From assembly GCF_003692615.1 (NCBI RefSeq), contig NZ_CP023540.1:620001-684000 (forward strand): a stretch of DNA of 64,000 bases, given 5' to 3'. Under the pieces are notes generated by a model. The model did not search any database. It had not been told where the DNA came from and saw only the letters and a list, made by a program, of their open reading frames with translations. The DNA is from Chryseobacterium sp. 6424. GTDB taxonomy: Bacteria; Bacteroidota; Bacteroidia; Flavobacteriales; Weeksellaceae. A program made the translations under genes and the position numbers. This document shows positions 1-64,000 of this stretch, piece after piece (position 1 is the stretch's first letter; each line of letters starts with the position of its first letter).

Positions 1-70
1 TCTTGGCGTAATCCAGTATTCGGTCATCCAGGTATGAATGTGTGTCGGAGAGCAGCAGGATCTTTTTCAT
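1..70 (-). CDS. Metallophosphoesterase family protein (N-terminal fragment, runs off the window)
   Basis: Only the first 23 codons lie in the window, read leftward from the ATG at 68-70. The peptide begins MKKILLLSDTHSYLDD. The block LLSDTHS is the first metal-binding motif (D-x-H) of YfcE/MJ0936-like calcineurin-type phosphoesterases, which bind two metal ions and cleave phosphodiesters. It is transcribed divergently from truA, with about 60 bases between the two starts. The substrate cannot be judged from this fragment. The family call rests on the N-terminal motif alone. Confidence 0.7.
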   Translation of the reverse strand, partial: MKKILLLSDTHSYLDDRILDYAK

Positions 71-129
71 AAGTCAGCAAATTACTTTTTTTTCTTCAAT
101 TCTTAATAAAAATACAGAAATTTGCACGT

Positions 130-861
130 ATGCGATATTTCATTGAATTTTCTTACAGCGGTAAAAATTATTTCGGTTACCAGATTCAGCCTAATGAAAT
201 TACGGTGCAAGAGGAGCTTGAGAAAGCACTTTCCACCATCCTGCGAGAAGAGATTAAAACCACTGGTGCAGGCCGTACCGATACGGGCGTACATGCGAAA
301 AAGATCTTCGCGCACTTTGATTATGGGCACGATCTTGATGCGCAGCTGCCATACCGGCTCAACAGTTTTTTGCCACCTGATATCTCAGTGAAACGCATTT
401 TTAAGGTGAAAGATGATTTTCATGCCCGTTTTGATGCGACCTACCGAACTTATGAATATTATATTTCTCAGGAGAAGAACCCCTTCACGCAAGATGCGGC
501 CTGGCAGATGTGGAAGCGCACGCTGGAGGTAGGAAAAATGAATGAAGCCTGCCAAATCCTTTTCGAATATAATGACTTTACAAGCTTCGCAAAACTGCAT
601 ACGGATAATAAGACCAACCTCTGTAAAATCTATAAAGCTTGCTGGCAACAAAATGGTGCCGAACTGAAATTTACCATCTCCGCCGATCGCTTTCTTCGGA
701 ATATGGTACGGTCAATCGTTGGTACGATGGTAGAAATAGGAAACGGGAAAATACCACCCAGTGACCTCAGAAGGATAATTGAAGCAAAGAACCGAAATGC
801 CGCTGGTACTTCTGCACCTGCACAAGGCCTGTTTTTGGTAGATGTTGGGTATGAGTTTTAG
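130..861 (+). CDS. truA: tRNA pseudouridine(38-40) synthase TruA
   Basis: Cytoplasmic enzyme that converts uridines 38-40 in the anticodon stem-loop of many tRNAs to pseudouridine. At 243 aa it has the usual length for the family. The catalytic block GAGRTDTGVHA lies at about residues 46-56, with the nucleophile Asp51 and the neighbouring Arg49. A second conserved stretch, DRFLRNMVRSIVG, is in the C-terminal half. The ATG at 130 puts the start directly at the conserved MRYFIEFSYSG opening. The next gene (ABC transporter) starts 71 bases downstream on the same strand and may be read through or have its own promoter (TATTTTTG at 905-912). No anomalies are visible. Confidence 0.97.
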   Translation: MRYFIEFSYSGKNYFGYQIQPNEITVQEELEKALSTILREEIKTTGAGRTDTGVHAKKIFAHFDYGHDLDAQLPYRLNSFLPPDISVKRIFKVKDDFHARFDATYRTYEYYISQEKNPFTQDAAWQMWKRTLEVGKMNEACQILFEYNDFTSFAKLHTDNKTNLCKIYKACWQQNGAELKFTISADRFLRNMVRSIVGTMVEIGNGKIPPSDLRRIIEAKNRNAAGTSAPAQGLFLVDVGYEF

Positions 862-932
862 TTGAAGGCACTGGCGTTTTACCGGGCAGCAATAAACTTT
901 TCCCTATTTTTGTAGGATTTTTAAAACAGAAC

Positions 933-2681
933 ATGAAGAAACAATCAACGTGGGATATTATTAAAAGGCTGTTTACCATCGGCATGAAATTCCGGTCATG
1001 GTTTGTTTTTACACTCCTCATCTCGGTGATACTTTCGGTGATTTCCACCTACCGGCCTTATCTCACGATGCAGATTGTGGATACTGATATCATTAGGCTG
1101 GGCGACCGGGAGCAGATGATGCGGCATATATACATCTTGATTGGGCTGGTATTTGGCGAAACGATCCTGAATTTCTTTCTGGTGTACTTCTCTAATTTTA
1201 TTTCACAGAATGTTATCCGCGACATCCGCGAGCGTTTGTACCATAAATTGATTTATTTCCGCACTTCGTTTTTTGATAAAACTGCTATCGGGCAGTTGGT
1301 GACGCGCGCGGTAGGCGATGTAGAAACCATTGCAACGGTTTATACAGACGGTTTTCTAATGGTTTTCGGTGACATCTTGAGGATTGTTTTTGTATTAATC
1401 ATGATGTTTCAGGTAGATGTGCACTTAAGTTACATCACATTGATTATTTTACCGCTGATGCTGGTTATTACCCGTTTTTTCCAGAAAAAGCTGCGCAAGG
1501 CTTTCGGTGACGAGCGTACCTGGACCTCCAACCAAAACTCTTTCGTACAGGAAAGACTTAGCGGGATGCCCATCATCCAGGTATTCAATCGCCAACAGGC
1601 GGAGTTTAAGAAGTTTGATTCCATTAATATCACACTGAAAGGCGCGCTTTTGCGTACAGTTTTTATCTTTTCGTTGTTTTTTCCGGTTGTAGAACTCATT
1701 TCGTCGCTGTTTATTGGTTTCATCCTGTTTTATGGCGGGTACATCACTATTTCGGCTGGGGTGGTTATTGCATTTATCCAATATATCTCTATGCTCATCC
1801 GGCCACTGAGGCAGATTGCCGACCGCTTTAATAATATCCAGCGTGGCATTGTAGGTGCAGAGCGTGTCTTAGGAGTGATGGATGAGGATTTCGCGCTGCC
1901 AAATGAAGGTAAATTAATGAAAGACCATTTTGAAGGCGCCATCGAATTTCACAATGTGCATTTTTCTTACGATGATAAACAGGAAGTCCTGAAAGGTATC
2001 AGTTTCAAAGTAAAGCCGGGTGAAACCGTAGCCATTGTAGGGGCCACCGGAGCCGGGAAATCTACGATTATTAGCCTGATTACCCGGCTGTATGATATTA
2101 ATTCAGGGAAAATCCTGCTGGATGGGCAAGACCTGAAGGCGTATGAATTATATAACCTCCGAAGCCATATTGGTGTGGTGTTGCAGGATGTTTTTCTGTT
2201 CCACGGGACTATATTCGAGAATCTTTCATTCGGCGACGACTCCATTACGCTAGAGAAGATAAAGAATGTCGCTAAGGATATTGAAGTAGATGATTTTATT
2301 GAGCGCCTTCCTGGTGGTTATGACTATGTGGTGCGCGAGCGCGGCTCATCCATTTCGCTGGGCCAACGGCAGCTGCTTTCCTTTTTACGTGCCTATCTTT
2401 CAGATCCTAAAATTTTAATTCTGGATGAGGCTACTTCTTCCATTGATCATGAAAGTGAAAAACTAATCCAGCGTGCGACTGAAAAAATCACCAAAGGAAG
2501 AACGTCGATCATCATTGCGCACCGGCTTTCAACCATTGAAAAGGCAGATAAAATTATCGTGATGGAACATGGGAGAATCGTAGAAGAAGGCAAACACCTT
2601 GAACTGCTTGATAAAAATGGCTATTACGCCACTCTCTACAAAGCCCAGCTAAAGCGTGAAGTTAAAGAAAGCGAGAAATAA
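933..2681 (+). CDS. ABC exporter, fused permease/ATPase (MsbA/MDR-like half transporter)
   Basis: Inner-membrane half transporter of 582 aa that should work as a dimer. The N-terminal 310 residues hold about six transmembrane helices (hydrophobic blocks near 22-40, 65-90, 140-180 and 243-285). The C-terminal ATPase has Walker A GATGAGKS at 370-377, the signature SLGQRQ at 475-480, Walker B ILILDEATS at about 494-502, and the switch His530. The signature departs from LSGGQ (SLGQRQ), which is usual in this subfamily. The substrate is unknown; multidrug or lipid export is typical of relatives. The gene ends just before a strong hairpin terminator, so the truA-ABC unit closes here. Confidence 0.93.
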   Translation: MKKQSTWDIIKRLFTIGMKFRSWFVFTLLISVILSVISTYRPYLTMQIVDTDIIRLGDREQMMRHIYILIGLVFGETILNFFLVYFSNFISQNVIRDIRERLYHKLIYFRTSFFDKTAIGQLVTRAVGDVETIATVYTDGFLMVFGDILRIVFVLIMMFQVDVHLSYITLIILPLMLVITRFFQKKLRKAFGDERTWTSNQNSFVQERLSGMPIIQVFNRQQAEFKKFDSINITLKGALLRTVFIFSLFFPVVELISSLFIGFILFYGGYITISAGVVIAFIQYISMLIRPLRQIADRFNNIQRGIVGAERVLGVMDEDFALPNEGKLMKDHFEGAIEFHNVHFSYDDKQEVLKGISFKVKPGETVAIVGATGAGKSTIISLITRLYDINSGKILLDGQDLKAYELYNLRSHIGVVLQDVFLFHGTIFENLSFGDDSITLEKIKNVAKDIEVDDFIERLPGGYDYVVRERGSSISLGQRQLLSFLRAYLSDPKILILDEATSSIDHESEKLIQRATEKITKGRTSIIIAHRLSTIEKADKIIVMEHGRIVEEGKHLELLDKNGYYATLYKAQLKREVKESEK

Positions 2682-2692
2682 CAGCATACAAA

Positions 2693-2728
2693 AGCGGACT
2701 ACCCTTTGGATAGTCCGCTCTTTATTTT
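2693..2728 (+). terminator. Rho-independent terminator after the ABC exporter gene
   Basis: A perfect 9-bp stem AGCGGACTA / TAGTCCGCT (2693-2701 and 2711-2719) with a 9-base loop is followed by a T-rich stretch. It lies between convergent genes and may serve both strands. Confidence 0.85.
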
Positions 2729-2736
2729 GGATGTAT

Positions 2737-4023
2737 TTAGTTTCCAACTACAGTTTTTACGGTGACAAACTCTTTCAGTGCGTGCAGGGAAAGTTCTGTC
2801 CCATAACCGGATGCTTTGGCGCCACCAAACGGTAGCCTGGGATCCGAACTGGTTTCTTTATTTAGGCTTACAGTGCCGGATTGTAGGTTTTCTACGAAGT
2901 AGGCCTGTCTGGTTTCATCTTTCGTCCATACCGCATTACCAAGCCCGAACGGGATGTCATTGGCCAGTTGTAGCGCTTCCTCGTCATTTTCAGCGATCAT
3001 CACCATGCCTAAAGGCCCGAAGAGTTCTTCCTGAAGGATGGGATTTCCAGCCTGAACTTTGATAAGTCCCGGTTTGAAACTGTTTTCAGAGAGTCTTTCG
3101 AGGGGTAAAATAACTTCGGCGCCGTTTTCCAAAGCTTTTTCGTACTGTTGCTGTAGTTCATCGGCAAGGTCAGGACGTGCCATACCGCTGAGGTTGGTAT
3201 CTTTATTAAAAGGATCGCCTGCAACATACCTTTGAAATTCTTCTTTAAAAATAGGCATGAACGCATCTTCGATGCTTTTCTGTATGATAAACCGTTTTCC
3301 GGCATTACAGGCCTGTCCGCAGTTTTGTAATCTGGCTTTCGCTGCGCTTTTAGCGGCTTTTTTAAAATCAGCATCATCCAAAACAATAAAAGCATCGCTA
3401 CCGCCAAGTTCTAGTAATGATTTTTTGATGTTCTTGCCTGCATTCGCTGCCACTTCTGCTCCGGCTTTTTCGCTGCCGGTTAAACTCACCGCTTTGATGA
3501 TAGGGTGGGCAAGCAGCTCTTTTACTTCACTGTGGCCAATTTCAAGATTCTGGAAGATGCCTTTCGGGAAACCTGCTTCCGCAAATACTTCTTCAATCAT
3601 TCTGCCGGTACCAAAACAAATGGAGGCATGCTTCAGTACCACCGTGTTCCCCGCCAAAATGGCCGGAACCGCAAACCGAAGCACTTGCCAGAAAGGGAAG
3701 TTCCAGGGCATTACTCCCAGAATGACACCCATGGGCATATAATGTACTTCTGATACCCGATATTCTGTTGAGATTTTTTCTGGCTGTAAAACATTTGGCG
3801 CATCTGCATAATAACGCGCCATGAGGGCACACTTTTCGACCTCGGAGATGGATTGTGAGATCGGTTTATTCATTTCCTTGGTGATGTTCTCAGCGTATTT
3901 TTCTTTGTTCTTATCCAGCAAATCAGCGAGTTTGCCGATGAGGTTTTGCTTTTCATTGAAAGCGACAGTTCGCCACTCTTCAAAGGTAGCCTGTGCTGTC
4001 TGTAGTTTATCTTGTATATTCAT
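2737..4023 (-). CDS. NAD(P)-dependent aldehyde dehydrogenase, succinate-semialdehyde dehydrogenase-like
   Basis: Cytoplasmic aldehyde dehydrogenase of 428 aa, somewhat shorter than the roughly 455 aa of the Sad/YneI group it resembles, because the N-terminus is compact. Visible active-site parts are MPWNFPFW with the oxyanion Asn at about 108, ELGGSD with the general base Glu at about 205, and GQACNAGKR with the catalytic Cys at about 239. These make it a competent enzyme. Succinate semialdehyde is the usual substrate assigned to this subgroup, but substrate choice cannot be read from sequence. The gene stands alone, converging with the ABC transporter and diverging from gcvH. Confidence 0.88.
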   Translation of the reverse strand: MNIQDKLQTAQATFEEWRTVAFNEKQNLIGKLADLLDKNKEKYAENITKEMNKPISQSISEVEKCALMARYYADAPNVLQPEKISTEYRVSEVHYMPMGVILGVMPWNFPFWQVLRFAVPAILAGNTVVLKHASICFGTGRMIEEVFAEAGFPKGIFQNLEIGHSEVKELLAHPIIKAVSLTGSEKAGAEVAANAGKNIKKSLLELGGSDAFIVLDDADFKKAAKSAAKARLQNCGQACNAGKRFIIQKSIEDAFMPIFKEEFQRYVAGDPFNKDTNLSGMARPDLADELQQQYEKALENGAEVILPLERLSENSFKPGLIKVQAGNPILQEELFGPLGMVMIAENDEEALQLANDIPFGLGNAVWTKDETRQAYFVENLQSGTVSLNKETSSDPRLPFGGAKASGYGTELSLHALKEFVTVKTVVGN

Positions 4024-4158
4024 ATCCTATATCTATTATTGTTCGTTGAGAAAACATACGTATTACAAAGGTATAAAATTGATGCTGCATGCGGGTATGG
4101 TTTTTATTTAGGGCTGAATGAAATTGTAAATTTCTTCGTCACTATGGTAAATTTTAGT

Positions 4159-4166
4159 TAATTTTG
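4159..4166 (+). promoter_or_regulatory. Possible -7 element for gcvH
   Basis: TAATTTTG fits the Bacteroidota TAnnTTTG box and lies 20 bases before the gcvH ATG. No well-spaced upstream TTG (-33) is present, so this is a weak call. Confidence 0.4.
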
Positions 4167-4185
4167 GAATTATAAAATTTATACA

Positions 4186-4563
4186 ATGAACACACCATCA
4201 GAATTAAAGTACACCAAAGATCATGAATGGATCAGGATTGAAGGAAATGTAGCCACCATCGGCATTACCGACTTTGCGCAGGGCGAATTAGGGGACATCG
4301 TTTTTGTTGATGTAGATTCCGTGGACGAAGAGCTCTCCGCCGGCGATGTATTTGGCAGTGTAGAGGCAGTAAAAACCGTATCAGATCTTTATCTGCCAGT
4401 TTCTGGAAAGGTGATTGAATTTAATGAAGAACTTGAAGGGCAGCCTGAACTGTTGAATACCGATCCGTATGGCAATGGGTGGATCATTAAACTGGAAGTA
4501 GCCGAAGGTGCAGACCTTGGGGAACTGATTACTGCAGAGGAATATCAGGCGTCACTTGGATAA
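4186..4563 (+). CDS. gcvH: Glycine cleavage system H protein
   Basis: The lipoyl carrier of the glycine cleavage complex shuttles the aminomethyl group between the P, T and L proteins. The 125-aa protein has the canonical lipoyl-attachment block [13 protein letters not shown], with the modified Lys at residue 63, and the conserved beginning YTKDHEWI. The other gcv genes are not in the window, as is common in Flavobacteriia. The 3' end overlaps the start of the following VanZ-like gene by 8 bases, so the two are co-transcribed and probably translationally coupled. Confidence 0.97.
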
Positions 4564-4915
4564 GATCTCCCGAATATTCAGGAAAATCCTGTGGGTTTAC
4601 TGGGTATTTCTTACCTATATGTTGCTGCGCCCAAGCGTAGAGAGCGCCGACTATCCGTTTATGTTCAGCGGAATTGATAAGGTTCTACATTTAGTCATAT
4701 TTGCCATGTTGGGATTCTGCTTTTGTGCAGCATTCCCTAGGGTAAAATTCTGGACATTCTTTCAGCTGATGATTATCTACTCGCTACTAACTGAAATTTT
4801 GCAGGGAACGATGGGATTAGGCCGCTCACTTGAAACATTGGATCTGTTAGCCGATACCATAGGCTTTCTACTAGGATATCTAATGTTTATTAAACTTAAA
4901 AGAACTATCTCATAA
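4556..4915 (+). CDS. VanZ-family membrane protein
   Basis: Small integral membrane protein of 119 aa with four hydrophobic segments. It has the VanZ-type pattern [17 protein letters not shown], then an E-x-x-Q motif (TEILQG), then a final helix after LDLLADTIG. The start is a TTG at 4556 that lies inside the last codons of gcvH; no later ATG preserves the first helix. VanZ-like proteins in Flavobacteriia commonly follow gcvH; their biochemical role is unknown despite the name, which comes from teicoplanin resistance in enterococci. A strong terminator follows directly. Confidence 0.82.
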
Positions 4916-4916
4916 T

Positions 4917-4942
4917 AACCACCTTTTCCGGGTGGTTTTTTT
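4917..4942 (+). terminator. Terminator of the gcvH-VanZ operon
   Basis: Perfect stem AACCACC / GGTGGTT (4917-4923 and 4931-4937) followed by seven T residues. Confidence 0.9.
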
Positions 4943-5023
4943 GTTTGCGAGGTTGGGTGGTTAATTTTTCCTGTTCTGGTTCAGGGAGTTGTGGGATAAG
5001 TGGGAAAATAATGGTCTGATGAT

Positions 5024-5053
5024 TTGGAATGGGAGATAAATGGCGTATCTTTG
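5024..5053 (+). promoter_or_regulatory. rRNA operon promoter P1
   Basis: TTG at 5024-5026, a 19-base spacer and TATCTTTG at 5046-5053 match the Bacteroidota sigma-A promoter (-33 TTG, -7 TAnnTTTG). It is the first of three such promoters before 16S. The sequence after its -7 box is repeated after that of P2. Confidence 0.7.
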
Positions 5054-5162
5054 CAGTCCCAAATGAGGGGAAGCGCAGTAGTAGAATTAGAGAGACCGGA
5101 AGTTGTTTATAGATTTTTGGAAGGCGTTAAAAGATGCTTGAAAAAAAACTTCAGAAAACATT

Positions 5163-5191
5163 TTGCAGATTCAAGATTAGTTGTATCTTTG
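5163..5191 (+). promoter_or_regulatory. rRNA operon promoter P2
   Basis: TTG at 5163-5165, an 18-base spacer and TATCTTTG at 5184-5191. The -7 box and initiation region (GCAATCCCAAAT) nearly copy P1 (GCAGTCCCAAAT), pointing to promoter duplication. Confidence 0.75.
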
Positions 5192-5296
5192 CAATCCCAA
5201 ATCGAGAGAAGCGGGGAGCGGAGTAGAAGATTAAGGATTGGATTCAGTGGAGAATAAGGCTTACGAAAAAAAGTTTTAAATTTTTCTCCAAAACAT

Positions 5297-5327
5297 TTGG
5301 TCAATTAAAAAATAGTTTATACTTTTG
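5297..5327 (+). promoter_or_regulatory. rRNA operon promoter P3 (proximal)
   Basis: TTG at 5297-5299, a 20-base spacer and TACTTTTG at 5320-5327, with an A/T-rich spacer and upstream flank. It lies about 140 bases before mature 16S and would give the shortest leader. Confidence 0.75.
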
Positions 5328-5385
5328 CACTCGCAAATCAGAACAAACGACAGATAAAAAGTTCTGGTGTAAGCGAAAAGAAAAG

Positions 5386-5398
5386 AGATCATTGACAT
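5386..5398 (+). promoter_or_regulatory. BoxA-like antitermination site in the rRNA leader
   Basis: AGATCATTGACAT occurs here, 70 bases before 16S, and again without change before 23S (7518-7530). Position in both leaders and partial likeness to enterobacterial BoxA (TGCTCTTTAACA) suggest a Nus-factor binding site. The functional reading is inference. Confidence 0.55.
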
Positions 5399-5467
5399 AC
5401 AAATAACAACCAAAAAAGTAAGGAAAAACTAAAGCGTCAATACTTTAAGTAGAGTCAGAACAAACAT

Positions 5468-6984
<1,517 letters not shown>

Positions 6985-7120
6985 TAGAGCGTCTTATAGA
7001 CGTTAAACAAATACAAAGATACTTTTACGTATCGCTGTACTTTACTTAAAGATGCTTTAGTTTTTTACTTTTGGTTGATATTTAAAAATACACCCACTAG
7101 AAAATTAGTATTAGGGAGGA

Positions 7121-7192
7121 GATACAAGAGCCAGGAGGCAAGAATCAAGACAGTAGAAGTCTTGTATCTAGCATCTTGAATCTAAAAGTCTT
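7121..7192 (+). repeat. Heptamer-phased palindromic repeat in the 16S/tRNA-Ile spacer
   Basis: The left half is built of 7-nt units of the form nCAAGAn, the right half of inverted units nTCTTGn/nTCTAGn, so the whole can fold into an imperfect hairpin. It ends eight bases before tRNA-Ile. Related elements are at 7292, 10474, 37742 and 41684. Confidence 0.65.
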
Positions 7193-7200
7193 AACAAGAC

Positions 7201-7274
7201 AGTCTCGTAGCTCAGCTGGTTAGAGCGCTACACTGATAATGTAGAGGTCGGCAGTTCGAGCCTGCCCGAGACTA
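7201..7274 (+). tRNA. tRNA-Ile (GAT anticodon)
   Basis: A 74-base cloverleaf. The acceptor stem is AGTCTCG / CGAGACT (7201-7207, 7267-7273), the D-arm GTAGCTCAGCTGGTTAGAGC, the anticodon GAT at 7235-7237, and the T-arm GGCAGTTCGAGCCTGCC. The discriminator base is A and the CCA end is not encoded. Its place in the 16S-23S spacer is standard. Confidence 0.97.
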
Positions 7275-7291
7275 CTAATTAAAAAGATTGG

Positions 7292-7358
7292 GAGATACAA
7301 GAACCAAGAACCAAGATTTGTTAAAGTCTTGACTCTAGGCTCTAGGTTCTCAAAATCT
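7292..7358 (+). repeat. Heptamer-phased palindromic repeat between tRNA-Ile and tRNA-Ala
   Basis: Successive 7-nt units ACAAGAA, CCAAGAA, CCAAGAT are followed after about 7 bases by inverted units AGTCTTG, ACTCTAG, GCTCTAG, GTTCTCA. Same design as the element before tRNA-Ile. Confidence 0.65.
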
Positions 7359-7365
7359 AACTAGC

Positions 7366-7439
7366 GGGGAATTAGCTCAGCTGGCTAGAGCGCCTGCCTT
7401 GCACGCAGGAGGTCAAGGGTTCGACTCCCTTATTCTCCA
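7366..7439 (+). tRNA. tRNA-Ala (TGC anticodon)
   Basis: A 74-base cloverleaf. The acceptor GGGGAAT pairs with ATTCTCC, including one G-U pair. The anticodon TGC lies at 7400-7402 and the T-arm AGGGTTCGACTCCCT is intact. CCA is not encoded. Second spacer tRNA of the rRNA operon. Confidence 0.97.
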
Positions 7440-7517
7440 CAGTATTAGCGGCCTGATTTAAAGGTTACAGATAGAGCCAAAAACAATATCTGTTCATCAG
7501 GACATTAATAAGACATA

Positions 7518-7530
7518 AGATCATTGACAT
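7518..7530 (+). promoter_or_regulatory. BoxA-like site before 23S rRNA
   Basis: Identical 13-base copy (AGATCATTGACAT) of the site in the 16S leader, 110 bases before 23S. The repeat at equivalent positions supports an antitermination or processing role. Confidence 0.55.
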
Positions 7531-7639
7531 TAACGGTAAGAACATCACAAAGAGAAAACCGAGCACTTACGGGTGCGGAGTTTAAAAATAGGTTGATAAT
7601 TGAATTATCGACAAAACAACTAAACTAATTTATATTAGG

Positions 7640-10410
<2,771 letters not shown>

Positions 10411-10473
10411 TACCCAATATCCACGTAAGTGCATTAAAGGTTTACTCTTTGTGAGCGTTTTTATCGATAACAA

Positions 10474-10545
10474 TAGAACCAAGATATCAGAACCAAGAAC
10501 CAAGATTAAAGTCTTGCATCTTGAATCTAGCATCTTGACTCTAAA
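10474..10545 (+). repeat. Heptamer-phased palindromic repeat in the 23S/5S spacer
   Basis: Left arm with repeated GAACCAA/GATATCA-like 7-nt units, right arm with GTCTTGC, ATCTTGA, ATCTAGC, ATCTTGA, CTCTAAA. Third copy of this element type inside the rRNA operon, ending about ten bases before 5S. Confidence 0.65.
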
Positions 10546-10554
10546 TAACATATT

Positions 10555-10663
<109 letters not shown>

Positions 10664-10667
10664 TTTT

Positions 10668-10701
10668 AAACCTCAATCATTTATTTGATTGAGGTTTTTT
10701 T
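10668..10701 (+). terminator. Terminator of the rRNA operon
   Basis: Perfect 12-bp stem AAACCTCAATCA / TGATTGAGGTTT with a 6-base loop, running into a T tract. Confidence 0.93.
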
Positions 10702-10835
10702 ATGCCTAAATAGTTTGGATTCATATTCATGTAAACTATAATTTTTCTATAGAACTGTATACCTTACAACCGCAACTGATATTTAATGATTCTACAATTA
10801 TATAGATTAATAAATTCTTTACTCAGTTGTTACAC

Positions 10836-10868
10836 AAAAAACAAAAAAGACCTTCCATTGCAGAAGGC
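10836..10868 (-). terminator. Terminator of the hutH-DUF2059 operon
   Basis: On the minus strand, stem CCTTC / GAAGG (10863-10867 and 10851-10855) is followed by TCTTTTTTGTTTTTT. It lies just downstream of the DUF2059 gene. Confidence 0.75.
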
Positions 10869-10890
10869 GAAGACTAAAAAACATTAAAAG

Positions 10891-11352
10891 CTATTCTCTT
10901 TGCTTGGGAGATGGCGGTGATGTTAGGTTTTTCTCTTTTAATATATCCTTTTCGATTTTTTTAGCCAGTTCAGTTCCCCATTCTCGCCCAATCTCCATAC
11001 TTTCTTGGTAGATAACCGGCATTTTTATTATTATTTTTTGCCCTGTCGTCGTTTTATAAAAAGCAATAACATCACTAATCTCGCTTTCGGAAAAATGTTT
11101 TAGATATACAGGTATAATTTGGTCAATCACTTGGTCAAAATTGGCCAGTTTCATGGCTTTCTGCCAATATTCTGTCGGCACATCAGGGTATGTCGATTGA
11201 TAATAGCTTAATATTTGCTCAAAAGTGCTTTCCATCATTTGGGTGGTACCTGTGATTGAAAGTAACTCCTTTACTTTTTGTTCCTTGGTTTGCTGTGCAT
11301 TTGCGACATTTCCTATCAAGCAGCATGCGGCAACAATGACAATTTTTATCAT
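10891..11352 (-). CDS. Secreted DUF2059-domain protein
   Basis: Exported protein of about 153 aa with a signal peptide (IVIVAACCLIGNVANAQ, cleavage after Ala-Asn-Ala). The mature part is helical and has the DUF2059 pattern: a region like KVKELLSITGTTQMM, then a helix pair near FSESEISDVIAFYKTTTGQK and a final PVIYQES motif. No enzymatic role is known for the family. The start is either ATG at 11352 or the GTG one codon upstream (11355). It begins within four bases of the hutH stop, so it is the second gene of that operon. The functional link to histidine breakdown is unclear. Confidence 0.82.
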   Translation of the reverse strand: MIKIVIVAACCLIGNVANAQQTKEQKVKELLSITGTTQMMESTFEQILSYYQSTYPDVPTEYWQKAMKLANFDQVIDQIIPVYLKHFSESEISDVIAFYKTTTGQKIIIKMPVIYQESMEIGREWGTELAKKIEKDILKEKNLTSPPSPKQRE

Positions 11353-11356
11353 CACT

Positions 11357-12844
11357 TTATTTTACTATAAATTTCTTGTCTCTAATTAACGCTGCAATCG
11401 CCAACATGTCCTCGCCAATCAACCGGTCGTCTTCTAACTTTGAAACTTTGGTACGAATCAATGTGTAGGCATCTTCTACATAATTCGAACATTTTGCAGG
11501 TCGTCTGAACTCTAACCCTTGGGCAGCAAACATTAGTTCGACAGCCAAGATATTTTCGAGGTTTCCTAATACTTGATTGAATTTTCTACCCGAAATACTT
11601 CCCATCGACACATGATCTTCTTGGCCTAAACTTGTTGGTATGGAATCTGCCGAAGCCGGAAAACATAGCGTTTTATTCTCTGTCACCAATGCTGCTGATG
11701 TATATTGCGGAATCATAAAACCTGAATTAAGCCCTGTACTTTCTGTCAGAAGTCTTGGAAGTCCGAATTTACCTTCTAGCAAAAGATAGCTCCGCCTGTC
11801 CGAAATATTTCCGAGTTCGGCTGCAGCTAAAGTCGCATAATCAAGAGGTAAGGCTAAGGGTTGCCCATGAAAATTACCGCCTGAGATGGATTCTTCTTCA
11901 CTCAGTACAATAGGATTGTCGGTGACAGAATTAATTTCAGTTTCGGCAAGTTCTTTCAGATGTTCATAGGCGTTTCTGCTGGCGCCGTGCACTTGTGGTA
12001 CACATCGCATGGAGTAAGGGTCTTGTACGCGGTCGCATGATTCGTGCGCCTGCAGGTTTTCAGAATTTTCCAGGAATTTGCGCATTCTTTCAGCAACTAA
12101 CAGACTTCCTTTAAAAGGCCGTATTTGGTGAAGCTCTGCTTTAAAAGGACTTGCGGATCCACGGTAGGCTTCAAGACTCATGGCCGCGGTTAAATCTGCC
12201 AGGTCGAGTAAATATTCAAATTTTAATAACCCCAAAACAGCGTGTGCAAGTATAAACTGCGTACCATTAATTAACCCTAAACCTTCCTTGGGACCGAGCT
12301 TCAATGGTGTTATCCCAAAGTTTTGCAAGACTTCAGCAGTATCTTTGATGGCGTTTCCTGCCCAAACTTTCCCTAAACCTATAAGTGGTAAAACTAAATG
12401 GGCCAGCGGTGCCAGATCACCAGATGCACCTACAGAACCCTGCTCTGGAACTACGGGAATAATGTCATTCTCCAACATCCAGATCATCCGTTCGATCACT
12501 TCTAGGGAAACCCCCGAGAAACCTCTGGATAATGCATGAATCTTCGTGACCATCATTACTTTTGATAGGTCTTTCGATATGGGTTTGCCTACACCCACAG
12601 CATGAGATATTATTAAGTTATACTGTAATGTAGCGGTTTCTTCTGCTGAGATTTTAACATCACACAATGGGCCGAAGCCTGTATTGATGCCATAGACTGT
12701 TCGGGCAGATTCTACAATGTTCTGCACATTGTCCTGCGATTTTTGTATGCGGGCAATTGCACGATCATCAAGGCGAGCTATCCTAGGATTTGAGATTATT
12801 TCTTCGATGTCTTTTATGGTGAAGAAATCTGTACCGTAAACCAT
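11357..12844 (-). CDS. hutH: Histidine ammonia-lyase
   Basis: Cytoplasmic enzyme that deaminates histidine to trans-urocanate, the first step of histidine use. The 495-aa protein carries the Ala140-Ser141-Gly142 triad (GSVGASGDLAPLAHL) that cyclises into the MIO electrophile, and the conserved YGINTGFGPL at 51-60. The substrate-selecting dipeptide is Ser80-His81, as in histidine lyases; tyrosine lyases have His-Leu and phenylalanine lyases Phe-Leu there. The other hut genes are not adjacent. It leads an operon with the DUF2059 gene. Confidence 0.93.
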   Translation of the reverse strand: MVYGTDFFTIKDIEEIISNPRIARLDDRAIARIQKSQDNVQNIVESARTVYGINTGFGPLCDVKISAEETATLQYNLIISHAVGVGKPISKDLSKVMMVTKIHALSRGFSGVSLEVIERMIWMLENDIIPVVPEQGSVGASGDLAPLAHLVLPLIGLGKVWAGNAIKDTAEVLQNFGITPLKLGPKEGLGLINGTQFILAHAVLGLLKFEYLLDLADLTAAMSLEAYRGSASPFKAELHQIRPFKGSLLVAERMRKFLENSENLQAHESCDRVQDPYSMRCVPQVHGASRNAYEHLKELAETEINSVTDNPIVLSEEESISGGNFHGQPLALPLDYATLAAAELGNISDRRSYLLLEGKFGLPRLLTESTGLNSGFMIPQYTSAALVTENKTLCFPASADSIPTSLGQEDHVSMGSISGRKFNQVLGNLENILAVELMFAAQGLEFRRPAKCSNYVEDAYTLIRTKVSKLEDDRLIGEDMLAIAALIRDKKFIVK

Positions 12845-12899
12845 ATCTTAATTTTTCCTTAAAAATAAGGAAATTTCGGGTGCTTACGGATAATATTTA

Positions 12900-13445
12900 T
12901 CACCAGATGACCGGTACGTTTTCGAAAACTACAGGCTGCGGATTTGATATTTGGTCAATCGGGTACAGATAAAGGATTAAAGCCTTAATTACAGGGAAAT
13001 ACGCATCGGTTTTCTTGAAAAGTATACCGCCTTTATACGGCACATTCTGCAAAATATCATTAGTCACAACCTTCCCATTTGGCGCAAGATATAAGTGTGT
13101 AGTCTGGTATTGGTTGCCTTGCATATCAACCATCACCGCACGCTCACACTGTAAGATCCGCCGTGGACTGTCGGCTGTATTCTTGTAATTAAATGAAATG
13201 GCAATATTACCATCTTTGCGTGAGCCTATGACCTGTGTAATATCAATATCTAAATCTTCGAAAGTAGCCTTACGCACGGCTTTTGTAGAATTAAGTACAT
13301 TTTTGTAATACTGTACCTGACGGCTGAGTTCAAATATCTCGAGTCGGTTTTGGTTCAGTTTTTGGCTCAGTTGGGCATAGTCGGCGTTCTGTGAATAAAA
13401 TAGCTGCGCCAATACCAGAGATATCAGCAGAATTTTGATTTTCAT
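12900..13445 (-). CDS. Secreted protein of unknown function
   Basis: 181 aa with a clear signal peptide (MKIKILLISLVLAQLFYSQ). A short coiled region at about residues 22-50 (LSQKLNQNRLEIFELSRQV) is followed by a beta-rich domain with a single Cys in RILQCERAVMVD. The pattern of alternating strands (IAISFNYKNT, YQTTHLYLAPNGKV) suggests a beta-sandwich, but no family is recognised. It lies upstream of hutH on the same strand with 55 bases between, and its own start is 186 bases from the divergent uvrC. Confidence 0.75.
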   Translation of the reverse strand: MKIKILLISLVLAQLFYSQNADYAQLSQKLNQNRLEIFELSRQVQYYKNVLNSTKAVRKATFEDLDIDITQVIGSRKDGNIAISFNYKNTADSPRRILQCERAVMVDMQGNQYQTTHLYLAPNGKVVTNDILQNVPYKGGILFKKTDAYFPVIKALILYLYPIDQISNPQPVVFENVPVIW

Positions 13446-13631
13446 GTTCGTTGGTTTATCAGTTTTTAACAGTTTTTAACTGTATTAAACTTCGACAAAT
13501 GTAAAGACATAAGCATCTTCCCGCACGGTATTTTCACCCTAAAATATCTAATTAAAAATATGGATTAACAATGTATCTCACAGCATTTATTCTCCCACTT
13601 CAAACAAAAGCAAATTCTTTATTTTTGTCTT

Positions 13632-15425
13632 ATGAATCCTGATCTTGAGTTACAGCTAAAGACACTTCCTTCGGAACCCGGAGTGTACCGTTATTACGAT
13701 AAAAACGGGCAGCTACTGTATGTAGGTAAAGCAAAACACCTTAAAAAAAGAGTGCTGTCTTATTTCAATAAGAACTTATCTGGCTACCGAACGCGTATCA
13801 TGGTTGGGAAAATACATCGTTTGGAGACGACTATCGTGCCAAGTGAATACGACGCGTTGCTGCTGGAAAACAACCTGATTAAGGAACACCAGCCATTCTA
13901 TAACGTAATGTTGAAAGATGACAAATCTTACCCATGGATTTGCATTAAGAATGAAGATTTCCCGCGCATTTTTCTTACCCGGACCAGGATCAAGGATGGC
14001 TCTGAATACTACGGCCCTTACGCAAAAGTAAAACCCGCTAAAGTACTGTTGGATACCATCAAACACCTTTATAAACTCCGAACCTGCAACCTGAATTTGG
14101 CACCGGCAAAAATAGCCGAGGGAAAATACAAAGTATGCCTCGAATTTCACATCAAAAACTGCCAGGGCCCGTGCGAAATGCTGGAGTCTAAGGAAGAATA
14201 TGACCAGAAAATTGATGCGATACGCGGTATTATCAAAGGTGATTTCCGAAAAGCCAGAAATTATCTGGAAAACCAAATGATGAAGTTTGCCCAAAACCTA
14301 CAGTTTGAAGATGCGCACCTTATAAAAGAACGTATTGACCTGCTTGAGAACTATCAGCACAAACATACTGTAGTAAATCCGAACATTGATGATGTAGATG
14401 TCTTCGGCATGACCAGTGATGAAAGTGCGGCTTACATTAATTACTTTAAGATACAGAATGGCAGTATTATACAGAGCTTCACCACCGAAATTAAAAAAGT
14501 GCTCGAAGAGAGTGATGAAGATATCCTCGAAGAAGCCATGATTGAAATCCGACAGAAATTCGGTTCAGATTCACGTGAAATCCTGATTCCGTTTCACCTC
14601 TCGCTCGAGATCCCGAATGTCAAATTGATTGTTCCTAAGGTTGGTGATAAAAAAAGAATCGTAGAACTCTCTGAAAAAAATGCCAAAGAATACCGCATCG
14701 AAAAACTGAAAGCAGTACAGATTATTGACCCTGAACGTCATACCAACCGGATCATGGCAGAGATGCAAAGACTGCTGAGAATGCCCGTGGAACCCCGCCA
14801 TATCGAAGGTTTCGATAACTCAAACATCCAAGGAACAAACCCCGTTTCAGCGTGTGTCGTCTTTAAAAATGGCAAACCCAGCAAGGCCGACTACCGAATC
14901 TTCCATCCAAAGACCGTGGTTGGTGCCAATGATTTTGCCACGATGGAAGAGGTCATCCACCGGCGGTATAAACGACTTTTGGATGAAAATGAACCTCTCC
15001 CGCAACTTATCTTGATTGATGGGGGAAAAGGCCAACTCTCATCCGCCGTAAAAAGTTTGAAACTGCTGGGACTTTACGGGAAAATCACGATTATCGGTAT
15101 CGCCAAACGTCTTGAGGAAATTTACTTCCCAGAGGACCCGGTCCCGTTATATCTTGACAAAAAATCAGAGACCTTAAAAATCCTTCAGCGAGTTCGGGAC
15201 GAATCGCACCGTTTTGGCGTCAAACATCACCGCGCGCGGCGTAAAAATTCAACTATTAAGACTGAACTTGAAGAAATACCAGGTATTGGTGAAAAAGCAG
15301 TCGATTTATTATTGAAAAAATTAAAATCAGTAAAAAGAGTGAAAGAAGCCTCGCGCGAAACTTTAGAGGAAATCTTAGGTAAAAGCCGCGGTGGTTTGGT
15401 TTGGGAATATTTTAATACGCCCTAA
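13632..15425 (+). CDS. uvrC: Excinuclease ABC subunit C
   Basis: Nucleotide excision repair nuclease that cuts the damaged strand on both sides of a UvrB-marked lesion. The 597-aa protein has the GIY-YIG domain at residues 15-90 (PGVYRYY, LLYVGKA), a UVR motif near 195-235, the RNase H-like 3' nuclease domain with IEGFDNSNIQGTNP near 395 and LILIDGGKGQL near 460, and C-terminal helix-hairpin-helix sequences (LEEIPGIGEKAVDLLLKKL). A TATTTTTG box at 13620-13627 ends only four bases before the ATG; if used, the transcript would be almost leaderless. The stop directly abuts that of the convergent next gene. Confidence 0.97.
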   Translation: MNPDLELQLKTLPSEPGVYRYYDKNGQLLYVGKAKHLKKRVLSYFNKNLSGYRTRIMVGKIHRLETTIVPSEYDALLLENNLIKEHQPFYNVMLKDDKSYPWICIKNEDFPRIFLTRTRIKDGSEYYGPYAKVKPAKVLLDTIKHLYKLRTCNLNLAPAKIAEGKYKVCLEFHIKNCQGPCEMLESKEEYDQKIDAIRGIIKGDFRKARNYLENQMMKFAQNLQFEDAHLIKERIDLLENYQHKHTVVNPNIDDVDVFGMTSDESAAYINYFKIQNGSIIQSFTTEIKKVLEESDEDILEEAMIEIRQKFGSDSREILIPFHLSLEIPNVKLIVPKVGDKKRIVELSEKNAKEYRIEKLKAVQIIDPERHTNRIMAEMQRLLRMPVEPRHIEGFDNSNIQGTNPVSACVVFKNGKPSKADYRIFHPKTVVGANDFATMEEVIHRRYKRLLDENEPLPQLILIDGGKGQLSSAVKSLKLLGLYGKITIIGIAKRLEEIYFPEDPVPLYLDKKSETLKILQRVRDESHRFGVKHHRARRKNSTIKTELEEIPGIGEKAVDLLLKKLKSVKRVKEASRETLEEILGKSRGGLVWEYFNTP

Positions 15426-16163
15426 TCACAGTTTCCTGAAGATTTCTTTACGGAAAGTACCATCGGGAAATGGCATATCAACCACAACTGAACCATCTTC
15501 GGTGTAACCCAATGTATGCTGCCCATCACGTAATCGTACATGATACACCTCTTTTTTACTTGAATTTTTAAATGTAGCGAAAGGGGTAGATTGGTTGGCT
15601 TCTGCAAGGATGAATTGGTCTTCAGAGATGAAAATCTGGTTAAACTTCATATTTCCGTTACTGAAAATGGCCGGTGCCCCTGTTTCAATCGCTTTCTTTG
15701 CTGTGATGGCTTCATTGCCCGCAGCCGAGATTTGGATATTGTTTTGTGCTAACCCATTGGACTGTGGTATTGGTTTTAAGGCAAAACCCAGTGCTTCGCG
15801 GTAGCCAGGTTCGTAGTCTTTGATGCTTGATGTTCCTTCCTGGTAACCAATAGTTTGGTCCTTACAGTCCTTAAAATCAACACGCACCTTATTCTTAAAG
15901 AAACTGCTGGTGTTTTTTAGTTCTGCTTTTAAAATCTGACAAGGATTTTTTTGGGCATTTTCGGGCCAAAGGCTTACATCATCCGGTAGCAGGAGATATT
16001 TTCTTTCCTGAAGTTTTGTTTGTAGAAGGTTTATTAAACCATATTCATTGTTTTTGAAATCTCCGGTACGCGATATTTTAATATAGCTGAAGTCGGAAAT
16101 GCTTTGCGCTGATAAGGCACAGAAAATGAATAGAAAGCCAAGGTGTATTATATTTTTCATCAT
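15426..16163 (-). CDS. Secreted protein of unknown function
   Basis: 245 aa with a signal peptide ending in FIFCALSAQS, then a mature domain without a recognised family. Two Cys residues (NPCQIL and FKDCKDQ) about 30 residues apart could form a disulfide. The C-terminal part has short repeated strand-turn patterns (KEVYHVRLRDGQHTLGYTEDG). Likely periplasmic or surface-exposed. It is the last gene of a three-gene minus-strand run (DMT transporter, PorV/PorQ-like, this gene), 17 bases after the preceding stop, so probably co-transcribed. It converges with uvrC with no spacing. Confidence 0.75.
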   Translation of the reverse strand: MMKNIIHLGFLFIFCALSAQSISDFSYIKISRTGDFKNNEYGLINLLQTKLQERKYLLLPDDVSLWPENAQKNPCQILKAELKNTSSFFKNKVRVDFKDCKDQTIGYQEGTSSIKDYEPGYREALGFALKPIPQSNGLAQNNIQISAAGNEAITAKKAIETGAPAIFSNGNMKFNQIFISEDQFILAEANQSTPFATFKNSSKKEVYHVRLRDGQHTLGYTEDGSVVVDMPFPDGTFRKEIFRKL

Positions 16164-16180
16164 TGATGGTTTTTAATAAG

Positions 16181-17263
16181 TTAATTTCTGAAGTCTCCCA
16201 TATCAAGTTTAAGAGAGAAAAAATTTGAGAAAAAATTAGAGCCACCAATCCCCGAATTGGTAATCGCGTAATCCAGCGTTAAGCCCTGATATTTGATGCC
16301 GATACCGCCGCTTGGCTGAAAAGATACCTTCCTCTTAAGATCTTCAATGTCAGTAATCGACTGAAAACGATTGACGCCGATCCTCACGAATATCAGGTCC
16401 TGAAATCTGAGTTCGGCTCCGGCGTATGGCGTAATACTCGCGAAATCTGTCGAGATCAGTGCGGCTGTTTTTGCAAAATCTATGTTAAGGCCCGCCTCTG
16501 GTGTAAACGCAAGATCGCGGTTGATGTCAAAATTCCGGCTAAGGCCTACATTCAGTTTTGGCATACTGATTTCAAGTTTATCTGCAGGCGCTGGATTAAA
16601 TTCTTCACCGTTCACGATGGTAGAAAGCTCCTCTTGGTTGATGGTCCAGAAATTTACCGTGGTAGTCGCATCACGAAGCATGGCACCATAACTCCAGCCA
16701 TTATCGGCATTGTAGAGGACACCCGCGTCAAACCCAAATCCATAGCCACTCGCAAATTTGCCTACATTTCTATAGACCATTTTAGCATTGACGCCTACAG
16801 CTAGCCGGTGATTGCCGCCCGGCCGGAATGCGTAAGAAATAAGCGCTGCATAATCGGACTGGGAGAAGCTGGTGATTTTATCATAATCAATATTTCCCTC
16901 AGCATCAATTAATTGTGTGGTATTCAGTATGTTGTCGACCCCGAGGCGTATGAGCGAGATGGCGAATACACCGTTTTTGTTATCAAGGGGTTTGGCAAAA
17001 GCCAGATAATCGTATTTCGCGATAGATTCAAAATATTCCGCGTGCATGGCTGCACCCTGCCAGTCGCGGTCGATTGCTGCGAGCCCTGCAGGATTCCACA
17101 TGGGCGAATAAACATCTGCCTGGCTGGATGTTACGGCGCCACCCATGGCAAGCCCGCGCGCGCCGGCTCCGATATTCAGAAACTCGTTGGAGTATTTCCG
17201 AACGATCTGGGCCTCGGTATTTAGTCCGTAAAGCATCAGTAGGCAAAGTATTACTTTTTTCAT
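16181..17263 (-). CDS. PorV/PorQ-family outer membrane beta-barrel protein
   Basis: Outer membrane protein of 360 aa. The signal peptide ends at about residue 18 (LNTEAQ) and is followed by the family hallmark FLNIGAGARGLAMGGAVTS and the phrase YSPMWNPAGLA. The rest is made of amphipathic strands and the C-terminal strand reads FFSLKLDMGDF. PorV and PorQ help move type IX secretion substrates to the surface, but many paralogs have no known cargo; this one is not clearly PorV itself. It overlaps the stop of the upstream DMT transporter gene in a TGATG arrangement, so translation is coupled. Confidence 0.85.
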   Translation of the reverse strand: MKKVILCLLMLYGLNTEAQIVRKYSNEFLNIGAGARGLAMGGAVTSSQADVYSPMWNPAGLAAIDRDWQGAAMHAEYFESIAKYDYLAFAKPLDNKNGVFAISLIRLGVDNILNTTQLIDAEGNIDYDKITSFSQSDYAALISYAFRPGGNHRLAVGVNAKMVYRNVGKFASGYGFGFDAGVLYNADNGWSYGAMLRDATTTVNFWTINQEELSTIVNGEEFNPAPADKLEISMPKLNVGLSRNFDINRDLAFTPEAGLNIDFAKTAALISTDFASITPYAGAELRFQDLIFVRIGVNRFQSITDIEDLKRKVSFQPSGGIGIKYQGLTLDYAITNSGIGGSNFFSNFFSLKLDMGDFRN

Positions 17264-18156
17264 CAGATTTCCAGTTTTTTGGCTTGTGTGTTTTTCCTTG
17301 CTTTAATGACGCCGTTGACCACAATGGCCAAAATCATTATTAAAGATGCTATGTAAAATACAGGATTCATCTGCTCGGATTCGCCAAAGATAAAAAAAGC
17401 GAGAATAATCCCATAGACAGGCTCCAGATTAATGGTAAGAATAAGCGTGAATGGCGAAATGTATTTCATCAGACTCACCGACTCTAACATCGGGTAGGCG
17501 GTAAAGACACCTGCAAGCAGAATGATTAACGCCAGATCACGGTAACTTATTTCGCCCACACTCCAGATTTGCCCGGTAAATAAATAGAATATGCTTAAAA
17601 TGAGAAACCCTGAAAATATTTCATAGAAAATGATGTTGGAAGAACTGGTCTTACCATAAATCTTACCGTTATAGACCTGGAAGATCGTCCCGAATAGGGC
17701 CGTAAGAATTCCGAAGAAAATCCCTTCCTTATAATGAAACTCTGTTTTGAAGATCAGTCCCATACAAATGACGATGATGATGCCCATGATGACCTCTGAG
17801 ACATCAATCCGGCGTTTAAAAACAACAGGCTCCAGAATAGAGCTGAAAAGGGTGGAAAGCGACAGGCAGCTTAGCGCGATCGACACATTTGATACCTTGA
17901 TGCTATAGAAAAAGAACAACCAGTGAAAGCCCATAAAACCGCCAATGGCCACCAGTTGCAGCAACAGCTTTTTAGGAACCCGCAAACTCCCCCGACGTAT
18001 AAACCTGATGAACATAAACAGAAAAACAGACGCAAAAAGCATCCTGTAAAATACCAGTAACTGTGCATTGGTATGAATGAGCTTACCCAACACAGCGGTG
18101 AATCCCCACAGAAAAACAATTATATGCAGCCTGAAAAGAGCAGAGTTTTTATACAC
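17263..18156 (-). CDS. DMT-family transporter (EamA domains)
   Basis: Inner-membrane protein of 297 aa with about ten hydrophobic helices in two five-helix repeats, the usual EamA/RhaT layout. The opening block FLWGFTAVLGKLI and the middle segment LEPVYGIILAFFIFGE are typical. The C-terminal tail is basic (KARKNTQAKK), as expected for a cytoplasmic end. The transported metabolite is unknown; relatives export amino acids or other small solutes. It is the first gene of the run with the PorV/PorQ-like gene. The 355 bases upstream hold no other gene. Confidence 0.88.
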   Translation of the reverse strand: MYKNSALFRLHIIVFLWGFTAVLGKLIHTNAQLLVFYRMLFASVFLFMFIRFIRRGSLRVPKKLLLQLVAIGGFMGFHWLFFFYSIKVSNVSIALSCLSLSTLFSSILEPVVFKRRIDVSEVIMGIIIVICMGLIFKTEFHYKEGIFFGILTALFGTIFQVYNGKIYGKTSSSNIIFYEIFSGFLILSIFYLFTGQIWSVGEISYRDLALIILLAGVFTAYPMLESVSLMKYISPFTLILTINLEPVYGIILAFFIFGESEQMNPVFYIASLIMILAIVVNGVIKARKNTQAKKLEI

Positions 18157-18510
18157 AGTAATTTTTTAATAACTGCAAATCTACAAATCAGATCTGGTTT
18201 TTATGATAATTATCCTCACCTGAACTTCAGCATAACAAAAACCCCAAAAATCTTTTACAACTTTTGGGGCCTTCAAATAATAAACTATTAAAAAAATAAA
18301 CTAGGAACCGAATTTCTTAATTGCGCAAGAAACGTTTTCGGAATTCTACTTATCTTAACGATACTTACTACCAAATATTATGCTCAAGGCAATATTTTTA
18401 TGTTAAAAAATGATAAATAAAATTCTGTTGCTCAAAGCCTTACCTTACACACCCTTTTACCAAAAAATATTTCTTTAAATATACTATCTTTAAGCAAATT
18501 TTTTTAACCC
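18157..18510. other. Gene-free stretch between divergent EamA and carboxylase genes
   Basis: No coding sequence is seen. It holds a hairpin CCCCAAAA / TTTTGGGG at 18242-18249 and 18262-18269; on the minus strand this runs into a T-rich end and looks like a terminator, though no minus-strand gene lies upstream. A box like TAnnTTTG (TATCTTTA at 18485-18492) may serve the carboxylase gene. Confidence 0.5.
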
Positions 18511-20139
18511 ATGGATTTGGAATTTAACAAACGTGAAGACCATAATAAACTCAAACTTTCCGGCATCAACCGTCTTCTATCCGAAATAAAAAAAGGTGGA
18601 GGCGAAAAACGCCTGCAAAAGCAACGTGATGAAGGCAAGCTCACCGCCCGTGAGCGTATTGAATATCTACTCGATAAAAATTCAAAATCCATTGAAATCG
18701 GTGCATTTGCCGGCTTTGGCATGTACAGCGAGCATGGCGGCTGCCCCAGTGGTGGCGTAGTAGTGGTGATGGGTTACGTTTCCGGTCGACAGTGCTTGGT
18801 AGTTGCCAATGACGCTTCGGTAAAAGCCGGTGCGTGGTTCCCTATTACCGGTAAAAAAAATCTGCGCGCCCAGGAAATCGCCATGGAAAATAAATTGCCG
18901 ATCATCTATCTGGTAGATTCCGCCGGTGTGTATCTACCGATGCAAGATGAGATCTTCCCGGACAAAGAGCATTTCGGCCGCATCTTCCGCAACAATGCAA
19001 AAATGAGCTCGATGGGGATCATTCAGATTTCTGCCATCATGGGTAGTTGTGTAGCCGGTGGTGCATACTTGCCTATTATGAGTGATGAAGCGATGATCGT
19101 GGATAAAACAGGCTCAATTTTTCTGGCAGGCAGCTATCTGGTAAAAGCCGCCATCGGCGAAAATATTGATAACGAAACCTTGGGTGGAGCCACTACCCAT
19201 TGTGAAATTTCAGGTGTTACCGATTATAAAGCCAAAGATGATAAAGATGCCTTAGACCGCATCAAAAAAATAATGAAAACAGTCGGCAGCTATGAAAAAG
19301 CAGGTTTCGACCGTATTGAAAGCCGCCCGCCTGCTGAAAACATCGACCATATTTTCGGCCATATGCCAGCATCGCGTGCAGACCAATATGATACTTATAA
19401 CATTATCAGGTGCCTCGTGGATAATTCAGAGTTTGAGGAATATAAACCTGATTATGGCAAAACCATCATCTGTGCTACCGCCAGAATTGATGGCTGGAGT
19501 GTGGGGATAGTTGCCAACCAGCGGAAGATGGTGAAAAGCGGTAAAGGAGAAATGCAGTTCGGAGGTGTTATCTATTCCGACTCTGCCGATAAAGCCACGC
19601 GTTTTATAGCCAATTGTAACCAAAGAAAAATCCCCCTCGTTTTTTTGCAGGATGTCACAGGCTTCATGGTCGGCTCCAAATCTGAACATGGCGGTATTAT
19701 AAAAGACGGAGCGAAGATGGTGAATGCCGTTGCGAATTCTGTCGTTCCCAAATTTACTGTTATTACCGGCAATTCTTATGGTGCCGGCAATTATGCTATG
19801 TGTGGCAAAGCCTATGATCCGCGCCTGATTGTAGCCTGGCCATGGGCAGAACTTGCCGTAATGGGCGGCAGCCAGGCGGCCAAAGTGTTGGCTCAAATAC
19901 AAGAATCTACCTTGAAAAAGCAGGGTAAGGAAATTACCGAAGAAGAACATCAGCACATATTAAAGTCTATTTCAGAGAAATATCAAAAACAGACAGAACC
20001 TGCTTACGCAGCCGCAAGACTGTGGACAGATGCCATTATCAGTCCCGTTGATACCCGCACCTGGATTTCTATGGGTATTGAAGCGGCAGATCATGCACCT
20101 ATTACAGAAAAATTTAATTTAGGTGTAATTCAGGTTTAA
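18511..20139 (+). CDS. Acyl-CoA carboxylase, carboxyltransferase (beta) subunit, methylcrotonyl-CoA carboxylase-like
   Basis: Carboxyltransferase subunit of a biotin-dependent acyl-CoA carboxylase, 542 aa, cytoplasmic. Both crotonase-like halves are present: the N-terminal one with SGGVVVVMGYVSGRQC and CVAGGAYLPIMSDEA, the C-terminal one with FLQDVTGFMVG and GNSYGAGNYAMCG. The stretch GSIFLAGSYLVKAA followed by LGGATTHCEISGVTD is closest to methylcrotonyl-CoA carboxylase beta, which acts in leucine breakdown. Propionyl-CoA carboxylase is the alternative. The biotin carboxylase subunit is not nearby. The next gene starts within its stop codon (TAATG). Confidence 0.9.
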   Translation: MDLEFNKREDHNKLKLSGINRLLSEIKKGGGEKRLQKQRDEGKLTARERIEYLLDKNSKSIEIGAFAGFGMYSEHGGCPSGGVVVVMGYVSGRQCLVVANDASVKAGAWFPITGKKNLRAQEIAMENKLPIIYLVDSAGVYLPMQDEIFPDKEHFGRIFRNNAKMSSMGIIQISAIMGSCVAGGAYLPIMSDEAMIVDKTGSIFLAGSYLVKAAIGENIDNETLGGATTHCEISGVTDYKAKDDKDALDRIKKIMKTVGSYEKAGFDRIESRPPAENIDHIFGHMPASRADQYDTYNIIRCLVDNSEFEEYKPDYGKTIICATARIDGWSVGIVANQRKMVKSGKGEMQFGGVIYSDSADKATRFIANCNQRKIPLVFLQDVTGFMVGSKSEHGGIIKDGAKMVNAVANSVVPKFTVITGNSYGAGNYAMCGKAYDPRLIVAWPWAELAVMGGSQAAKVLAQIQESTLKKQGKEITEEEHQHILKSISEKYQKQTEPAYAAARLWTDAIISPVDTRTWISMGIEAADHAPITEKFNLGVIQV

Positions 20140-20735
20140 TGAAAATGAAGAGATATTTACTGCTGCTGTTGTTTGCTTATCAAATAGCTGCGGCCCAGTG
20201 TTATGTTGATGGCAGCCCTACTTTATATATCGGTGAAACGCAGGGGTACTCCGTCGAGAATAACAGCGCGCTGTGCCCAGACTGTCACCACTGGTCAGCG
20301 GGCAGCCCGACAGTAAGTTTAATAAAACCTTTAAACAAAAAGTCCGTGAAAATCACCGGCGCTTCAGAAGGAACAGCGGTGGTATATGTAAAAATGCAAA
20401 CCGCCAAAGGCGAAGCACGTTGTAGCAAAAACATCAGTGTTTTGCCGGCAGTTGAAAAAAAGACCGAGGATTGCGACGTAAATTTCAGTGGTTTTTTTGA
20501 GAAAAAAGTGACGGACGGTAAACTAACCTTCATTCATGAGGATATAGCAGGCTACCGCTACCGCTGGATGGCTGAGTTTGATAATGATCTTACTGAAATT
20601 TCAGAAAATCCTCATCCGGTTTTTAATATCGGCAAAGGGAGGGAGATCCGTAAAATATCTGTTCAGATCCTGGCTGACAGTTGTCTGCGCATATACAGCA
20701 AAACGTATGAAGCGGGTTTTTGGACGTATTTTTAA
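20139..20735 (+). CDS. Secreted protein with an Ig-like (bacterial Big-type) region, unknown function
   Basis: 198 aa with a signal peptide (RYLLLLLFAYQIAAAQ). The first mature domain has the pattern of a bacterial Ig-like fold: LYIGETQGYSV near the start, then VKITGASEGTAVVYVKMQT. A C-x2-C pair (LCPDCHHW) lies between. The second half is a smaller beta domain ending in QILADSCLRIYSKTYEAG. It starts at the last base of the carboxylase stop codon, so it is translated with that gene, although the two products act in different compartments; the link is probably chance operon structure. Confidence 0.7.
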   Translation: MKMKRYLLLLLFAYQIAAAQCYVDGSPTLYIGETQGYSVENNSALCPDCHHWSAGSPTVSLIKPLNKKSVKITGASEGTAVVYVKMQTAKGEARCSKNISVLPAVEKKTEDCDVNFSGFFEKKVTDGKLTFIHEDIAGYRYRWMAEFDNDLTEISENPHPVFNIGKGREIRKISVQILADSCLRIYSKTYEAGFWTYF

Positions 20736-20751
20736 TGATCCTCAGGGATAA

Positions 20752-21579
20752 TTAACCGATTCTTACACTCGTCATACTCAAGCTTCCACCGATAACCTCA
20801 TCATTAAACAGAGATAGGTCATCAGATTTTTCCTTTAAACCAAGGGTATAGATCAGTGGAAGGTAATGGTCGGGCGATGGTACCGCTGCCTGTAAAGCTG
20901 CGCCCTGCTTTTCATAATCTATCAAATGCTGAAAATTGCCGTCGAGCAGCCAATTATTGGTCTTTTCGTGTGCCTCATGCGCCCAATCATAACCATAGCC
21001 GATGGTATTGATGTTGCGGAAATCCACCATACGAAGATTATGGATAATATTGCCGCTGCCAATAATCAGGATGCCTTTTTCACGTAGTTTATACAGCCTT
21101 TTAGCCAGGTCGAAATGATATTGGGGCGGCTTCGTATAATCAATGCTTAGCTGGATTACGGGGATGTCGGCCTGCGGATATAGATGTTTAATCACACTCC
21201 ATGCGCCATGGTCTAGGCCCCAATTATGGTTTTCCTCAACAGTAACCGGTGCCAACAGTTGTGCGGTTTCACGCGCAAGCCCCGGACTGCCGGGCGCAGG
21301 ATATTCTACCGCAAAAAGCTCTTCCGGGAAACCATAAAAATCGTGGATGGTACGTGGCATTTCCATGGCTGTTACAAAAGTACCTTTCGTAAACCAATGT
21401 GCTGATACGCATAAAATGGCGTTGGGTGTCGGTAAATCGCGGGAGAGGTTTCTGAAGCCTCTCACAAACTCATTTTCCTCAATAGCGTTCATCGGGGAGC
21501 CGTGTCCTAAAAATAGTACTGGCATTTTCGGTGTGGCCGAGAAGTGGTCTGAAATATTTTCTAGATCTTTAAGTTTCAT
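20752..21579 (-). CDS. ygiD: 4,5-DOPA-extradiol-dioxygenase family protein (YgiD-like)
   Basis: Class III extradiol ring-cleavage dioxygenase homolog of 275 aa, cytoplasmic. Conserved metal-binding blocks are visible: FLGHGSPMNAIEENEF near 23-38, VSAHWF near 59-64, and NWGLDHGAWSVIKHLYP. In relatives the histidines bind zinc or iron and the enzyme opens catechol rings such as L-DOPA; the physiological substrate in flavobacteria is not known. The gene stands apart, converging with the carboxylase operon, with the YceI gene 76 bases upstream on the same strand. Confidence 0.88.
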   Translation of the reverse strand: MKLKDLENISDHFSATPKMPVLFLGHGSPMNAIEENEFVRGFRNLSRDLPTPNAILCVSAHWFTKGTFVTAMEMPRTIHDFYGFPEELFAVEYPAPGSPGLARETAQLLAPVTVEENHNWGLDHGAWSVIKHLYPQADIPVIQLSIDYTKPPQYHFDLAKRLYKLREKGILIIGSGNIIHNLRMVDFRNINTIGYGYDWAHEAHEKTNNWLLDGNFQHLIDYEKQGAALQAAVPSPDHYLPLIYTLGLKEKSDDLSLFNDEVIGGSLSMTSVRIG

Positions 21580-21655
21580 CTTTGATATTTTTAAATTGAA
21601 AAGTTCACCAGAATACTGTATTCGGGTGAACTTTAAACAAAAAAACTATTAACTA

Positions 21656-22168
21656 TTATGCTTGTTTTACAAACTGAAGTTCACCGGCAATCTTCACCTC
21701 ATCAGATACCATTACACCGCCTGCTTCCAGCGTTGCGTTCCAGTTAAGGCCAAAGTCGCTTCTTTTGATTTTCCCTTCAAACGAGAAACCGGCCTTGGTC
21801 TGTCCCCAAGGATCTACGTTGATGCCACCGAAATCCACATCAAGCACCACTGGCTTAGAAACCCCGTTGATGGTAAGTGTACCGGTTACATCGTTGCTTA
21901 GGGAAGTGGCTTTGAAAGTGATTTCTGGGTGAGTTTCCGCGTTGAAGAATTCCGCGGACTTCAAATGTGTGTCGCGGTCTGTATTATTGGTATTGATAGA
22001 GTTAGTATCAATTTTTGCGGTTACCTTTACGTTTTTAAAGGTGTCATCCTCACTTTCCAGTTCTATGTTGAAGGTTTTGAATTCGCCTTTTACGTTAGAG
22101 ATCATCATGTGTCTTACTTTAAAGGTAATTTCACTGTGTGTAGGGTCTAAGTTCCATTTCATTGCCAT
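21656..22168 (-). CDS. YceI-family lipid-binding protein
   Basis: 170-aa protein of the YceI family, a lipocalin-like beta-barrel that binds isoprenoid or fatty lipids. The family pattern is clear: WNLDPTHSEITFKVRHMMISNVKGEF at the start, then DTNSINTNNTDRDTHLKSAEFF, then ITFKATSL and GTLTINGVSKPVVLDV. No signal peptide is visible, so it is probably cytoplasmic, unlike the exported E. coli protein. A TATCTTTG box (minus strand, 22208-22215) lies 40 bases before the start and may be its -7 element. Monocistronic. Confidence 0.93.
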   Translation of the reverse strand: MAMKWNLDPTHSEITFKVRHMMISNVKGEFKTFNIELESEDDTFKNVKVTAKIDTNSINTNNTDRDTHLKSAEFFNAETHPEITFKATSLSNDVTGTLTINGVSKPVVLDVDFGGINVDPWGQTKAGFSFEGKIKRSDFGLNWNATLEAGGVMVSDEVKIAGELQFVKQA

Positions 22169-22207
22169 AATAATATTGTTTTTGGTTAATGATTAAATTT
22201 AATACTG

Positions 22208-22215
22208 CAAAGATA
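22208..22215 (-). promoter_or_regulatory. Probable -7 element for the YceI gene
   Basis: TATCTTTG on the minus strand followed by GCAGTA, the same box as in the rRNA promoters. No clear -33 TTG at the expected distance. Confidence 0.5.
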
Positions 22216-22434
22216 GGTGTTCTGTAAAGCTACCGCATTGATGTAAGGTAATAATTGCCTTATGAAAAATTCTGTTTGGGCTTTTGTAAAAATATTCATA
22301 AATTGTGACTTTAATGGCAATTTTATTAAAGTTTAACGCATCCTGTCATTATCCTTCTTGAAATTTTGAATTAATGAAAGTCTTTGTAACGATTTACTAA
22401 AAACCTCGACATACCTAAAATAAAAATAATTTAC

Positions 22435-24525
22435 ATGAAAAAGATGACGATAGGCGTACTCGCATTCTCAGGACTTGTACTCCTGAACTCTTGCGGTACC
22501 ATTAACTCCGCAGAAAGCAAAAGCACCGAAACCACTGTACAGACAGAAACCAAAGCAGAACCCATAAAAGAAGAAGGGCTGAATTTGGCTTACATGGATA
22601 CTTCCGTACGTCCACAAGACGATTTTTTCAGCTATGTGAATGGTAACTGGGTGAAAACCGCAGAAATCCCTTCAGATAAAGCATCATGGGGAAGTTTCAA
22701 TGCACTTCGTGAGGATGTGGATGTGGCGTCACTAGAAATCCTCAACAAAATTTTGGGCGAAACTTATCCGGCCGGTTCGGAAGGGCAAAAAATCCAGGCG
22801 CTTTACGGCACATTCATGAACTGGGAGAAACGAAATGCTGACGGCATCAACCCGATAAAGGCTGACCTTGCCAAAATCGACCAAGTAAAAACCATTGCCG
22901 ACCTTCAGAAATATCTCATTGAAGCAACCAAAACTGGCGACAATCCGTTGTATGCATGGCGTGTAGGTCCGGATTTGAAAAATTCCAACATGAACGCGGT
23001 TTATTTCGGTGGGCCGAGCCTTGGCCTTGGCAGAGATTACTATCAGAAACAGAACGATGCCAATACCAAAACCCTCGAGGAATATAAAAATTATGTAGCA
23101 CAACTGTTCACAGTTCTTGGATATAAAAACCCAGACCAGACCGCACAGCAGGTAGTCGCTTTTGAAAAGCAACTGGCCGCCAACCTACTCACCAATGAGC
23201 AGAACCGCGATGCCAACCTGCGTTATAATCCTAAAACAGTAGCTGAACTGAAAACTTTGGTAAAGAACGTAGATCTACAGAACTATCTGAACAAGGCAGG
23301 GGTAAATACCGATAAAGTGATCGTAAGCGAAATTAAGTATCTTCAGACGATGGATACATGGATGAATGCACGCACGCTTCCTCTCATTAAAGATTACATG
23401 AAAGCACGTTTGGTATCCGGCAACGCCACAAGTTTAGACCAGCGTTTGGATGATATCAACTTCAACTTTTACTCCAAATATCTGCAAGGACAGAAAGAAC
23501 AGCGTGCGATGGATAAGCGCGGACTGGGCGTGATCAACGGGACTTTAGGTGAAGCCTTCGGTAAACTGTACGTGGAAAAATATTTCCCGGCCGGCGCAAA
23601 GGAACAGATGGAAACCTACATCAGCTACCTGAAAAAAGCCTTCCAGCATCACATTGCGAACCTCGACTGGATGTCTGATGAGACCAAAGTGAAAGCACAG
23701 GATAAACTCTCGAAATTCAGTGTGAAAATTGCCTATCCCGACACTTGGAAGGATTACTCTAAATTAACCCTCGTCGCGCCAGAGCAGGGCGGAACGTATT
23801 ATGCAAACTTGCAAAACGTCTCGAAATGGCAGTATGAGAAAAACCTCGATAAAGTAGGTAAACCGGTAGATAAAACAGAGTGGGGAATGGCTCCGCAGAC
23901 CGTAAACGCGTATTACAGCGGTTCCAATAACGAAATCGTGTTCCCGGCAGCCATCCTTCAGCCGCCGTTCTTCAATTTCAAAGCAGATCCTGCTGTGAAT
24001 TTCGGTGGAATCGGTGCTGTAATCGGCCACGAAATATCCCACGGATTTGATGATTCGGGCTCTCGCTTTGATGGGGACGGAAACCTAAACAACTGGTGGA
24101 CAGATGCTGACCGCAAGAACTTCGACCTGAAAGTAGGCAAACTGGCAGATCAGTACAGCCAATACGAACCTGTGAAAGGCAGTTTCATCAACGGGAAATT
24201 CACCAGTGGTGAAAACATCGGCGATCTTGGTGGTGTAGCTGTAGCCTACACAGCCCTCCAAATGTATCTTAAAGATCATGGGAATCCAGGCCCAATCAGT
24301 GGCTTTACACAAGACCAACGATTCTTTATGAGTTGGGCAACTGTATGGAGAACCAAATCTACCGAGCAGTACATGGTGAATCAGGTGAAGACAGATCCGC
24401 ACTCTCCAGGCTATTTCCGTGCATTCGGGCCGTTGGTAAATCAAGATTCGTTCTACAAGGCTTTCGATGTGAAACCGGGCGATAAGCTTTACAAAGCACC
24501 GGAAGAAAGAATCAAGATCTGGTAG
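22435..24525 (+). CDS. M13 (neprilysin-type) zinc metallopeptidase, lipoprotein
   Basis: Exported endopeptidase of 696 aa. The lipobox LLNSC puts the lipid-anchored Cys at residue 20, followed by a short linker rich in Thr, Lys and Glu. The Peptidase_M13 N-terminal domain spans about residues 60-440 and the catalytic domain the rest. The zinc site is HEISH (His532, Glu533, His536), with the third ligand Glu593 in ENIGDLGGV. The conserved NAYY of the substrate cleft is also present. It probably trims peptides in the periplasm or at the cell surface. Monocistronic, with its own terminator. Confidence 0.95.
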   Translation: MKKMTIGVLAFSGLVLLNSCGTINSAESKSTETTVQTETKAEPIKEEGLNLAYMDTSVRPQDDFFSYVNGNWVKTAEIPSDKASWGSFNALREDVDVASLEILNKILGETYPAGSEGQKIQALYGTFMNWEKRNADGINPIKADLAKIDQVKTIADLQKYLIEATKTGDNPLYAWRVGPDLKNSNMNAVYFGGPSLGLGRDYYQKQNDANTKTLEEYKNYVAQLFTVLGYKNPDQTAQQVVAFEKQLAANLLTNEQNRDANLRYNPKTVAELKTLVKNVDLQNYLNKAGVNTDKVIVSEIKYLQTMDTWMNARTLPLIKDYMKARLVSGNATSLDQRLDDINFNFYSKYLQGQKEQRAMDKRGLGVINGTLGEAFGKLYVEKYFPAGAKEQMETYISYLKKAFQHHIANLDWMSDETKVKAQDKLSKFSVKIAYPDTWKDYSKLTLVAPEQGGTYYANLQNVSKWQYEKNLDKVGKPVDKTEWGMAPQTVNAYYSGSNNEIVFPAAILQPPFFNFKADPAVNFGGIGAVIGHEISHGFDDSGSRFDGDGNLNNWWTDADRKNFDLKVGKLADQYSQYEPVKGSFINGKFTSGENIGDLGGVAVAYTALQMYLKDHGNPGPISGFTQDQRFFMSWATVWRTKSTEQYMVNQVKTDPHSPGYFRAFGPLVNQDSFYKAFDVKPGDKLYKAPEERIKIW

Positions 24526-24533
24526 CAAATTCC

Positions 24534-24568
24534 AAATCACTCAGTTTTTTTACTGGGTGATTTTTTTT
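24534..24568 (+). terminator. Terminator of the M13 peptidase gene
   Basis: Stem AAATCACTCAG / CTGGGTGATTT (one G-U pair) with an 8-base loop and a run of eight T. Confidence 0.9.
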
Positions 24569-24700
24569 GGGCGTGTCCCTCGCAGCCGCCTTGGCCGCCG
24601 CCCGGGCCGCGCTTTCCGCTCTATCCTCTGCCTGCTGCCGCAGGCAGAGGGATGCCGCTGCAATCGCTCACGCGGTGCCGTGCCAGATTACAAGCCCCGA
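24569..24700. repeat. GC-rich structured intergenic element
   Basis: This segment is far richer in G and C than its surroundings and is non-coding. It holds a perfect stem CCTCTGCCTG / CAGGCAGAGG (24625-24634, 24641-24650) around a CTGCCG loop, and a second block GATGCCGCTGCAATCGCTCA. I recall similar GC-rich tracts after genes in other Bacteroidota, but cannot verify it here. Possibly a dispersed repeat or a structured RNA. Confidence 0.5.
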
Positions 24701-24755
24701 TCAGTGAACTCAGCAATCTTGAAGCCTGCCGCGCACAGCCTTGACAAGGTTTAAC

Positions 24756-24868
24756 GGATTCCGGAGGAATCCTATCTGTGTAGAACAATGATCTGATATT
24801 TCCAGGCGCGCTCCGTAGGAGCGCTATCAATCAGCTATAGCAAGCAAAATAGCGTTCCTACGGAACGC
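24756..24868. repeat. REP-like palindromes, including an inverted pair (REPIN-like)
   Basis: Three short palindromes with 3-base loops: GGATTCC-GGA-GGAATCC at 24756-24772, GCGCTCC-GTA-GGAGCGC at 24808-24824, and GCGTTCC-TAC-GGAACGC at 24852-24868. The last two are in inverted orientation 27 bases apart, the layout of a REP doublet. The cores match the palindromes beside the RAYT gene at 37.2 kb. Confidence 0.7.
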
Positions 24869-24971
24869 CCTTATTTAACATCACAAGAAACTCTGCACCA
24901 CCTTGTCAAGGTTCCAAACTTTTACAAGGTTAGACAGGCAAGACCAAACTAAAAAAAACTACGAAAAAAAA

Positions 24972-25463
24972 TCAAAACCGATAACCCAAACTCAGCCCCG
25001 CGTCACCCAGTATCGGTAACAAAGCTTCCGGATGTATCAGATCTACACCCAAATCGCCGTATACATCTACCGAAAACCTGTCCCGGATCATGAATTTATA
25101 CCCAAGACCTGCCAAAATGCCCGCTTCCTCGTACATGCCTACACGGTGTCTCACGTTCGGGTCCGAAGGCGGAAAATATTCATCCCGATTATAGATCGCC
25201 GAAAGTTGCAGATACAGTTTACTGAAATTCTGTCTTTTCAGCGGATAATACCTTCCGAAACCTTTCAGGAACAGACGGTTTTGTGTGTCATCAGACAATT
25301 TTACTAATCCCGTTCCGGCATGTACACCGGCTGAAAAGTGGTGTGCAATCCTGTATTCGTAACTTACGTCAACTATTTTCAGCAAATTTATTTTCGCTTC
25401 ATTATTTTGCGCGATTATTGCAGAGGAGCAGAAGACAAAAAGGAAAGCGTAAATCTTCATCAT
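24972..25463 (-). CDS. Small outer-membrane-type beta-barrel protein, unknown function
   Basis: 163 aa with a signal peptide (FLFVFCSSAIIAQ). The mature part is a succession of amphipathic strands (VDVSYEYRIAHHFSAGVHAG, GLGYKFMIRDRFSVDVYGDLG) and ends in LGYRF, the terminal aromatic residue recognised by the outer-membrane assembly machinery. At this size an eight-strand barrel is likely. No named family is recognised. Its start faces the alpha/beta hydrolase gene 34 bases away, so the two share a short divergent promoter region. Confidence 0.75.
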   Translation of the reverse strand: MMKIYAFLFVFCSSAIIAQNNEAKINLLKIVDVSYEYRIAHHFSAGVHAGTGLVKLSDDTQNRLFLKGFGRYYPLKRQNFSKLYLQLSAIYNRDEYFPPSDPNVRHRVGMYEEAGILAGLGYKFMIRDRFSVDVYGDLGVDLIHPEALLPILGDAGLSLGYRF

Positions 25464-25497
25464 TTTTTTATTTGGGTTAAATTTAATTTAAATTTCA

Positions 25498-26358
25498 ATG
25501 CAAAGACTGAAAACCAATATCACAATTGAGCGTAATATTCTTATAGAAAATCCTGTAACCCGAAATTTTCTGGCAGACGCTTTCTATCCCGAGTCTTCTG
25601 AAAACTTACCGCTCATCATTTTTGCTCACGGTTACAAAGGCTACAAAGATTGGGGTGCTTGGGACCTTATGGCCGAAAAGTTCGCCGAAGCAGGCTTCTT
25701 CTTTGTGAAATTCAATTTTTCACATAACGGAACTACTGTAGAACAACCTACCGAGTTTGCTGATTTAGATGCTTTCGGAAATAATAATTTCAGCAAAGAA
25801 ATGCTTGATTACGATGAGGTCCTGAACTGCTTCAGTACGCGCCCAAACATCAATTCCGAAAAAATAGTATTGATTGGCCATAGTCGCGGCGCCGGAATTT
25901 CAGTGATAAAAGCTTTTGAGGATGATCGGGTGAAAACTTTGATCTCATTAGCGGGTGTGAGTCATTTTGGATACCGTTTCCCGAGCGGTGAACGGTTGGA
26001 TAAGTGGCGCGAAACCGGAGTGATGTACTCTGAAAATGCCCGTACAAAGCAGCAAATGCCGCATTATTACCAGTTCTATGAAGATTATAAAGCGAATGAA
26101 AATCGGTTTTCTGTACAATATGCGGCGCAACATCTTGAAAAACCATTTCTGATTGTGCAGGGAACTGAGGATGACGCCGTAAAGGATAAGGAAGCTTACT
26201 TACTGCATGAATGGTGTAAGAGTTCAGAACTGCGGCTGATAGAAGGTGCGAATCATACCTTCGGTGCGAAAGAACCTTGGGTAGAGACTGATCTGCCTGC
26301 CGACCTAGAGGCTACGGTAGAGATGTGTATTGATTTTCTACGGCAAGAAGTCATGTAA
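25498..26358 (+). CDS. Alpha/beta hydrolase (dienelactone hydrolase/prolyl peptidase-like)
   Basis: Cytoplasmic serine hydrolase of 286 aa; no signal peptide is visible. Elements in order are the oxyanion stretch LIIFAHGYKGYKDWG at about 38-52, the nucleophile elbow GHSRGAG at about 125-131 with its Ser, the acid region VQGTEDDAVKDKE, and the catalytic His in EGANHTFGAKEPW near 255. The Arg next to the nucleophile (GHSRG) is a known variant in this group. The substrate is unknown; an esterase or acyl-peptide hydrolase is plausible. Confidence 0.88.
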   Translation: MQRLKTNITIERNILIENPVTRNFLADAFYPESSENLPLIIFAHGYKGYKDWGAWDLMAEKFAEAGFFFVKFNFSHNGTTVEQPTEFADLDAFGNNNFSKEMLDYDEVLNCFSTRPNINSEKIVLIGHSRGAGISVIKAFEDDRVKTLISLAGVSHFGYRFPSGERLDKWRETGVMYSENARTKQQMPHYYQFYEDYKANENRFSVQYAAQHLEKPFLIVQGTEDDAVKDKEAYLLHEWCKSSELRLIEGANHTFGAKEPWVETDLPADLEATVEMCIDFLRQEVM

Positions 26359-26412
26359 TATGATGCTTCATTCATAAAAAAAACTATTTTTCACCTTATA
26401 AAAATTTTACCT

Positions 26413-27240
26413 ATGGATCTATTTACCGGTATCGACTGGCCCAATTTTACAGACCCGCAAATCTGGGTTAGCTTGCTGACACTTACCTTCCTTGAAATTG
26501 TATTGGGTGTGGATAATATTATCTTCATCTCCATCATTTCAGACAAATTGCCTAAAGAAAAACAACGTTTTGCGCGTAATTTAGGCTTGGCTTTCGCTAT
26601 GATCTTCCGTGTGATTCTGCTACTGATGATCAATTGGATCATCTCTCTGAAAGATCCTGTCCTCACACTCAGTTGGTTTAATGAACCGGGTACCGATGCG
26701 CCGCTGGCTCTTAGCTGGAAAGATATCATACTGTTGGTAGGTGGAGTTTTCCTTATTGGTAAAAGTACCTTCGAGATTCATGGGAAAATGCAGCCACATC
26801 AGGAATCCCATAAACCGAAATCCTCCGCATCAACACTGATGACGATGGTCATTTTACAGATTATATTGATTGATATGGTATTTTCGCTTGATTCGATCCT
26901 TACTGCAGTAGGTCTGGTAGATAATGTGATGCTGATGATAATTGCTGTAGTGGTTTCTATTGGTATTATGATGGCGTTTGCCGGGCCAATCTCTGCCATC
27001 ATTAATAAATACCCAAGCTTACAGATGCTGGCGCTATCATTCCTTGTAGTCATTGGGGTGATGTTGGTGGCCGAAGGTATTCACCAGCACGTGAGCAAGA
27101 ATATTATCTATTCATGTCTTGCATTTAGTTTGGCAGTGGAAATGCTGAATATACGCTTAAGGAATAATGAACAGAAACGTTACTTAAAACTGAACCCAGA
27201 CCTTAACAAAGATTTGAGTCTGAAACAGGAAGAAGAATAA
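26413..27240 (+). CDS. TerC-family integral membrane protein
   Basis: 275-aa inner-membrane protein with about seven transmembrane helices. It has the two family signatures with buried acidic residues: LEIVLGVDNIIFISII at about 25-40 and IDMVFSLDSILTAVGL at about 155-170. TerC proteins are named for tellurite resistance, but members such as Alx and YceF-type proteins move manganese or help metalate exported proteins. A highly charged cytoplasmic tail follows the last helix. Monocistronic, 54 bases after the hydrolase gene, ending at a bidirectional terminator. Confidence 0.93.
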   Translation: MDLFTGIDWPNFTDPQIWVSLLTLTFLEIVLGVDNIIFISIISDKLPKEKQRFARNLGLAFAMIFRVILLLMINWIISLKDPVLTLSWFNEPGTDAPLALSWKDIILLVGGVFLIGKSTFEIHGKMQPHQESHKPKSSASTLMTMVILQIILIDMVFSLDSILTAVGLVDNVMLMIIAVVVSIGIMMAFAGPISAIINKYPSLQMLALSFLVVIGVMLVAEGIHQHVSKNIIYSCLAFSLAVEMLNIRLRNNEQKRYLKLNPDLNKDLSLKQEEE

Positions 27241-27244
27241 AAAG

Positions 27245-27270
27245 AAGGGAGTGATTTTTCACTCCCTTTT
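27245..27270. terminator. Bidirectional terminator between terC and the flavin reductase gene
   Basis: Perfect 9-bp stem AAGGGAGTG / CACTCCCTT with loop ATTTTT and flanking A and T runs on either side. It serves two converging genes. Confidence 0.9.
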
Positions 27271-28095
27271 CTATTTAACGGTCAATACTTGCCAGGCAAG
27301 TTCGGGTTGGTTGTTTTCAAGATGTTTCTTTGCTGCTGCGTGTGCATTTTCATCACTATGAAACTGCGCCTCGGGTAAGCTTTCTACGTTAGCCAGCATA
27401 GCCAAATCGTTCCCCGTAAGTATTTTAGAATGTCTTATTTCCGTGGGCAGACGATCAAAGCCAATGCCTTTCGTCACCAAAGGCTTAGGCACTTCAAATA
27501 GGTTATTTTCATCATTCCGGGAATACCAGTTTCCACCGAGGCGCGCTACCAGATCAAGTTTCTTCTGATCAAGAGTCCCTGCTTCATTCAGATATTCTTC
27601 GCGGACATGAATTTTAAGTATTTCACAAATCACCAGATTGCCGGCGCCGCCTTCTGTTCCCAGGGGTTTAATTTCGACCACCTTACATTCTAGGTTTACA
27701 GGGCATTCGTCAATTAGTTTAGGCTTTACAAGATCAGCGTCTTTCATGGTAAGCCCAGCTTTCAGAAATTCGTTGGTTCCTTTATCATATTCGGTTGAAG
27801 CTAAGGAAACCTGCTGAACGATCGGATAATTTACGATACCGATGACTACTTCCGCAACTTCCTGAACGTTTTCCAGCGTGTGTTTCGTGGTATTATCGCG
27901 TACTCTTCTTGAGGGGGAAAATACAACTACCGGCGGGTTGGTACTGAACAGGTTGAAAAAACTGAACGGGCTGAGGTTGATGTTTCCCGCCTTGTCTGTT
28001 GTGGAAGCTAGTGCAATGGGACGAGGTGCGATGGCGGTTTGCAGCAGCGTTTGCAGTTGTAGGTTGTTTAAGTCTTTGGGGGATATCGTTTTCAT
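27271..28095 (-). CDS. Flavin reductase-like, FMN-binding split-barrel protein
   Basis: Cytoplasmic 274-aa protein of the flavin reductase/FMN-binding family. The N-terminal FMN-binding region reads AIAPRPIALASTTDKAG at about 17-33, followed by NLSPFSFFNLFSTNPPVVVFSPS, both typical. The C-terminal 90 residues are longer than in simple reductases. It is the last gene of the hppD-fahA operon, 14 bases after fahA. Genes of this type often accompany fahA in flavobacteria; a role in aromatic ring metabolism or in supplying reduced flavin is inferred from position only. Confidence 0.88.
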   Translation of the reverse strand: MKTISPKDLNNLQLQTLLQTAIAPRPIALASTTDKAGNINLSPFSFFNLFSTNPPVVVFSPSRRVRDNTTKHTLENVQEVAEVVIGIVNYPIVQQVSLASTEYDKGTNEFLKAGLTMKDADLVKPKLIDECPVNLECKVVEIKPLGTEGGAGNLVICEILKIHVREEYLNEAGTLDQKKLDLVARLGGNWYSRNDENNLFEVPKPLVTKGIGFDRLPTEIRHSKILTGNDLAMLANVESLPEAQFHSDENAHAAAKKHLENNQPELAWQVLTVK

Positions 28096-28109
28096 GTTGG
28101 ATGTTTACT

Positions 28110-29366
28110 TTAAGCATTCTCTTTTGCCGGCAGGATCTTTCCGCTTACTTCGCCGAAACCAACTCTGATTCCGTCTTTCTCAGCGTAACCGCGCATGATC
28201 ACCGTGTCATTATCTTCAATGAACTTCCGCTCCTGGCCGTCCTTCAGTTTTAATGGTCTCTGGCCACGCCAAGTAAGTTCCAGCATCGATCCGTAAGAAT
28301 CCGGCGTGCTGCCCGATATAGTTCCGGAGGCATACACATCGCCCACTTCAATATTACAGCCATTGACTGTGTGGTGTGCGAGTTGCTGTGCCATGTTCCA
28401 ATACATATACTTGAAGTTGCTTTGCGAGATCAGGCATTCTGTTCCATTCTCTGGCTGCAAAAATACTTGTAGATTGATGTCGAAATTGCGGTTCCCATTA
28501 AATTTAAGATAATCAAGAACTTCAGGGTCTTGTAGCGGTGAACTTGTTCTGAAAGGTTCCAGCGCCTCCAGTGTAACTACCCATGGCGAGATGGAACTAC
28601 CGAAATTCTTACCTAAAAATGGTCCGAGTGGAACATATTCCCAACTTTGGATATCGCGTGCGGACCAGTCGTTAAATAAAACCATCCCGAAAATCGCGTC
28701 CTCAGCTTCTTCGGTAGAAATGCTTTCCCCCATTTCGGTGTTTTTATTGATGACAAAAGCCATTTCAAGCTCAAAATCGAGCTGTTTGGTAGGCCCGAAG
28801 ACTGGTTTTTCCGCATCGGCAGGTTTTGTTTGCCCTTTCGGACGGATGATTTCGCTGCCGGAAACTACGATGGATGAAGCGCGGCCGTGATAACCTACCG
28901 GCAAGTGCTTCCAGTTAGGTAAAAGCGCGTTCGCTGGATCGCGGAACATCATGCCTACATTGGTCGCGTGTTCGATGCTGCTGTAAAAATCGGTATAGTT
29001 CGGGATATGTAGGGGCATCATCATTTTCACCCGGTCAAGATCGAAGAAACAGTCTTCCTTGGTCTTTTCGTCATTGGAAAGTTTAGAATCTTCCAACAGT
29101 AGTTCCTGGATTTTGACACGAACCGCATTTGTGACCGGCTTGCCTAGCTCAATGAATTCATTTAAGGTATAGGCTTCAAATATGTTATCGTTCAGGCCTT
29201 CTATTTCATCGAAGAAACCATAATCGTAAAGGGTGGCCAGGTCGATCACCAAATCACCGATCCGGGTGCAGCACGCGATATATTCCTGATCGAAAACCGC
29301 CACGCCAAAGGGGATGTTATGTATTGAAAAGTCGGACTCCGGGCTGTATGGTACAAATGATTTCAT
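28110..29366 (-). CDS. fahA: Fumarylacetoacetase
   Basis: Final enzyme of tyrosine degradation; it hydrolyses fumarylacetoacetate to fumarate and acetoacetate. The 418-aa length matches the family. Conserved blocks are YTDFYSSIEHATNVGMMF with the metal and catalytic residues (Asp, His, Glu), LPVGYHGRASSIVVSG, LDFELEMAFVINKNTE, and FNDWSARDIQSWEYVPLGPF. It sits between a small secreted-protein gene and the flavin reductase gene, downstream of hppD, all on the minus strand. Together with hmgA 4 kb away the pathway from 4-hydroxyphenylpyruvate is nearly complete (maleylacetoacetate isomerase is missing here). Confidence 0.96.
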   Translation of the reverse strand: MKSFVPYSPESDFSIHNIPFGVAVFDQEYIACCTRIGDLVIDLATLYDYGFFDEIEGLNDNIFEAYTLNEFIELGKPVTNAVRVKIQELLLEDSKLSNDEKTKEDCFFDLDRVKMMMPLHIPNYTDFYSSIEHATNVGMMFRDPANALLPNWKHLPVGYHGRASSIVVSGSEIIRPKGQTKPADAEKPVFGPTKQLDFELEMAFVINKNTEMGESISTEEAEDAIFGMVLFNDWSARDIQSWEYVPLGPFLGKNFGSSISPWVVTLEALEPFRTSSPLQDPEVLDYLKFNGNRNFDINLQVFLQPENGTECLISQSNFKYMYWNMAQQLAHHTVNGCNIEVGDVYASGTISGSTPDSYGSMLELTWRGQRPLKLKDGQERKFIEDNDTVIMRGYAEKDGIRVGFGEVSGKILPAKENA

Positions 29367-29444
29367 AAGGTGGTTTTTTAAAGAAAAGGTTCAAAGTATA
29401 AATTTGCTTTAGACTTTGAACCTTATTTTCGTTTTTAATATTAA

Positions 29445-29903
29445 TTATTTTTTATTTAATGCACTTTCTTCGATCCAGCGTTCTCTGGTGTTAATATCAA
29501 TGAGGTAAAGGGTTTTCTTCTGCCGTGTCAGCATCAGGGTTTTGGTGAGCGGCAAAGCAATCTTCTGTCCCTCTAGCTTATCGGCTCGAAGTGAGAGCAG
29601 GTTGTGCTGTGCACGTACGGCATCCCCGGTAAAGACATTTGAGGTGGTTTGGCCATTTTGCTTGTCATCGAACATTTCTACATAAGTAGCTTCTTTACCA
29701 CGCAGGATGAGGAAGTTTCTTTCGGTATGGCCATCAAAATCTTTTATCAGGACAAATTTTGCGTTATCCAGATTTACGTCCGCGAGGTTTTGATTAATGC
29801 CATGACGCTCCTCCAACCTTTCAAGCACTGCGTTTACGGTACCGTACTGGGCATGAGCGTGATAGGATATGCCGGCCAACAGCAGCAAAAGTATTTTCTT
29901 CAT
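29445..29903 (-). CDS. Small secreted protein within the tyrosine catabolism operon
   Basis: 152 aa with a signal peptide (MKKILLLLLAGISYHAHAQ). The mature region has a helical beginning (VNAVLERLEERHGINQNLADVNLDNAKFVLIKD) and then strands in which short polar turns alternate (NFLILRGKEATYVEMFDD). No known family is recognised and no catalytic motif is seen. Spacing is 48 bases after hppD and 78 before fahA, so it is probably co-transcribed, yet an exported protein has no clear place in this cytoplasmic pathway. Confidence 0.75.
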   Translation of the reverse strand: MKKILLLLLAGISYHAHAQYGTVNAVLERLEERHGINQNLADVNLDNAKFVLIKDFDGHTERNFLILRGKEATYVEMFDDKQNGQTTSNVFTGDAVRAQHNLLSLRADKLEGQKIALPLTKTLMLTRQKKTLYLIDINTRERWIEESALNKK

Positions 29904-29951
29904 GATGTAAATATTTGATGGGCATTAAGCAAAAATATCACCAAGTCTTCT

Positions 29952-31082
29952 TTAAAGATTCCCGCGGCGTTCCTGTTCTTTCTCTAAAGCCTCGAATAAC
30001 GCTTTGAAGTTCCCCGCACCGAAGCTTTGTGCACCGTGTCTTTCGATGATCTCGTAGAAAAGTGTTGGGCGGTCTTCCACAGGTTTGGTGAAGATCTGCA
30101 GCAGGTAGCCTTCTTCATCACAATCGATAAGGATGCCGAGTTCTGCCAGTTTTTTGATGTCTTCATCGATGTTTCCTACACGGTCTGGCACCATATCATA
30201 ATACGCATCAGGAGGAGCGGGAAGGAATTCGATGCCGCGCGCCTTAAGTTCCGTCACTGTTTTGATGATGTCTTTGGTAGCTACCGCGATGTGCTGCACG
30301 CCTTCACCTTCATAAAAATCAAGATATTCCTCTACCTGAGATTTTTTCTTTCCTTCGGCAGGTTCATTGATTGGGAATTTGGCATAACCATTACCGTTGC
30401 TCATCACTTTAGACATCAGCGCGGAATATTCGGTATTGATCTGCTTGTCATCAAAACTTAGGATGTTCACAAATCCCATCACTTTTTCGTACCATTCTAC
30501 CGTGGGAATCATGCGGTCCCAATCTACGTTTCCTACGCAATGGTCTACATACAGCAGGCCAACTTCGGTTGGATTATAATCGCTTACCCATTTCTGGTAA
30601 CCCGGCATAAAGTCACCGGAATAATTTTTTCTCTCGATGAACATGTGTACGGTCTCACCATAAGTATAGATTCCGGACATCCGTACTTCGCCATATTCAT
30701 CAGTCAAAGTAACCGGCTCCTGGTAAGGCCTTGCGCCACGCTTCGTAGTTTCTTCAAAGGCGGAATATGCGTCATCTACCCAAAGTGCCAGAACCTTTAC
30801 GCCGTCACCATGCTTTTTCTGATGTTCACAGATTGGAGAGTCGGAGCGGAGGCCAGAGGTTAAAACCAAACGTATTTTCCCCTGCTGCACCACATATGAC
30901 GCTCGGTCGCGAACACCGGTTTCCGGTCCTGCATACGCCACCGACTGGAAGCCGAAGGCTGTTTTGTAAAAATGAGCGGCTTGCTTGGCGTTCCCGACAT
31001 AAAATTCAATATAATCGGTACCGTTGATCGGCAAGAAGTTTTCTGCCTGTGCAATCTTCTCTGCGAAAGTGAGTGTTGACAT
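29952..31082 (-). CDS. hppD: 4-hydroxyphenylpyruvate dioxygenase
   Basis: Fe(II)-dependent enzyme that turns 4-hydroxyphenylpyruvate into homogentisate in tyrosine breakdown. The 376-aa protein has the two-part vicinal-oxygen-chelate fold. The iron ligands are visible: His181 in YVDHCVGNV, His264 in GVQHIAVAT and Glu344 in LFYEIIERHG. The C-terminal gate region GAQSFGAGNFKALFEALE closes the active site. It is the first gene of the minus-strand operon hppD - secreted protein - fahA - flavin reductase. The gap of 143 bases before the CoA-transferase gene holds that gene's terminator. Confidence 0.97.
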   Translation of the reverse strand: MSTLTFAEKIAQAENFLPINGTDYIEFYVGNAKQAAHFYKTAFGFQSVAYAGPETGVRDRASYVVQQGKIRLVLTSGLRSDSPICEHQKKHGDGVKVLALWVDDAYSAFEETTKRGARPYQEPVTLTDEYGEVRMSGIYTYGETVHMFIERKNYSGDFMPGYQKWVSDYNPTEVGLLYVDHCVGNVDWDRMIPTVEWYEKVMGFVNILSFDDKQINTEYSALMSKVMSNGNGYAKFPINEPAEGKKKSQVEEYLDFYEGEGVQHIAVATKDIIKTVTELKARGIEFLPAPPDAYYDMVPDRVGNIDEDIKKLAELGILIDCDEEGYLLQIFTKPVEDRPTLFYEIIERHGAQSFGAGNFKALFEALEKEQERRGNL

Positions 31083-31192
31083 TTTTATTGTTTTTTTGAT
31101 ACGCCAAATTACGAAAAATTTGGGTTTGAGGAAAAGTTACATTCTGGTGAGGTCATTTTTTAAGCTAAATTTTAATTTAATATTTAAATGAA

Positions 31193-31224
31193 AAATCCCG
31201 AACTGAGTCGGGATTTGAGTTGGT
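31193..31224 (-). terminator. Terminator of the CoA-transferase gene
   Basis: On the minus strand, stem AAATCCCGA / TCGGGATTT (31208-31216 with 31193-31201) around a 6-base loop, ending in T residues. It separates this gene from hppD. Confidence 0.85.
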
Positions 31225-31225
31225 T

Positions 31226-32503
31226 TTAAAGACATTTGAATCTTTCAAAAGTCGCTTTCTCCAGCATTTCGCGGTCATCCGGATGTGAAATATCGATCAG
31301 CGCTTTGGCTCTTTGTCTTAAACTCTTGCCGTAAAGATAAGCGGTGCCGAATTCGGTTACAACGTAATGAATATGACCTCTGGTCGTCACTACGCCGGCT
31401 CCCGGTTTCAGGTACGGTACAATTCGCGGAACGCCTTTTTTGGTCCTTGAAGAAATCGCGATGATGGGTTTTCCGCCTTCTGCAAGTGCAGCGCCACGCA
31501 TGAAATCCATCTGGCCGCCTATGCCGCTGAACTGATAAGTCCCGATAGAATCTGCGCAAACCTGACCTGTCAGGTCAATCTCGATGGCGGAATTGATCGC
31601 GACCATATTTTTGTTCTTCATGATGTTTATCGGATAGTTCACATGTTCCACATCCATGAAGGCGAACGATGGGTTATCATCGATATAGTCGTAAAGTTTT
31701 CGGGTACCGAAGGCAAAGCTGGTAATGGTTCGGTTAGAGTGTGTGCCTTTGTATTTATTATTGATGACATCATTGGCCACCAGGTCTACGATGCCGTCAC
31801 TGATCATCTCGGTGTGGATTCCCAGGTCTTTATGGTTGTGAAGGCACTTCAGCACCGCATCCGGAATGGTTCCGATTCCCATCTGAAGTGTTGCGCGGTC
31901 ATCGATAAGCTGTGCCACGTTATTTCCGATCAAGAGTTCTTCTTCACCTACTTTTGCGCCGTAATCTACCGTCAGCAGTTCTTCCTCGTGCCACACCATC
32001 TTGGTGATCTTGCTGTAATGGATCATCCCGTCACCGTGCGTGCGCGGCATCCGTGGATTCACCTGCGCGATGATGATTTTTGCCGTGTCCACAGCGCTTC
32101 TCGCAACATCCACCGAAGTCCCCAAAGTACAGTAACCGTGCTGGTCTGGTGGCGAAACCGTCACCATTGCCACATCAATGGGTAAGATACCTTTCTTGAA
32201 TAACAGCGGAATTTCGCTCAAAAAAACAGGGACGAAATCTCCCTGGTCTGAATTTACCGCACCGCGAACGGGCGTAGATACGAAAAGTGAATTGATATAG
32301 AAACTGTCTTTGTACTGCGGCTTGGCAATTTCGACATTTCCTTGCTGCGTGATGGATACAAATTCTACCCCACGCAGCCGGCTGGCCTGTCTGCCCAGCT
32401 CATCGATAAACAGATTCGGCGTACAGGCACTCCCGTGCGAGAAAATCCTGTCGCCGCTTTTAATTAAAGATACCGCTTCCTCAGCGCTTACGTATTGAAC
32501 CAT
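31226..32503 (-). CDS. Acetyl-CoA hydrolase/transferase family protein (CoA-transferase)
   Basis: 425-aa cytoplasmic enzyme of the family that includes 4-hydroxybutyrate CoA-transferase and succinyl-CoA:acetate CoA-transferase. Motifs include MGIGTIPDAVLKCL near 210, the catalytic Glu region LGIHTEMISDGIVDL, and the C-terminal FSGIGGQMDFMRGAALAEGGK that holds the CoA. The specific acid is unknown. Its place next to tyrosine degradation makes activation of an acid produced there conceivable, but acetoacetate is usually handled by a different family, so this is inference. Monocistronic, with its own terminator. Confidence 0.9.
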   Translation of the reverse strand: MVQYVSAEEAVSLIKSGDRIFSHGSACTPNLFIDELGRQASRLRGVEFVSITQQGNVEIAKPQYKDSFYINSLFVSTPVRGAVNSDQGDFVPVFLSEIPLLFKKGILPIDVAMVTVSPPDQHGYCTLGTSVDVARSAVDTAKIIIAQVNPRMPRTHGDGMIHYSKITKMVWHEEELLTVDYGAKVGEEELLIGNNVAQLIDDRATLQMGIGTIPDAVLKCLHNHKDLGIHTEMISDGIVDLVANDVINNKYKGTHSNRTITSFAFGTRKLYDYIDDNPSFAFMDVEHVNYPINIMKNKNMVAINSAIEIDLTGQVCADSIGTYQFSGIGGQMDFMRGAALAEGGKPIIAISSRTKKGVPRIVPYLKPGAGVVTTRGHIHYVVTEFGTAYLYGKSLRQRAKALIDISHPDDREMLEKATFERFKCL

Positions 32504-32662
32504 AGTTAATATTTTCTTTGATTATACACCAAAAATACTTAATTCTGCTCATACCCATAATGAGGAAAGTCATTTTTGAAAAAAATCATAAAAAAATATA
32601 AGTCGTATCTAAAAAAATGACTTGCTTTGTCTTACAAAACCTCTTGATATTTAAAATTTTAA

Positions 32663-32953
32663 ATGATGAAAACAATTCAAACTAAAACCGCGATTTATGT
32701 GGTGCCCGCACTGCTCTTGCTGCTTCCGCTGATCGCGATGCAGTTTACCACGGAGGTGAACTGGACACGCTCTGACTTCCTTGTCGGTGGTATCTTGGTT
32801 TTCGGCACCGCCGGAATTATCCATTTAGTCCTTAATAAAGTCCGCAGCCGACGTAACCGGATTATTCTCAGCCTGGCAATTCTGTTCGTGCTGTGTTTGG
32901 TTTGGGCGGAACTGGCTGTCGGAATTTTCGGGACACCGTTTGCCGGCAGCTGA
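32663..32953 (+). CDS. Small membrane protein of unknown function
   Basis: 96 aa with three hydrophobic helices at about residues 10-26, 39-57 and 67-87. A basic loop (NKVRSRRNR) between the second and third helix points to a cytoplasmic loop. The middle helix contains DFLVGGILVFGTAGIIHLV, typical of small uncharacterised membrane proteins found widely in flavobacteria. No function can be assigned. It reads toward hmgA, with a terminator hairpin between them. Confidence 0.7.
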   Translation: MMKTIQTKTAIYVVPALLLLLPLIAMQFTTEVNWTRSDFLVGGILVFGTAGIIHLVLNKVRSRRNRIILSLAILFVLCLVWAELAVGIFGTPFAGS

Positions 32954-32981
32954 TTCCACTTTAATTAATACTAAAAAAAAC

Positions 32982-33018
32982 AAAGCCCCTCCAAATCAAT
33001 CGGAGCGGCTTTCATTTT
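32982..33018. terminator. Bidirectional terminator between the small membrane gene and hmgA
   Basis: Stem AAAGCCCCTCC / GGAGCGGCTTT (one mismatch) with a 9-base loop, A-rich before and T-rich after. Confidence 0.8.
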
Positions 33019-33032
33019 TAAATTTAATGATT

Positions 33033-34220
33033 TTATTCCTGCCAACGGTCTTCAATATGATTGTCTTCCGTATCAAGCCACGAGGTTTTATAAGTCGGAT
33101 CTTCTACCTTCAGGGCTTCCTCCGTTAATTTCAATGGTCTGAACGGGTCAACCATCACGGCAAATTCTTCGGTGAATTTTTTGCCGATGCTTCTTTCCAT
33201 CGCGCCCGGATGAGGTCCGTGAACGATGCCGCCCGGATGGAGCGTGAAATCCATCAAATCGATATGGTTGCGGCTCATGAAATCGCCTTCGGTGTAGAAC
33301 AAGACTTCATCAGAATCGATGTTTGAATGGTTGTACGGTGCCGGAACCGCCAGCGGATGGTAGTCGTACATTCTCGCTACAAACGAGCACACCACGAAAT
33401 TGTGCGCTTCGAAGGTCTGGTGAATCGGTGGCGGAAGGTGAACGCGGCCTGTTATAGGTTCGAAGTTCTTAATATTGAATTTAAACGGATAAAAATAGCC
33501 GTCCCAACCCACCACATCGAACGGATGTGTGGCATACACGAAATCCCAGATCAGGTTTTCTTTTTTCACTTTGATCAAAAAATCGCCTTTTTCGTCCTTT
33601 GGTTCAACAAAGCTGGGCATGATGACATCGCGTTCACAGAAAGGTGAGTGTTCCAGCAGCTGCCCGAACTCATTTCGGTACCGCTTCGGTGTATAAATAG
33701 GCGAGTGGCTTTCTAAAACGAGGAAAACGTTGTTTTCTGAATAAAGTTCAAGCTGGTAGATGGTGCCGCGCGGAATGATCAGGTAATCGCCGACAGCGAA
33801 TTCGAGATTCCCGACAAACGTCTTGAGGATTCCGCTGCCTTCGTGTACGAAAAGCATTTCGTCACACTCGGCGTTTTTATAGAAATAATCGGTGGATTTG
33901 CGGGGTTTTGCGAGACCCATTTTCAGGTCGTTGTTCAGCATCAGGATCTTGCGGCTGTCGAGAAAATCGTCTTCAGGTGCTACGTCCTTACCTTTGAACA
34001 TCCTCGGGGTCACGTTTTTCCCGACTGCGATTTTTGGGGTGACGTCTTTTGGTTCACTGATCGACCTGATCTGCGTGGGCCGGTGGATGTGATAAAGCAA
34101 TGACGAAATGCCGTGGAAACCTTCGGTGCCGAACAGCTGTTCATAGTAGAATTTACCTTCGTCTGATTTAAAAACGGTGTGTCTTTTCTGTGGAATATTC
34201 CCCGCGTGGTGGTATCGCAT
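33033..34220 (-). CDS. hmgA: Homogentisate 1,2-dioxygenase
   Basis: Fe(II) enzyme that opens the ring of homogentisate to give maleylacetoacetate, the step between hppD and fahA. The protein is 395 aa, shorter than the roughly 430-445 aa of proteobacterial and animal forms but usual for Bacteroidota. The cupin signature HPFDVVGWDGYFYPF, the metal-binding stretch PYNHSNIDSDEVLFY, and LHPGGIVHGPHPG with further His ligands are all present. It is transcribed alone, 530 bases before the CoA-transferase gene, and diverges from pnp. Confidence 0.95.
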   Translation of the reverse strand: MRYHHAGNIPQKRHTVFKSDEGKFYYEQLFGTEGFHGISSLLYHIHRPTQIRSISEPKDVTPKIAVGKNVTPRMFKGKDVAPEDDFLDSRKILMLNNDLKMGLAKPRKSTDYFYKNAECDEMLFVHEGSGILKTFVGNLEFAVGDYLIIPRGTIYQLELYSENNVFLVLESHSPIYTPKRYRNEFGQLLEHSPFCERDVIMPSFVEPKDEKGDFLIKVKKENLIWDFVYATHPFDVVGWDGYFYPFKFNIKNFEPITGRVHLPPPIHQTFEAHNFVVCSFVARMYDYHPLAVPAPYNHSNIDSDEVLFYTEGDFMSRNHIDLMDFTLHPGGIVHGPHPGAMERSIGKKFTEEFAVMVDPFRPLKLTEEALKVEDPTYKTSWLDTEDNHIEDRWQE

Positions 34221-34374
34221 TATCTGAGCTTTTAATTAAAGTAAAAATAAGATTTTTTTGGTTTTGCGGCTATCCTTTATTGATATAGGAATTTCAAGTG
34301 TATAAAAGAGGCAAAATAAGCAGCCGGTTTTTAATGAAAAGCCAATGACTCAAATGCATTCCCGACAAAAACCG

Positions 34375-34382
34375 TATATTTG
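34375..34382 (+). promoter_or_regulatory. Probable -7 element for pnp
   Basis: TATATTTG matches TAnnTTTG 70 bases before the pnp ATG, leaving a long leader as is common for this autoregulated gene. No convincing -33 TTG. Confidence 0.5.
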
Positions 34383-34452
34383 GCCTCGTAAATTTAAAAA
34401 GATTAAATATTAACCGCACTCAATACGGAGTGCAAAGACGAACAGATTTTTT

Positions 34453-36798
34453 ATGAATGCTCCACAAGCAATTATTGAAACAATTCAATTAAAAGATGGG
34501 CGAGAAATCACCATCGAAACAGGGAAGCTGGCAAAACAGGCCAACGGATCTGTAGTAGTGACAATGGGCGGCACGATGCTTCTGGCAACCGTGGTAGCCA
34601 ACAAAGAGGCCAATCCCGGGGTAGATTTCCTGCCACTGACCGTAGATTACAGAGAGAAATTCTATTCCGGAGGTAAGATCCCCGGAAACTTTTTCAGAAG
34701 AGAGGCAAGACCATCTGATGAGGAAATCCTTACGATGAGATTGGTAGACCGCGTATTGCGCCCACTTTTCCCGGAGGACTTCCATGCAGAGGTGCAGGTG
34801 ATGATTTCCCTGATCTCTTATGACAAAGAAGTGATGCCCGAAGCACTGGCTGGTTTAGCCGCTTCAGCAGCGATCGCGATTACCGATATCCCTTTCAACG
34901 GCCCAATGTCTGAGGTTACTGTCGCCAGAATCGACGGACAGTTGGTGGTAAACCCAAGCAGAGAAAATTTAGACAGAGCAGATCTTAATATCCTTGTAGG
35001 TGCTACCAAAGACTCTATCGTAATGGTAGAAGGTGTGATGGACGAGATCACAGAAGAGGAAATGATCGAAGCCATTAAATTCGCTCACGAAGAGATTAAA
35101 GTTCAAGTTGAAGCTCAGGAAAGACTTGCGGAAAGAGTAGGCAAATCTTTACCGAAAAGAGAATACAGCCACGAAACACACGACGAAGAGATTCGTGATA
35201 AAGTGTGGAAAGAAACTTTCGATAAAGTATATCAGGTTGCGAAAACACCTTCAGCAAAAGAAGAAAGACACGAAAACTTCAAGGCAGTTCTTGAGGAATT
35301 TTTAGCTCAATATTCAGAAGAAGAATTAGAGACAGTGAAGCCATTCGCAAAAATCTACTTTCACGATGTGGAGAAAGAAGCGATGCGCCAGATGATTCTA
35401 AACGACAAAATCCGTTTGGATGGCCGTTCACCGGAAACCATCCGTCCGATCTGGTCAGAGATCGATTATTTGCCGGGTGCTCACGGTTCGGCGGTATTTA
35501 CCAGAGGGGAAACTCAGTCTTTAACAGCCGTAACTTTAGGTTCTGTTAAAGATGCCAACATGGTAGATTCAGTAGCCATCAATTACGACGAGAAATTTTT
35601 CCTTCACTATAATTTCCCGCCATTCTCCACAGGTGAGGCTAGACCTTTAAGAGGAACCTCAAGAAGAGAAGTTGGTCACGGAAACCTGGCGCAGCGTGCG
35701 CTTTCAAGAATTATTCCTGCAGAAAACCCTTATACCATCCGTATCGTTTCAGATATCCTGGAATCCAACGGTTCATCTTCAATGGCAACGGTTTGCGCCG
35801 GAACATTGGCTTTGATGGACGCAGGTGTACAGATTACGAAACCGGTGTCAGGTATCGCCATGGGATTGGTAACTGACCCGGAATCAGGTAAATTCACCGT
35901 ACTTTCAGATATTTTAGGAGACGAAGATCACCTGGGTGATATGGACTTTAAAGTAACCGGCACGGCAGACGGAATCACGGCTTGCCAGATGGACATCAAA
36001 ATCCAGGGACTTTCTATGGACATCATGGAAACTGCATTGAAACAAGCGAGAGAAGGCCGTCTTCATATCCTTGGTGAAATGTTAAAAACAATCGATGCGC
36101 CTCGCACTGATGTGAAATCACACGCTCCGAAAATGGAAGTACTGGAGATTCCTAAGGAATTCATCGGTGCAGTGATCGGGCCTGGCGGAAAGATCATTCA
36201 GCAGATGCAGAAAGATTTTGATACCGTTATCGCCATCGAAGAAATCGGCGAGATCGGTAGAATTGAGATTTCTGGCGTGAGCAGAGAGAACATCAATGCG
36301 ACCATCGCTGCCATCAACGAAATTACTTTTGTACCTGTGATCGGAGAAGTTTACAACGGTAAAGTGGTGAAAGTAATGGATTTCGGTGCGTTCGTAGCGA
36401 TTGCGAAAGGTACTGAAGGTCTTCTTCACATCTCCGAAATCGAGTGGGCAAGACTTGACAAAGTTCCTTACAAAGAAGGCGACATGGTGGAAGTGAAATT
36501 CATGGGTTACGATGACCGTAAGAAGATGAAACTCTCAAGAAAAGTTTTGTTGGAAAGACCTCCAAGACCGGAACGTAAAGAAGGTGAAGGCGATCAGCGC
36601 GAAAACCGCGGCCCAAGAAACGACAGAAGAGATGACCGCAGAGACGGTGGCGATAGAAGACACGGCGGCAACCACCGCGGTGGCAACGACAGACCGCAGC
36701 ACAGTGGCCGCCAAACCGAGAAACCAGCGGGCGAAGACACCTTCAAGCCACTGAACGAAAGCGAAAATACAGATGATGTGAAGCCGGAAGGATTTTAA
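34453..36798 (+). CDS. pnp: Polyribonucleotide nucleotidyltransferase (PNPase)
   Basis: Phosphorolytic 3'-5' exoribonuclease that forms a trimer in the cytoplasm. The 781-aa protein has RNase PH domain 1 (about 10-145), the linking helical domain, RNase PH domain 2 (about 315-545, with [11 protein letters not shown]), a KH domain (about 560-620, [12 protein letters not shown]) and an S1 domain (about 625-695). The tail from about residue 705 is unusual: a disordered stretch rich in Arg, Asp, Gly and Asn, with alternating basic and acidic clusters. Such tails are found in flavobacterial PNPases and may bind RNA. Confidence 0.97.
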
Positions 36799-36820
36799 TT
36801 CTGAATGTATATAAATACGG

Positions 36821-36848
36821 AACCACCTCGATTTGGGGTGGTTTTTTT
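36821..36848 (+). terminator. Terminator of pnp
   Basis: Stem AACCACC / GGTGGTT (36821-36827 and 36837-36843) followed by seven T. Confidence 0.9.
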
Positions 36849-36862
36849 GTGTCCCTCAACCG

Positions 36863-36910
36863 CGAATCCGAACACGAATCCGAACACGAAATCGAACACG
36901 AATCCCGGAA
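36863..36910. repeat. 12-bp tandem repeat
   Basis: About three and a half head-to-tail copies of CGAATCCGAACA, the third with one change. It lies between the pnp terminator and the REP cluster. Non-coding. Confidence 0.8.
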
Positions 36911-36960
36911 CCCGAATTCGAACCCGTAACCCCGAATTGCATTCGAGGCTATGCACATTC

Positions 36961-37211
36961 GACTCCTTCGGAGTCACGACATGCCGTCAGTCACGCACCC
37001 TCCCCGAACTCCGTAGGAGTTCACTTCGCATAACCCCGCACAAGCGAAGCGCCGTGCGGGTACTACGCGCCCACGTGCGGCCGGACTCCCACTCACACCA
37101 ACCCCGACTCCATAGGAGTCGAACCTGCATATCCTCGAACGCAGTTCGGGGGTTTAGCGCCCCACGTGCCCGCACTCCAACATCTGACCCACTCCGACTC
37201 CGTAGGAGTCG
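36961..37211. repeat. Cluster of REP-like palindromes beside the RAYT gene
   Basis: Four palindromes share the core GACTCC-N3-GGAGTC: 36961-36975 (loop TTC), 37006-37022 (GAACTCC-GTA-GGAGTTC), 37105-37121 (loop ATA) and 37195-37211 (CGACTCCGTAGGAGTCG). Copies 3 and 4 continue as AACCTGCA and AACATGCA. Between them lie further hairpins: CTTCGC / GCGAAG (37024, 37044), CCCGCAC / GTGCGGG (37035, 37054) and CGAAC / GTTCG (37136, 37144). The last palindrome ends nine bases before the stop of the RAYT gene. The stretch is GC-rich and non-coding. Confidence 0.8.
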
Positions 37212-37220
37212 AACATGCAA

Positions 37221-37673
37221 TCAGCTATCCACCCAAAACCATTTGATGTCATCCTCGATTTCCGCTTCCTTCCACAAACGGTGAATTTCTTCCTGGAAAG
37301 TTTCGTTTCGGTGGTGAGCCTGTTGATTTTTGATGTAGTTGATCAGCATATCCTTCTCCCGGATGGAGTAGCTGAACGCACAATACTTAATGCCCCAACC
37401 GATAAAATCGGGGAAAAGTCCGGACTGTTTCATCCATTTTGAAGAAGCTACTTTAATATCTTTCACCAAACCCGCCAAGGCGACAGACGGATGCAGGTCA
37501 AACAGAATATGCACGTGTTCTTCCATCCCGTTGATGCGGTACAGAAGGCAATTTTTGTTTTTTAGAATACCCCAGATGTAGCGGTATAGTTCCGGCGCGT
37601 GAGCAAGCGGAATTGTTTTTCCGCTTGATTTGGTGCGGAAAACGAGGTGATACAGAATTCGGGTGTAGGCCAT
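37221..37673 (-). mobile_element. REP-associated tyrosine transposase (RAYT, IS200/IS605-like Y1 HUH nuclease)
   Basis: 150-aa single-strand DNA nuclease of the Y1 transposase superfamily. It has the HUH motif HVHILFDLHP (His-hydrophobic-His) at about residues 51-60 and the conserved MEEHVH lead-in; the probable catalytic Tyr is in MLINYIKNQQAHHRNETF near 115. The family opening YTRILYHLVFRTK fixes the start at the ATG at 37671-37673; the frame stays open upstream, but only through a repeat array. No flanking IS ends or TnpB gene are visible, whereas a cluster of REP-like palindromes lies directly at the 3' side. This combination is that of a domesticated RAYT. Confidence 0.88.
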
Positions 37674-37741
37674 GGTGAAATCTTTAGGTTGTCCGGTTAT
37701 CGTCACTGAAAGATGCGAGCAATTCTTTTCTTTTACTTTCA

Positions 37742-37776
37742 TCTTGGCTCTCGACTCTCGGCTCTTGGCTCTTCTC
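37742..37776. repeat. Heptamer tandem array (TCTTGGC family)
   Basis: Five consecutive 7-nt units: TCTTGGC, TCTCGAC, TCTCGGC, TCTTGGC, TCTTCTC. Same unit type as the rRNA spacer elements, in inverted orientation compared with the array at 41684. It lies between the RAYT start and the 3' end of the next gene. Confidence 0.75.
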
Positions 37777-38482
37777 ACAAAAGATTGCCCTTCCTTTTTA
37801 CGATAATACCCAGTTTCTCCAATGTCTGGTCGTCGGGGAAAAGCACCTTGGCAAAAGCTACGAGTTGCGTATATTTTGGGTACAGCGAATCCAGTGCGGC
37901 ATCCCGGATATCCGTCGCTTTCTGCGCTTCGCCGAATTCTTTTTTCTGAGATTCCTTCAGGGAAGAAACTTCCTGCAGCGCCGTTTGCTGCGCGCTGATT
38001 GCGGCATCGTCAATATTCACCGAGGCGGCCTTTGTTTTAAAATCTGGATTAGCTAAAATTTGAGAATAAAAATTATTTACCTGCTGGTACCACGCCGCAT
38101 ACGCCTGCTTACGCCCATCATCAATTCCCAGCGTGGTGTTGGCCTGTCGGTCGCCCTTAAAGATGATTTTTGCCAGATTGCGGTGGCGGGTATAGGTAGC
38201 GTTAATCGCCTCTTTCTTTTGGTTAAATATATCAGTCGCAGCATACTGCTCGCCATATTCCTGGATTTGTCGCTGGTTAAGTTGTTCCAGATTGGTAATT
38301 TCTGTAAGGTAACTATCCAGTTGCGTTTCAGTGATGCCTACAGTGGCCAACCCGGCAAATATTTCAGGCTGCTTGGCATTGGTGAATGCGACTTTCATTT
38401 TTGCGATCAGCTGTTCTGCGGAAACATATTGGTTTCTCGGAGATTTACCGCTTTTCGGATTTTTATTTTCAGGATTTTCCAT
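37775..38482 (-). CDS. Helical cytoplasmic protein with an internal duplication, unknown function
   Basis: 235 aa, no signal peptide or membrane segment, Lys- and Gln-rich, predicted almost wholly helical. Two halves resemble each other: about residues 62-120 (EQLNQRQIQEYGEQYAATD ... AKIIFKGDRQA ... LGI) and 166-225 (SLKESQKKEFGEAQKATD ... AKVLFPDDQTL ... LGI). Each half has a helix, an E-Y/F-G-E-x-x-x-A-T-D motif, then a helix ending in A-K-x-x-F. The fold might be a four-helix bundle repeated twice. I know no named family. It lies between the repeat arrays, transcribed toward the RAYT. Confidence 0.78.
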   Translation of the reverse strand: MENPENKNPKSGKSPRNQYVSAEQLIAKMKVAFTNAKQPEIFAGLATVGITETQLDSYLTEITNLEQLNQRQIQEYGEQYAATDIFNQKKEAINATYTRHRNLAKIIFKGDRQANTTLGIDDGRKQAYAAWYQQVNNFYSQILANPDFKTKAASVNIDDAAISAQQTALQEVSSLKESQKKEFGEAQKATDIRDAALDSLYPKYTQLVAFAKVLFPDDQTLEKLGIIVKRKGNLL

Positions 38483-38584
38483 CTTAATTTGTATTTAATT
38501 GTAAATATAACAAACAAATAGTGAAATAAACAAATTATCAATTACGGAAATCATTCCGCAATATTGTTTTATCATTTCCTGTAG

Positions 38585-38710
38585 TTGCGGAACCATTTCT
38601 AACACTTGCGGAATGATTTCTAACCGTCGCGGAAGCATTTCCTGCACTTGCGGAAGCATTTCCTGCATGTGCGGAACCGTTTTCTGCACTTGCGGAATGA
38701 TTTATTAGAG
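38585..38710. repeat. Six-copy 21-bp tandem repeat
   Basis: Six head-to-tail 21-base units starting at 38585, 38606, 38627, 38648, 38669 and 38690, with the core TGCGGAA-N2-ATTTC. As 21 is a multiple of three, the minus strand reads through as a 7-aa periodic peptide (MLPQVQE-like, 38495-38689). Whether this is translated is doubtful. The array lies in the gap between the duplicated-domain gene and the HNH gene. Confidence 0.85.
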
Positions 38711-38772
38711 TAGCGGGAGGATTTAGTCACTGAAAAATAACTCTGAAGTGTGGACTTCAGAGAGTGCGGATT

Positions 38773-39093
38773 TTATTCAATTAGTTTTGGTGGGTTGGTA
38801 ATAGCTTCTTTAACAACGTTTGCTACGGTTTCTGAAGTAATGTTTTTATTCTTACAGTAATTTCCGTCTAACCATATTGATAAAAGTTTTGCACCTTTAC
38901 TTGCGTTGCAGGCCATACAACAAAGAGCAATATTATCAGTTCCATTCATTCGGATATCATTGACAATATGTTCCCAAGAAGCTTTTGTTTTCCGGTTGTC
39001 ATTGGAAAATTCTATACCACAATAGACACAAGTAGAATCTCGTTCTAAAACATACTTTTCAACTTCTATTGGTATGCGCCATCTATTTGCCAT
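38773..39093 (-). CDS. Small HNH endonuclease
   Basis: 106-aa protein with a compact HNH fold. A zinc-binding CVYCG at about 22-26 pairs with CCMACN near 58-63. The catalytic His is in WEHIVND at about 39-45 and the Asn in TDNIALCC. The C-terminal NASKG replaces the last His of the motif by Asn, a known variant. It starts 17 bases after the stop of the Mrr-type gene, so the two form an operon. HNH proteins of this size act in DNA restriction or in mobile elements; here a role with Mrr is inferred from position. Confidence 0.85.
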   Translation of the reverse strand: MANRWRIPIEVEKYVLERDSTCVYCGIEFSNDNRKTKASWEHIVNDIRMNGTDNIALCCMACNASKGAKLLSIWLDGNYCKNKNITSETVANVVKEAITNPPKLIE

Positions 39094-39110
39094 AAGTCAC
39101 CAAATTTATC

Positions 39111-39995
39111 TTAACCCTCCTCAAAGAAATCCATATCAAGCTCCTTAATCTCATAAGTTGCTTTTATTTGTAAACCAACATTATATTGATGCATCAGGTC
39201 CACTAATTTTATTCCATCGATAAGTATTATAGTGTGATGAGCATCACCTGCTTTTTTTATTGCAGCACTATCAAAAGACGAAGTGGTCACAAAAACACCT
39301 TTTTGAGTATCTCCACTCATAGCCCCAATAAAATTTCGAATTTCTTTTTCTCTTACTTTATTTTCACAGTATCGCTTGGCTTGAATATAAATCTTATCCA
39401 AACCTAATTTGTCTTCATTTATTATTCCGTCAATTCCGCCATCACCAGTTTTAGAGGTTTCAATGAAATCTCCATATCCCATTTTCTTCAATAGAATAAG
39501 AATTACTTTTTCGAAATAAAAGGGATCAATTGATTTTAATTTATCAAGTAATTCATCCTTTACTTGTTTTTCAATTTGATCGAAACCTTCATCAATTAAA
39601 TCCTGTGGTGAAGAGTTAACAATCTTGTTTAGAGTGCGATCTACATTGTTGTTTCCCTCATTATAGAATTCGAAAAAACCACTTGAGTTCTCAATGTCAC
39701 TTAATGAGAGTGATTTATTAATGTTAGCCAAGCCTTTTGCAGTAATACGAACCATCCCGCGCTTTGGAAATTCTATAAAACCACCTTTTTTCAGATAAGA
39801 TTTACCCCAGGCAATTCTATTAATAATTAATATTTCGCCGCTCTTCGTTTTTTGTTCTAATTGATCTTGAGATAAGCTGGAATAAAATTTATCAGTTACT
39901 AGTTGGTATAATTCACGGGTATTCAATGTTTCTCCATTTTCGAGAATTTTTAGAATTGGTATAAATGTTTCGTGGAACTTTGGTATTTCTATCAT
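39111..39995 (-). CDS. mrr: Mrr-type restriction endonuclease
   Basis: 294-aa type IV restriction enzyme candidate. An N-terminal winged-helix domain (about 1-95, with LKKGGFIEFPKRGMVRIT) reads DNA; a linker rich in Asp, Glu and Lys follows. The C-terminal PD-(D/E)xK nuclease has FEKVILILLKKMGYGDF, the catalytic TGDGGIDG near 190-197 and IYIQAKRY near 208-215 (Gln-x-Lys variant, normal for Mrr). Mrr enzymes cut DNA carrying foreign base methylation. The gene is visibly more A/T-rich than its neighbours, consistent with transfer. It is first in an operon with the HNH gene. Confidence 0.92.
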   Translation of the reverse strand: MIEIPKFHETFIPILKILENGETLNTRELYQLVTDKFYSSLSQDQLEQKTKSGEILIINRIAWGKSYLKKGGFIEFPKRGMVRITAKGLANINKSLSLSDIENSSGFFEFYNEGNNNVDRTLNKIVNSSPQDLIDEGFDQIEKQVKDELLDKLKSIDPFYFEKVILILLKKMGYGDFIETSKTGDGGIDGIINEDKLGLDKIYIQAKRYCENKVREKEIRNFIGAMSGDTQKGVFVTTSSFDSAAIKKAGDAHHTIILIDGIKLVDLMHQYNVGLQIKATYEIKELDMDFFEEG

Positions 39996-40159
39996 CGTGG
40001 TGAATTTATGCTATAATCTAGAATCTCTGTTATGAATATTGTTTTAGTACACACTCAAATATAAGCAAGTTTCGTAATAAATAATCAACGCCCTTACGAA
40101 TGTCATTTTTTTTCTCTTAAAAAATTTCGATCTTTCAGAACTCAATTTAATTAAACGAC

Positions 40160-40495
40160 ATGATTTTAACCCAACTAAAAACCTCACCGGAAACCATAGA
40201 CTTTAAAGAAGTGATCGCCTACATCGACCAACATTACCATTTCACACCCACAAAATTCACGAACGGAAATGTGTTGAATGAAGCGGGCGAAAATAACGGT
40301 TCGTGCAAGGTTTTCTCTTTTGCAAAGCTGAAAGGGCTTAACGAAGAGGAAACGCTGGCGCTGTTCGGGGATTTCTACCGGACAGATGTGCTGAAAAATC
40401 CTGAGGGTACAGACCACCAGAACATCCGCAACTTTATGCAATCTGGCTGGGACGGAATCGCTTTTGAAGGTGAGGCGCTGGCAGATAAGGGGTAA
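40160..40495 (+). CDS. HopJ-family protein
   Basis: 111-aa cytoplasmic protein of the HopJ type III effector family. Signature stretches are FKEVIAYIDQHYHFTPTKFTNG and NEAGENNGSCKVFSFAKL, followed by FGDFYRTDVLKNPEGTDHQNIRNFM. The name comes from a Pseudomonas homolog; the family is widespread in non-pathogens without type III secretion and its role is unknown, so virulence should not be inferred. The start follows the mrr start divergently by about 165 bases. A 44-aa gene follows 54 bases on. Confidence 0.88.
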   Translation: MILTQLKTSPETIDFKEVIAYIDQHYHFTPTKFTNGNVLNEAGENNGSCKVFSFAKLKGLNEEETLALFGDFYRTDVLKNPEGTDHQNIRNFMQSGWDGIAFEGEALADKG

Positions 40496-40549
40496 CGGCG
40501 CAAGGGTGTTTGGCTTAATTCTTGAAACCTTACCGGAAAATAAATTATT

Positions 40550-40684
40550 ATGAATCCTACACTTTTAAGAAAGGTCCTGATGTGGGTAGCGCCCATCGCT
40601 ATCGGTTATGTGATGAAAAAATACGAAGCGAAAAGAGCTAAGAAAACTCAGGATAAGGCAATGGCGCAAAACGCGCATGCATAA
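40550..40684 (+). CDS. 44-aa membrane microprotein
   Basis: A short reading frame of 44 codons starting at ATG 40550. The peptide begins MNPTLLRKVLMWVAPIAIGY with a single hydrophobic segment (residues 10-20), followed by a very basic, Ala/Lys-rich tail (KKYEAKRAKKTQ) that would stay in the cytoplasm. Coding appearance is supported by the clean start, an amphipathic, positive-inside design, and a terminator immediately after the stop. I recall similar short proteins in related genomes but cannot check. Probably in one transcript with the HopJ gene. Confidence 0.65.
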   Translation: MNPTLLRKVLMWVAPIAIGYVMKKYEAKRAKKTQDKAMAQNAHA

Positions 40685-40727
40685 AAGAAATTCCGTCTCA
40701 GTTTTAATGGGACGGAATTTCTTTTTA
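40685..40727. terminator. Bidirectional terminator after the microprotein gene
   Basis: Perfect 13-bp stem AAGAAATTCCGTC / GACGGAATTTCTT (40685-40697 and 40711-40723) with T residues after. It also overlaps the end of the nitronate monooxygenase gene on the other strand. Confidence 0.9.
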
Positions 40728-41660
40728 AATATCGAAGCTTGTGGCTTCGCGGTATTCTTTCAGCAGATTTTCAAAGACTTTTTCTACCGGCAGTATTTCG
40801 TCAATTAAAGCCGAAACCTGCCCAATCTCGAGTTCGCCTTCCTCCAGATCACCTTCAAACATTCCGCGTTTTGCGCGCGCACGGCCGAGCGTTTGTTTTA
40901 GAGCTTCGGCATCACGGCCTGTTTCATAAAGCTTTTCAAGGTCGTGGAAGAACTTGTTCTTTACGAGTCTTACGGGCGCGAGTTCTTTAAGCGTAAGCTG
41001 CGTGTCGCCTTCGTTGAGGGATATGACTTTGTTTTTCCAGTCGGTGTGTGAACTTGCTTCTTCGGTGGCGGCGAAACGCGAACCGATCTGAACGCCGTCG
41101 GCACCCAGAATCATCGCGGCTTTCATCTGCGAACCGAGCGCGATGCCGCCCGCGGCGATCAGCGGTTTGGAGATGTGTTTCTTCACGTTGGGGATCAGGC
41201 AGAGGGTGGTGGTTTCGTCGCGGCCGTTGTGTCCGCCGGCTTCGAAGCCTTCGGCAACAATAGCGTCAACGCCCGCATCTTCGCATTTGATGGCAAACTT
41301 GGTGGAAGATACCACGTGCGCTACTTTGAGGCCTTCTTTCTGAAGGGCTTGGGTGTAGGTCTTTGGGTTTCCGGCGGAAGTGAAAACGATCTTTACGTCT
41401 TCTTCAAGGATTATCTTAATTATTTCCTCCAGATTCGGGTATAGCATCGGGATGTTGACGCCAAATGGTTTGTCTGTGGCGGCTTTGCATTTGCGGATGT
41501 TCTCGCGCAGGATGTCCGGGTACATGCTGCCGGCACCGATGAGTCCAAGGCCTCCGCTATTGGAAACCGCCGAGGCGAGCCGCCAGCCGGAATGCCAGAT
41601 CATGCCGCCCTGGATGATGGGGTATTTGATTTCGAAGAGTTGGGTGATGGGATTGGTCAT
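40725..41660 (-). CDS. Nitronate monooxygenase (2-nitropropane dioxygenase family)
   Basis: 311-aa FMN-dependent TIM-barrel protein. The family opening PITQLFEIKYPIIQGGMIW fixes the start at the ATG at 41658-41660; the frame runs further upstream but through repeat DNA. Other motifs are SGGLGLIGAGSM, GVDAIVAEGFEAGGHNG with the catalytic His, and the FMN phosphate site AAGGIALGSQMKAAMILGA. It oxidises alkyl nitronates such as propionate-3-nitronate in studied relatives; some members act like the enoyl-ACP reductase FabK. Monocistronic; upstream lie two repeat arrays. Confidence 0.9.
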   Translation of the reverse strand: MTNPITQLFEIKYPIIQGGMIWHSGWRLASAVSNSGGLGLIGAGSMYPDILRENIRKCKAATDKPFGVNIPMLYPNLEEIIKIILEEDVKIVFTSAGNPKTYTQALQKEGLKVAHVVSSTKFAIKCEDAGVDAIVAEGFEAGGHNGRDETTTLCLIPNVKKHISKPLIAAGGIALGSQMKAAMILGADGVQIGSRFAATEEASSHTDWKNKVISLNEGDTQLTLKELAPVRLVKNKFFHDLEKLYETGRDAEALKQTLGRARAKRGMFEGDLEEGELEIGQVSALIDEILPVEKVFENLLKEYREATSFDI

Positions 41661-41683
41661 GGGGTAAAGATAAGGAAAAAGAG

Positions 41684-41746
41684 GCGAGAGGCAAGAGGCG
41701 AGATTCAAGAGTCGAGAGGCGAGATTCAAGAAGCGAGAGGCAAGGA
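41684..41746. repeat. Heptamer tandem array (GCAAGAG family)
   Basis: Nine consecutive 7-nt units with the consensus (G/T)C(A/G)AGA(G/T), in strict 7-base register from 41684 to 41746. It lies 24 bases upstream of the nitronate monooxygenase start. Same unit family as the rRNA spacer elements and the array at 37742. Confidence 0.85.
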
Positions 41747-41782
41747 AAAAGTGAAGGAAATTTCGGGATGTGGTTGTAGGGA

Positions 41783-41906
41783 TTGCTTCGCTGCGCTCGC
41801 AAGGAAGATTTGCGTGGTTGTTGGGGGTTGCTTCGCTGCGCTCGCAATGACGGTTGTTAGAGGTTGCTTCGCTGCGCTCGCAATGATGCGTTGCACTCGC
41901 AATGAT
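41783..41906. repeat. Three identical 20-bp repeats plus a degenerate fourth
   Basis: TTGCTTCGCTGCGCTCGCAA occurs at 41783-41802, 41828-41847 and 41864-41883; a worn copy (GCGTTGCACTCGCAATGAT) follows at 41888. The ends TTGC/GCAA are complementary. The gaps are 25 and 16 bases, too uneven for a CRISPR array. Non-coding. Confidence 0.8.
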
Positions 41907-41940
41907 ACAAAAAATCTCCGCCGAGGCAGAGATTTATATT

Positions 41941-43305
41941 TTAGTTGGTGGCGGTTGTTTTTCGCCAGTCGGTTTTGAAGGTGCAGGTCTTATAACGATC
42001 ATTGATCGAGATAAAGACGTTGGGTAGTTTTTCCTTTACCCATTGCTCTACCATTTCGTTTTTCTTTTTGTTGAGGGCGAGTTGCTTGATGCGGTCATAA
42101 TCGGTGGTAATGTCTAAACGGTGTGCCGCAATTACATCATCTACCTTTACGATGCTTACCACTTTTCGGTCGCGTGTGGTGTCCTGAAAGACATCGGTAA
42201 TATCACCTTTATTCAAACCTGCTATTTGGTAAGAAATAGTTGGCGGAAGATCTAGTTTTTCGATACGGTCGGTACCATCTTCAGCGGTAAGGATTCCGGC
42301 GTTGAATTTCGTCTGTTTGTCATCAGAAAACCGGAAAGCAGCTTCTTTGAAAGTGAGTTTACCATCCATGATCAGCGTTCGGATGCTGTCGAGTTCTTTA
42401 CGGGCGGTCGCGATCTCGTCTGCGTTTGGTTCCGCTTTCAGAAGGATGTGGCGGGCATCGTACATCTTACCGCTTTTCTTGACGAGCTGAATCAGGTGGT
42501 AACCGAATTCTGATTCTACAGGTTCTGAAAGTTCGCCTTCCTGAAGGTTCAGGGCAGCGGCTTCGAAGGGTTTCACCATTTTACCGCGACCTATATTGGT
42601 ATATAAACCGCCATTTGCTGCGGAGCCGGGGTCTTCGGAATAGATACGTGCCTGACTTTCAAAGGATTCGCCGGCGAGGATGTCTTGTTTTATCTTGTTT
42701 AGACGTGCAATGATTTCCGCCTTGTGCGCATCGGTGAGTTTCGGATACATGGTGATCTGCGAAAGGCTAACCTCGTCCTTTACTTCGGGTAACTGATAGC
42801 GGTAGATGTTGAAAAAATCGGTCACTTCATTGGGAGTAACATCGGCTTTTTCGGTAATTCTGCCGTACTTCATCTGTCCGTAATAGTTGTCAGTATCTAT
42901 TTTTTCGATGGCATTCCTCATCTCGTAAGATGTACGGAATTTATAGGAAGAAAGCATTGTTTTTTCATCCGGAAACTGGCTTAGGATCTGATTGTATTTC
43001 TGGGTGGCATTTTCTTTAATGGCAGCAGAGCGGTTTTCAATCAGTGTATCTCTTTTAGCTTCGTAGATGAGGAGTTTATTGTTAATGATGCTTTCTACAA
43101 ATTCGCAGCGGTCTGCCACGCTGGCTCCTTGCTGTTGCGCATAATTGGCCTGTTCTTCAATATCTGACTCCAAAATAATTTCATCACCTACTACCACGGC
43201 AATCCCGTCAACCAGATCGCCGGATTTTAGCTGGGCATTCATTTTCAGACCAAATAGGGTAAAAATAAACGTGGTAAGAAGTGCGAATTTCAGGTGCTTG
43301 TTCAT
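41941..43305 (-). CDS. surA: SurA-like periplasmic peptidyl-prolyl isomerase/chaperone
   Basis: 454-aa periplasmic chaperone for outer membrane proteins. It has a signal peptide (FALLTTFIFTLFGLKMNAQ), a SurA-type N-domain (about 30-160, with DGIAVVVGDEIILESDIE), and two parvulin domains at about 179-277 (SEDPGSAANGGLY, FGYHLIQL) and 281-385 (ARHILLKAEP). The start at 43303-43305 is chosen because it opens a proper signal sequence; the frame stays open for 18 codons upstream. It follows the larger isomerase gene by 66 bases, so both likely come from one transcript. Confidence 0.93.
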   Translation of the reverse strand: MNKHLKFALLTTFIFTLFGLKMNAQLKSGDLVDGIAVVVGDEIILESDIEEQANYAQQQGASVADRCEFVESIINNKLLIYEAKRDTLIENRSAAIKENATQKYNQILSQFPDEKTMLSSYKFRTSYEMRNAIEKIDTDNYYGQMKYGRITEKADVTPNEVTDFFNIYRYQLPEVKDEVSLSQITMYPKLTDAHKAEIIARLNKIKQDILAGESFESQARIYSEDPGSAANGGLYTNIGRGKMVKPFEAAALNLQEGELSEPVESEFGYHLIQLVKKSGKMYDARHILLKAEPNADEIATARKELDSIRTLIMDGKLTFKEAAFRFSDDKQTKFNAGILTAEDGTDRIEKLDLPPTISYQIAGLNKGDITDVFQDTTRDRKVVSIVKVDDVIAAHRLDITTDYDRIKQLALNKKKNEMVEQWVKEKLPNVFISINDRYKTCTFKTDWRKTTATN

Positions 43306-43371
43306 TATCTGTTTTTTAACGATTTGCAAAATTATCATTCTGGGTGATATAAGCTGCATATTTTATTATAA

Positions 43372-45198
43372 TTATTTCTTAAAGTTCTTTTCGAGATCGG
43401 CCATGAACTGTGGTTCGATTACGATGGATGTTTTGGCTTCCTGCAGTGCGATGATCTCGCGGAGTTTCTGTTCTGTTACGGCGTCTTTCAGCATCGCGGC
43501 AGCTTCTTTTTCCGTCATTTGGGTAGGAGGCAGCAAGTTATCAATGGCGATCAGCAGCGTACGCTGTTCCATCTTCGTTTGGTGTACGCCGGGTGCGAAG
43601 GGTACTTTGTATTTGGTGAAAATATCTGCATCTTCGCTCATTTCGCCTTGTTCAAAATGTACCAGGATCTGTTTCTGCTCGTTCATTTTGCCATAATATT
43701 TGGCAGATAGCGCTTCCCAGTTCTTCGGGCTTTTCATTTCCTTTCTGATGTTGCCGGCAAGTTTGTCATCCGCAATAATGGCTACACGCCCCTGAGCACG
43801 TTTCCCCCACTGATATTTAGACTTGTTGTTCTGATATTGTTCGCTAAGCCATTCCGGATGTTTCGCAATTTCTTCATTCAGGTATTTTGAGAATACATAA
43901 TCCGAGAAAAGCACTTTTTTAAACTCATTGAGTTCTTTTCTGATCTGTGGCTGGTTTGTAAAATCTTCGCTGTAAAAACTCATCAGATGTTTTGTCTGAA
44001 GACCTGTTAAAGCTTCATCCCAAAGCGCAGGTGAAAGTTTTGAGGCCTCGGTTTTTTTATCACCGATAAGCTGCCGAATGTCGTTCGCCGTTATTTTACG
44101 GTTGCGGTACTGATATAGCGTTGTAGTGCCTTTTGCCGCTTCAAAATTCTGATAAGATTTCTTCGCTTGCTGAAACTCGGGATATTCTTTGTAGGTAGGG
44201 TCAGATTTTACGTAGGCCAGCATCTTGTCCTGTAGGTTTTCGTTATACAGTGATGCGCTGAGCTCTCGCAGGAAAAAGTCTCGGTTTGCTTCCGTAAGTA
44301 TATACGGCTCGATGTTGTAAATATGAAATACAAAATAGCTGTCACCAAAAAGTATGGGCTCGGACGTGTAGTAGTCTTTCTTCTGCCCTTTGAAAAGCGT
44401 GTAGACTTCAGCAGGCAGGGTAGGAGAACCCATCACGATGCCGCCGTTTTCCTTCTCGTGCTCGTTGGCACCATAGGTTTTTGCTATTTCCTGGAAAGGT
44501 TTCCCTGCTTTTAAGTCGGTGTAGATCTTATTTTTCGTGGTTTCGGCATTGGCATCATTCGGATAGGAAATGGTACCGAACACGATATATCCCAAACTTG
44601 GTCTGGAGCTTAATACTTTGGCAAAGGCAACATAACCGGGTTTGTCAATAAGCTTTGTGTAGCTGTTTGGTGCAAGCGATTTTAGTTCCTGGTAAAGATT
44701 GCTGTCTATACTACCAGGTTTTATAAACAGGGGTTTTGCGCTGTTCTTTGTGTATTTCGACAGTGCTTCTTCCATGGTTAACTTACCATTTCTCACCTCA
44801 TTGTAAACCTGCAGATAGTTATTTTTATCGCCCTGTGTTTTTTGCACGAGAAAAATCTGGACTTCTTTTTCCGTGAGGTTATCCTTCATGAAATCATTGA
44901 GGACAGGATCCACCACTGCTTTGGGATAGAAGTGCTGCTCGCGAAGATCAGCCTCTTTTTCCATCATTTTTTCACGGAAAGAGGCGATGGTATCTGCTTT
45001 TTTATCGGCCGCAAACTGCTGCAGCAAGATAAAATCTTTCGTAGCACGCAGGGTTTTCGCTATCCCGTTGTGCTGTAATCCGTATTGGTATTCTTTTTTA
45101 AAATCGGCCAGCGAAATACTGTCTTTACCAATCGCCATGTATTGTGCCTGAAGCATGGCTATGCCCAAAAGCGCTATAGTGGAAAGTGTTTTTCTCAT
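43372..45198 (-). CDS. Large periplasmic parvulin-type peptidyl-prolyl isomerase
   Basis: 608 aa with a signal peptide (LSTIALLGIAMLQAQ). One recognisable parvulin domain spans about residues 205-310 (LGYIVFGTISYPND, GKPFQEIAKTYGANEHEKENGGIV, FGDSYFVFHIYNIEP). Long helical flanks resemble PpiD/SurA folding chaperones; the C-terminal third is rich in Lys and Glu and has no known motif. The gene precedes surA in the same direction, a pairing often seen in flavobacteria, suggesting joint work in outer-membrane protein biogenesis. Confidence 0.85.
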   Translation of the reverse strand: MRKTLSTIALLGIAMLQAQYMAIGKDSISLADFKKEYQYGLQHNGIAKTLRATKDFILLQQFAADKKADTIASFREKMMEKEADLREQHFYPKAVVDPVLNDFMKDNLTEKEVQIFLVQKTQGDKNNYLQVYNEVRNGKLTMEEALSKYTKNSAKPLFIKPGSIDSNLYQELKSLAPNSYTKLIDKPGYVAFAKVLSSRPSLGYIVFGTISYPNDANAETTKNKIYTDLKAGKPFQEIAKTYGANEHEKENGGIVMGSPTLPAEVYTLFKGQKKDYYTSEPILFGDSYFVFHIYNIEPYILTEANRDFFLRELSASLYNENLQDKMLAYVKSDPTYKEYPEFQQAKKSYQNFEAAKGTTTLYQYRNRKITANDIRQLIGDKKTEASKLSPALWDEALTGLQTKHLMSFYSEDFTNQPQIRKELNEFKKVLFSDYVFSKYLNEEIAKHPEWLSEQYQNNKSKYQWGKRAQGRVAIIADDKLAGNIRKEMKSPKNWEALSAKYYGKMNEQKQILVHFEQGEMSEDADIFTKYKVPFAPGVHQTKMEQRTLLIAIDNLLPPTQMTEKEAAAMLKDAVTEQKLREIIALQEAKTSIVIEPQFMADLEKNFKK

Positions 45199-45243
45199 GG
45201 AAGAAATCTGTGTCTAAATTTTGTTGGAAGAAGGTCGAAAAAG

Positions 45244-46164
45244 TTACACTTCAACTTCAAATGAAGTAAGTTCTTTAAATTCCTGAATTCGGGCATTCAT
45301 CTCTGCCTCTGTTACCTGCTGAAGGCGCTCGGTCCCGAATTTCTCAACAGTAAATGATGCCATGGCCGACCCAATGATTAATGCTGATTTCATAGTTTCA
45401 AAGCTGAAATCTCCTTTTTTAGCCAGATAAGATGCAAACCCGCCAGCGAAAGTATCGCCCGCGCCCGTTGGGTCGAAAACTTCTTCAAGCAGTAACGCCG
45501 GAATGGCAAATACTTTACCCGCATGGAAGAGCAGTGCGCCGTGTTCGCCTTTTTTAATGATGACGTATTTTGGGCCCATCGCATGAATTTTTTTGGCTGC
45601 CTTGATTAAAGAGTATTCGCCTGAAAGCTGCCGTGCTTCCTCATCGTTGATGGTGATGACGTCGGTTTTAGCAATCATTTCAAGCAGGATGTCCCACGCA
45701 GTGTCCATCCAGAAATTCATAGTGTCGAGGATGACCAGTTTCGGGCGGTTATTCATCTTTTCGAGTACGGAAAGCTGAACACCGGGGTGCAGGTTGCCTA
45801 ACATCAGGATTTCGGCATCCTGCATGGAGTCTGGTATCTTCGGCTCGAAATTCTCCAGCACGTTCACTTCTGTCACCAAGGTATCGCGGGAGTTGAGGTC
45901 GTTATGGTAACGGCCACTCCAGAAAAACGTTTTACCGTCTTTCACTATTTCAATACCTTCCACATTCACGCCTCTGTGGGTAAGCTTGTTAAGGTCTTCC
46001 TGTGGGAAATCGCCGCCTACTACCGATACGATGCCGGATTTTACATTAAGGATGGAAGCCGCGATGCCAATATAGGTAGCGGCTCCGCCTAATATTTTAT
46101 CTGTTTTTCCGAAAGGAGTCTCAATGGCGTCGAATGCGACAGAACCAACAACTAAAAGTTTCAT
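45244..46164 (-). CDS. PfkB-family carbohydrate/nucleoside kinase
   Basis: 306-aa cytoplasmic kinase of the ribokinase (PfkB) superfamily. The N-terminal GGAATYIGIAASIL is the substrate lid and glycine region; the C-terminal DPTGAGDTFAGGFASYLAKKG holds the anion hole and the catalytic Asp. The ligand (sugar, adenosine or other) cannot be named; ribokinase- or adenosine kinase-like activity are both possible. It lies 45 bases before the large isomerase gene and 37 after gldD, all on the minus strand, so these may form one transcription unit. Confidence 0.9.
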   Translation of the reverse strand: MKLLVVGSVAFDAIETPFGKTDKILGGAATYIGIAASILNVKSGIVSVVGGDFPQEDLNKLTHRGVNVEGIEIVKDGKTFFWSGRYHNDLNSRDTLVTEVNVLENFEPKIPDSMQDAEILMLGNLHPGVQLSVLEKMNNRPKLVILDTMNFWMDTAWDILLEMIAKTDVITINDEEARQLSGEYSLIKAAKKIHAMGPKYVIIKKGEHGALLFHAGKVFAIPALLLEEVFDPTGAGDTFAGGFASYLAKKGDFSFETMKSALIIGSAMASFTVEKFGTERLQQVTEAEMNARIQEFKELTSFEVEV

Positions 46165-46201
46165 TGATAAGGTTTTATTTATTTAAAATGTATTTGAAGG
46201 A

Positions 46202-46759
46202 TTATTGCTTCCACTCGAAAGTATCAATTAAATGAAGCAAATCTTTTTTTATGTATTCTACCGCAGGCTTCAGCGAGTCGGGCTTTGGCCGGGAGTTGAA
46301 GTAGAGGTTGGCGGTGACATAATGCCGGGTGGAATCTGTCACGAAAAACTGTAGGTTAGAAGCGGTTGGCCCCTGAAGTTCGTAAAAGTTGCCGAAAACC
46401 TGCCGCCCCGGATAGCTGAAAGATTTGGTGTCGATGGAGCTGGCTTTGATGGTATGTTCATACACCATTTTTTCCGATTCTTTTACGTGTAAGGCAAAAT
46501 CATTTTTTATCGGGAAATAGGTGATGAAGACACGCGCGTTCATTTCCGGATAATTAATGTAATACCAACAGTTGTTTTTCGCGTTGATGATCTCTGCAAA
46601 GGCTGAATGCTCAAATGTAAATCCGCAGGGGGATGTATATTTTACATACTTAGCCGCCGGATACTCTAACCGAAGTTCACCCGTAGGTTTGGGCTGTGGC
46701 TCTTCACCACATGATAACATGCCAAATCCTAAAAAAGTGAAAATGAGTTTTTTAAACAT
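46202..46759 (-). CDS. gldD: Gliding motility lipoprotein GldD
   Basis: 185-aa lipoprotein with the lipobox GMLSC (Cys17) just after a short hydrophobic stretch. The mature part shows GldD features: LRLEYPAAKYVKY, CGFTFEHSAFAEI, NCWYYINYPEMNARVFITYFP, GRQVFGNFYELQGPTASNLQFFVTDS. GldD is needed for gliding and type IX secretion in Flavobacterium johnsoniae; non-gliding relatives keep it. The start at 46757-46759 gives a correct signal peptide. In flavobacteria gldD often follows mutY, ssb and gldE; here mutY is next, but ssb and gldE are missing from the 214-base gap. Confidence 0.93.
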   Translation of the reverse strand: MFKKLIFTFLGFGMLSCGEEPQPKPTGELRLEYPAAKYVKYTSPCGFTFEHSAFAEIINAKNNCWYYINYPEMNARVFITYFPIKNDFALHVKESEKMVYEHTIKASSIDTKSFSYPGRQVFGNFYELQGPTASNLQFFVTDSTRHYVTANLYFNSRPKPDSLKPAVEYIKKDLLHLIDTFEWKQ

Positions 46760-46854
46760 GCCGCAAAAATACAAATTTGATTCGAGATATTTATCCTGTG
46801 TTACAGGCGAAAACAATGGTGTTTTCTGTAAAAAAAAGGGTTTGGAAAAGAAGA

Positions 46855-46910
46855 TTTAGGAATCCGAGGTTTTTTAGGTATCAATCATTTAATTCTACAG
46901 GATTCCTAAA
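46855..46910. repeat. 11-bp perfect inverted repeat in the gldD-mutY gap
   Basis: TTTAGGAATCC (46855-46865) and GGATTCCTAAA (46900-46910) flank 34 bases. It lies where ssb and gldE are expected in related genomes. It could be a stem-loop or terminator, or a rearrangement scar. Confidence 0.6.
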
Positions 46911-46973
46911 CCCGTGAATAACAGTTTTTGGGTTTTAAACTGTTGTCTGTTAGAGTGTTTGGATGTGGAAATG

Positions 46974-48014
46974 TTAAAAATAATCCCCCAGGTCATTCAA
47001 ATAATTTTCGAGCGGTTTCGGGAAAGACTTCATCGCAGCTTCGGCCAAGGTAGAAACAATGAAGTTTTCTTTCTGCGCTAGTTCCGTCAGTATGGTGGTT
47101 TCCGGAAGTTCTACTTTATATATATGTATCGTTAAATTTCTATGCGTTAATTTATGAAGAGATTTGTTTTCTGTGGTAATGTACTTCTTCAGTTCTTCGG
47201 GTGTTGTATTGGGGAATTCATACAATTTCTTCCAGATGTCATCTTCGCCACGCTGTCTGATGAGGAACTTTTCGTCAGCGGTCACAAAATAATAACTGAG
47301 TGTAAAATCCTGCACTTTCTGTTTCTTCGTTTTCACAGGATAATCTTGTACTTTGCCGGTTTGGAAAGCCAGACATTCCTTATTTAAAGGACAATCTATG
47401 CAAAGTGGGTTCCGTGGGCGGCAGATGGCAGAACCTAAATCCATCATGGCTTCATTGAAAGTACCACCTTTACCTTCAGGCATCATCCTTAAAGCCAATG
47501 ACGAGAAATACCCAAAAGCACTGGAACTTGAAATATCAAAACCATCAGCAAATACACGCGACAAAACCCTGTAGAAATTACCGTCCACCGCGGGGATATG
47601 CGCGCCGAAGCAAATGCTGGATATGGCAGCGGCCGTGTATTTGCCAACGCCTTTAAGTGCCAGGATCTCATCATAATTTTGTGGGAACTCTCCTTTATGC
47701 TGTTCCAGTATTTGCTGGGCTGCCTTATGAAGATTCAGCGCACGGGAGTAATAACCAAGTCCTTTCCAGTATAATAATACCTCATCAGTGGGGGCGGCAG
47801 CCAGGGTTTGTACATTCGGGAAGCGTGCTATGAAATTGCGGTAATGCTGTAAACCCTGTTCAATACGGGTTTGTTGGAAGATGATTTCGCAGATCCATAT
47901 TTTATAAGGATCACGGGTTTGCCGAAACGGGAGGTCCCTGCCATGCAGGCCGTACCAGGCCAAGAGTTTCTCACCAACGTGAAGAAAATCAGCATTTTGT
48001 TTTTTACTTGTCAA
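46974..48014 (-). CDS. mutY: A/G-specific adenine DNA glycosylase
   Basis: 346-aa base-excision repair enzyme that removes adenine mispaired with 8-oxoguanine. The helix-hairpin-helix LKGVGKYTAAAISSICFG lies at about 120-137, followed by the catalytic Asp144 (PAVDGNFYRV); the second catalytic acid is Glu43 in ICEIIFQQT. The 4Fe-4S ligands are Cys198, 205, 208 and 214 (C-x6-C-x2-C-x5-C). The C-terminal third is the Nudix-like 8-oxoG reader. It starts 47 bases from the divergent HU gene. Confidence 0.96.
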   Translation of the reverse strand: MTSKKQNADFLHVGEKLLAWYGLHGRDLPFRQTRDPYKIWICEIIFQQTRIEQGLQHYRNFIARFPNVQTLAAAPTDEVLLYWKGLGYYSRALNLHKAAQQILEQHKGEFPQNYDEILALKGVGKYTAAAISSICFGAHIPAVDGNFYRVLSRVFADGFDISSSSAFGYFSSLALRMMPEGKGGTFNEAMMDLGSAICRPRNPLCIDCPLNKECLAFQTGKVQDYPVKTKKQKVQDFTLSYYFVTADEKFLIRQRGEDDIWKKLYEFPNTTPEELKKYITTENKSLHKLTHRNLTIHIYKVELPETTILTELAQKENFIVSTLAEAAMKSFPKPLENYLNDLGDYF

Positions 48015-48024
48015 AAAATGTTGT

Positions 48025-48032
48025 TATATTTG
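48025..48032 (+). promoter_or_regulatory. Probable -7 element for the HU gene
   Basis: TATATTTG followed by GCAC, 29 bases before the ATG. A TTG lies 14 bases upstream, which is closer than usual. Confidence 0.55.
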
Positions 48033-48061
48033 CACACCAAAAATATAAATAAATAAAGGAA

Positions 48062-48352
48062 ATGACAAAGGCAGAATTGGTGAGTACCATCTCGAATAAA
48101 TTGGGGACTGAAAAGAATGAAACTCAGAAGGTTGTAGAGGCATTCATGCAGGAGATCAGAACTTCAATGTATAATGGCGACAATGTTTATTTAAGAGGCT
48201 TTGGCTCATTCATCATCAAAACTAGGGCTGCAAAAACGGGAAGAAATATTTCTAAGAACACAGCAATTGAAATCCCGGCTCACAATATTCCGGCTTTTAA
48301 ACCATCAAAAACTTTTGTAGAGAAAGTAAAAACCAAAGTAGCGGTAAAATAA
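48062..48352 (+). CDS. HU/IHF-family DNA-binding protein
   Basis: 96-aa nucleoid protein of the HU/IHF family. The N-terminal helices (MTKAELVSTISNKLGTEKNE) lead to a beta-arm region with RGFGSFIIKTRAAKTGRN followed by a Pro-bearing turn (IPAHNIPAFKPS) that inserts into DNA. It probably forms dimers and bends DNA. The leader AAATAAAGGAAATG has an A/G-rich stretch before the start, one of the few in the window. It heads a small operon with the 29-aa basic protein gene, ended by a strong hairpin. Confidence 0.93.
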   Translation: MTKAELVSTISNKLGTEKNETQKVVEAFMQEIRTSMYNGDNVYLRGFGSFIIKTRAAKTGRNISKNTAIEIPAHNIPAFKPSKTFVEKVKTKVAVK

Positions 48353-48397
48353 TAAACTCAAAGAAAATATAAGTAACAAATCAAAAATTTTTAAATT

Positions 48398-48487
48398 ATG
48401 CCAAGCGGAAAAAAAAGAAAAAGACACAAGGTTGCTACTCACAAAAGAAAAAAAAGAAGAAGAGCGAACAGACATAAGAAAAAATAA
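48398..48487 (+). CDS. AURKAIP1/COX24-domain (mS38/bS22-like) basic microprotein
   Basis: A 29-codon gene whose product is almost wholly Lys, Arg and His: MPSGKKRKRHKVATHKRKK and then RRRANRHKKK. This pattern, with K-x-H/R-K-x-x-x-H-K-R-K-K, matches the AURKAIP1/COX24 domain found in mitochondrial mS38 and in small bacterial ribosomal proteins (bS22 in mycobacteria). Members bind rRNA on the small subunit, so a structural ribosomal role is likely. Recognition is by memory, not search. The gene lies 45 bases after the HU gene and 25 before its terminator. Confidence 0.8.
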   Translation: MPSGKKRKRHKVATHKRKKRRRANRHKKK

Positions 48488-48512
48488 TCTGTTCACGATT
48501 TACCATATAACA

Positions 48513-48562
48513 ATATAGTTGGTGTTTTTATATTTCATAAATTTCACCGACTATATTTTTGT
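48513..48562 (+). terminator. Terminator of the HU-microprotein operon
   Basis: A 12-bp stem ATATAGTTGGTG / CACCGACTATAT (one G-U) with a 20-base loop and a T run. Confidence 0.85.
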
Positions 48563-48602
48563 TTTAACCAAGACCTATAACTGCCGTTATAAAACTACAA
48601 CA

Positions 48603-48630
48603 AGAGCATCGCGCTCTGTTTTTTGTTTTT
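48603..48630 (+). terminator. Second hairpin in the HU-RNase G gap
   Basis: Stem AGAGC / GCTCT with loop ATCGC followed by a long T-rich run. The 270-base gap between the microprotein gene and the RNase G gene holds only these two hairpins and no gene. Confidence 0.6.
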
Positions 48631-48757
48631 AGCGTAAAGCGCAGTAGCAAACGATCTTATTTTATAAGTACGACATCCTATGATTTTAAAAAAGACCTGC
48701 GAACACCTACAAATAGTGGCTATCTCTGCAAAAATCAGTTAATCCCCTTAGTACACA

Positions 48758-50317
48758 ATGAAGAAAGAATTAATTATTTCACATGAAGATGAAAGCTCGA
48801 AAATAGCGCTGCTGGAAGACGGCCGCCTCTTCGAGCTACATGAGCAGGAAGATAAAAGCGATTTTGTGGTGGGCGATTTATTCATTGGGCGGGTTAAGAA
48901 GCTCGCGCCGAACCTTAATGCAGCCTTCGTAAGCATTGGCTATGAAAAAGATGCCTTTCTGCATTATCAGGATCTGGGACCGCAGTTCCTGACGTATAAG
49001 AAATTTCTGAAAGACACCGTATCGAAAAAGCAAAGCTCTTCGTCCCTCAAGAATTTTGAAATTCAGCCTGAAATAAATAAAAACGGACTGATAGACAAAG
49101 TGGTGGCCAAGGACGACAGTGTAATTCTGCAAATCACCAAAGAGCCAATTTCTACCAAAGGACCACGGATTTCCACGCAGATCTCCCTTACCGGGCGCTT
49201 CCTAGTACTCATCCCTTTCGATAAAAGCGTCTCCATATCCAAAAAAATAGGCAGCGCCGAAGAGCGCGAACGCCTGCGCACCCTTATCGAAAGCATTAAG
49301 CCTGAAGGTTTCGGGGTAATCATCCGTACGGTTGCCGAAGGTAAAAAAGTCGCGGAACTGCATAACGACATGAATCAGCTTGTGCAGAAATGGGAAACCG
49401 CCTTCAAAAATCTTCAGAAAAACAAAGTACCCAGCCGCGTCCTAAGCGAGGAAGATAAAGCCTCGGCCATCCTGCGCGATAATTTTAATGCAGATTTTGT
49501 TTCCATCATTTGTGATGATGAGCAGATGGTAAGCGATATGCGTGCTTATCTGGAAGTTATTGCCCCTGAGCGTAAAAATATTGTTCAGTTTTACGACAAG
49601 CCGATCCCTTTGATGGAATATTATAATGTTGAAAAACAACTGAAACAGAGTTTCGGTAAACACGTCAACATCCCCGGTTCCAAAGGTGCTTATCTGGTGA
49701 TTGAACATACAGAGGCGCTGCATGTGGTAGATGTAAACTCGGGCAACAATATTACCTCCGGCGGTACTGCCAGTAAAGAGCACGCCCTGCATGTGAACAA
49801 GATGGCAGCGACCGAAATTGCACGCCAACTGCGTTTACGCGACATGGGAGGCATTATTGTAGTCGATTTTATTGATATGGTGAATCCGGATCACCGCCGC
49901 GAGCTGTATGAACATCTAAAAAAAGAAATGAGCCGCGACAAGGCCCGTCACAAGATTCTGCCACCAAGCAAATTCGGGCTTATACAGATGACGCGCCAGC
50001 GTACACGCCCCGAAAAGCAGATAGAAACAAAAGAAGAAAACCCCAACGCGGACGGGGAAATCCTGGCCCCGATTGTAGTGGTTGAAAGAATGGAAGAAAT
50101 GCTGCGCTCCATCATTCAAAAAGAAAAAGGCAAAATCTTCCTCCACGTACATCCTTTTGTGGAAGCCTATCTAACCAAAGGAATTATGAGTATCCAAACC
50201 AAATGGTACATGCGATACAAAAAGTGGGTGACCATCATACCCCGCGACTCCTTTAAATATCTGGAGTATAAAATCATCAATGCCAACAAAGAGGAACTGA
50301 TGAGTTATTCTAACTAA
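48758..50317 (+). CDS. rng: Ribonuclease G/E family endoribonuclease
   Basis: 519-aa single-strand-specific endoribonuclease for rRNA 5' maturation and mRNA turnover. It has an N-terminal S1 domain (about 35-110, with GDLFIGRVKKLAPNLNAAFV), the RNase H-like part, and the magnesium-binding DNase I-like subdomain with Asp in HVVDVNSG (about residue 325) and GIIVVDFIDM (about 370). The zinc-link Cys pair of the RNase E type is not obvious here (no CPxCxG is seen), which is worth noting. The length and lack of a C-terminal scaffold fit RNase G. Monocistronic. Confidence 0.95.
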   Translation: MKKELIISHEDESSKIALLEDGRLFELHEQEDKSDFVVGDLFIGRVKKLAPNLNAAFVSIGYEKDAFLHYQDLGPQFLTYKKFLKDTVSKKQSSSSLKNFEIQPEINKNGLIDKVVAKDDSVILQITKEPISTKGPRISTQISLTGRFLVLIPFDKSVSISKKIGSAEERERLRTLIESIKPEGFGVIIRTVAEGKKVAELHNDMNQLVQKWETAFKNLQKNKVPSRVLSEEDKASAILRDNFNADFVSIICDDEQMVSDMRAYLEVIAPERKNIVQFYDKPIPLMEYYNVEKQLKQSFGKHVNIPGSKGAYLVIEHTEALHVVDVNSGNNITSGGTASKEHALHVNKMAATEIARQLRLRDMGGIIVVDFIDMVNPDHRRELYEHLKKEMSRDKARHKILPPSKFGLIQMTRQRTRPEKQIETKEENPNADGEILAPIVVVERMEEMLRSIIQKEKGKIFLHVHPFVEAYLTKGIMSIQTKWYMRYKKWVTIIPRDSFKYLEYKIINANKEELMSYSN

Positions 50318-50353
50318 AAAATGTTCAACACACCTTCTTACAGTCAAACAGCT

Positions 50354-50387
50354 ACTCCCGGCATCAAAGTCGGGGGTTTTTATTTTC
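50354..50387 (+). terminator. Terminator of rng
   Basis: Hairpin of CTCCCGGC with GTCGGGGG around ATCAAA, followed by T-rich sequence. The stem includes G-U pairs and one poor pair. Confidence 0.7.
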
Positions 50388-50465
50388 CTACAACGGCAAA
50401 AAGTTGATTTTAAATTTAACGTTCCTTTAAAACATTATCCATCTGCCATTTCTTACATTTGAGGT

Positions 50466-51095
50466 ATGGAAATGCATGGCAGAGATTTAATAAAAAAAAT
50501 TCAGCAGGCAGAACTGGAGGGTGAAAACGCGCACGCCATCTATTCGCCACCCTACCGCCCAGTGCTGTCTTACGATGAAATTCTTGCTAAAAACCCCAAA
50601 TTCGCTGCGGTAAACATCCTGCTTTACCTGAAAGATGACGAATGGTATTTCCCGTTAATCGTGAGAAGTACCAATGAGCGCGACCGGCACAGTGGCCAAA
50701 TCTCTTTGCCCGGCGGCAAGCACGAGCCAACCGACCGGGATTTTCAGGATACCGCCCGCCGCGAAACTTCGGAAGAATTAGGCCTTGAAGAGCATTACAT
50801 CCGTATCATTCGCGAAATGTCGCCCATGTACATACCGCCAAGCAACTTTTATGTACGTCCGTTTATTTCATATACCAAAAAGAATCCGGCATTTGTGCTG
50901 CAGGAATCCGAGGCTGTGGAACTGATAGAATTTCCGGTCTCATCAATCCTGGATCTTACGACCGAGCCTGTGCTGAAAGTGCTGCCAAGCTCGCGGGGTG
51001 TGGAGGTTCCGGTGATTGATTTCAATGGTTATCTGATCTGGGGAGCCACTTCGATGATCCTGAATGAGTTCAGTAATGTGATGAAAAAATTGTAA
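50466..51095 (+). CDS. Nudix hydrolase, CoA pyrophosphatase-like
   Basis: 209-aa Nudix hydrolase. The CoA-pyrophosphatase signature upstream of the box is seen as LIVRSTNERDRHSGQISLPG, leading directly into the Nudix box GGKHEPTDRDFQDTARRETS with EELGLEE. Metal-binding Glu residues of REx2EE are present. The likely substrates are CoA, acyl-CoA or oxidised CoA; other nucleotides are possible. It is followed 19 bases later by an acyltransferase gene, so the pair may be co-transcribed and concerned with acyl-CoA and lipid turnover. Confidence 0.88.
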   Translation: MEMHGRDLIKKIQQAELEGENAHAIYSPPYRPVLSYDEILAKNPKFAAVNILLYLKDDEWYFPLIVRSTNERDRHSGQISLPGGKHEPTDRDFQDTARRETSEELGLEEHYIRIIREMSPMYIPPSNFYVRPFISYTKKNPAFVLQESEAVELIEFPVSSILDLTTEPVLKVLPSSRGVEVPVIDFNGYLIWGATSMILNEFSNVMKKL

Positions 51096-51114
51096 ATTCG
51101 CAACTTATGTTTTA

Positions 51115-51921
51115 ATGATAATGGCGAAGAAAAATATTTTCACCGATGCGTTTGGCAACCTTTATTTCCTGAAGCGGATTATTATTTTTGTGCTCGGGAT
51201 CGTATCTTACAGAAGGTTCAACGGCTTCAACAAACTGAAAATCTCCGGCGCGGAAAATCTCGTGGATCTGCCAGACTCCAACGTGCTGTTTGTCTCGAAC
51301 CATCAGACTTATTTTGCTGACGTGGCGGCGATGTATCACGCGTTTTGCGCGGTGAACAATGGTTATCTGAATACCATTAAAAACCCGGTATATCTGCTGA
51401 ATCCGAAGGTAGATTTTTATTATGTAGCCGCCGAGGAAACCATGAATAAGGGATTGATGACCAAAATATTCAAGTTGGCTGGTGCTGTTACGGTAAAAAG
51501 GACTTGGCGTTCTGAAGGAGCCAATGTCAACCGTCTGGTGGATCTTACAGAAGTGGAAAACATCATGAAAGCACTTGATAACGGCTGGGTGATCACCTTT
51601 CCCCAAGGCACAACTTCCGCTTTTGCACAGGGCAGGAAAGGGACTGCTAAACTGGTGAAAAATCAGCGCCCGATTGTGATTCCTATTAAAATTAACGGTT
51701 TCCGCAGGGCTTTCGATAAAAAAGGTCTGCGTGTAAAGGTAACCGGGGTGAAGCCAACCATGGAATTTAAGAAGCCACTGGATATTGATTACGATAATGA
51801 CGACGCCCAAACCATCCTCAATAAAATAATGGTCGCCATAGAACAGACAGAAGAGTTCAACCTCCTGCACGATTACGACCAGGAACTTAAAGCCCAGAAA
51901 TCTGAAGATACATTACCCTAG
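51115..51921 (+). CDS. plsC: 1-acyl-sn-glycerol-3-phosphate acyltransferase (PlsC-like)
   Basis: 268-aa membrane-associated acyltransferase that adds the second acyl chain to lysophosphatidic acid. The NHx4D catalytic motif is SNHQTYFADV (His63, Asp69), and the phosphate-binding motif is FPQGTTS near 162-168. One N-terminal hydrophobic segment (IIIFVLGIVSY) gives membrane contact. The first start (MIM) is at 51115; the next ATG at 51121 is equally possible. It lies 19 bases after the Nudix gene and 19 before a lipoprotein gene, forming a likely four-gene operon to 52929. Confidence 0.9.
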   Translation: MIMAKKNIFTDAFGNLYFLKRIIIFVLGIVSYRRFNGFNKLKISGAENLVDLPDSNVLFVSNHQTYFADVAAMYHAFCAVNNGYLNTIKNPVYLLNPKVDFYYVAAEETMNKGLMTKIFKLAGAVTVKRTWRSEGANVNRLVDLTEVENIMKALDNGWVITFPQGTTSAFAQGRKGTAKLVKNQRPIVIPIKINGFRRAFDKKGLRVKVTGVKPTMEFKKPLDIDYDNDDAQTILNKIMVAIEQTEEFNLLHDYDQELKAQKSEDTLP

Positions 51922-51940
51922 AATCATCAAAAATCCCCGA

Positions 51941-52384
51941 ATGAAAAGATTTATTGCATTATGTATTTTTGTAGTGCTTACCGCATGCAATTCGCAAAAG
52001 AAATATACTGATTTCGATTACAGTTACTCGCGCAGCGGCGGTGTGCAACCGATATACGAAAACCTGCTTATTAAAGGCAGAAACGCACATTATTCTTACG
52101 AAGGACAAGGCAAGAAGGTGAAAAAAGACTTTAAGTTAACGCCAGAAGACCTGCAAAAGATTGAAACTGTGCTGAAGCAAAATAACTTCCGCATGATTCA
52201 GGAAGATTATAAAAAGCTATACGACCATATAGCCACCTCCATCAACGTGAAAAAAGGCTCGGAGTCGGCCAGTAAATCAGATGCTTCGCTTATCATGGTG
52301 CAAGACCAGCAACGTTGGGATAATGTAGTAAGTGTTTTCCGGCAAATCACTGATGCTAATATCAACCAGAATTCCGCTAAATAA
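51941..52384 (+). CDS. Lipoprotein of unknown function
   Basis: 147 aa with the lipobox VVLTAC (Cys16), then a short linker and a domain with SYSRSGGVQPIYENLLIKG, a Lys-rich strand pair, and a helical region (DLQKIETVLKQNNFRMIQEDYKKLY). No known family is recognised. It is likely periplasmic on the inner leaflet of the outer membrane. The stop codon overlaps the start of the next gene (TAATG), a sign of translational coupling to a protein that looks cytoplasmic. Confidence 0.75.
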   Translation: MKRFIALCIFVVLTACNSQKKYTDFDYSYSRSGGVQPIYENLLIKGRNAHYSYEGQGKKVKKDFKLTPEDLQKIETVLKQNNFRMIQEDYKKLYDHIATSINVKKGSESASKSDASLIMVQDQQRWDNVVSVFRQITDANINQNSAK

Positions 52385-52929
52385 TGACTTCATTTGGAAC
52401 AAATCCGGATACATCGGTTAAAACAAGGGTCTTCATTGCGACTTCGTTCCCCCAAATTACGGAACTTCTTTCGCAGACGCTTAAGTTTCATGGTAAAGAA
52501 GCTTTCTTTACTTCAGGATACCCAGCAGAAACAGACTCACGAAGTGATTTTTTAGTATTGCAAACTTCAGAACTGAAATTGGCAGCCGATTTCAAACCGA
52601 ATATTGTTTTGCTTACTTCAGAGGTTTCAGAGGACGAATTATATACAGTAGCGCAAAATATCACCCCCGGCGGTGTTTTCATTTTTCCCGAAAACCTGCT
52701 TGAACAGGCAGAGAATATACAAAATTTCTTTAGAAGAATGCCCTATTCACCTATGAAGACCAATGTTGTGAACGGTGAAGTATCAGTTATAACGGCCATG
52801 GGAGATTTGCCGCTGAAACTTCAGCACCCTGATTCGGTTTTACATCTACAGGGGATGCAGCTGTTGGCGCAACAATTTGGGATCATGGAAGAAGCGTTTT
52901 ATGAAGCCTTGTTAGAGCTTTATTATTAA
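52384..52929 (+). CDS. Cytoplasmic protein of unknown function
   Basis: 181 aa without signal or membrane segment. The N-terminal half has a Rossmann-like alternation: FIATSFPQITELLSQTLK, FLVLQTSELK, IVLLTSEVSEDELYTVAQN, then GGVFIFPEN. The order strand-helix-strand-helix suggests a nucleotide-binding or degenerate ligase fold, but no phosphate loop is visible. The C-terminal part is helical (LHLQGMQLLAQQFGIMEEAFYEAL). No family is recognised. It closes the Nudix-plsC-lipoprotein run and is coupled to the lipoprotein by a TAATG overlap. Confidence 0.75.
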   Translation: MTSFGTNPDTSVKTRVFIATSFPQITELLSQTLKFHGKEAFFTSGYPAETDSRSDFLVLQTSELKLAADFKPNIVLLTSEVSEDELYTVAQNITPGGVFIFPENLLEQAENIQNFFRRMPYSPMKTNVVNGEVSVITAMGDLPLKLQHPDSVLHLQGMQLLAQQFGIMEEAFYEALLELYY

Positions 52930-52944
52930 CTTTTTGCAAACAAA

Positions 52945-52972
52945 AAAGCAATCCCGAAGGATTGCTTTAATT
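52945..52972. terminator. Bidirectional terminator between two converging genes
   Basis: Perfect 10-bp stem AAAGCAATCC / GGATTGCTTT with a CGAA tetraloop. It serves the operon ending at 52929 and rpsO. Confidence 0.92.
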
Positions 52973-52987
52973 TTTAAGAACTTAAGA

Positions 52988-53257
52988 TTATTTTCTAAGA
53001 CCTAATTCAGCAATAATAGCTCTGTATCTTGTAATATCTTTTTTCTTCAGATAGTCTAGTAGGGCTTTTCTTTTACCTACAAGCGCTACCAATGAACGCT
53101 CTGTGGCGTAATCTTTGTGGTTCTTCTTAAGGTGTTGAGATAAGTGGTTGATCCTGTAAGTGAAAAGGGCAACTTGTCCTTCAGCGCTTCCAGTGTCTGC
53201 ATCAGACTTTCCGTGTTTTGCGAAGATTTCTTTCTTCTTGTCAGTAGTTAAGTACAT
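52988..53257 (-). CDS. rpsO: 30S ribosomal protein S15
   Basis: 89-aa primary 16S-binding protein of the small subunit. The family pattern is full: GSAEGQVALFTYRINHLSQH, LKKNHKDYATERSLVALVGKRKALLDYLKKKD, RYRAIIAELGLRK. Length is standard. Unlike in E. coli, it is not next to pnp here (pnp lies at 34.5 kb). It has a clear promoter and ends at a bidirectional terminator, so it is a single-gene unit. The start has no Shine-Dalgarno sequence. Confidence 0.98.
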   Translation of the reverse strand: MYLTTDKKKEIFAKHGKSDADTGSAEGQVALFTYRINHLSQHLKKNHKDYATERSLVALVGKRKALLDYLKKKDITRYRAIIAELGLRK

Positions 53258-53292
53258 TCCAATATTATTTAATGATTATTATGTAACGGCTG

Positions 53293-53323
53293 CAAAATTA
53301 CAACAAAACACTGTAACCGGCAA
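53293..53323 (-). promoter_or_regulatory. rpsO promoter
   Basis: On the minus strand, TTG (53321-53323), a 20-base spacer and TAATTTTG (53293-53300), 35 bases before the rpsO start. A good match to the Bacteroidota consensus. Confidence 0.75.
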
Positions 53324-53430
53324 CTTATATTTTTCTAAATAAACAACAACTCCATATTGATGTTAAAAAAATCTTAAAATTAACATCGGAAATTGCAAAT
53401 ATGGCTGTATTTTTGCAATACTTTTTTATA

Positions 53431-53979
53431 ATGAAGAAAATCTATTTATTCGCTTTTGCGCTTGGGACTTTTATATTCATCACCGGCTGCCAGTCTGTGC
53501 AGGCGCAGAAGAGTGATTCTGCAAAAATTTCCAAAACACCCACCATCATTTATTTCAATCCCACTGTTTTCCCGGATATTGAAGAGATTAAAGAACCGAC
53601 GTATTCAGCCTTTTTTTCAGCCTTAGCAGAAGGTTTGCAGGGCAACAGAAGTTATCATATGCTCCGCGTAGATGCCAATATGGCTTTTGACTCTGTAAAT
53701 ACCCCATCGGTAAAGGAATATTGTACCCACAACAACGCGACATTTGCGGTTGTCCCGAACGTGAAGTATTTTAAAGTAGGCTTTGGGAAATATGTGTTTT
53801 CTAATCAGGTGGTCGTGAGTATGAAGTTGTACGACGCACACGGCAACCTGCTGTCCGAAACCGATTATGATACTTATAAAAAGAATGCGAGACTGCTTGG
53901 CTCAGCCGAAAATTCTGTAAAAATCGGTACGCAGGGTGCTATGAAACTGATGAGTAAAAACCTTCGCAAGATCAAATAA
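53431..53979 (+). CDS. Lipoprotein of unknown function
   Basis: 182 aa with a lipobox ITGC (Cys20) after a hydrophobic stretch. The start is set at ATG 53431; the frame runs upstream, but that region overlaps a -7 box (TATTTTTG, 53408-53415). The mature part has a strand-rich region resembling ABC-type LPS or curli-assembly-like folds (VVPNVKYFKVGFGKYVFSNQVVVSMKLYDAHGNLL), common in outer-membrane-linked lipoproteins, and a basic C-terminus. No firm family. It lies alone, 96 bases before mgtE. Confidence 0.75.
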   Translation: MKKIYLFAFALGTFIFITGCQSVQAQKSDSAKISKTPTIIYFNPTVFPDIEEIKEPTYSAFFSALAEGLQGNRSYHMLRVDANMAFDSVNTPSVKEYCTHNNATFAVVPNVKYFKVGFGKYVFSNQVVVSMKLYDAHGNLLSETDYDTYKKNARLLGSAENSVKIGTQGAMKLMSKNLRKIK

Positions 53980-54075
53980 TTCTCGTTCGCAGACCCCTTT
54001 ATTCCCTTATAGCAGCGTTATTGTCGGGCATTTTAAGTTTTTTTGAGTTATTTTTGCATTGATTAATGTAAAACA

Positions 54076-55395
54076 GTGGATACTCAGGAACTTATTTTCA
54101 ATCCCGCAGATATAGCAGAAACCCTCAGCGAGCTTCATGTGAACGAGCGTGTACTGGCATTTCTAAAAGTTCCGAAGCAGTACAAAGCAGAAGTTTTTTC
54201 GCACCTTGATCCCGATTTTCAGGAAGAAACCATCCGTAGTATCGGCAGTGAGGAAGTTTCTGAAATCCTGAACGCGATGACACCCGATGACCGTACCGCG
54301 CTTTTCGAGGATTTCCCTGATGAATTAATTAAATATTCCATTAACCATCTAAACCCGCAGGAAAGACGCATTGCCCTGAAATTATTGGGTTACGATTCCG
54401 ATTCCATTGCGCGTTTGATGACGCCTTATTATATCCAAATCAGGAAAGAGTGGACGGTGAAACGCTGTCTGCAGCAAATTAAAAAAGTCGGTAAAAAGAT
54501 GGAGACCATGAACCATCTTTATGTAGTGGATGAACGCAACCAACTGATAGATGATATTGCCATTGGGTCGCTTTTGTTGGCAGAAGAAGATACCCTGATC
54601 TCCGAACTTACCGATAACCATTTCGTAGCGATTACTACCACCACGTCAAAAGAGGATGCGGTGCAGTATTTCGAAAAATACGACAGAACAGCACTGCCGA
54701 TTATTACTGAAGCTGGTGTGCTGGTGGGTATCGTAACCATTGATGACATCCTCGATCAGATTGAGCAGCAAAATACCGAAGATATTCAGAAATTCGGGGG
54801 TATGGAAGCGTTAGATGAGCCTTACCGCCAAACGCACTGGTTCGAGATGATTAAGAAGCGTGGTTTCTGGCTGATCCTGCTGTTCTTTTTTCAACTTTTA
54901 ACGGCTTCCGCGATGGGATATTTTGAAGATGAAATTCAAAAGGCAGTGGTGCTTACCCTCTTTGTGCCTCTAATTATTTCAAGTGGGGGCAATACTGGTT
55001 CGCAGGCGGCAACACTCATCATCAGGGCAATGGCGCTGCAGGAAATCACTGTGAAAGATTGGTGGCTGGTCATTAAAAAGGAATTGCTCACCGGTTTTTT
55101 TCTCGGCGGAATACTTGGGATTTTAGGCTTCCTGCGGATTTTTGCATGGCAATATTTCGGTTGGTTTAATTACGGAGAATATTGGGCTTTCATTGGGCTC
55201 AGCGTAGGGTTTTCGCTGATGATGATTGTCATGTGGGGCACATTATCGGGTTCGATGGTGCCCTTTGTCCTGAAGAGATTCAATCTCGATCCCGCCACTT
55301 CCTCCGCGCCATTTGTGGCAACTTTAGTGGATGTTACGGGGCTTGTGATTTACTTCACACTTGCCGGACTTTTATTAACGGGTAAATTATTGTAG
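54076..55395 (+). CDS. mgtE: Magnesium transporter MgtE
   Basis: 439-aa dimeric Mg2+ channel. A cytoplasmic N-domain of helices ([20 protein letters not shown]) is followed by two CBS domains (about 130-255, with [14 protein letters not shown]) and five transmembrane helices at the C-terminus, with the signature [20 protein letters not shown] near the pore and a final [16 protein letters not shown]. The start is GTG at 54076; no ATG fits. A TATTTTTG box at 54049-54056 may be its -7 element. The next gene starts one base after its stop, so both are co-transcribed. Confidence 0.95.
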
Positions 55396-55396
55396 C

Positions 55397-56122
55397 ATGA
55401 GGCTGATTTCACTGGTTCCGAGTATCACTGAAACACTTTTCGATCTCGGCGTGCCGGTGTCACAGGTCGTGGGCAGAACCAAATTCTGTATCCATCCGCA
55501 AGATCAGGTGAAAAATACAGCAATTGTTGGGGGAACTAAAAACCTGAATATTACTAAGATAAAAACCCTGAAACCCGATCTCATCATTGCAAATAAAGAA
55601 GAAAACTCCAAAGAACAGATTCTTGAACTTCAAAAGGATTTTAAGGTGATGGTGACAGCCATTTCTACCTTAGAAGACAATTACTATCTACTGAAGAATC
55701 TCGGGAATTTGTTGGGGAAAACTGAAATGGCGCAGCATTTCAATCTGAAGATTTATGAAATATTCCAAAATATTCCGGCTGGAAGCTATAAAAAGTGCGC
55801 TTATCTGATCTGGAGAAAACCTTATATGACTGTAGGTTCAGATACTTTTATTCATGAAATCCTGTCCCAACTCGGTTTTGAAAATATCTTTAAAAGTCAT
55901 CGCAGGTATCCTGAAGTAGTTACGGAAGATCTAAAAGACGCTGCGTATATTTTTCTTTCAAGTGAGCCTTATCCTTTTTCAAAGAAACATGCCGAAGAAC
56001 TTCAGCGAGCGTTGCCCGACGCTAAAATTGTATTGGTAGATGGTGAAGCGTTTTCGTGGTACGGTACACACTTGGCGAAATGCGAGAACTATTTCCGTCA
56101 CTTAATAGCCGAATGTAGATAA
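55397..56122 (+). CDS. Helical-backbone metal receptor protein (BtuF/FecB-type domain)
   Basis: 241 aa with the class III substrate-binding fold of cobalamin and iron-siderophore receptors: RLISLVPSITETLFDLGV at the start, VGGTKNLNITKIKTLKPDLIIAN, and a C-terminal lobe. It has no signal peptide or lipobox, so it would stay in the cytoplasm unless its start is elsewhere; only one base separates it from mgtE. Ligand unknown. This signal-less form is typical of flavobacterial homologs. A terminator hairpin follows and separates it from dapA. Confidence 0.85.
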   Translation: MRLISLVPSITETLFDLGVPVSQVVGRTKFCIHPQDQVKNTAIVGGTKNLNITKIKTLKPDLIIANKEENSKEQILELQKDFKVMVTAISTLEDNYYLLKNLGNLLGKTEMAQHFNLKIYEIFQNIPAGSYKKCAYLIWRKPYMTVGSDTFIHEILSQLGFENIFKSHRRYPEVVTEDLKDAAYIFLSSEPYPFSKKHAEELQRALPDAKIVLVDGEAFSWYGTHLAKCENYFRHLIAECR

Positions 56123-56123
56123 A

Positions 56124-56145
56124 AAAGGCCTCTTCCGAAGCCTTT
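56124..56145. terminator. Bidirectional terminator between the metal receptor gene and dapA
   Basis: Stem AAAGGCCTC / GAAGCCTTT (one mismatch) with a TTCC loop, A-rich before. Confidence 0.75.
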
Positions 56146-56150
56146 AATTA

Positions 56151-57023
56151 TCATATTTTTGCCATTTCAGCCTTTATTTTTTCCTGTAAACAAGTAGTCG
56201 CTGCTACCAGTGGAAGACGCAGATGGTTCTTGATGATGCCTTTTTCCGCAAGCACTGTTTTAATCCCTGCCGGATTTCCTTCAGCAAAGATCAGGCGTGT
56301 AATCTCTACCAGCTTGTTGTGTATTTCGTAAGCTTCTTTTACCTTACCTTCAAAGGCCAGCTTCAGCATGGTTGAGAATTCTTTCGGATAGCCTTGCCCG
56401 ATAACCGAAATAACGCCGTTTCCGCCAGCTAATGTTACCGGAAGCGTAAATTCATCATCTCCGGAAACCAGTTCGAAATGCTGAGGTTTCAACCTTAAAA
56501 TATCGAAATACTGTAGTATATTCGGTGCGGCCTCTTTAATCATCATCAGATTGGGGAATTCTTCTGCAAGCCGAAGGGTAGTTGCGGCTTCAATGTTTTG
56601 TCCGGTTCTGGAAGGTACATTATAGATAATGATTTTTTTGCCGGTTTCAGCCAGCACTTTATAATGCTGGTAAATCCCTTCCTGATTTGGGCGGTTATAA
56701 TAAGGCGATACAGACAGTATAGCTTCGAAGGCAGACAGATCGGTCTCTTCAATCTGTTTCTTTACTTCGTAGGTATTGTTCCCGCCGATGCCCAAAACCA
56801 ATGGCAGCCGCCCATCATTCACTTTGATGATATGTTCGGTAACCTGTGTCCTTTCCTGCGCAGAAAGCGTGGCTGCCTCGGCAGTAGTCCCCAAAACCAC
56901 CAGGTAATGGGTGCCGTTTTCTATATTATAATTTACCAATTGCGTAAGTGAATCGAAATCTACCGATAAATCTTCGTTAAATGGGGTGACCAATGCAACC
57001 CCCAGGCCTTTTAAAATGCTCAT
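56151..57023 (-). CDS. dapA: 4-hydroxy-tetrahydrodipicolinate synthase
   Basis: First dedicated enzyme of lysine and diaminopimelate synthesis; it condenses pyruvate and aspartate semialdehyde. The 290-aa TIM barrel has the Schiff-base Lys163 in MMIKEAAPN, the catalytic Thr46-Thr47 in LGTTAEAATL, Tyr134 in IIYNVPSRTG and the SPYYNRP stretch near 106-112. All key residues are in place. The gene is monocistronic, converging with the metal receptor gene and diverging from the 5'-nucleotidase pair. Confidence 0.96.
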   Translation of the reverse strand: MSILKGLGVALVTPFNEDLSVDFDSLTQLVNYNIENGTHYLVVLGTTAEAATLSAQERTQVTEHIIKVNDGRLPLVLGIGGNNTYEVKKQIEETDLSAFEAILSVSPYYNRPNQEGIYQHYKVLAETGKKIIIYNVPSRTGQNIEAATTLRLAEEFPNLMMIKEAAPNILQYFDILRLKPQHFELVSGDDEFTLPVTLAGGNGVISVIGQGYPKEFSTMLKLAFEGKVKEAYEIHNKLVEITRLIFAEGNPAGIKTVLAEKGIIKNHLRLPLVAATTCLQEKIKAEMAKI

Positions 57024-57131
57024 TTTTGTTGTATTAGTGTTTCAAAAATACAAAATTAACTCAGAGATTGACGAAAAAAGATCAGCACTTTATATTCATA
57101 TCTTTATATTTGCAAAAAGAGATTTTATCCC

Positions 57132-57887
57132 ATGAAGAACAGATTTTTGCTGCTCGCTGTAGCATGCTGGCTGGTAACTTCCTGCAAAACGCCGCTGACG
57201 GTAGTGCAGATAGCTTCCGAAAAAAACATTGCCCTTACGGCTGACCTGCCGGAAGATGCTACCTTTAAAAATGTGATTGAGCCCTACAAGATAGAGGTGG
57301 AAGGAAAGATGAATAAGAAAATTTCCTACACGGCCATAGAACTGAACAAACAAGGCGATAACAGCAATCTCGGTAACTTGCTGGCCGATTATACCTTTGA
57401 AGGCGCCGATATGTGGGCAAAACAAAACGGGATAGGCGGAGTGGATGCGGCAGTGATCAACATCGGCGGGATACGCTCCATCATCGGGGCAGGCGACATT
57501 CTTACAAAACATGTGTACGAGGTAATGCCCTTTGAAAACGAGGTCGTCATCGTAAAATTGAAAGGTGAGGATCTTGATGGCCTCTTTGAATATTATCTGA
57601 AAACCCAGAGAAACAACCCTGTATCACATCTTTACATTGAAACCAATGAGGACAAAGTGACAAAGAAACTCATCAATGGGAAAGAGGTAGATAAAAACCG
57701 CGATTATTATATCGCTACGTCCGATTATTTGGCGTTGGGCGGTGATAACATGACTTATTTTGGCAAAGGAGAGATGATTTCTACAGGGATTCGCCTACGT
57801 GAACTTTTTATGGAAAAATTTATGGCCAGTCCACAGATTACAGCGCCAAGCGACATCCGCCTGAATTTCAAAAACAAAAAAAACTAA
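57132..57887 (+). CDS. 5'-nucleotidase C-terminal-domain lipoprotein (half of a split enzyme)
   Basis: 251 aa with a lipobox LVTSC (Cys18). The domain is the 5'-nucleotidase C-terminal (substrate-specificity) part: NLGNLLADYTFEGADMWAKQ, VINIGGIRSIIGAGDIL, and YYIATSDYLALGGDNM that stack the base. The metal-binding N-terminal domain is encoded separately by the next gene, five bases downstream, i.e. in the reverse of the order found in fused enzymes. The two would have to meet in the periplasm to cleave nucleotides. Confidence 0.88.
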   Translation: MKNRFLLLAVACWLVTSCKTPLTVVQIASEKNIALTADLPEDATFKNVIEPYKIEVEGKMNKKISYTAIELNKQGDNSNLGNLLADYTFEGADMWAKQNGIGGVDAAVINIGGIRSIIGAGDILTKHVYEVMPFENEVVIVKLKGEDLDGLFEYYLKTQRNNPVSHLYIETNEDKVTKKLINGKEVDKNRDYYIATSDYLALGGDNMTYFGKGEMISTGIRLRELFMEKFMASPQITAPSDIRLNFKNKKN

Positions 57888-57892
57888 GCCTG

Positions 57893-58843
57893 ATGGACAG
57901 AAAAAACTTCCTGAAAACAGTTGGTGCGGGCGCACTTGGCCTTTCATTAACGCCAAATTTGCTCTCAGCACGTCCGCTGGACATCTTATCAAAACCCACG
58001 GAAACCAAACTTACCATACTCCATACCAACGATCAGCACAGCCGTATAGAGCCTTTCGACGCAAGTTACTCGCGTAATCCCAACCAGGGCGGTTTTGCGA
58101 GGCGGGCAGCTTTAATTCAGAAGATCAGGCAGCAGGAGCAGAATGTATTGTTGCTGGATGCGGGTGATATTTTTCAGGGAACCCCGTATTTTAATTTTTT
58201 TGGTGGCGAGTTGGAGTTCAAACTCATGTCCATGATGGGTTATGATGCGGCAACAATGGGGAACCATGATTTTGATAACGGTTTGGAAGGCTTTAAAAAA
58301 GTGTTGCCAAACGCCAAATTCCCTTTCATCTGCTCAAATTATGATTTTGAGGATACCATTCTTGAGGGTCTTACTGTTCCTTATAAAATATTTAATAAGA
58401 ACGGCATCAAAGTCGGTCTTATAGGTGTCGGTATTGAACTGGAAGGTCTGGTAGGCAAAAAAAGCTACGGCGAAACCGAATACGAAGATCCCATAGAAGT
58501 GGCGGAACATTACGCCAAATTGCTGCGCGAAGATAAAAAATGCGACCTTGTAATATGCCTTTCGCATCTTGGGTATGAGTTCCGCGATAATCCTAAAAAA
58601 GTTTCCGATAAGATATTGGCCGCTAAAACCTCTGGGATAGATCTTATTCTGGGAGGTCATACGCATACCTTCTTGCCGGAGCCACAGCATTTCATCAATA
58701 AAAACGGGCGGAATGTACTGGTAAATCAGGTAGGCTGGGCCGGGTTACTGCTCGGTAAAATTGATTTCTACTTCGACAGGAATAAGAAAATTAAGAATAT
58801 CACCTGGCAAAACCAAGTGATAGATGACCGTATTATTGTGTAA
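57893..58843 (+). CDS. 5'-nucleotidase N-terminal metallophosphatase (half of a split enzyme)
   Basis: 316 aa. An exported start with DRKNFLKTVGAGALGLSL resembles a Tat signal in which RK replaces the twin arginine, common in Bacteroidota. The catalytic domain has all calcineurin-like motifs: LHTNDQHSRIEP, LLDAGDIFQGTPYF, MGNHDFDNG, LSHLGYE and GGHTHTFLP, each with metal-binding His, Asp or Asn. It lacks the C-terminal specificity domain, which the previous gene supplies. The next gene, porZ, starts six bases later, so all three are in one operon. Confidence 0.9.
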   Translation: MDRKNFLKTVGAGALGLSLTPNLLSARPLDILSKPTETKLTILHTNDQHSRIEPFDASYSRNPNQGGFARRAALIQKIRQQEQNVLLLDAGDIFQGTPYFNFFGGELEFKLMSMMGYDAATMGNHDFDNGLEGFKKVLPNAKFPFICSNYDFEDTILEGLTVPYKIFNKNGIKVGLIGVGIELEGLVGKKSYGETEYEDPIEVAEHYAKLLREDKKCDLVICLSHLGYEFRDNPKKVSDKILAAKTSGIDLILGGHTHTFLPEPQHFINKNGRNVLVNQVGWAGLLLGKIDFYFDRNKKIKNITWQNQVIDDRIIV

Positions 58844-58849
58844 GAACCG

Positions 58850-61117
58850 ATGAGAAAATCAGCACTGTTACTGCTTCTTCTGTTAGCTGTTCAACTACCG
58901 GCACAGGTGATATCATCCAGCCGCTGGACAGATTTGTTTTCGTATAACAACGTACTGGCTATAAGAGAAGATAACGGGAAACTGATTGCCGCTACAGAAA
59001 ACGGTATCTTCTATTATACACTCGCTACCGGTGAAATTACCAAACTCTCCAAAGCCAACGGTTTGCATGAAGTGAAAATCTCGGCTTTCGATTACAATCC
59101 TGAAAATAAAATCGGTTTGGTAGGCTATCAAAACGGCTCGCTGGATGTGATTACGCCTGAAGGAATCACCTATGTTGTTGATATTCCAATTGCTACAGGA
59201 TATAATGGTAATAAAAAAATCAATCATATTTCGATCACCGGAAATCTGGCAGTAATTTCTGTCGGGTATGGCGTATCAATATTCCGGCTTGATAGGAAGG
59301 AATTTGCAGATTCTTCTTTCTTTACCAATAGCGGACAGTATGAAGCCGCACGCGAAGCCATCATAAAAGACAATACAGTATATGCTGCGACCGCTTCTGG
59401 GCTGAAGTCCCATGAAATCAATACCACTTTCGCCATCTACAGCACATGGGGTACGCTTGCAGACGGCAATATCAGTCACGTAGCTAACAGCGATGTGCTG
59501 GCTTTTACTGATGGTTCTGTAGTACGCTATGGCAAGGATAACGTCTTCAACGTATTACCAGGCAGTTTTTCCGGGATTCAGGATGTGGTGGTTTCCGGAG
59601 GTTATATTGTAGTAACAGATATGGCTGGCTTATCTGTATACACTGCTGCCGGTGCTTTCATAAGAAATCATAGCACAACGGAAGCCTTGAACACGGGCAT
59701 TTATGCAAGCAATTCAATTTTCGCGGGAACGAGATTTTCAGGAATTAAGACTGAAGCCGGAAACTCATTGAAGCCGGATGGTCCTTATCACAGTACTTCT
59801 TATAAAATCACACTGCAGGATGATAAGATATGGGTATCTACCGGTAACCGGGGTGAGCGCTATAATACCGCGCTTCCAAGTCCTTTAAATCTTGGCTTTT
59901 ATCACTATACAGGGACCGAATGGGTATACCCAAGTTATTTTAGAACCAGCGGATTCGGCTTCAATGTGATGGATGTAGTGGCTAATCCTGCGGATCTTAC
60001 TGAAGTCTTCTTTACAAATTATTCTCAGCAGGTTGGCCAGGGTACATATAAAATGAAGTATAACAGCACCTCGAAGGATTTTGATTTTGTTAAAGTATAT
60101 ACTACCGGGAGCGGACCCAGTTACGGCAGACCGGTAGGACTCGCTTTTGACGATAAGAACAACCTTTATGGCTCCGTAGCGTTTCTTGATATAGTGAATC
60201 CCACCGGGGATGATACTGGTTTGATGGCTTATGACCGTGCCGCAGATGTTTTCAGATACAAAAGCCTTCAAATAGGTTCTGGTGTACAGAAGCCTGTAAT
60301 TAGCGATGGCCTCATCTGGATTCCCACCCCAAGAACCAGAAGTCGCCTTGCCGCGGTGGATTACAAAGGAACCACCAGTGTAAACGATGATATGGTGTAT
60401 GTCATGGACATCAATAATGGTTTTCCTTCAAATTCACAAGGCGTCATTTCTGTGGCGATTGATAAGTCGGGTGACGCGTGGATCGGTACAGATAATGGAC
60501 TTAGGGTTTTGCAATCCGCAGCTTCCAGTATTAAAGATAAGCCAAAGGCAGAACCGGTCATCATTGAAGAGAATGGCGTAGGTGAAGAACTCTTTCGTGA
60601 TACAAGCATTCTACAGATAGCAGTGGATGGCGGTAACCAGAAATGGGTATCAGTAAACGGCGGTGGCGTATCCTTTTTAAGCGCTACAGGAGAGCAAACC
60701 ATTAAACATTTCACCAAAGAAAATTCACCTTTACCCAATAACAGTGTCACGGATATTAAGGTGGATAATAAAACAGGTAAAGTGTATTTCGTAACTTTAG
60801 ACGGGATTATGGTCTATCAGGGAGATGTATTGAATGTCACTGAGAATTTTGGTGAGGTACTCGTATATCCGAACCCCGTAGTCGCCGCCAAATACAAAGA
60901 AAATGTAAAGATCCGTGGACTTGCAGAGAAAACCAACATCCGAATTACCGATGCTGCCGGAAATCTGGTCCATCAGGCCGTGTCGAGGGGTGGATATTAC
61001 GAGTGGAATCTCAATAACCACCGTGGCGTGCGCGTGGCATCCGGCATTTATTATGTACTGATGACCAACGCTGATGGAACCGATACCGCTACAGCCAAAA
61101 TCGCAGTCGTAAACTGA
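58850..61117 (+). CDS. porZ: Type IX secretion protein PorZ (beta-propeller with C-terminal sorting domain)
   Basis: 755-aa secreted protein. A signal peptide (LLLLLLAVQLPAQ) is followed by the PorZ N-terminal beta-propeller (SRWTDLFSYNNVLAIREDNG, AATENGIFYY), a second propeller with the two-component-regulator repeat IDKSGDAWIGTDNGLRVL, and a type IX sorting domain at the C-terminus (VLVYPNPV, IRITDAAGNLV, GIYYVLMTNADG). In Porphyromonas PorZ belongs to the cell-surface attachment complex that links cargo to A-LPS. Its stop overlaps the start of recO (TGATG). Confidence 0.88.
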   Translation: MRKSALLLLLLLAVQLPAQVISSSRWTDLFSYNNVLAIREDNGKLIAATENGIFYYTLATGEITKLSKANGLHEVKISAFDYNPENKIGLVGYQNGSLDVITPEGITYVVDIPIATGYNGNKKINHISITGNLAVISVGYGVSIFRLDRKEFADSSFFTNSGQYEAAREAIIKDNTVYAATASGLKSHEINTTFAIYSTWGTLADGNISHVANSDVLAFTDGSVVRYGKDNVFNVLPGSFSGIQDVVVSGGYIVVTDMAGLSVYTAAGAFIRNHSTTEALNTGIYASNSIFAGTRFSGIKTEAGNSLKPDGPYHSTSYKITLQDDKIWVSTGNRGERYNTALPSPLNLGFYHYTGTEWVYPSYFRTSGFGFNVMDVVANPADLTEVFFTNYSQQVGQGTYKMKYNSTSKDFDFVKVYTTGSGPSYGRPVGLAFDDKNNLYGSVAFLDIVNPTGDDTGLMAYDRAADVFRYKSLQIGSGVQKPVISDGLIWIPTPRTRSRLAAVDYKGTTSVNDDMVYVMDINNGFPSNSQGVISVAIDKSGDAWIGTDNGLRVLQSAASSIKDKPKAEPVIIEENGVGEELFRDTSILQIAVDGGNQKWVSVNGGGVSFLSATGEQTIKHFTKENSPLPNNSVTDIKVDNKTGKVYFVTLDGIMVYQGDVLNVTENFGEVLVYPNPVVAAKYKENVKIRGLAEKTNIRITDAAGNLVHQAVSRGGYYEWNLNNHRGVRVASGIYYVLMTNADGTDTATAKIAVVN

Positions 61118-61805
61118 TGTATCTGCAAACCTGTTACTTGTTGTCTTACATCCGGTATGGCGATCATGATGCTGTATTGCACTGCTTTTCAAAGGATGCC
61201 GGCTACCAGAGTTTTTTTGCAAAAGGATCTATTCACCTAAAAACAAGAAAAAAGCCTACCTTTTTCCTTTGAACCTGTTGCAGATCAGCATTGTTCAGAA
61301 AAGAAATTCCGGCGCGATCCAGAATGTTTCCAGAATTGAAATGCCGGCGCAGCATTACGCGTTCGATGAGGTAAAGATCAATACAGTACTGATGTTTGTA
61401 GCGGATTTCCTGAACCAGGTCCTTCGCAATGAAACCTCACAGAACAGTATTTATATAGAGATAGAGCGGTTCACGCACGAACTTTTCGCCGGCAACTATG
61501 ATGCCTATGCCGCTTTTATCTTCAGAGTGCTGAAGCTTCAGGGGCTTTCACCGCTGTACGGGGAAGGGCACTTCATGGATGCAGAGGACGGTAATTTCGT
61601 GACAGAGCAGTCCAGTACTTATTTTGACGAAGAAATATCAGGCATCTGGAAGAAGTTTATACAGGCCGAGAACGTATATAGCATCCCATTAGGCCGGCGC
61701 ATTCGTGGTACCTTTCTCGATTCGCTGATGATGTATTATAAAATTCATTTCTCAGGATTTCATGAACCACATTCTCTGGAAATTATCCAGCAGATTTATG
61801 AATAA
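61117..61805 (+). pseudogene. recO: DNA repair protein RecO, interrupted by a -1 frameshift
   Basis: RecO anneals single strands and loads RecA in the RecFOR pathway. The ATG at 61117 overlaps the porZ stop and opens a good RecO start (LLSYIRYGDHDAVLHCFS, GYQSFFAKGS). This frame stops at TGA 61270. The rest continues in the -1 frame: from GCC at 61254 it reads AYLFPLNLLQISIVQKRNSG and runs to 61805. The switch falls in AGAAAAAAG, where the six A give a perfect A_AAA_AAG heptamer (61248-61254). With one extra base the product would be 229 aa, close to the family length. Real mutation, programmed frameshift and sequence error are all possible. Confidence 0.88.
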
Positions 61806-61807
61806 AA

Positions 61808-61837
61808 AAAACCATTGGTCTATACAATGGTTTTTTT
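61808..61837. terminator. Bidirectional terminator between recO and the FKBP-like gene
   Basis: Perfect 10-bp stem AAAACCATTG / CAATGGTTTT with a 7-base loop and T run; A-rich on the other side. Confidence 0.92.
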
Positions 61838-61854
61838 ATTCTTTTGAAACAAAA

Positions 61855-62585
61855 TCAATTTTCGGTGGAAAGCCTCGCTCTGCTTTTGTAAACCTGGAAA
61901 TTAAATACAAAACTTCGGTTACGCAATGAAATCCCCGAGTAATTAAAATGTGGGTCGCGTGCGAATGCCGCTCTGGAAGGTACGATAATCACCCCCTGAA
62001 GATTGTAATTATCAGCATCCTGCATATTAAAAGCCTGGAAATTCTTTAAAGCTTCCTGCAATCCTTCAATCTCATAGAAGTTTCTGGTATAAGTAGTGTT
62101 GTTCGTTGTATTTAACTTGTCAAGTACGCTTTTCTTCACGTAATAATACGCAGGATCTACCTCGGGGACGCCAAGCCCGCCAATCGTATTCCTGAATGTT
62201 GAACCAGAGTTAAAACCTATTTTATCATCGGTATTGGTTGCCACATAAGTCATCGTATTACTCATTAGATGGATGACATCGGTAGGGCCAATGGCTGTAC
62301 CCGAAGCGGGCTGTGCGTTTGGTCTGATGATGTAAACCACGCCGGAGGGCAGTTTTACAGGTTCAAGGTCAGAGAGTTTGGTGTTTTGCGTATCGGTTTC
62401 CGACAATTGTTTGATGTTGCCTTTAGCATCTAAATAATGAGTGTCCAGATATTTGGCGATCGCTGATCATCATAGCTGTTTTGGGTTTCAATGCTCACTT
62501 CCTTTATCTGCTCTGCCTTTTCGTCATCGCGGCAGGAAACCAAAGCCATTGAAGCCAGTGCCATATACAGGACGGTTCTTTTCAT
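61855..62585 (-). pseudogene. FKBP-like lipoprotein gene, disrupted by a one-base frameshift
   Basis: The start at 62583-62585 opens a lipoprotein signal (MALASMALVSC, Cys18) and about 50 codons that stop in TAG near 62431. The main domain continues in the other frame: AIAKYLDTHYLDAKGNIKQL, then SGVVYIIRPNA, and a peptidyl-prolyl isomerase-like end (EGLQEALKNFQ, GVIIVPSRAAFARD, FVFNFQVYK). The frames meet at 62456-62465, at GCGATCGC; one extra base in CAG-CGATCGC restores a 243-aa protein. The span of 731 bases is one short of a multiple of three. FKBP-like fold inferred. Confidence 0.75.
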
Positions 62586-62644
62586 TTTTAATTTTATCAT
62601 TATATTGCTACAAATTTATAATGCAACAAAAGTATAAATAAATT

Positions 62645-63091
62645 ATGAGAATCGATAAATTTTTATGGTGCGTGCGTATTTATAAGACCAGAAGCATCGC
62701 CGCCGATGAAATCAAAAAAAACCGGGTATCCGTAGGGAATAATGTCGTAAAATCCTCAAAAGAAATTATCCCGGGAGATCTTATTAAAATCCGCAAAAAC
62801 CAGATTGATTACCAAATAAAAGTCTTAGAGATTCCTAAAAGTCGCGTCGGGCCTAAACTTGTATCGCTTTATATTGAGGATAAAACCGATAAAGAGCAGT
62901 ATGAAATCCTGAAGATGCGCAATCTGAACCAAGATTATTACCGGAACCGTGGCGAAGGAAGACCGACCAAAAAAGACCGGCGGAGTATCGATGATTTTAC
63001 CGGCAGCGAACCCAGCAGCGATACAGCGGATGATGGCTGGGATCTCTTCTTCAGTCAGAATGATTCGGAAGAAGATGAAGACGCTGTATGA
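62645..63091 (+). CDS. S4-domain RNA-binding protein (HslR/Hsp15-like)
   Basis: 148-aa protein with an N-terminal S4 domain (about 1-70): MRIDKFLWCVRIYKTRSIA, then NRVSVGNNVVKSSKEIIPGD. Homologs bind rRNA of stalled large subunits (Hsp15). The C-terminal 55 residues are charged and disordered (RNRGEGRPTKKDRRS, then an acidic tail SEEDEDAV). The final 41 bases overlap the 3' end of the convergent aroK gene, so the tail codons are constrained on both strands. Confidence 0.9.
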   Translation: MRIDKFLWCVRIYKTRSIAADEIKKNRVSVGNNVVKSSKEIIPGDLIKIRKNQIDYQIKVLEIPKSRVGPKLVSLYIEDKTDKEQYEILKMRNLNQDYYRNRGEGRPTKKDRRSIDDFTGSEPSSDTADDGWDLFFSQNDSEEDEDAV

Positions 63092-63584
63092 TGCTGTCCG
63101 CAACCTCGTGCGGACTCAGCAGGTCTGTATCAATAATTAATTTTGCCTGGGCGTAATAGGGATTTCGCTCAAAAAGGTGTTTAGCGATGAACTCTGGCAG
63201 GTCAGCTTTATCAACTCTGGCGATTAAAGGTCTCGATTCTCGCTTTTCAGCCAGTCTTTTGTTTAAAGTGGACACTGTTGCCCGCAAAAATACACTTTCA
63301 GAAAACTCATTAATGGTTTCCATATTATTATAGTAGCAGGGCGTGCCACCGCCAAGGCTCAAAATACAATGCTGTTGGGTAGCCAGCAATTCGAGTAAAA
63401 TGGCTCTTTCCTGCTTTCTGAAAAAGATTTCGCCTTTCGTCTGGAAAATTTCATTCACTGAAAGGTGATGGCGCAAAGAAATCTCTTTATCAAGATCAAT
63501 AATTTTTAAACCGAGCTTTTGGCCCAATGATTTGGCAATGTGTGTTTTACCGCTTCCCATGTAACCTACCAATGAAATAATCAT
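63051..63584 (-). CDS. aroK: Shikimate kinase
   Basis: 177-aa kinase that phosphorylates shikimate in aromatic amino acid synthesis. The P-loop GYMGSGKTH lies at about 7-15; LGLKIIDLDKEISLR with the Asp for magnesium at about 30-35, the shikimate-binding FFRKQERAILL and SLGGGTPCY, and the lid with RESRPLI complete the active site. All key residues are seen. It ends inside the convergent S4 gene and starts 55 bases from the tRNA-Lys promoter region. Confidence 0.95.
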   Translation of the reverse strand: MIISLVGYMGSGKTHIAKSLGQKLGLKIIDLDKEISLRHHLSVNEIFQTKGEIFFRKQERAILLELLATQQHCILSLGGGTPCYYNNMETINEFSESVFLRATVSTLNKRLAEKRESRPLIARVDKADLPEFIAKHLFERNPYYAQAKLIIDTDLLSPHEVADSIIQRLHLLPNHSD

Positions 63585-63616
63585 ATTTTAATTTTACACA
63601 AATTACGAAAAAAGTT

Positions 63617-63645
63617 TTGAGATTTTAAAAAAAGACTTATCTTTG
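63617..63645 (+). promoter_or_regulatory. Promoter of the tRNA-Lys gene
   Basis: TTG at 63617-63619 within TTTTG, an 18-base spacer and TATCTTTG at 63638-63645 followed by CACC. A near-ideal Bacteroidota promoter, 53 bases before the tRNA. Confidence 0.85.
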
Positions 63646-63698
63646 CACCACTTTAAAACACAAAGTAACCGCCGTGTTACTGAAGATTTAAAGGGGCC

Positions 63699-63771
63699 GA
63701 CTTGGTAGCTCAGCTGGTAGAGCAATACACTTTTAATGTATGGGTCCTGGGTTCGAATCCCAGCCGGGTCA
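63699..63771 (+). tRNA. tRNA-Lys (TTT anticodon)
   Basis: A 73-base cloverleaf. The acceptor GACTTGG pairs with CCGGGTC (two G-U pairs); anticodon TTT at 63732-63734; T-arm CTGGGTTCGAATCCCAG. The CCA end is not encoded. Confidence 0.97.
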
Positions 63772-63783
63772 CAACAAGAAATT

Positions 63784-63808
63784 TCCGTACCCCATACGGA
63801 TTTTTTTT
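63784..63808 (+). terminator. Terminator between tRNA-Lys and tRNA-Leu
   Basis: Perfect stem TCCGTA / TACGGA with loop CCCCA and eight T. The T run touches the first base of tRNA-Leu, so tRNA-Leu would be reached by read-through or from a promoter overlapping tRNA-Lys. Confidence 0.8.
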
Positions 63809-63891
63809 GCCTGCGTGGTGAAATTGGTAGACACGCCATCTTGAGGGGGTGGTTTCCTACGGATGTGCTGGTTCGAGTCCAGTCGCAGGCA
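63809..63891 (+). tRNA. tRNA-Leu (GAG anticodon)
   Basis: An 83-base class II tRNA. The acceptor GCCTGCG pairs with CGCAGGC; the anticodon loop TTGAGGG carries GAG; a long variable arm follows (TTTCCTACGGAT); T-arm CTGGTTCGAGTCCAG. CCA is not encoded. Reads CTC and CTT. Confidence 0.95.
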
Positions 63892-64000
63892 CTATTAAAA
63901 TTTAATGTTGAATTTTAAATTTTAAATTAATTTTTGTTTTCATGTTTCAGCATGTTTAATCTAAAATTTTTAATTTAAAATCTATAATTTCAATGACTCG

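Follow-up and report, generated by a model that had tools for sequence, protein, structure and literature searches.

The Y1 HUH family includes the IS200/IS605 transposases (IS608, ISDra2) and the RAYT, or TnpA-REP, transposases that constitute REPtrons together with their REPs and REPINs (PMC2817692, PMC3116915). As described in PMC8266576, TnpA-REP and IS608 choose the hairpin and the cut site through loop and foot bases and a guide sequence. For subclass 1.2 of these transposases, the table in PMC6006769 gives 'REP: no', low copy number and occurrence in Cyanobacteria and Bacteroidetes; the automatic REP search of that paper demanded GTAG or GTGG at the hairpin foot.

Acido-Lenti-1 (RF01687), which Rfam types as an sRNA, was presented by Weinberg 2010 (PMC2864571) as 'probably RNA', not cis-regulatory and present in Acidobacteria and Lentisphaerae. 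PMC13298647 places copies downstream of Tannerella protease genes and discusses the family, of which it says little is known, as a possible regulator, and several copies are reported in one Vibrio chromosome (PMC10059132). Among open-licence papers, we found none that ties Acido-Lenti-1, or the twin units described below, to transposases.

Here we describe the hairpins around a Y1 transposase gene in a 64,000-nucleotide stretch of Chryseobacterium sp. 6424 DNA (the window) and around its relatives. We consider it probable that these palindromes are REP-like, non-autonomous single-stranded DNA elements of subclass 1.2 transposases, recognized through their loops, which the enzymes would bind, cut and mobilize. 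With somewhat less confidence, we favour the wider reading that subclass 1.2 is a separate REP-type system, present in several phyla and based on a loop code (GNA/GNNA) in a two-hairpin register whose stems are free, and that Acido-Lenti-1 is the same DNA element, with both its strand and its molecular nature misassigned.

The window gene and the adjoining palindromes

The gene (37221–37673, minus strand) encodes a 150-aa Y1 HUH protein, as a sequence-only reading of the window had claimed, with a PF01797 (Y1_Tnp) match of 75 bits and a score below the NCBIfam IS200 cut-off. Its Y motif (YIKNQQAHH) and HUH motif (EHVH, given for the subclass as DH[IV]H in PMC6006769) agree with the Y---Q--HH and HUH pattern of subclass 1.2, and residues H53, H55, Y113, Q117, H120 and H121 are invariant among 39 aligned sequences. 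Searched against solved structures, the profile of these 39 sequences picks out the ISDra2 and IS608 transposases, and none of the chains it finds at E 1e-3 is named as a REP transposase; the AlphaFold2 model of the window protein is confident (mean pLDDT 89.6). By its motifs, the protein belongs to subclass 1.2 of Quentin et al. 2018, an IS200-side group, and not to the classical RAYTs. The earlier proposal of a flavobacterial RAYT keeps its Y1 transposase, its REP-like palindromes and its lineage apart from the gammaproteobacterial one, but the protein is of subclass 1.2 rather than class 2 TnpA-REP (Y---NP).

The window lies in one 2,586,303-base contig (C1), which carries two further subclass 1.2 genes (C1:1148217 and C1:449529); their palindromes keep the core but differ in the stem. 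The products of these genes share 37% and 33% identity with the window protein, and no near-identical copy of the window gene was found elsewhere in the genome; three such genes accord with the low copy number and divergent copies that mark the subclass. Four palindromes separate the transposase gene from its conserved neighbour pnp (34453–36798, plus strand). In genome G053, from another genus of the same family, a 93% identical transposase also lies at the 3′ end of pnp, beside a longer array of the same hairpin kind and with a different gene on the far side. From this pair of loci, the transposase gene seems to stay where it is while the adjoining hairpin array is remodelled, a pattern known from REP systems.

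The window contains five copies of CTCC-N3-GGAG, compared with 0.43 expected in shuffles, and four of the five are at 36963–37208. These had been read as four palindromes sharing GACTCC; four are indeed present, but only three have that stem, the one at 37006–37022 being GAACTCC-GTA-GGAGTTC. The last ends at 37211, nine bases from the 3′ end of the transposase gene as first noted, and such hairpins are confined to this side, none being found within 350 bp of the 5′ side.

Elsewhere in the window, an HNH_5-like protein (38773–39995, minus strand; below cut-off) adjoins an Mrr-type restriction endonuclease (Mrr_N and Mrr_cat), a degenerate repeat of about 24 nt (gcggaa-N-catttc type, by eye) occupies 38550–38720 upstream of a PQLLE-family gene, and at 41557–41978 a translated sequence of RAQRSNP / CFAALAM type is repeated in overlapping open reading frames (ORFs) and looks like a short dispersed repeat.

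Hairpins at related genes and the twin unit

The wider comparison covers 83 loci: the best 80 of 533 relatives from a scan of species genomes with a 12-protein alignment, which come from Bacteroidota and several other phyla, together with the window gene and the two other genes of its genome. Hairpins of every loop size are denser near these genes than far from them, and perfect hairpins with a 3-nt loop and a stem of at least 6 number 6.6 per kb up to 150 bp from the gene, compared with 0.50 per kb at 2–4 kb. When loops are pooled with their complements, the 229 near triloops include 116 GAA, which is the commonest loop at these loci, 31 GTA, 26 GCA and 6 GGA, compared with 30 GNA among 186 far ones. 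With coding sequence masked, GNA hairpins occur at 4.33 per kb near versus 0.20 per kb far (Fisher odds 15, p = 4e-12, kinship ignored) and other triloops at 1.53 versus 1.04 per kb, giving noncoding density ratios of 22 and 1.5, respectively.

At least one GNA hairpin lies within 300 bp in 67 of the 83 loci, compared with 2.9% of random windows of the same size (81 loci); in 16 of the 83, a GNA hairpin with a stem of at least 6 is absent. The 73 loci with full flanks hold 167 GNA hairpins near the gene in 43.8 kb and 29 far from it in 360 kb. Four-nucleotide loops behave in the same way, GNNA making up 25 of the 61 near ones compared with 24 of the 151 far ones (p = 2e-4). DNA mini-hairpins with GNA and GNNA loops are described as exceptionally stable, GAA more so than GTA (PMC4686876, PMC6479982). 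In a FastTree tree of 130 Y1 proteins, built on few columns and with many unresolved forks, one branch of full local support comprises 83 rows including the window protein, and GNA hairpins accompany 69 of these 83 proteins versus 14 of the 47 outside.

The hairpins are also oriented. Within 300 bp of the gene, 145 single hairpins point inward and 35 outward, compared with 14 and 16 among the far ones; on the 5′ side 78 share the strand of the gene and 19 take the opposite one, and on the 3′ side 67 are opposite to the gene and 16 on its strand. Stems of 7 bp with one mispair, read on the GNA strand, contain G.T in 45 cases and A.C in 6 near the gene (p = 2e-8; 30 and 6 distinct sequences), compared with 20 and 12 farther off (near versus far, p = 0.012). 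From this excess of G.T over A.C, we conclude that it is the GNA strand whose ability to fold is maintained. The excess extends to 3′-side hairpins with the GNA strand antisense to the gene (G.T 17, A.C 2), where the gene's own messenger cannot explain it; we take it there as evidence that points to the folding of single-stranded DNA, with an antisense transcript as the alternative.

Many hairpins are joined in a composite: H1, with a free stem and a GNA loop, is followed by a linker close to AAYNTGAATARC and by H2, the two centres being 29 nt apart. Among same-strand consecutive hairpins up to 400 bp from the gene, this spacing was seen in 27 cases, spacings of 28, 30 or 31 nt in 7 and of 39–41 nt in 17; two-hairpin composites 28–30 nt apart number 38 in 26 loci, and whole composites up to 1 kb from the gene are weakly inward (22 versus 16 outward). 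In 30 distinct 29-nt composites, from which we built the covariance model R1, H1 is followed by N-AAYNTGAATARC and H2, and positions +17 and +20 are always T and C. The R1 alignment pairs in 98.6% of cells compared with 31–51% for slid structures, which is owed in part to the selection of perfect stems. Among these 30 composites, ATARC lies 5′ of H2, nothing is conserved 5′ of H1 and no GT[AG]G foot is conserved on the 5′ side of the hairpins.

The constant part is the GNA loop, the linker and the spacing; the stems vary. That the stem is not the constant part follows from the window genome, where 9 of the 23 CTCC-N3-GGAG sites fall at two transposase genes and 8 of the 28 TCCGTAGGA sites at the three subclass 1.2 genes, whose stems differ. 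CTCCGTAGGAG, put forward earlier as the constant REP core, is replaced by these three features. The AAC(A/C)TGCA flank named with it is conserved, not as a separate flank but as the start of the unit's linker, and the other hairpins noticed between the palindromes are the H2 of the repeated two-hairpin unit.

Three twin units and one single hairpin make up the window cluster. Unit A (36926–36980, minus strand), directed outward, scores 61.7 bits with R1 but is one of its 30 training copies; its H1 (36961–36975) reads GACTCC[GAA]GGAGTC on the minus strand and is followed by the linker and H2 (36930–36948). Unit B (37002–37063, plus strand; 22.9 bits, E = 9.4e-4), directed inward, comprises H1 (37006–37022, GAACTCC[GTA]GGAGTTC), the linker and an H2 (37035–37060) with a 12-nt loop containing GCGAAGC. 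Unit C (37101–37155, plus strand), also inward, reaches 42.9 bits (E = 1.3e-8) and lies outside the training set; its H1 (37105–37121) has the loop ATA, not GNA, and is followed by the linker AACCTGCATAT and by H2 (37133–37151), which is CCTCGAAC[GCA]GTTCGGGG. The gene-proximal hairpin H3 (37195–37211, plus strand), CGACTCC[GTA]GGAGTCG followed by AACATGCA, ends 9 bp off the 3′ end of the gene and is inward, with its GNA strand opposite to the gene; this single hairpin gives an R1 match at 37191–37238 (20.1 bits, E = 0.0046).

Copies in the genome, dispersal among relatives and Acido-Lenti-1

ACTCC-N3-GGAGT occurs five times in the whole genome, four of them in the window cluster, versus none for the reversed control; the one copy away from the window gene lies around C1:313025 and has the loop GCA. 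The sequence-only reading had looked to a genome-wide excess of CTCC-N3-GGAG, and there are 23 copies versus 10 of the reversed control; two transposase genes, however, account for 9 of the 23, and the lack of such an excess, which that reading named as a refutation, largely applies to this genome. R1 gives seven matches in the genome (E 0.1), all at these two genes, and finds no twin unit away from transposase genes. A genome-wide REP built on the GACTCC stem is rejected, the R1 units being confined to two transposase genes. The shorter TCCGTAGGA occurs 28 times versus 16 for its reversed control, with 8 of the 28 at the three subclass 1.2 genes and 2 forming a pair 24.8 kb into the window; of the other 18 sites, all inspected, only that at C1:1725749 has a stem of 7 and the rest have stems of 3–5.

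A second hairpin type, GCGYTCCGTAGGARCGCTAT, has five copies versus one in the reversed control: two flank the C1:449529 gene, one lies at C1:1725742 and two form an inverted pair in the window (24808–24868) at which there is no transposase match. This pair resembles a REPIN-like dimer without a gene. Locus L004 (C1:745714–748800) has a class-2-like Y1 gene with a YIHRNP motif, below the Pfam cut-off; palindromes of AAACCTCATAGGTTTTCGAAACCTATGAG type lie on either side of it, and it may be a REPtron of subclass 2.6.

Within the family, R1 finds units in 27 of 60 genomes, with 38 matches each in G054 and G003 and 24 in G036. Among genomes that have a class-1 Y1 gene, 22 of 30 contain units, compared with 5 of 30 among those that lack one (Fisher p = 2e-5, kinship ignored; presence read by bit score, with two partial genes counted as present). 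Equal abundance in relatives without the gene, the other refutation named by the sequence-only reading, is thus not seen for the unit in this family. The totals are 205 matches in gene-bearing genomes versus 19 in the others, with gene-adjacent units included. G037, which has no Y1 match at all, gives eight R1 matches; the gene is present in two other members of its genus, G008 and G054. In a set of 148 Bacteroidota genomes, R1 occurs in 27 of 86 with an IS200-type match versus 10 of 62 without (p = 0.037), the latter including G098 (22 units), G069 (14) and G161 (11). The unit tracks the gene within the family and weakly across the phylum, and draft assemblies may add to the units without a gene at phylum level. 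In one genus (G069, G098 and G114), R1 units are many, two of the three genomes (G069, G098) have no IS200-type match, and several units lie near contig ends, as if adjoining a collapsed repeat.

Viewed by eye, dispersed units in G054 have the order H1, linker, H2 with unlike flanks, several in direct tandem 66–69 nt apart; in G181 three unit pairs are inverted, judged by positions. In G036 (C10:30659–30946), six shortened R1 matches repeat in direct tandem about every 50 nt. For orientation, 77 of the 94 unit loci from model searches were examined, the 17 left out being five to eight of the present genome and otherwise tandem neighbours, weak or gene-adjacent; after five were dropped (short contigs) and 8 set aside as near a Y1 gene, 64 dispersed units from 29 genomes remained. 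By the ORF rule all 64 lie between genes; 57 read in the sense of the upstream gene, and 50 in that of both neighbours. The 32 units of G169 are mixed: 20 share the sense of the upstream gene, 18 fall within crude ORF calls, and 17 agree with the GC skew and 15 do not. In most stretches taken from G054, units agree with the regional GC skew, with exceptions at 777544, which follows genes against the skew, and 74640, which follows the skew against genes. Possible causes of the orientation bias are transcription-linked single strands, the lagging-strand template and RNA-level selection.

A scan with Rfam placed RF01687 on the other strand of the units in 2 of 15 unit-bearing loci (L249 and L250), below the gathering score. 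An encyclopaedia entry puts Acido-Lenti-1 near group II introns. RF01687 has no match in the window genome and one, below the cut-off, among 14 control genomes; it occurs in 35 of the 148 Bacteroidota genomes, over the gathering score in 13, with 37 matches in G169. Of 28 fetched RF01687 loci, 22 were given to R1, and in 13 of these the central RF01687 match coincides with an R1 match, always on the opposite strand. R1 is in register with the reverse complement of RF01687, and the two models find overlapping, not equal, sets. RF01687 also keeps company with the transposases: among the matches listed, 20 of 150 lie within 1 kb of a Y1 gene versus 0.2 expected (64 Y1 genes entered; the 20 lie at 8 genes in 8 genomes), and it occurs in 29 of the 86 genomes that have an IS200-type match, compared with 6 of the 62 that do not (p = 7e-4, kinship ignored). 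The 20 gene-near matches have no inward bias (7 inward, 13 outward). At six loci from other phyla (L040, L061, L079, L081, L084 and L075), RF01687 was found only at L079, weakly. Long hairpin repeats at locus L066 (2946–3023 and 3743–3820) give a weak match to an Rfam microRNA family, far below the gathering score.

Proposed mechanism, alternatives and comparison with known systems

We propose that the twin unit (H1, AAYNTGAATARC linker, H2) would be the cognate recognition unit of the transposase, defined by GNA/GNNA loops and not by stems. In a single-stranded state (at a fork, in repair or in transcription), the GNA strand could fold into very stable mini-hairpins, of which the enzyme would read loop and foot, cutting one strand near the linker through its tyrosine and being able to rejoin it. 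In this way units would build up arrays by local multiplication and occasionally arrive at new intergenic sites, with the gene staying put as in REP/RAYT systems and the dispersed units being non-autonomous. Loop reading and a cut near the linker are proposed because of the analogy with TnpA-REP and IS608 as described in PMC8266576. The comparison establishes that the unit is associated with the gene, how it is built, which strand folds, that it is dispersed in some relatives bearing the gene and that it coincides with RF01687; protein binding, the cut site and mobilization in trans are inferred. Acido-Lenti-1, with whose reverse complement the unit is in register, may thus be better seen as a transposase-linked DNA element.

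The strongest of the alternatives, which we nonetheless regard as improbable, takes the unit for a structured RNA, either a small RNA or an element that processes or stabilizes messengers, and treats its nearness to transposases as secondary. The Rfam type and the 'probably RNA' of Weinberg 2010 (PMC2864571) speak for it, as do the dispersed units sense to the upstream gene (57 of 64) or to both neighbours (50 of 64), and G.T-tolerant stems fit RNA too. Yet the strand modelled by Rfam is opposite to the one kept foldable here, the 3′-side hairpins are antisense to the gene in 67 of 83 cases with mispairs there still favouring G.T (17 versus 2), the sense bias is mixed in G169, and of the RF01687 matches listed, 20 of 150 have a Y1 gene within 1 kb, far above the 0.2 expected.

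A little less probable again is that the gene belongs, together with the modules on its flanks, to an autonomous insertion sequence with a novel layout of inverted hairpin ends, of which the dispersed units are relics. Some loci, such as L059 and L068, have inward hairpins on either side of the gene, which speaks for it, as do relatives in several phyla among the best 80 of 533. Against it, the window protein has no nearer copy in its genome than the proteins 37% and 33% identical to it, the 93% identical gene in another genus sits at the same pnp 3′ end with a different array, and the window gene is without such a hairpin within 350 bp of its 5′ side.

It is very improbable that the gene is a canonical class 2 RAYT with GTAG-foot REPs that merely happens to be in a flavobacterium: its Y1 HUH core, and the JGI name 'REP element-mobilizing transposase RayT' borne by many relatives, are set against YIKNQQAHH in place of Y---NP, hairpins without a conserved GT[AG]G foot on their 5′ side and a profile that finds IS608 and ISDra2 but no chain named as a REP transposase at E 1e-3. 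Chance palindromes or ordinary terminators in an intergenic gap can be dismissed, as all loop sizes are denser near the gene but the noncoding near-gene density is specific to GNA (ratio 22 versus 1.5 for other triloops) and spacing, linker and orientation are non-random.

If REP-like single-stranded DNA elements with loop-based recognition are the correct reading, the twin unit would supply a substrate for a transposase subclass published as having none, and an origin for an orphan 'RNA' family still discussed as a possible regulator (PMC13298647). It would also suggest a simple recognition code, in which very stable GNA/GNNA DNA hairpins are combined with free stems.

Compared with described systems, the window protein shares with subclass 1.2, as characterized in PMC6006769, the Y---Q--HH motif, a length of about 150 aa, few divergent copies and a Bacteroidetes-rich distribution; in contrast to the 'REP: no' of its table, most members of one large branch here have flanking GNA hairpins. 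Acido-Lenti-1 has the same two-hairpin layout as the twin unit on the complementary strand, but its modelled strand is not the one kept foldable in twin units, and the RF01687 model misses most of the R1 units tried. CGTC REPs, as presented in PMC3733652, were rejected as a match: they have other loop sizes, a CGTC end and no transposase link.

The IS200/IS605 transposases (IS608, ISDra2) belong to the same Y1 HUH family and are the closest solved structures by sequence profile. An IS200/IS605 insertion sequence was rejected as a candidate, with no near-identical copies found and the relatives' hairpins mostly on opposite strands at the two sides. Of six IS200-type (class 1.1) control loci, too few to give a rate, three have a TTC or TTT loop at each end, on the sense strand, and not inward GNA pairs; GNA/TNC hairpins also occur near some of these loci. 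With REPtrons, as described in PMC2817692 and PMC3116915, the system shares a Y1 gene outside an insertion sequence and local clusters of palindromes. The inverted flanking layout is seen for single hairpins over the 83 loci (145 inward, 35 outward), weakly for whole units (22 and 16) and on the 3′ side alone at the window gene, and dispersed intergenic copies are seen in some relatives and, as three copies of the second hairpin type, in the window genome. It differs from them in that the protein is of class 1, the hairpins have no GTAG foot, the unit consists of two hairpins in a fixed register, the loop is constant and the stem free, copies are fewer in the genomes searched and, in G054, the arrangement is often a direct tandem.

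Follow-up and report, generated by a model that had tools for sequence, protein, structure and literature searches.

A gene for a 150-aa Y1 HUH endonuclease in Chryseobacterium sp. 6424 and the palindromes beside it probably form a REPtron-like module, in which a domesticated enzyme from the IS200 side (class 1) of the superfamily is accompanied by cognate double-hairpin DNA elements. The locus was studied in a 64,000-nucleotide stretch of DNA (the window), which corresponds to positions 620001–684000 of the single 2,586,303-base contig of the genome. In the family to which this gene belongs, palindromes greatly exceed the number expected by chance and often show a constant architecture; their stems follow the protein clade, and in many relatives those on the two sides of the gene are largely inverted. 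The gene stays at the same loci and has low dN/dS. Low-copy intergenic dispersal was revealed for sibling families and not for the palindrome of the window in this genome; binding, cleavage and mobility of the units are presumed. The features of the locus are as follows.

34453–36798: pnp-like gene, converging with the Y1 gene (the name is our reading of the sequence).
36819–36845, plus strand: hairpin resembling an intrinsic terminator, located downstream of the pnp-like gene and not part of the array; genomes free of the insert have similar hairpins after pnp.
36930–36976, minus strand: distal, inverted unit; A loop GAA, B CCTCGAAT-GCA-ATTCGGGG; z −3.1; 65.9 bits.
37006–37061, plus strand: double-hairpin unit with A = GAACTCC-GTA-GGAGTTC (palindrome at 37006–37022) and B with an enlarged loop; z −5.6; 33.8 bits.
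37105–37151, plus strand: complete double-hairpin unit (A 37105–37121, linker 37122–37132, B 37133–37151); z −4.1; 55.8 bits.
37195–37211, plus strand: lone palindrome A, CGACTCC-GTA-GGAGTCG, without B partner, 9 nt from the stop codon; A half found by cmsearch at 37195–37219 (plus strand).
37221–37673, minus strand: Y1 HUH protein of 150 aa, TnpA-Y1 subclass-1.2-like, with H53-x-H55, W93 and Y113-xx-N116-Q117-xx-H120-H121.
37775–38482: PQLLE-family gene (NF052641) on the other side of the Y1 gene.
24756–24912: gene-free inverted pair of the A1-A2 type, composed of 24756–24830 (plus strand, 71.6 bits) and the weaker 24846–24912 (minus strand, 31.2 bits).

The array occupies the gap between the pnp-side hairpin (36819–36845) and the stop codon of the Y1 gene, and palindromes were found on this 3′ side only, none being present upstream of the gene in the locus flanks inspected. 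The unit is composed of hairpin A (7 bp with a 3-nt loop), an 11-nt linker and hairpin B (8 bp). The A loop is mostly GAA in relatives and GTA, ATA or GAA at the window locus, while the linker follows a consensus of about AANNTGAATAR in relatives and reads AACCTGCATAT at the window locus. The distal palindrome (36960) is oriented opposite to the rest of the array. As single-stranded DNA, each of the four elements found by cmsearch folds better than all 200 of its shuffled versions (z from −3.1 to −5.6).

The original prediction was made from the letters of the locus and can be refined here. Its 150-aa Y1 HUH protein matches Pfam Y1_Tnp (E 7e-21), and the nine bases that it placed between the gene and the last palindrome were found as described. 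The core GACTCC-N3-GGAGTC, which it assigned to four palindromes, occurs in three of them, that at 37006–37022 being the exception; the shorter core CTCC-N3-GGAG is common to all four. The predicted conserved flank AAC(A/C)TGCA follows two palindromes (at 37122 and 37212) and not the other two, and the "other hairpins" noted between the palindromes are present, most of them being the B halves of the composite unit.

In the window, CTCC-N3-GGAG occurs five times against 0.43 expected (0/100 shuffles reach 5), and four of the five copies are inside the array. An excess over the whole genome had also been anticipated. It was found for ACTCC-N3-GGAGT (5 versus 0 for the reversed control) and for CTCC-N3-GGAG (23 versus 10), four of these 23 being at the window locus and five around the second Y1 gene; the longer core, GACTCC-N3-GGAGTC, has three genomic copies, all at the window locus. 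A DNA search of the genome with the array recovered, apart from the array, a single 17-nt match (E 4.6).

The HUH histidines H53 and H55 and the catalytic Tyr113 are invariant in 47/47 sequences compared. The AlphaFold2 model of the protein (mean pLDDT 93.3) has a Y1 TnpA fold close to that of solved IS TnpAs, with a helix at residues 126–136 after the core. Relatives are widespread: a protein search at E<=0.001 gave 1072 matches, the set of 36 genus genomes, which includes Kaistella pullorum, gave 72 matches to the window protein in 29 genomes, and in the whole phylum a relative at E<=1e-30 was present in 64 of 148 genomes and 45 of 83 genera. A phage search gave a single distant match (29% identity), and a plasmid search gave 20 records, all below 60% identity and two with at least 80% query coverage. 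Since these matches are few and distant, carriage by phages and plasmids is not the main story. In a 37-sequence protein tree the branch of E. coli RayT was very long and weakly supported, and no outgroup was formed by the IS sequences; therefore its topology was not used.

To describe the unit, we used the flanks of Y1 genes. The commonest distance from A loop to B loop was 26 nt, seen in 17 pairs when read toward the gene and in none from shuffled two-base blocks. When the corresponding A-B rule was applied to flanks no longer than 1 kb, 56 matches were obtained at 19 loci, compared with 0.45 in mononucleotide shuffles; in both, some units scored on both strands. Alignment A2 was made of 21 units in the same orientation. 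Stems vary in it with compensation (78 double-change cells), a count that is partly circular because the units were chosen for pairing, while no selection on the linker entered the choice and hence the linker consensus. Local units of the same genomes were among those used to build the model of the A-B unit (R1). Dinucleotide-preserving shuffles were applied for the window count, the loop orientation and the flank counts at the 38 and the phylum loci described below.

In total 88 loci were collected. Eighty of them fell into 39 clusters, of which 38 had enough flank; L117 was dropped, and its protein groups with IS TnpA in the 37-sequence tree. The 38 non-redundant loci contained 115 palindromes against 6.3 +/- 2.2 in shuffles; 32 of the loci had at least one palindrome, and 17 had them on both sides (0.27 in shuffles). 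Palindromes were present within 300 nt both upstream and downstream at 19 loci, and there the 6-nt arms from the two sides of the same gene match: the mean arm mismatch was 1.16 within a gene and 3.42 between clades, a difference reached in 0/5000 permutations. Stems differ by protein clade, e.g., GCGTTCC-GTA-GGAACGC in clade 0 and AACGGGC-TTTA-GCCCGTT in clade 3. Loop orientation was counted at the 83 loci with a gene of at least 400 nt, redundant loci included. Upstream loops were GAA (24) or GTA (11) in 35 of 74 cases, and downstream loops were TTC (25) or TAC (21) in 46 of 91, the other sense (GAA 13, GTA 6) accounting for 19; thus, the flanks are largely inverted.

The excess was reproduced at 29 further loci, which were the best matches in genomes sampled from the whole phylum: they contained 66 palindromes, compared with 5.7 in shuffles and 13.4 in far flanks. 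Of these loci, 22 had palindromes on one or both sides, and just three had the A-B architecture. Palindrome-free loci made up 6 of the 38 and 7 of the 29, and some palindrome-free genes are also syntenic (the L066 group).

The position of the gene is conserved. Comparison of 81 loci with genes of 400–500 nt revealed that orthologues keep their neighbours on both sides; among the matches listed, Chryseobacterium sp. Leaf201 (L028) shares both neighbours with the Kaistella loci L053–L057. By Pfam content, from which we take the operon names, Y1 genes lie, for instance, between MetH halves, trp genes, enoyl-CoA hydratase and thiolase genes or hsdS- and hsdM-like genes. Median dN/dS in eight syntenic groups ranged from 0.051 to 0.155, with saturated dS in some pairs of two groups and an internal stop in one member of one group. 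The window locus and the K. pullorum locus have the pnp side in common and not the other side, so the other boundary has changed since. The 3′ side of pnp could be read in 30 of the 36 genus genomes: three have the Y1 gene there and seven have PQLLE after pnp without a Y1 match. At two loci without the insert (L138, L144), tandem GGCAAGAATGTTACTTACGGT-like repeats were found at this place.

The original prediction also spoke of REP sequences spread by the protein. For the palindrome of the window this was not borne out: R1 gave four matches at E<=0.1 in this genome, all of them at the window locus, and no dispersed copy of the A-B unit was detected with R1 at this threshold. In the 36 genomes R1 gave at least 108 matches at E<=0.1 and at least 45 at E<=1e-6, at least 22 of the latter lying more than 1.5 kb from a Y1 gene. 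All these counts, like those of the sibling model below, are lower bounds because limited numbers of candidates were scored per genome (up to 150 for R1 and up to 135 for the sibling model). We inspected 15 dispersed units (14 of the 22 and one weaker), and all were located between the main open reading frames, two overlapping just short ones of 80–85 aa. By our reading, several of them appear to occupy the same site in different species.

Abundance in relatives lacking the gene had been proposed as a critical comparison, and its outcome was divided. Of the 10 genomes with a clade-1 gene, seven had dispersed A-B units (E<=1e-6), and of the 26 without it four had them (P 0.003); tests of unit matches against clade presence gave P 0.007 and 2e-5, kinship being ignored; all three values overstate independence because the genomes are related. 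It should be mentioned that the R1 clade-presence test includes local units, some of them used in training, and that the dispersed-only test is separate from it. The second type of unit behaved differently. It belongs to clade 0 and consists of two A hairpins spaced by about 51 nt; the sequence between them contains invariant ATCT and GTAG, the latter being in the linker 3′ of A1, away from the stem foot. At E<=0.01 this sibling unit gave at least 158 matches in the 36 genomes; of the 150 listed, 111, in 23 genomes, have no subclass-1.2 gene within 1.5 kb. It occurs in three of the seven genomes where no subclass-1.2 gene was found, and the genome richest in it (G011, at least 25 units) has no clade-0 gene; both facts weaken a simple link between unit and gene. 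A strict inverted-pair (REPIN) layout was not found among the dispersed ones of the listed matches (neighbours +− 11, −+ 8, −− 12, ++ 2, and 60 singletons), and only 24 of 39 local sibling units point toward the gene. Dense palindrome arrays with repeats of roughly 500 bp were seen at the ends of a contig of the same genome (L121 and L122, G011:C17), with no subclass-1.2 match in either.

This genome contains at least seven sibling matches. Among the six listed, the Y1 gene at 449526 accounts for three and that at 1148214 for one; the remaining two, at 644756 and 1725739, lie elsewhere. The match at 644756 forms, with a weaker inverted one, the pair at 24756–24912 of the window, which belongs to the family flanking the gene at 449526. 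The pair lies between open reading frames, one neighbour being that at 24972–25463 (minus strand) and the other an open reading frame that we take to be M13-peptidase-like. A palindrome of another kind, around CCTTGTCAAGG, flanks this dispersed pair at about 24740 and 24900 of the window and is also found about 60–90 nt upstream of the Y1 gene at two other loci (L025, L051).

The prediction assigned the protein to RAYT, and in the strict sense this did not hold. RAYT proteins contain NP(L/V)(R/K)xG after the catalytic tyrosine (PMC2817692). This motif is absent from the window protein, whose tyrosine motif is YIKNQxxHH, with N116 and Q117 in place of NP; moreover, the GT(A/G)G head expected 5′ at the palindrome foot is absent from the window units and the clade-1 relatives inspected. 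The protein carries the signature Y---Q--HH, with Y113, N116, Q117, H120 and H121 invariant in 15/15 sequences, and fits TnpA-Y1 subclass 1.2 as judged by its motif and by profiles other than the published one of the subclass. Subclass 1.2 is similar in the signature, a length of about 150 aa, few divergent copies per genome and occurrence in Bacteroidetes, and is described as generally lacking typical terminal IS200 structures (Quentin et al., 2018; PMC6006769). In the table of that paper it has "no" under REP, in contrast to the flanking palindromes in 32 of 38 members examined here.

Canonical RAYT (TnpA-REP, class 2) with ordinary REPs would have the same gene-plus-palindromes layout, and the label "REP element-mobilizing transposase RayT" was automatically given to relatives among the matches listed. 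Eight of the 15 members of protein set A1 match NCBIfam REP_Tyr_transpos (best 1.6e-6), and the REP transposase 4er8 is among the fold matches; nevertheless, the tyrosine motif contradicts this explanation, which we consider very improbable. An ordinary mobile element of the IS200/IS605 type, with the palindromes as its subterminal hairpins, is unlikely, if less so. The solved structures closest to the protein are the TnpAs of ISDra2 and IS608, the pnp 3′ site is variably occupied (3/30, against 7/30 empty pnp-PQLLE sites), and many relatives have hairpins on both sides. However, the score of the protein with the NCBIfam IS200 model (NF033573) is 52.3 bits, just under the curated cut-off of 55. 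The three Y1 genes above the Pfam cut-off in the genome are in different clades, with no near-identical copies among them (the other two proteins are 35% and 33% identical to that of the window). Synteny even between Chryseobacterium and Kaistella and dN/dS of 0.05–0.16 are unlike an active IS, as are several hairpins per side in comparison with IS608 and ISDra2, and no palindrome lies upstream of the window gene.

The palindromes could instead be terminators, attenuators or mRNA-stability hairpins of nearby operons, unrelated to the activity of the protein. RNA effects of REPs are known, many subclass-1.2 genes sit between co-directional genes, and the hairpins would form in RNA too. Yet the terminator scan called the hairpin at 36819–36845 after pnp and none of the A and B hairpins, and an Rfam search of 36700–38000 matched no family. 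This reading also leaves unexplained the matching arms on both sides, the clade-specific stems, the fixed spacing and the related units at unrelated intergenic sites, and we give it little credence. The scan thus speaks against terminators as the identity of the A and B hairpins; chance or simple base composition as the source of the palindromes was rejected on the basis of the shuffles.

With REPtrons, in which RAYT (TnpA-REP) is accompanied by REP, BIME or REPIN elements (PMC2817692, PMC8266576, PMC8049555), the REPtron-like module proposed here has in common a domesticated Y1 gene that is inherited vertically, cognate palindromes of which some are dispersed between genes, and stems that track the protein clade; it differs in the IS200-side protein without NP motif, the absence of the GT(A/G)G head, units of the A-linker-B or the about 51-nt A1-A2 type, and 0–25 sibling copies detected per genome instead of the more than 100 usually given for REPs (PMC2817692). 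Thus, by the criteria tested, the system is REPtron-like yet not RAYT. A resemblance to TIRtrons (TIRYT), in which a Y1 gene lies between inverted, possibly palindromic repeats, should also be mentioned (PMC3733652). TIRYTs have the motif GGGGWSAS; they differ from the family studied here in that 20 of 26 belong to subclass 2.1 and all have an HTH-type domain (PMC6006769). A "RayT" beside abeS in Chryseobacterium comes from bacteria related to this group and carries the same automatically given name, and the main text of that report (PMC11194056) has 0 occurrences of "REP" and "palindrom" as whole words. No description of REPs with subclass 1.2 was found in our literature search, which covered texts without supplements. 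The new observation is that subclass-1.2 genes are often flanked by palindromes with clade-specific stems. In this form we retain the idea that a Y1 HUH gene and its cognate palindromes have a REPtron-like arrangement and represent a separate lineage in Bacteroidota.

Dimers of Y1 HUH enzymes such as IS608 TnpA and E. coli TnpA-REP recognise a folded single-strand hairpin, nick and rejoin. By analogy, the hairpins of the units may fold when the DNA is single-stranded and be bound by the TnpA dimer; Tyr113 would nick beside the stem in the conserved linker, a candidate guide or cut site, with subsequent rejoining to another end. Occasional local copying or moving of a unit, if repeated, could have produced tandem and inverted arrays, and rare action in trans could have placed units at new intergenic sites. 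The gene itself would seldom move, its retention by selection implying some benefit for the host.

More tentatively, and with slightly less than an even chance in our opinion, it can be hypothesized that the REP association arose outside the RAYT clade. The subclass-1.2 TnpAs would then be a second, IS200-side lineage co-evolving with low-copy double-hairpin REPs across Bacteroidota and retained for a hairpin-processing host function. If so, the RAYT clade is not alone in having REP-like systems, and they are also present in a branch scored as being without them. What host function keeps domesticated Y1 nucleases is a long-standing question, and it would become directly testable here because of the low copy number, the clear matching of stem to protein and the presence of several sibling families in one genome.

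The second subclass-1.2 gene of the genome (L042, G000:C1:1147200-1149800) has GCTCC-GTA-GGAGC palindromes on both sides and sits between hsdS-like and hsdM-like genes. At two further loci (L026, L027) the subclass-1.2 gene adjoins an open reading frame that is presumably mcrC-like.
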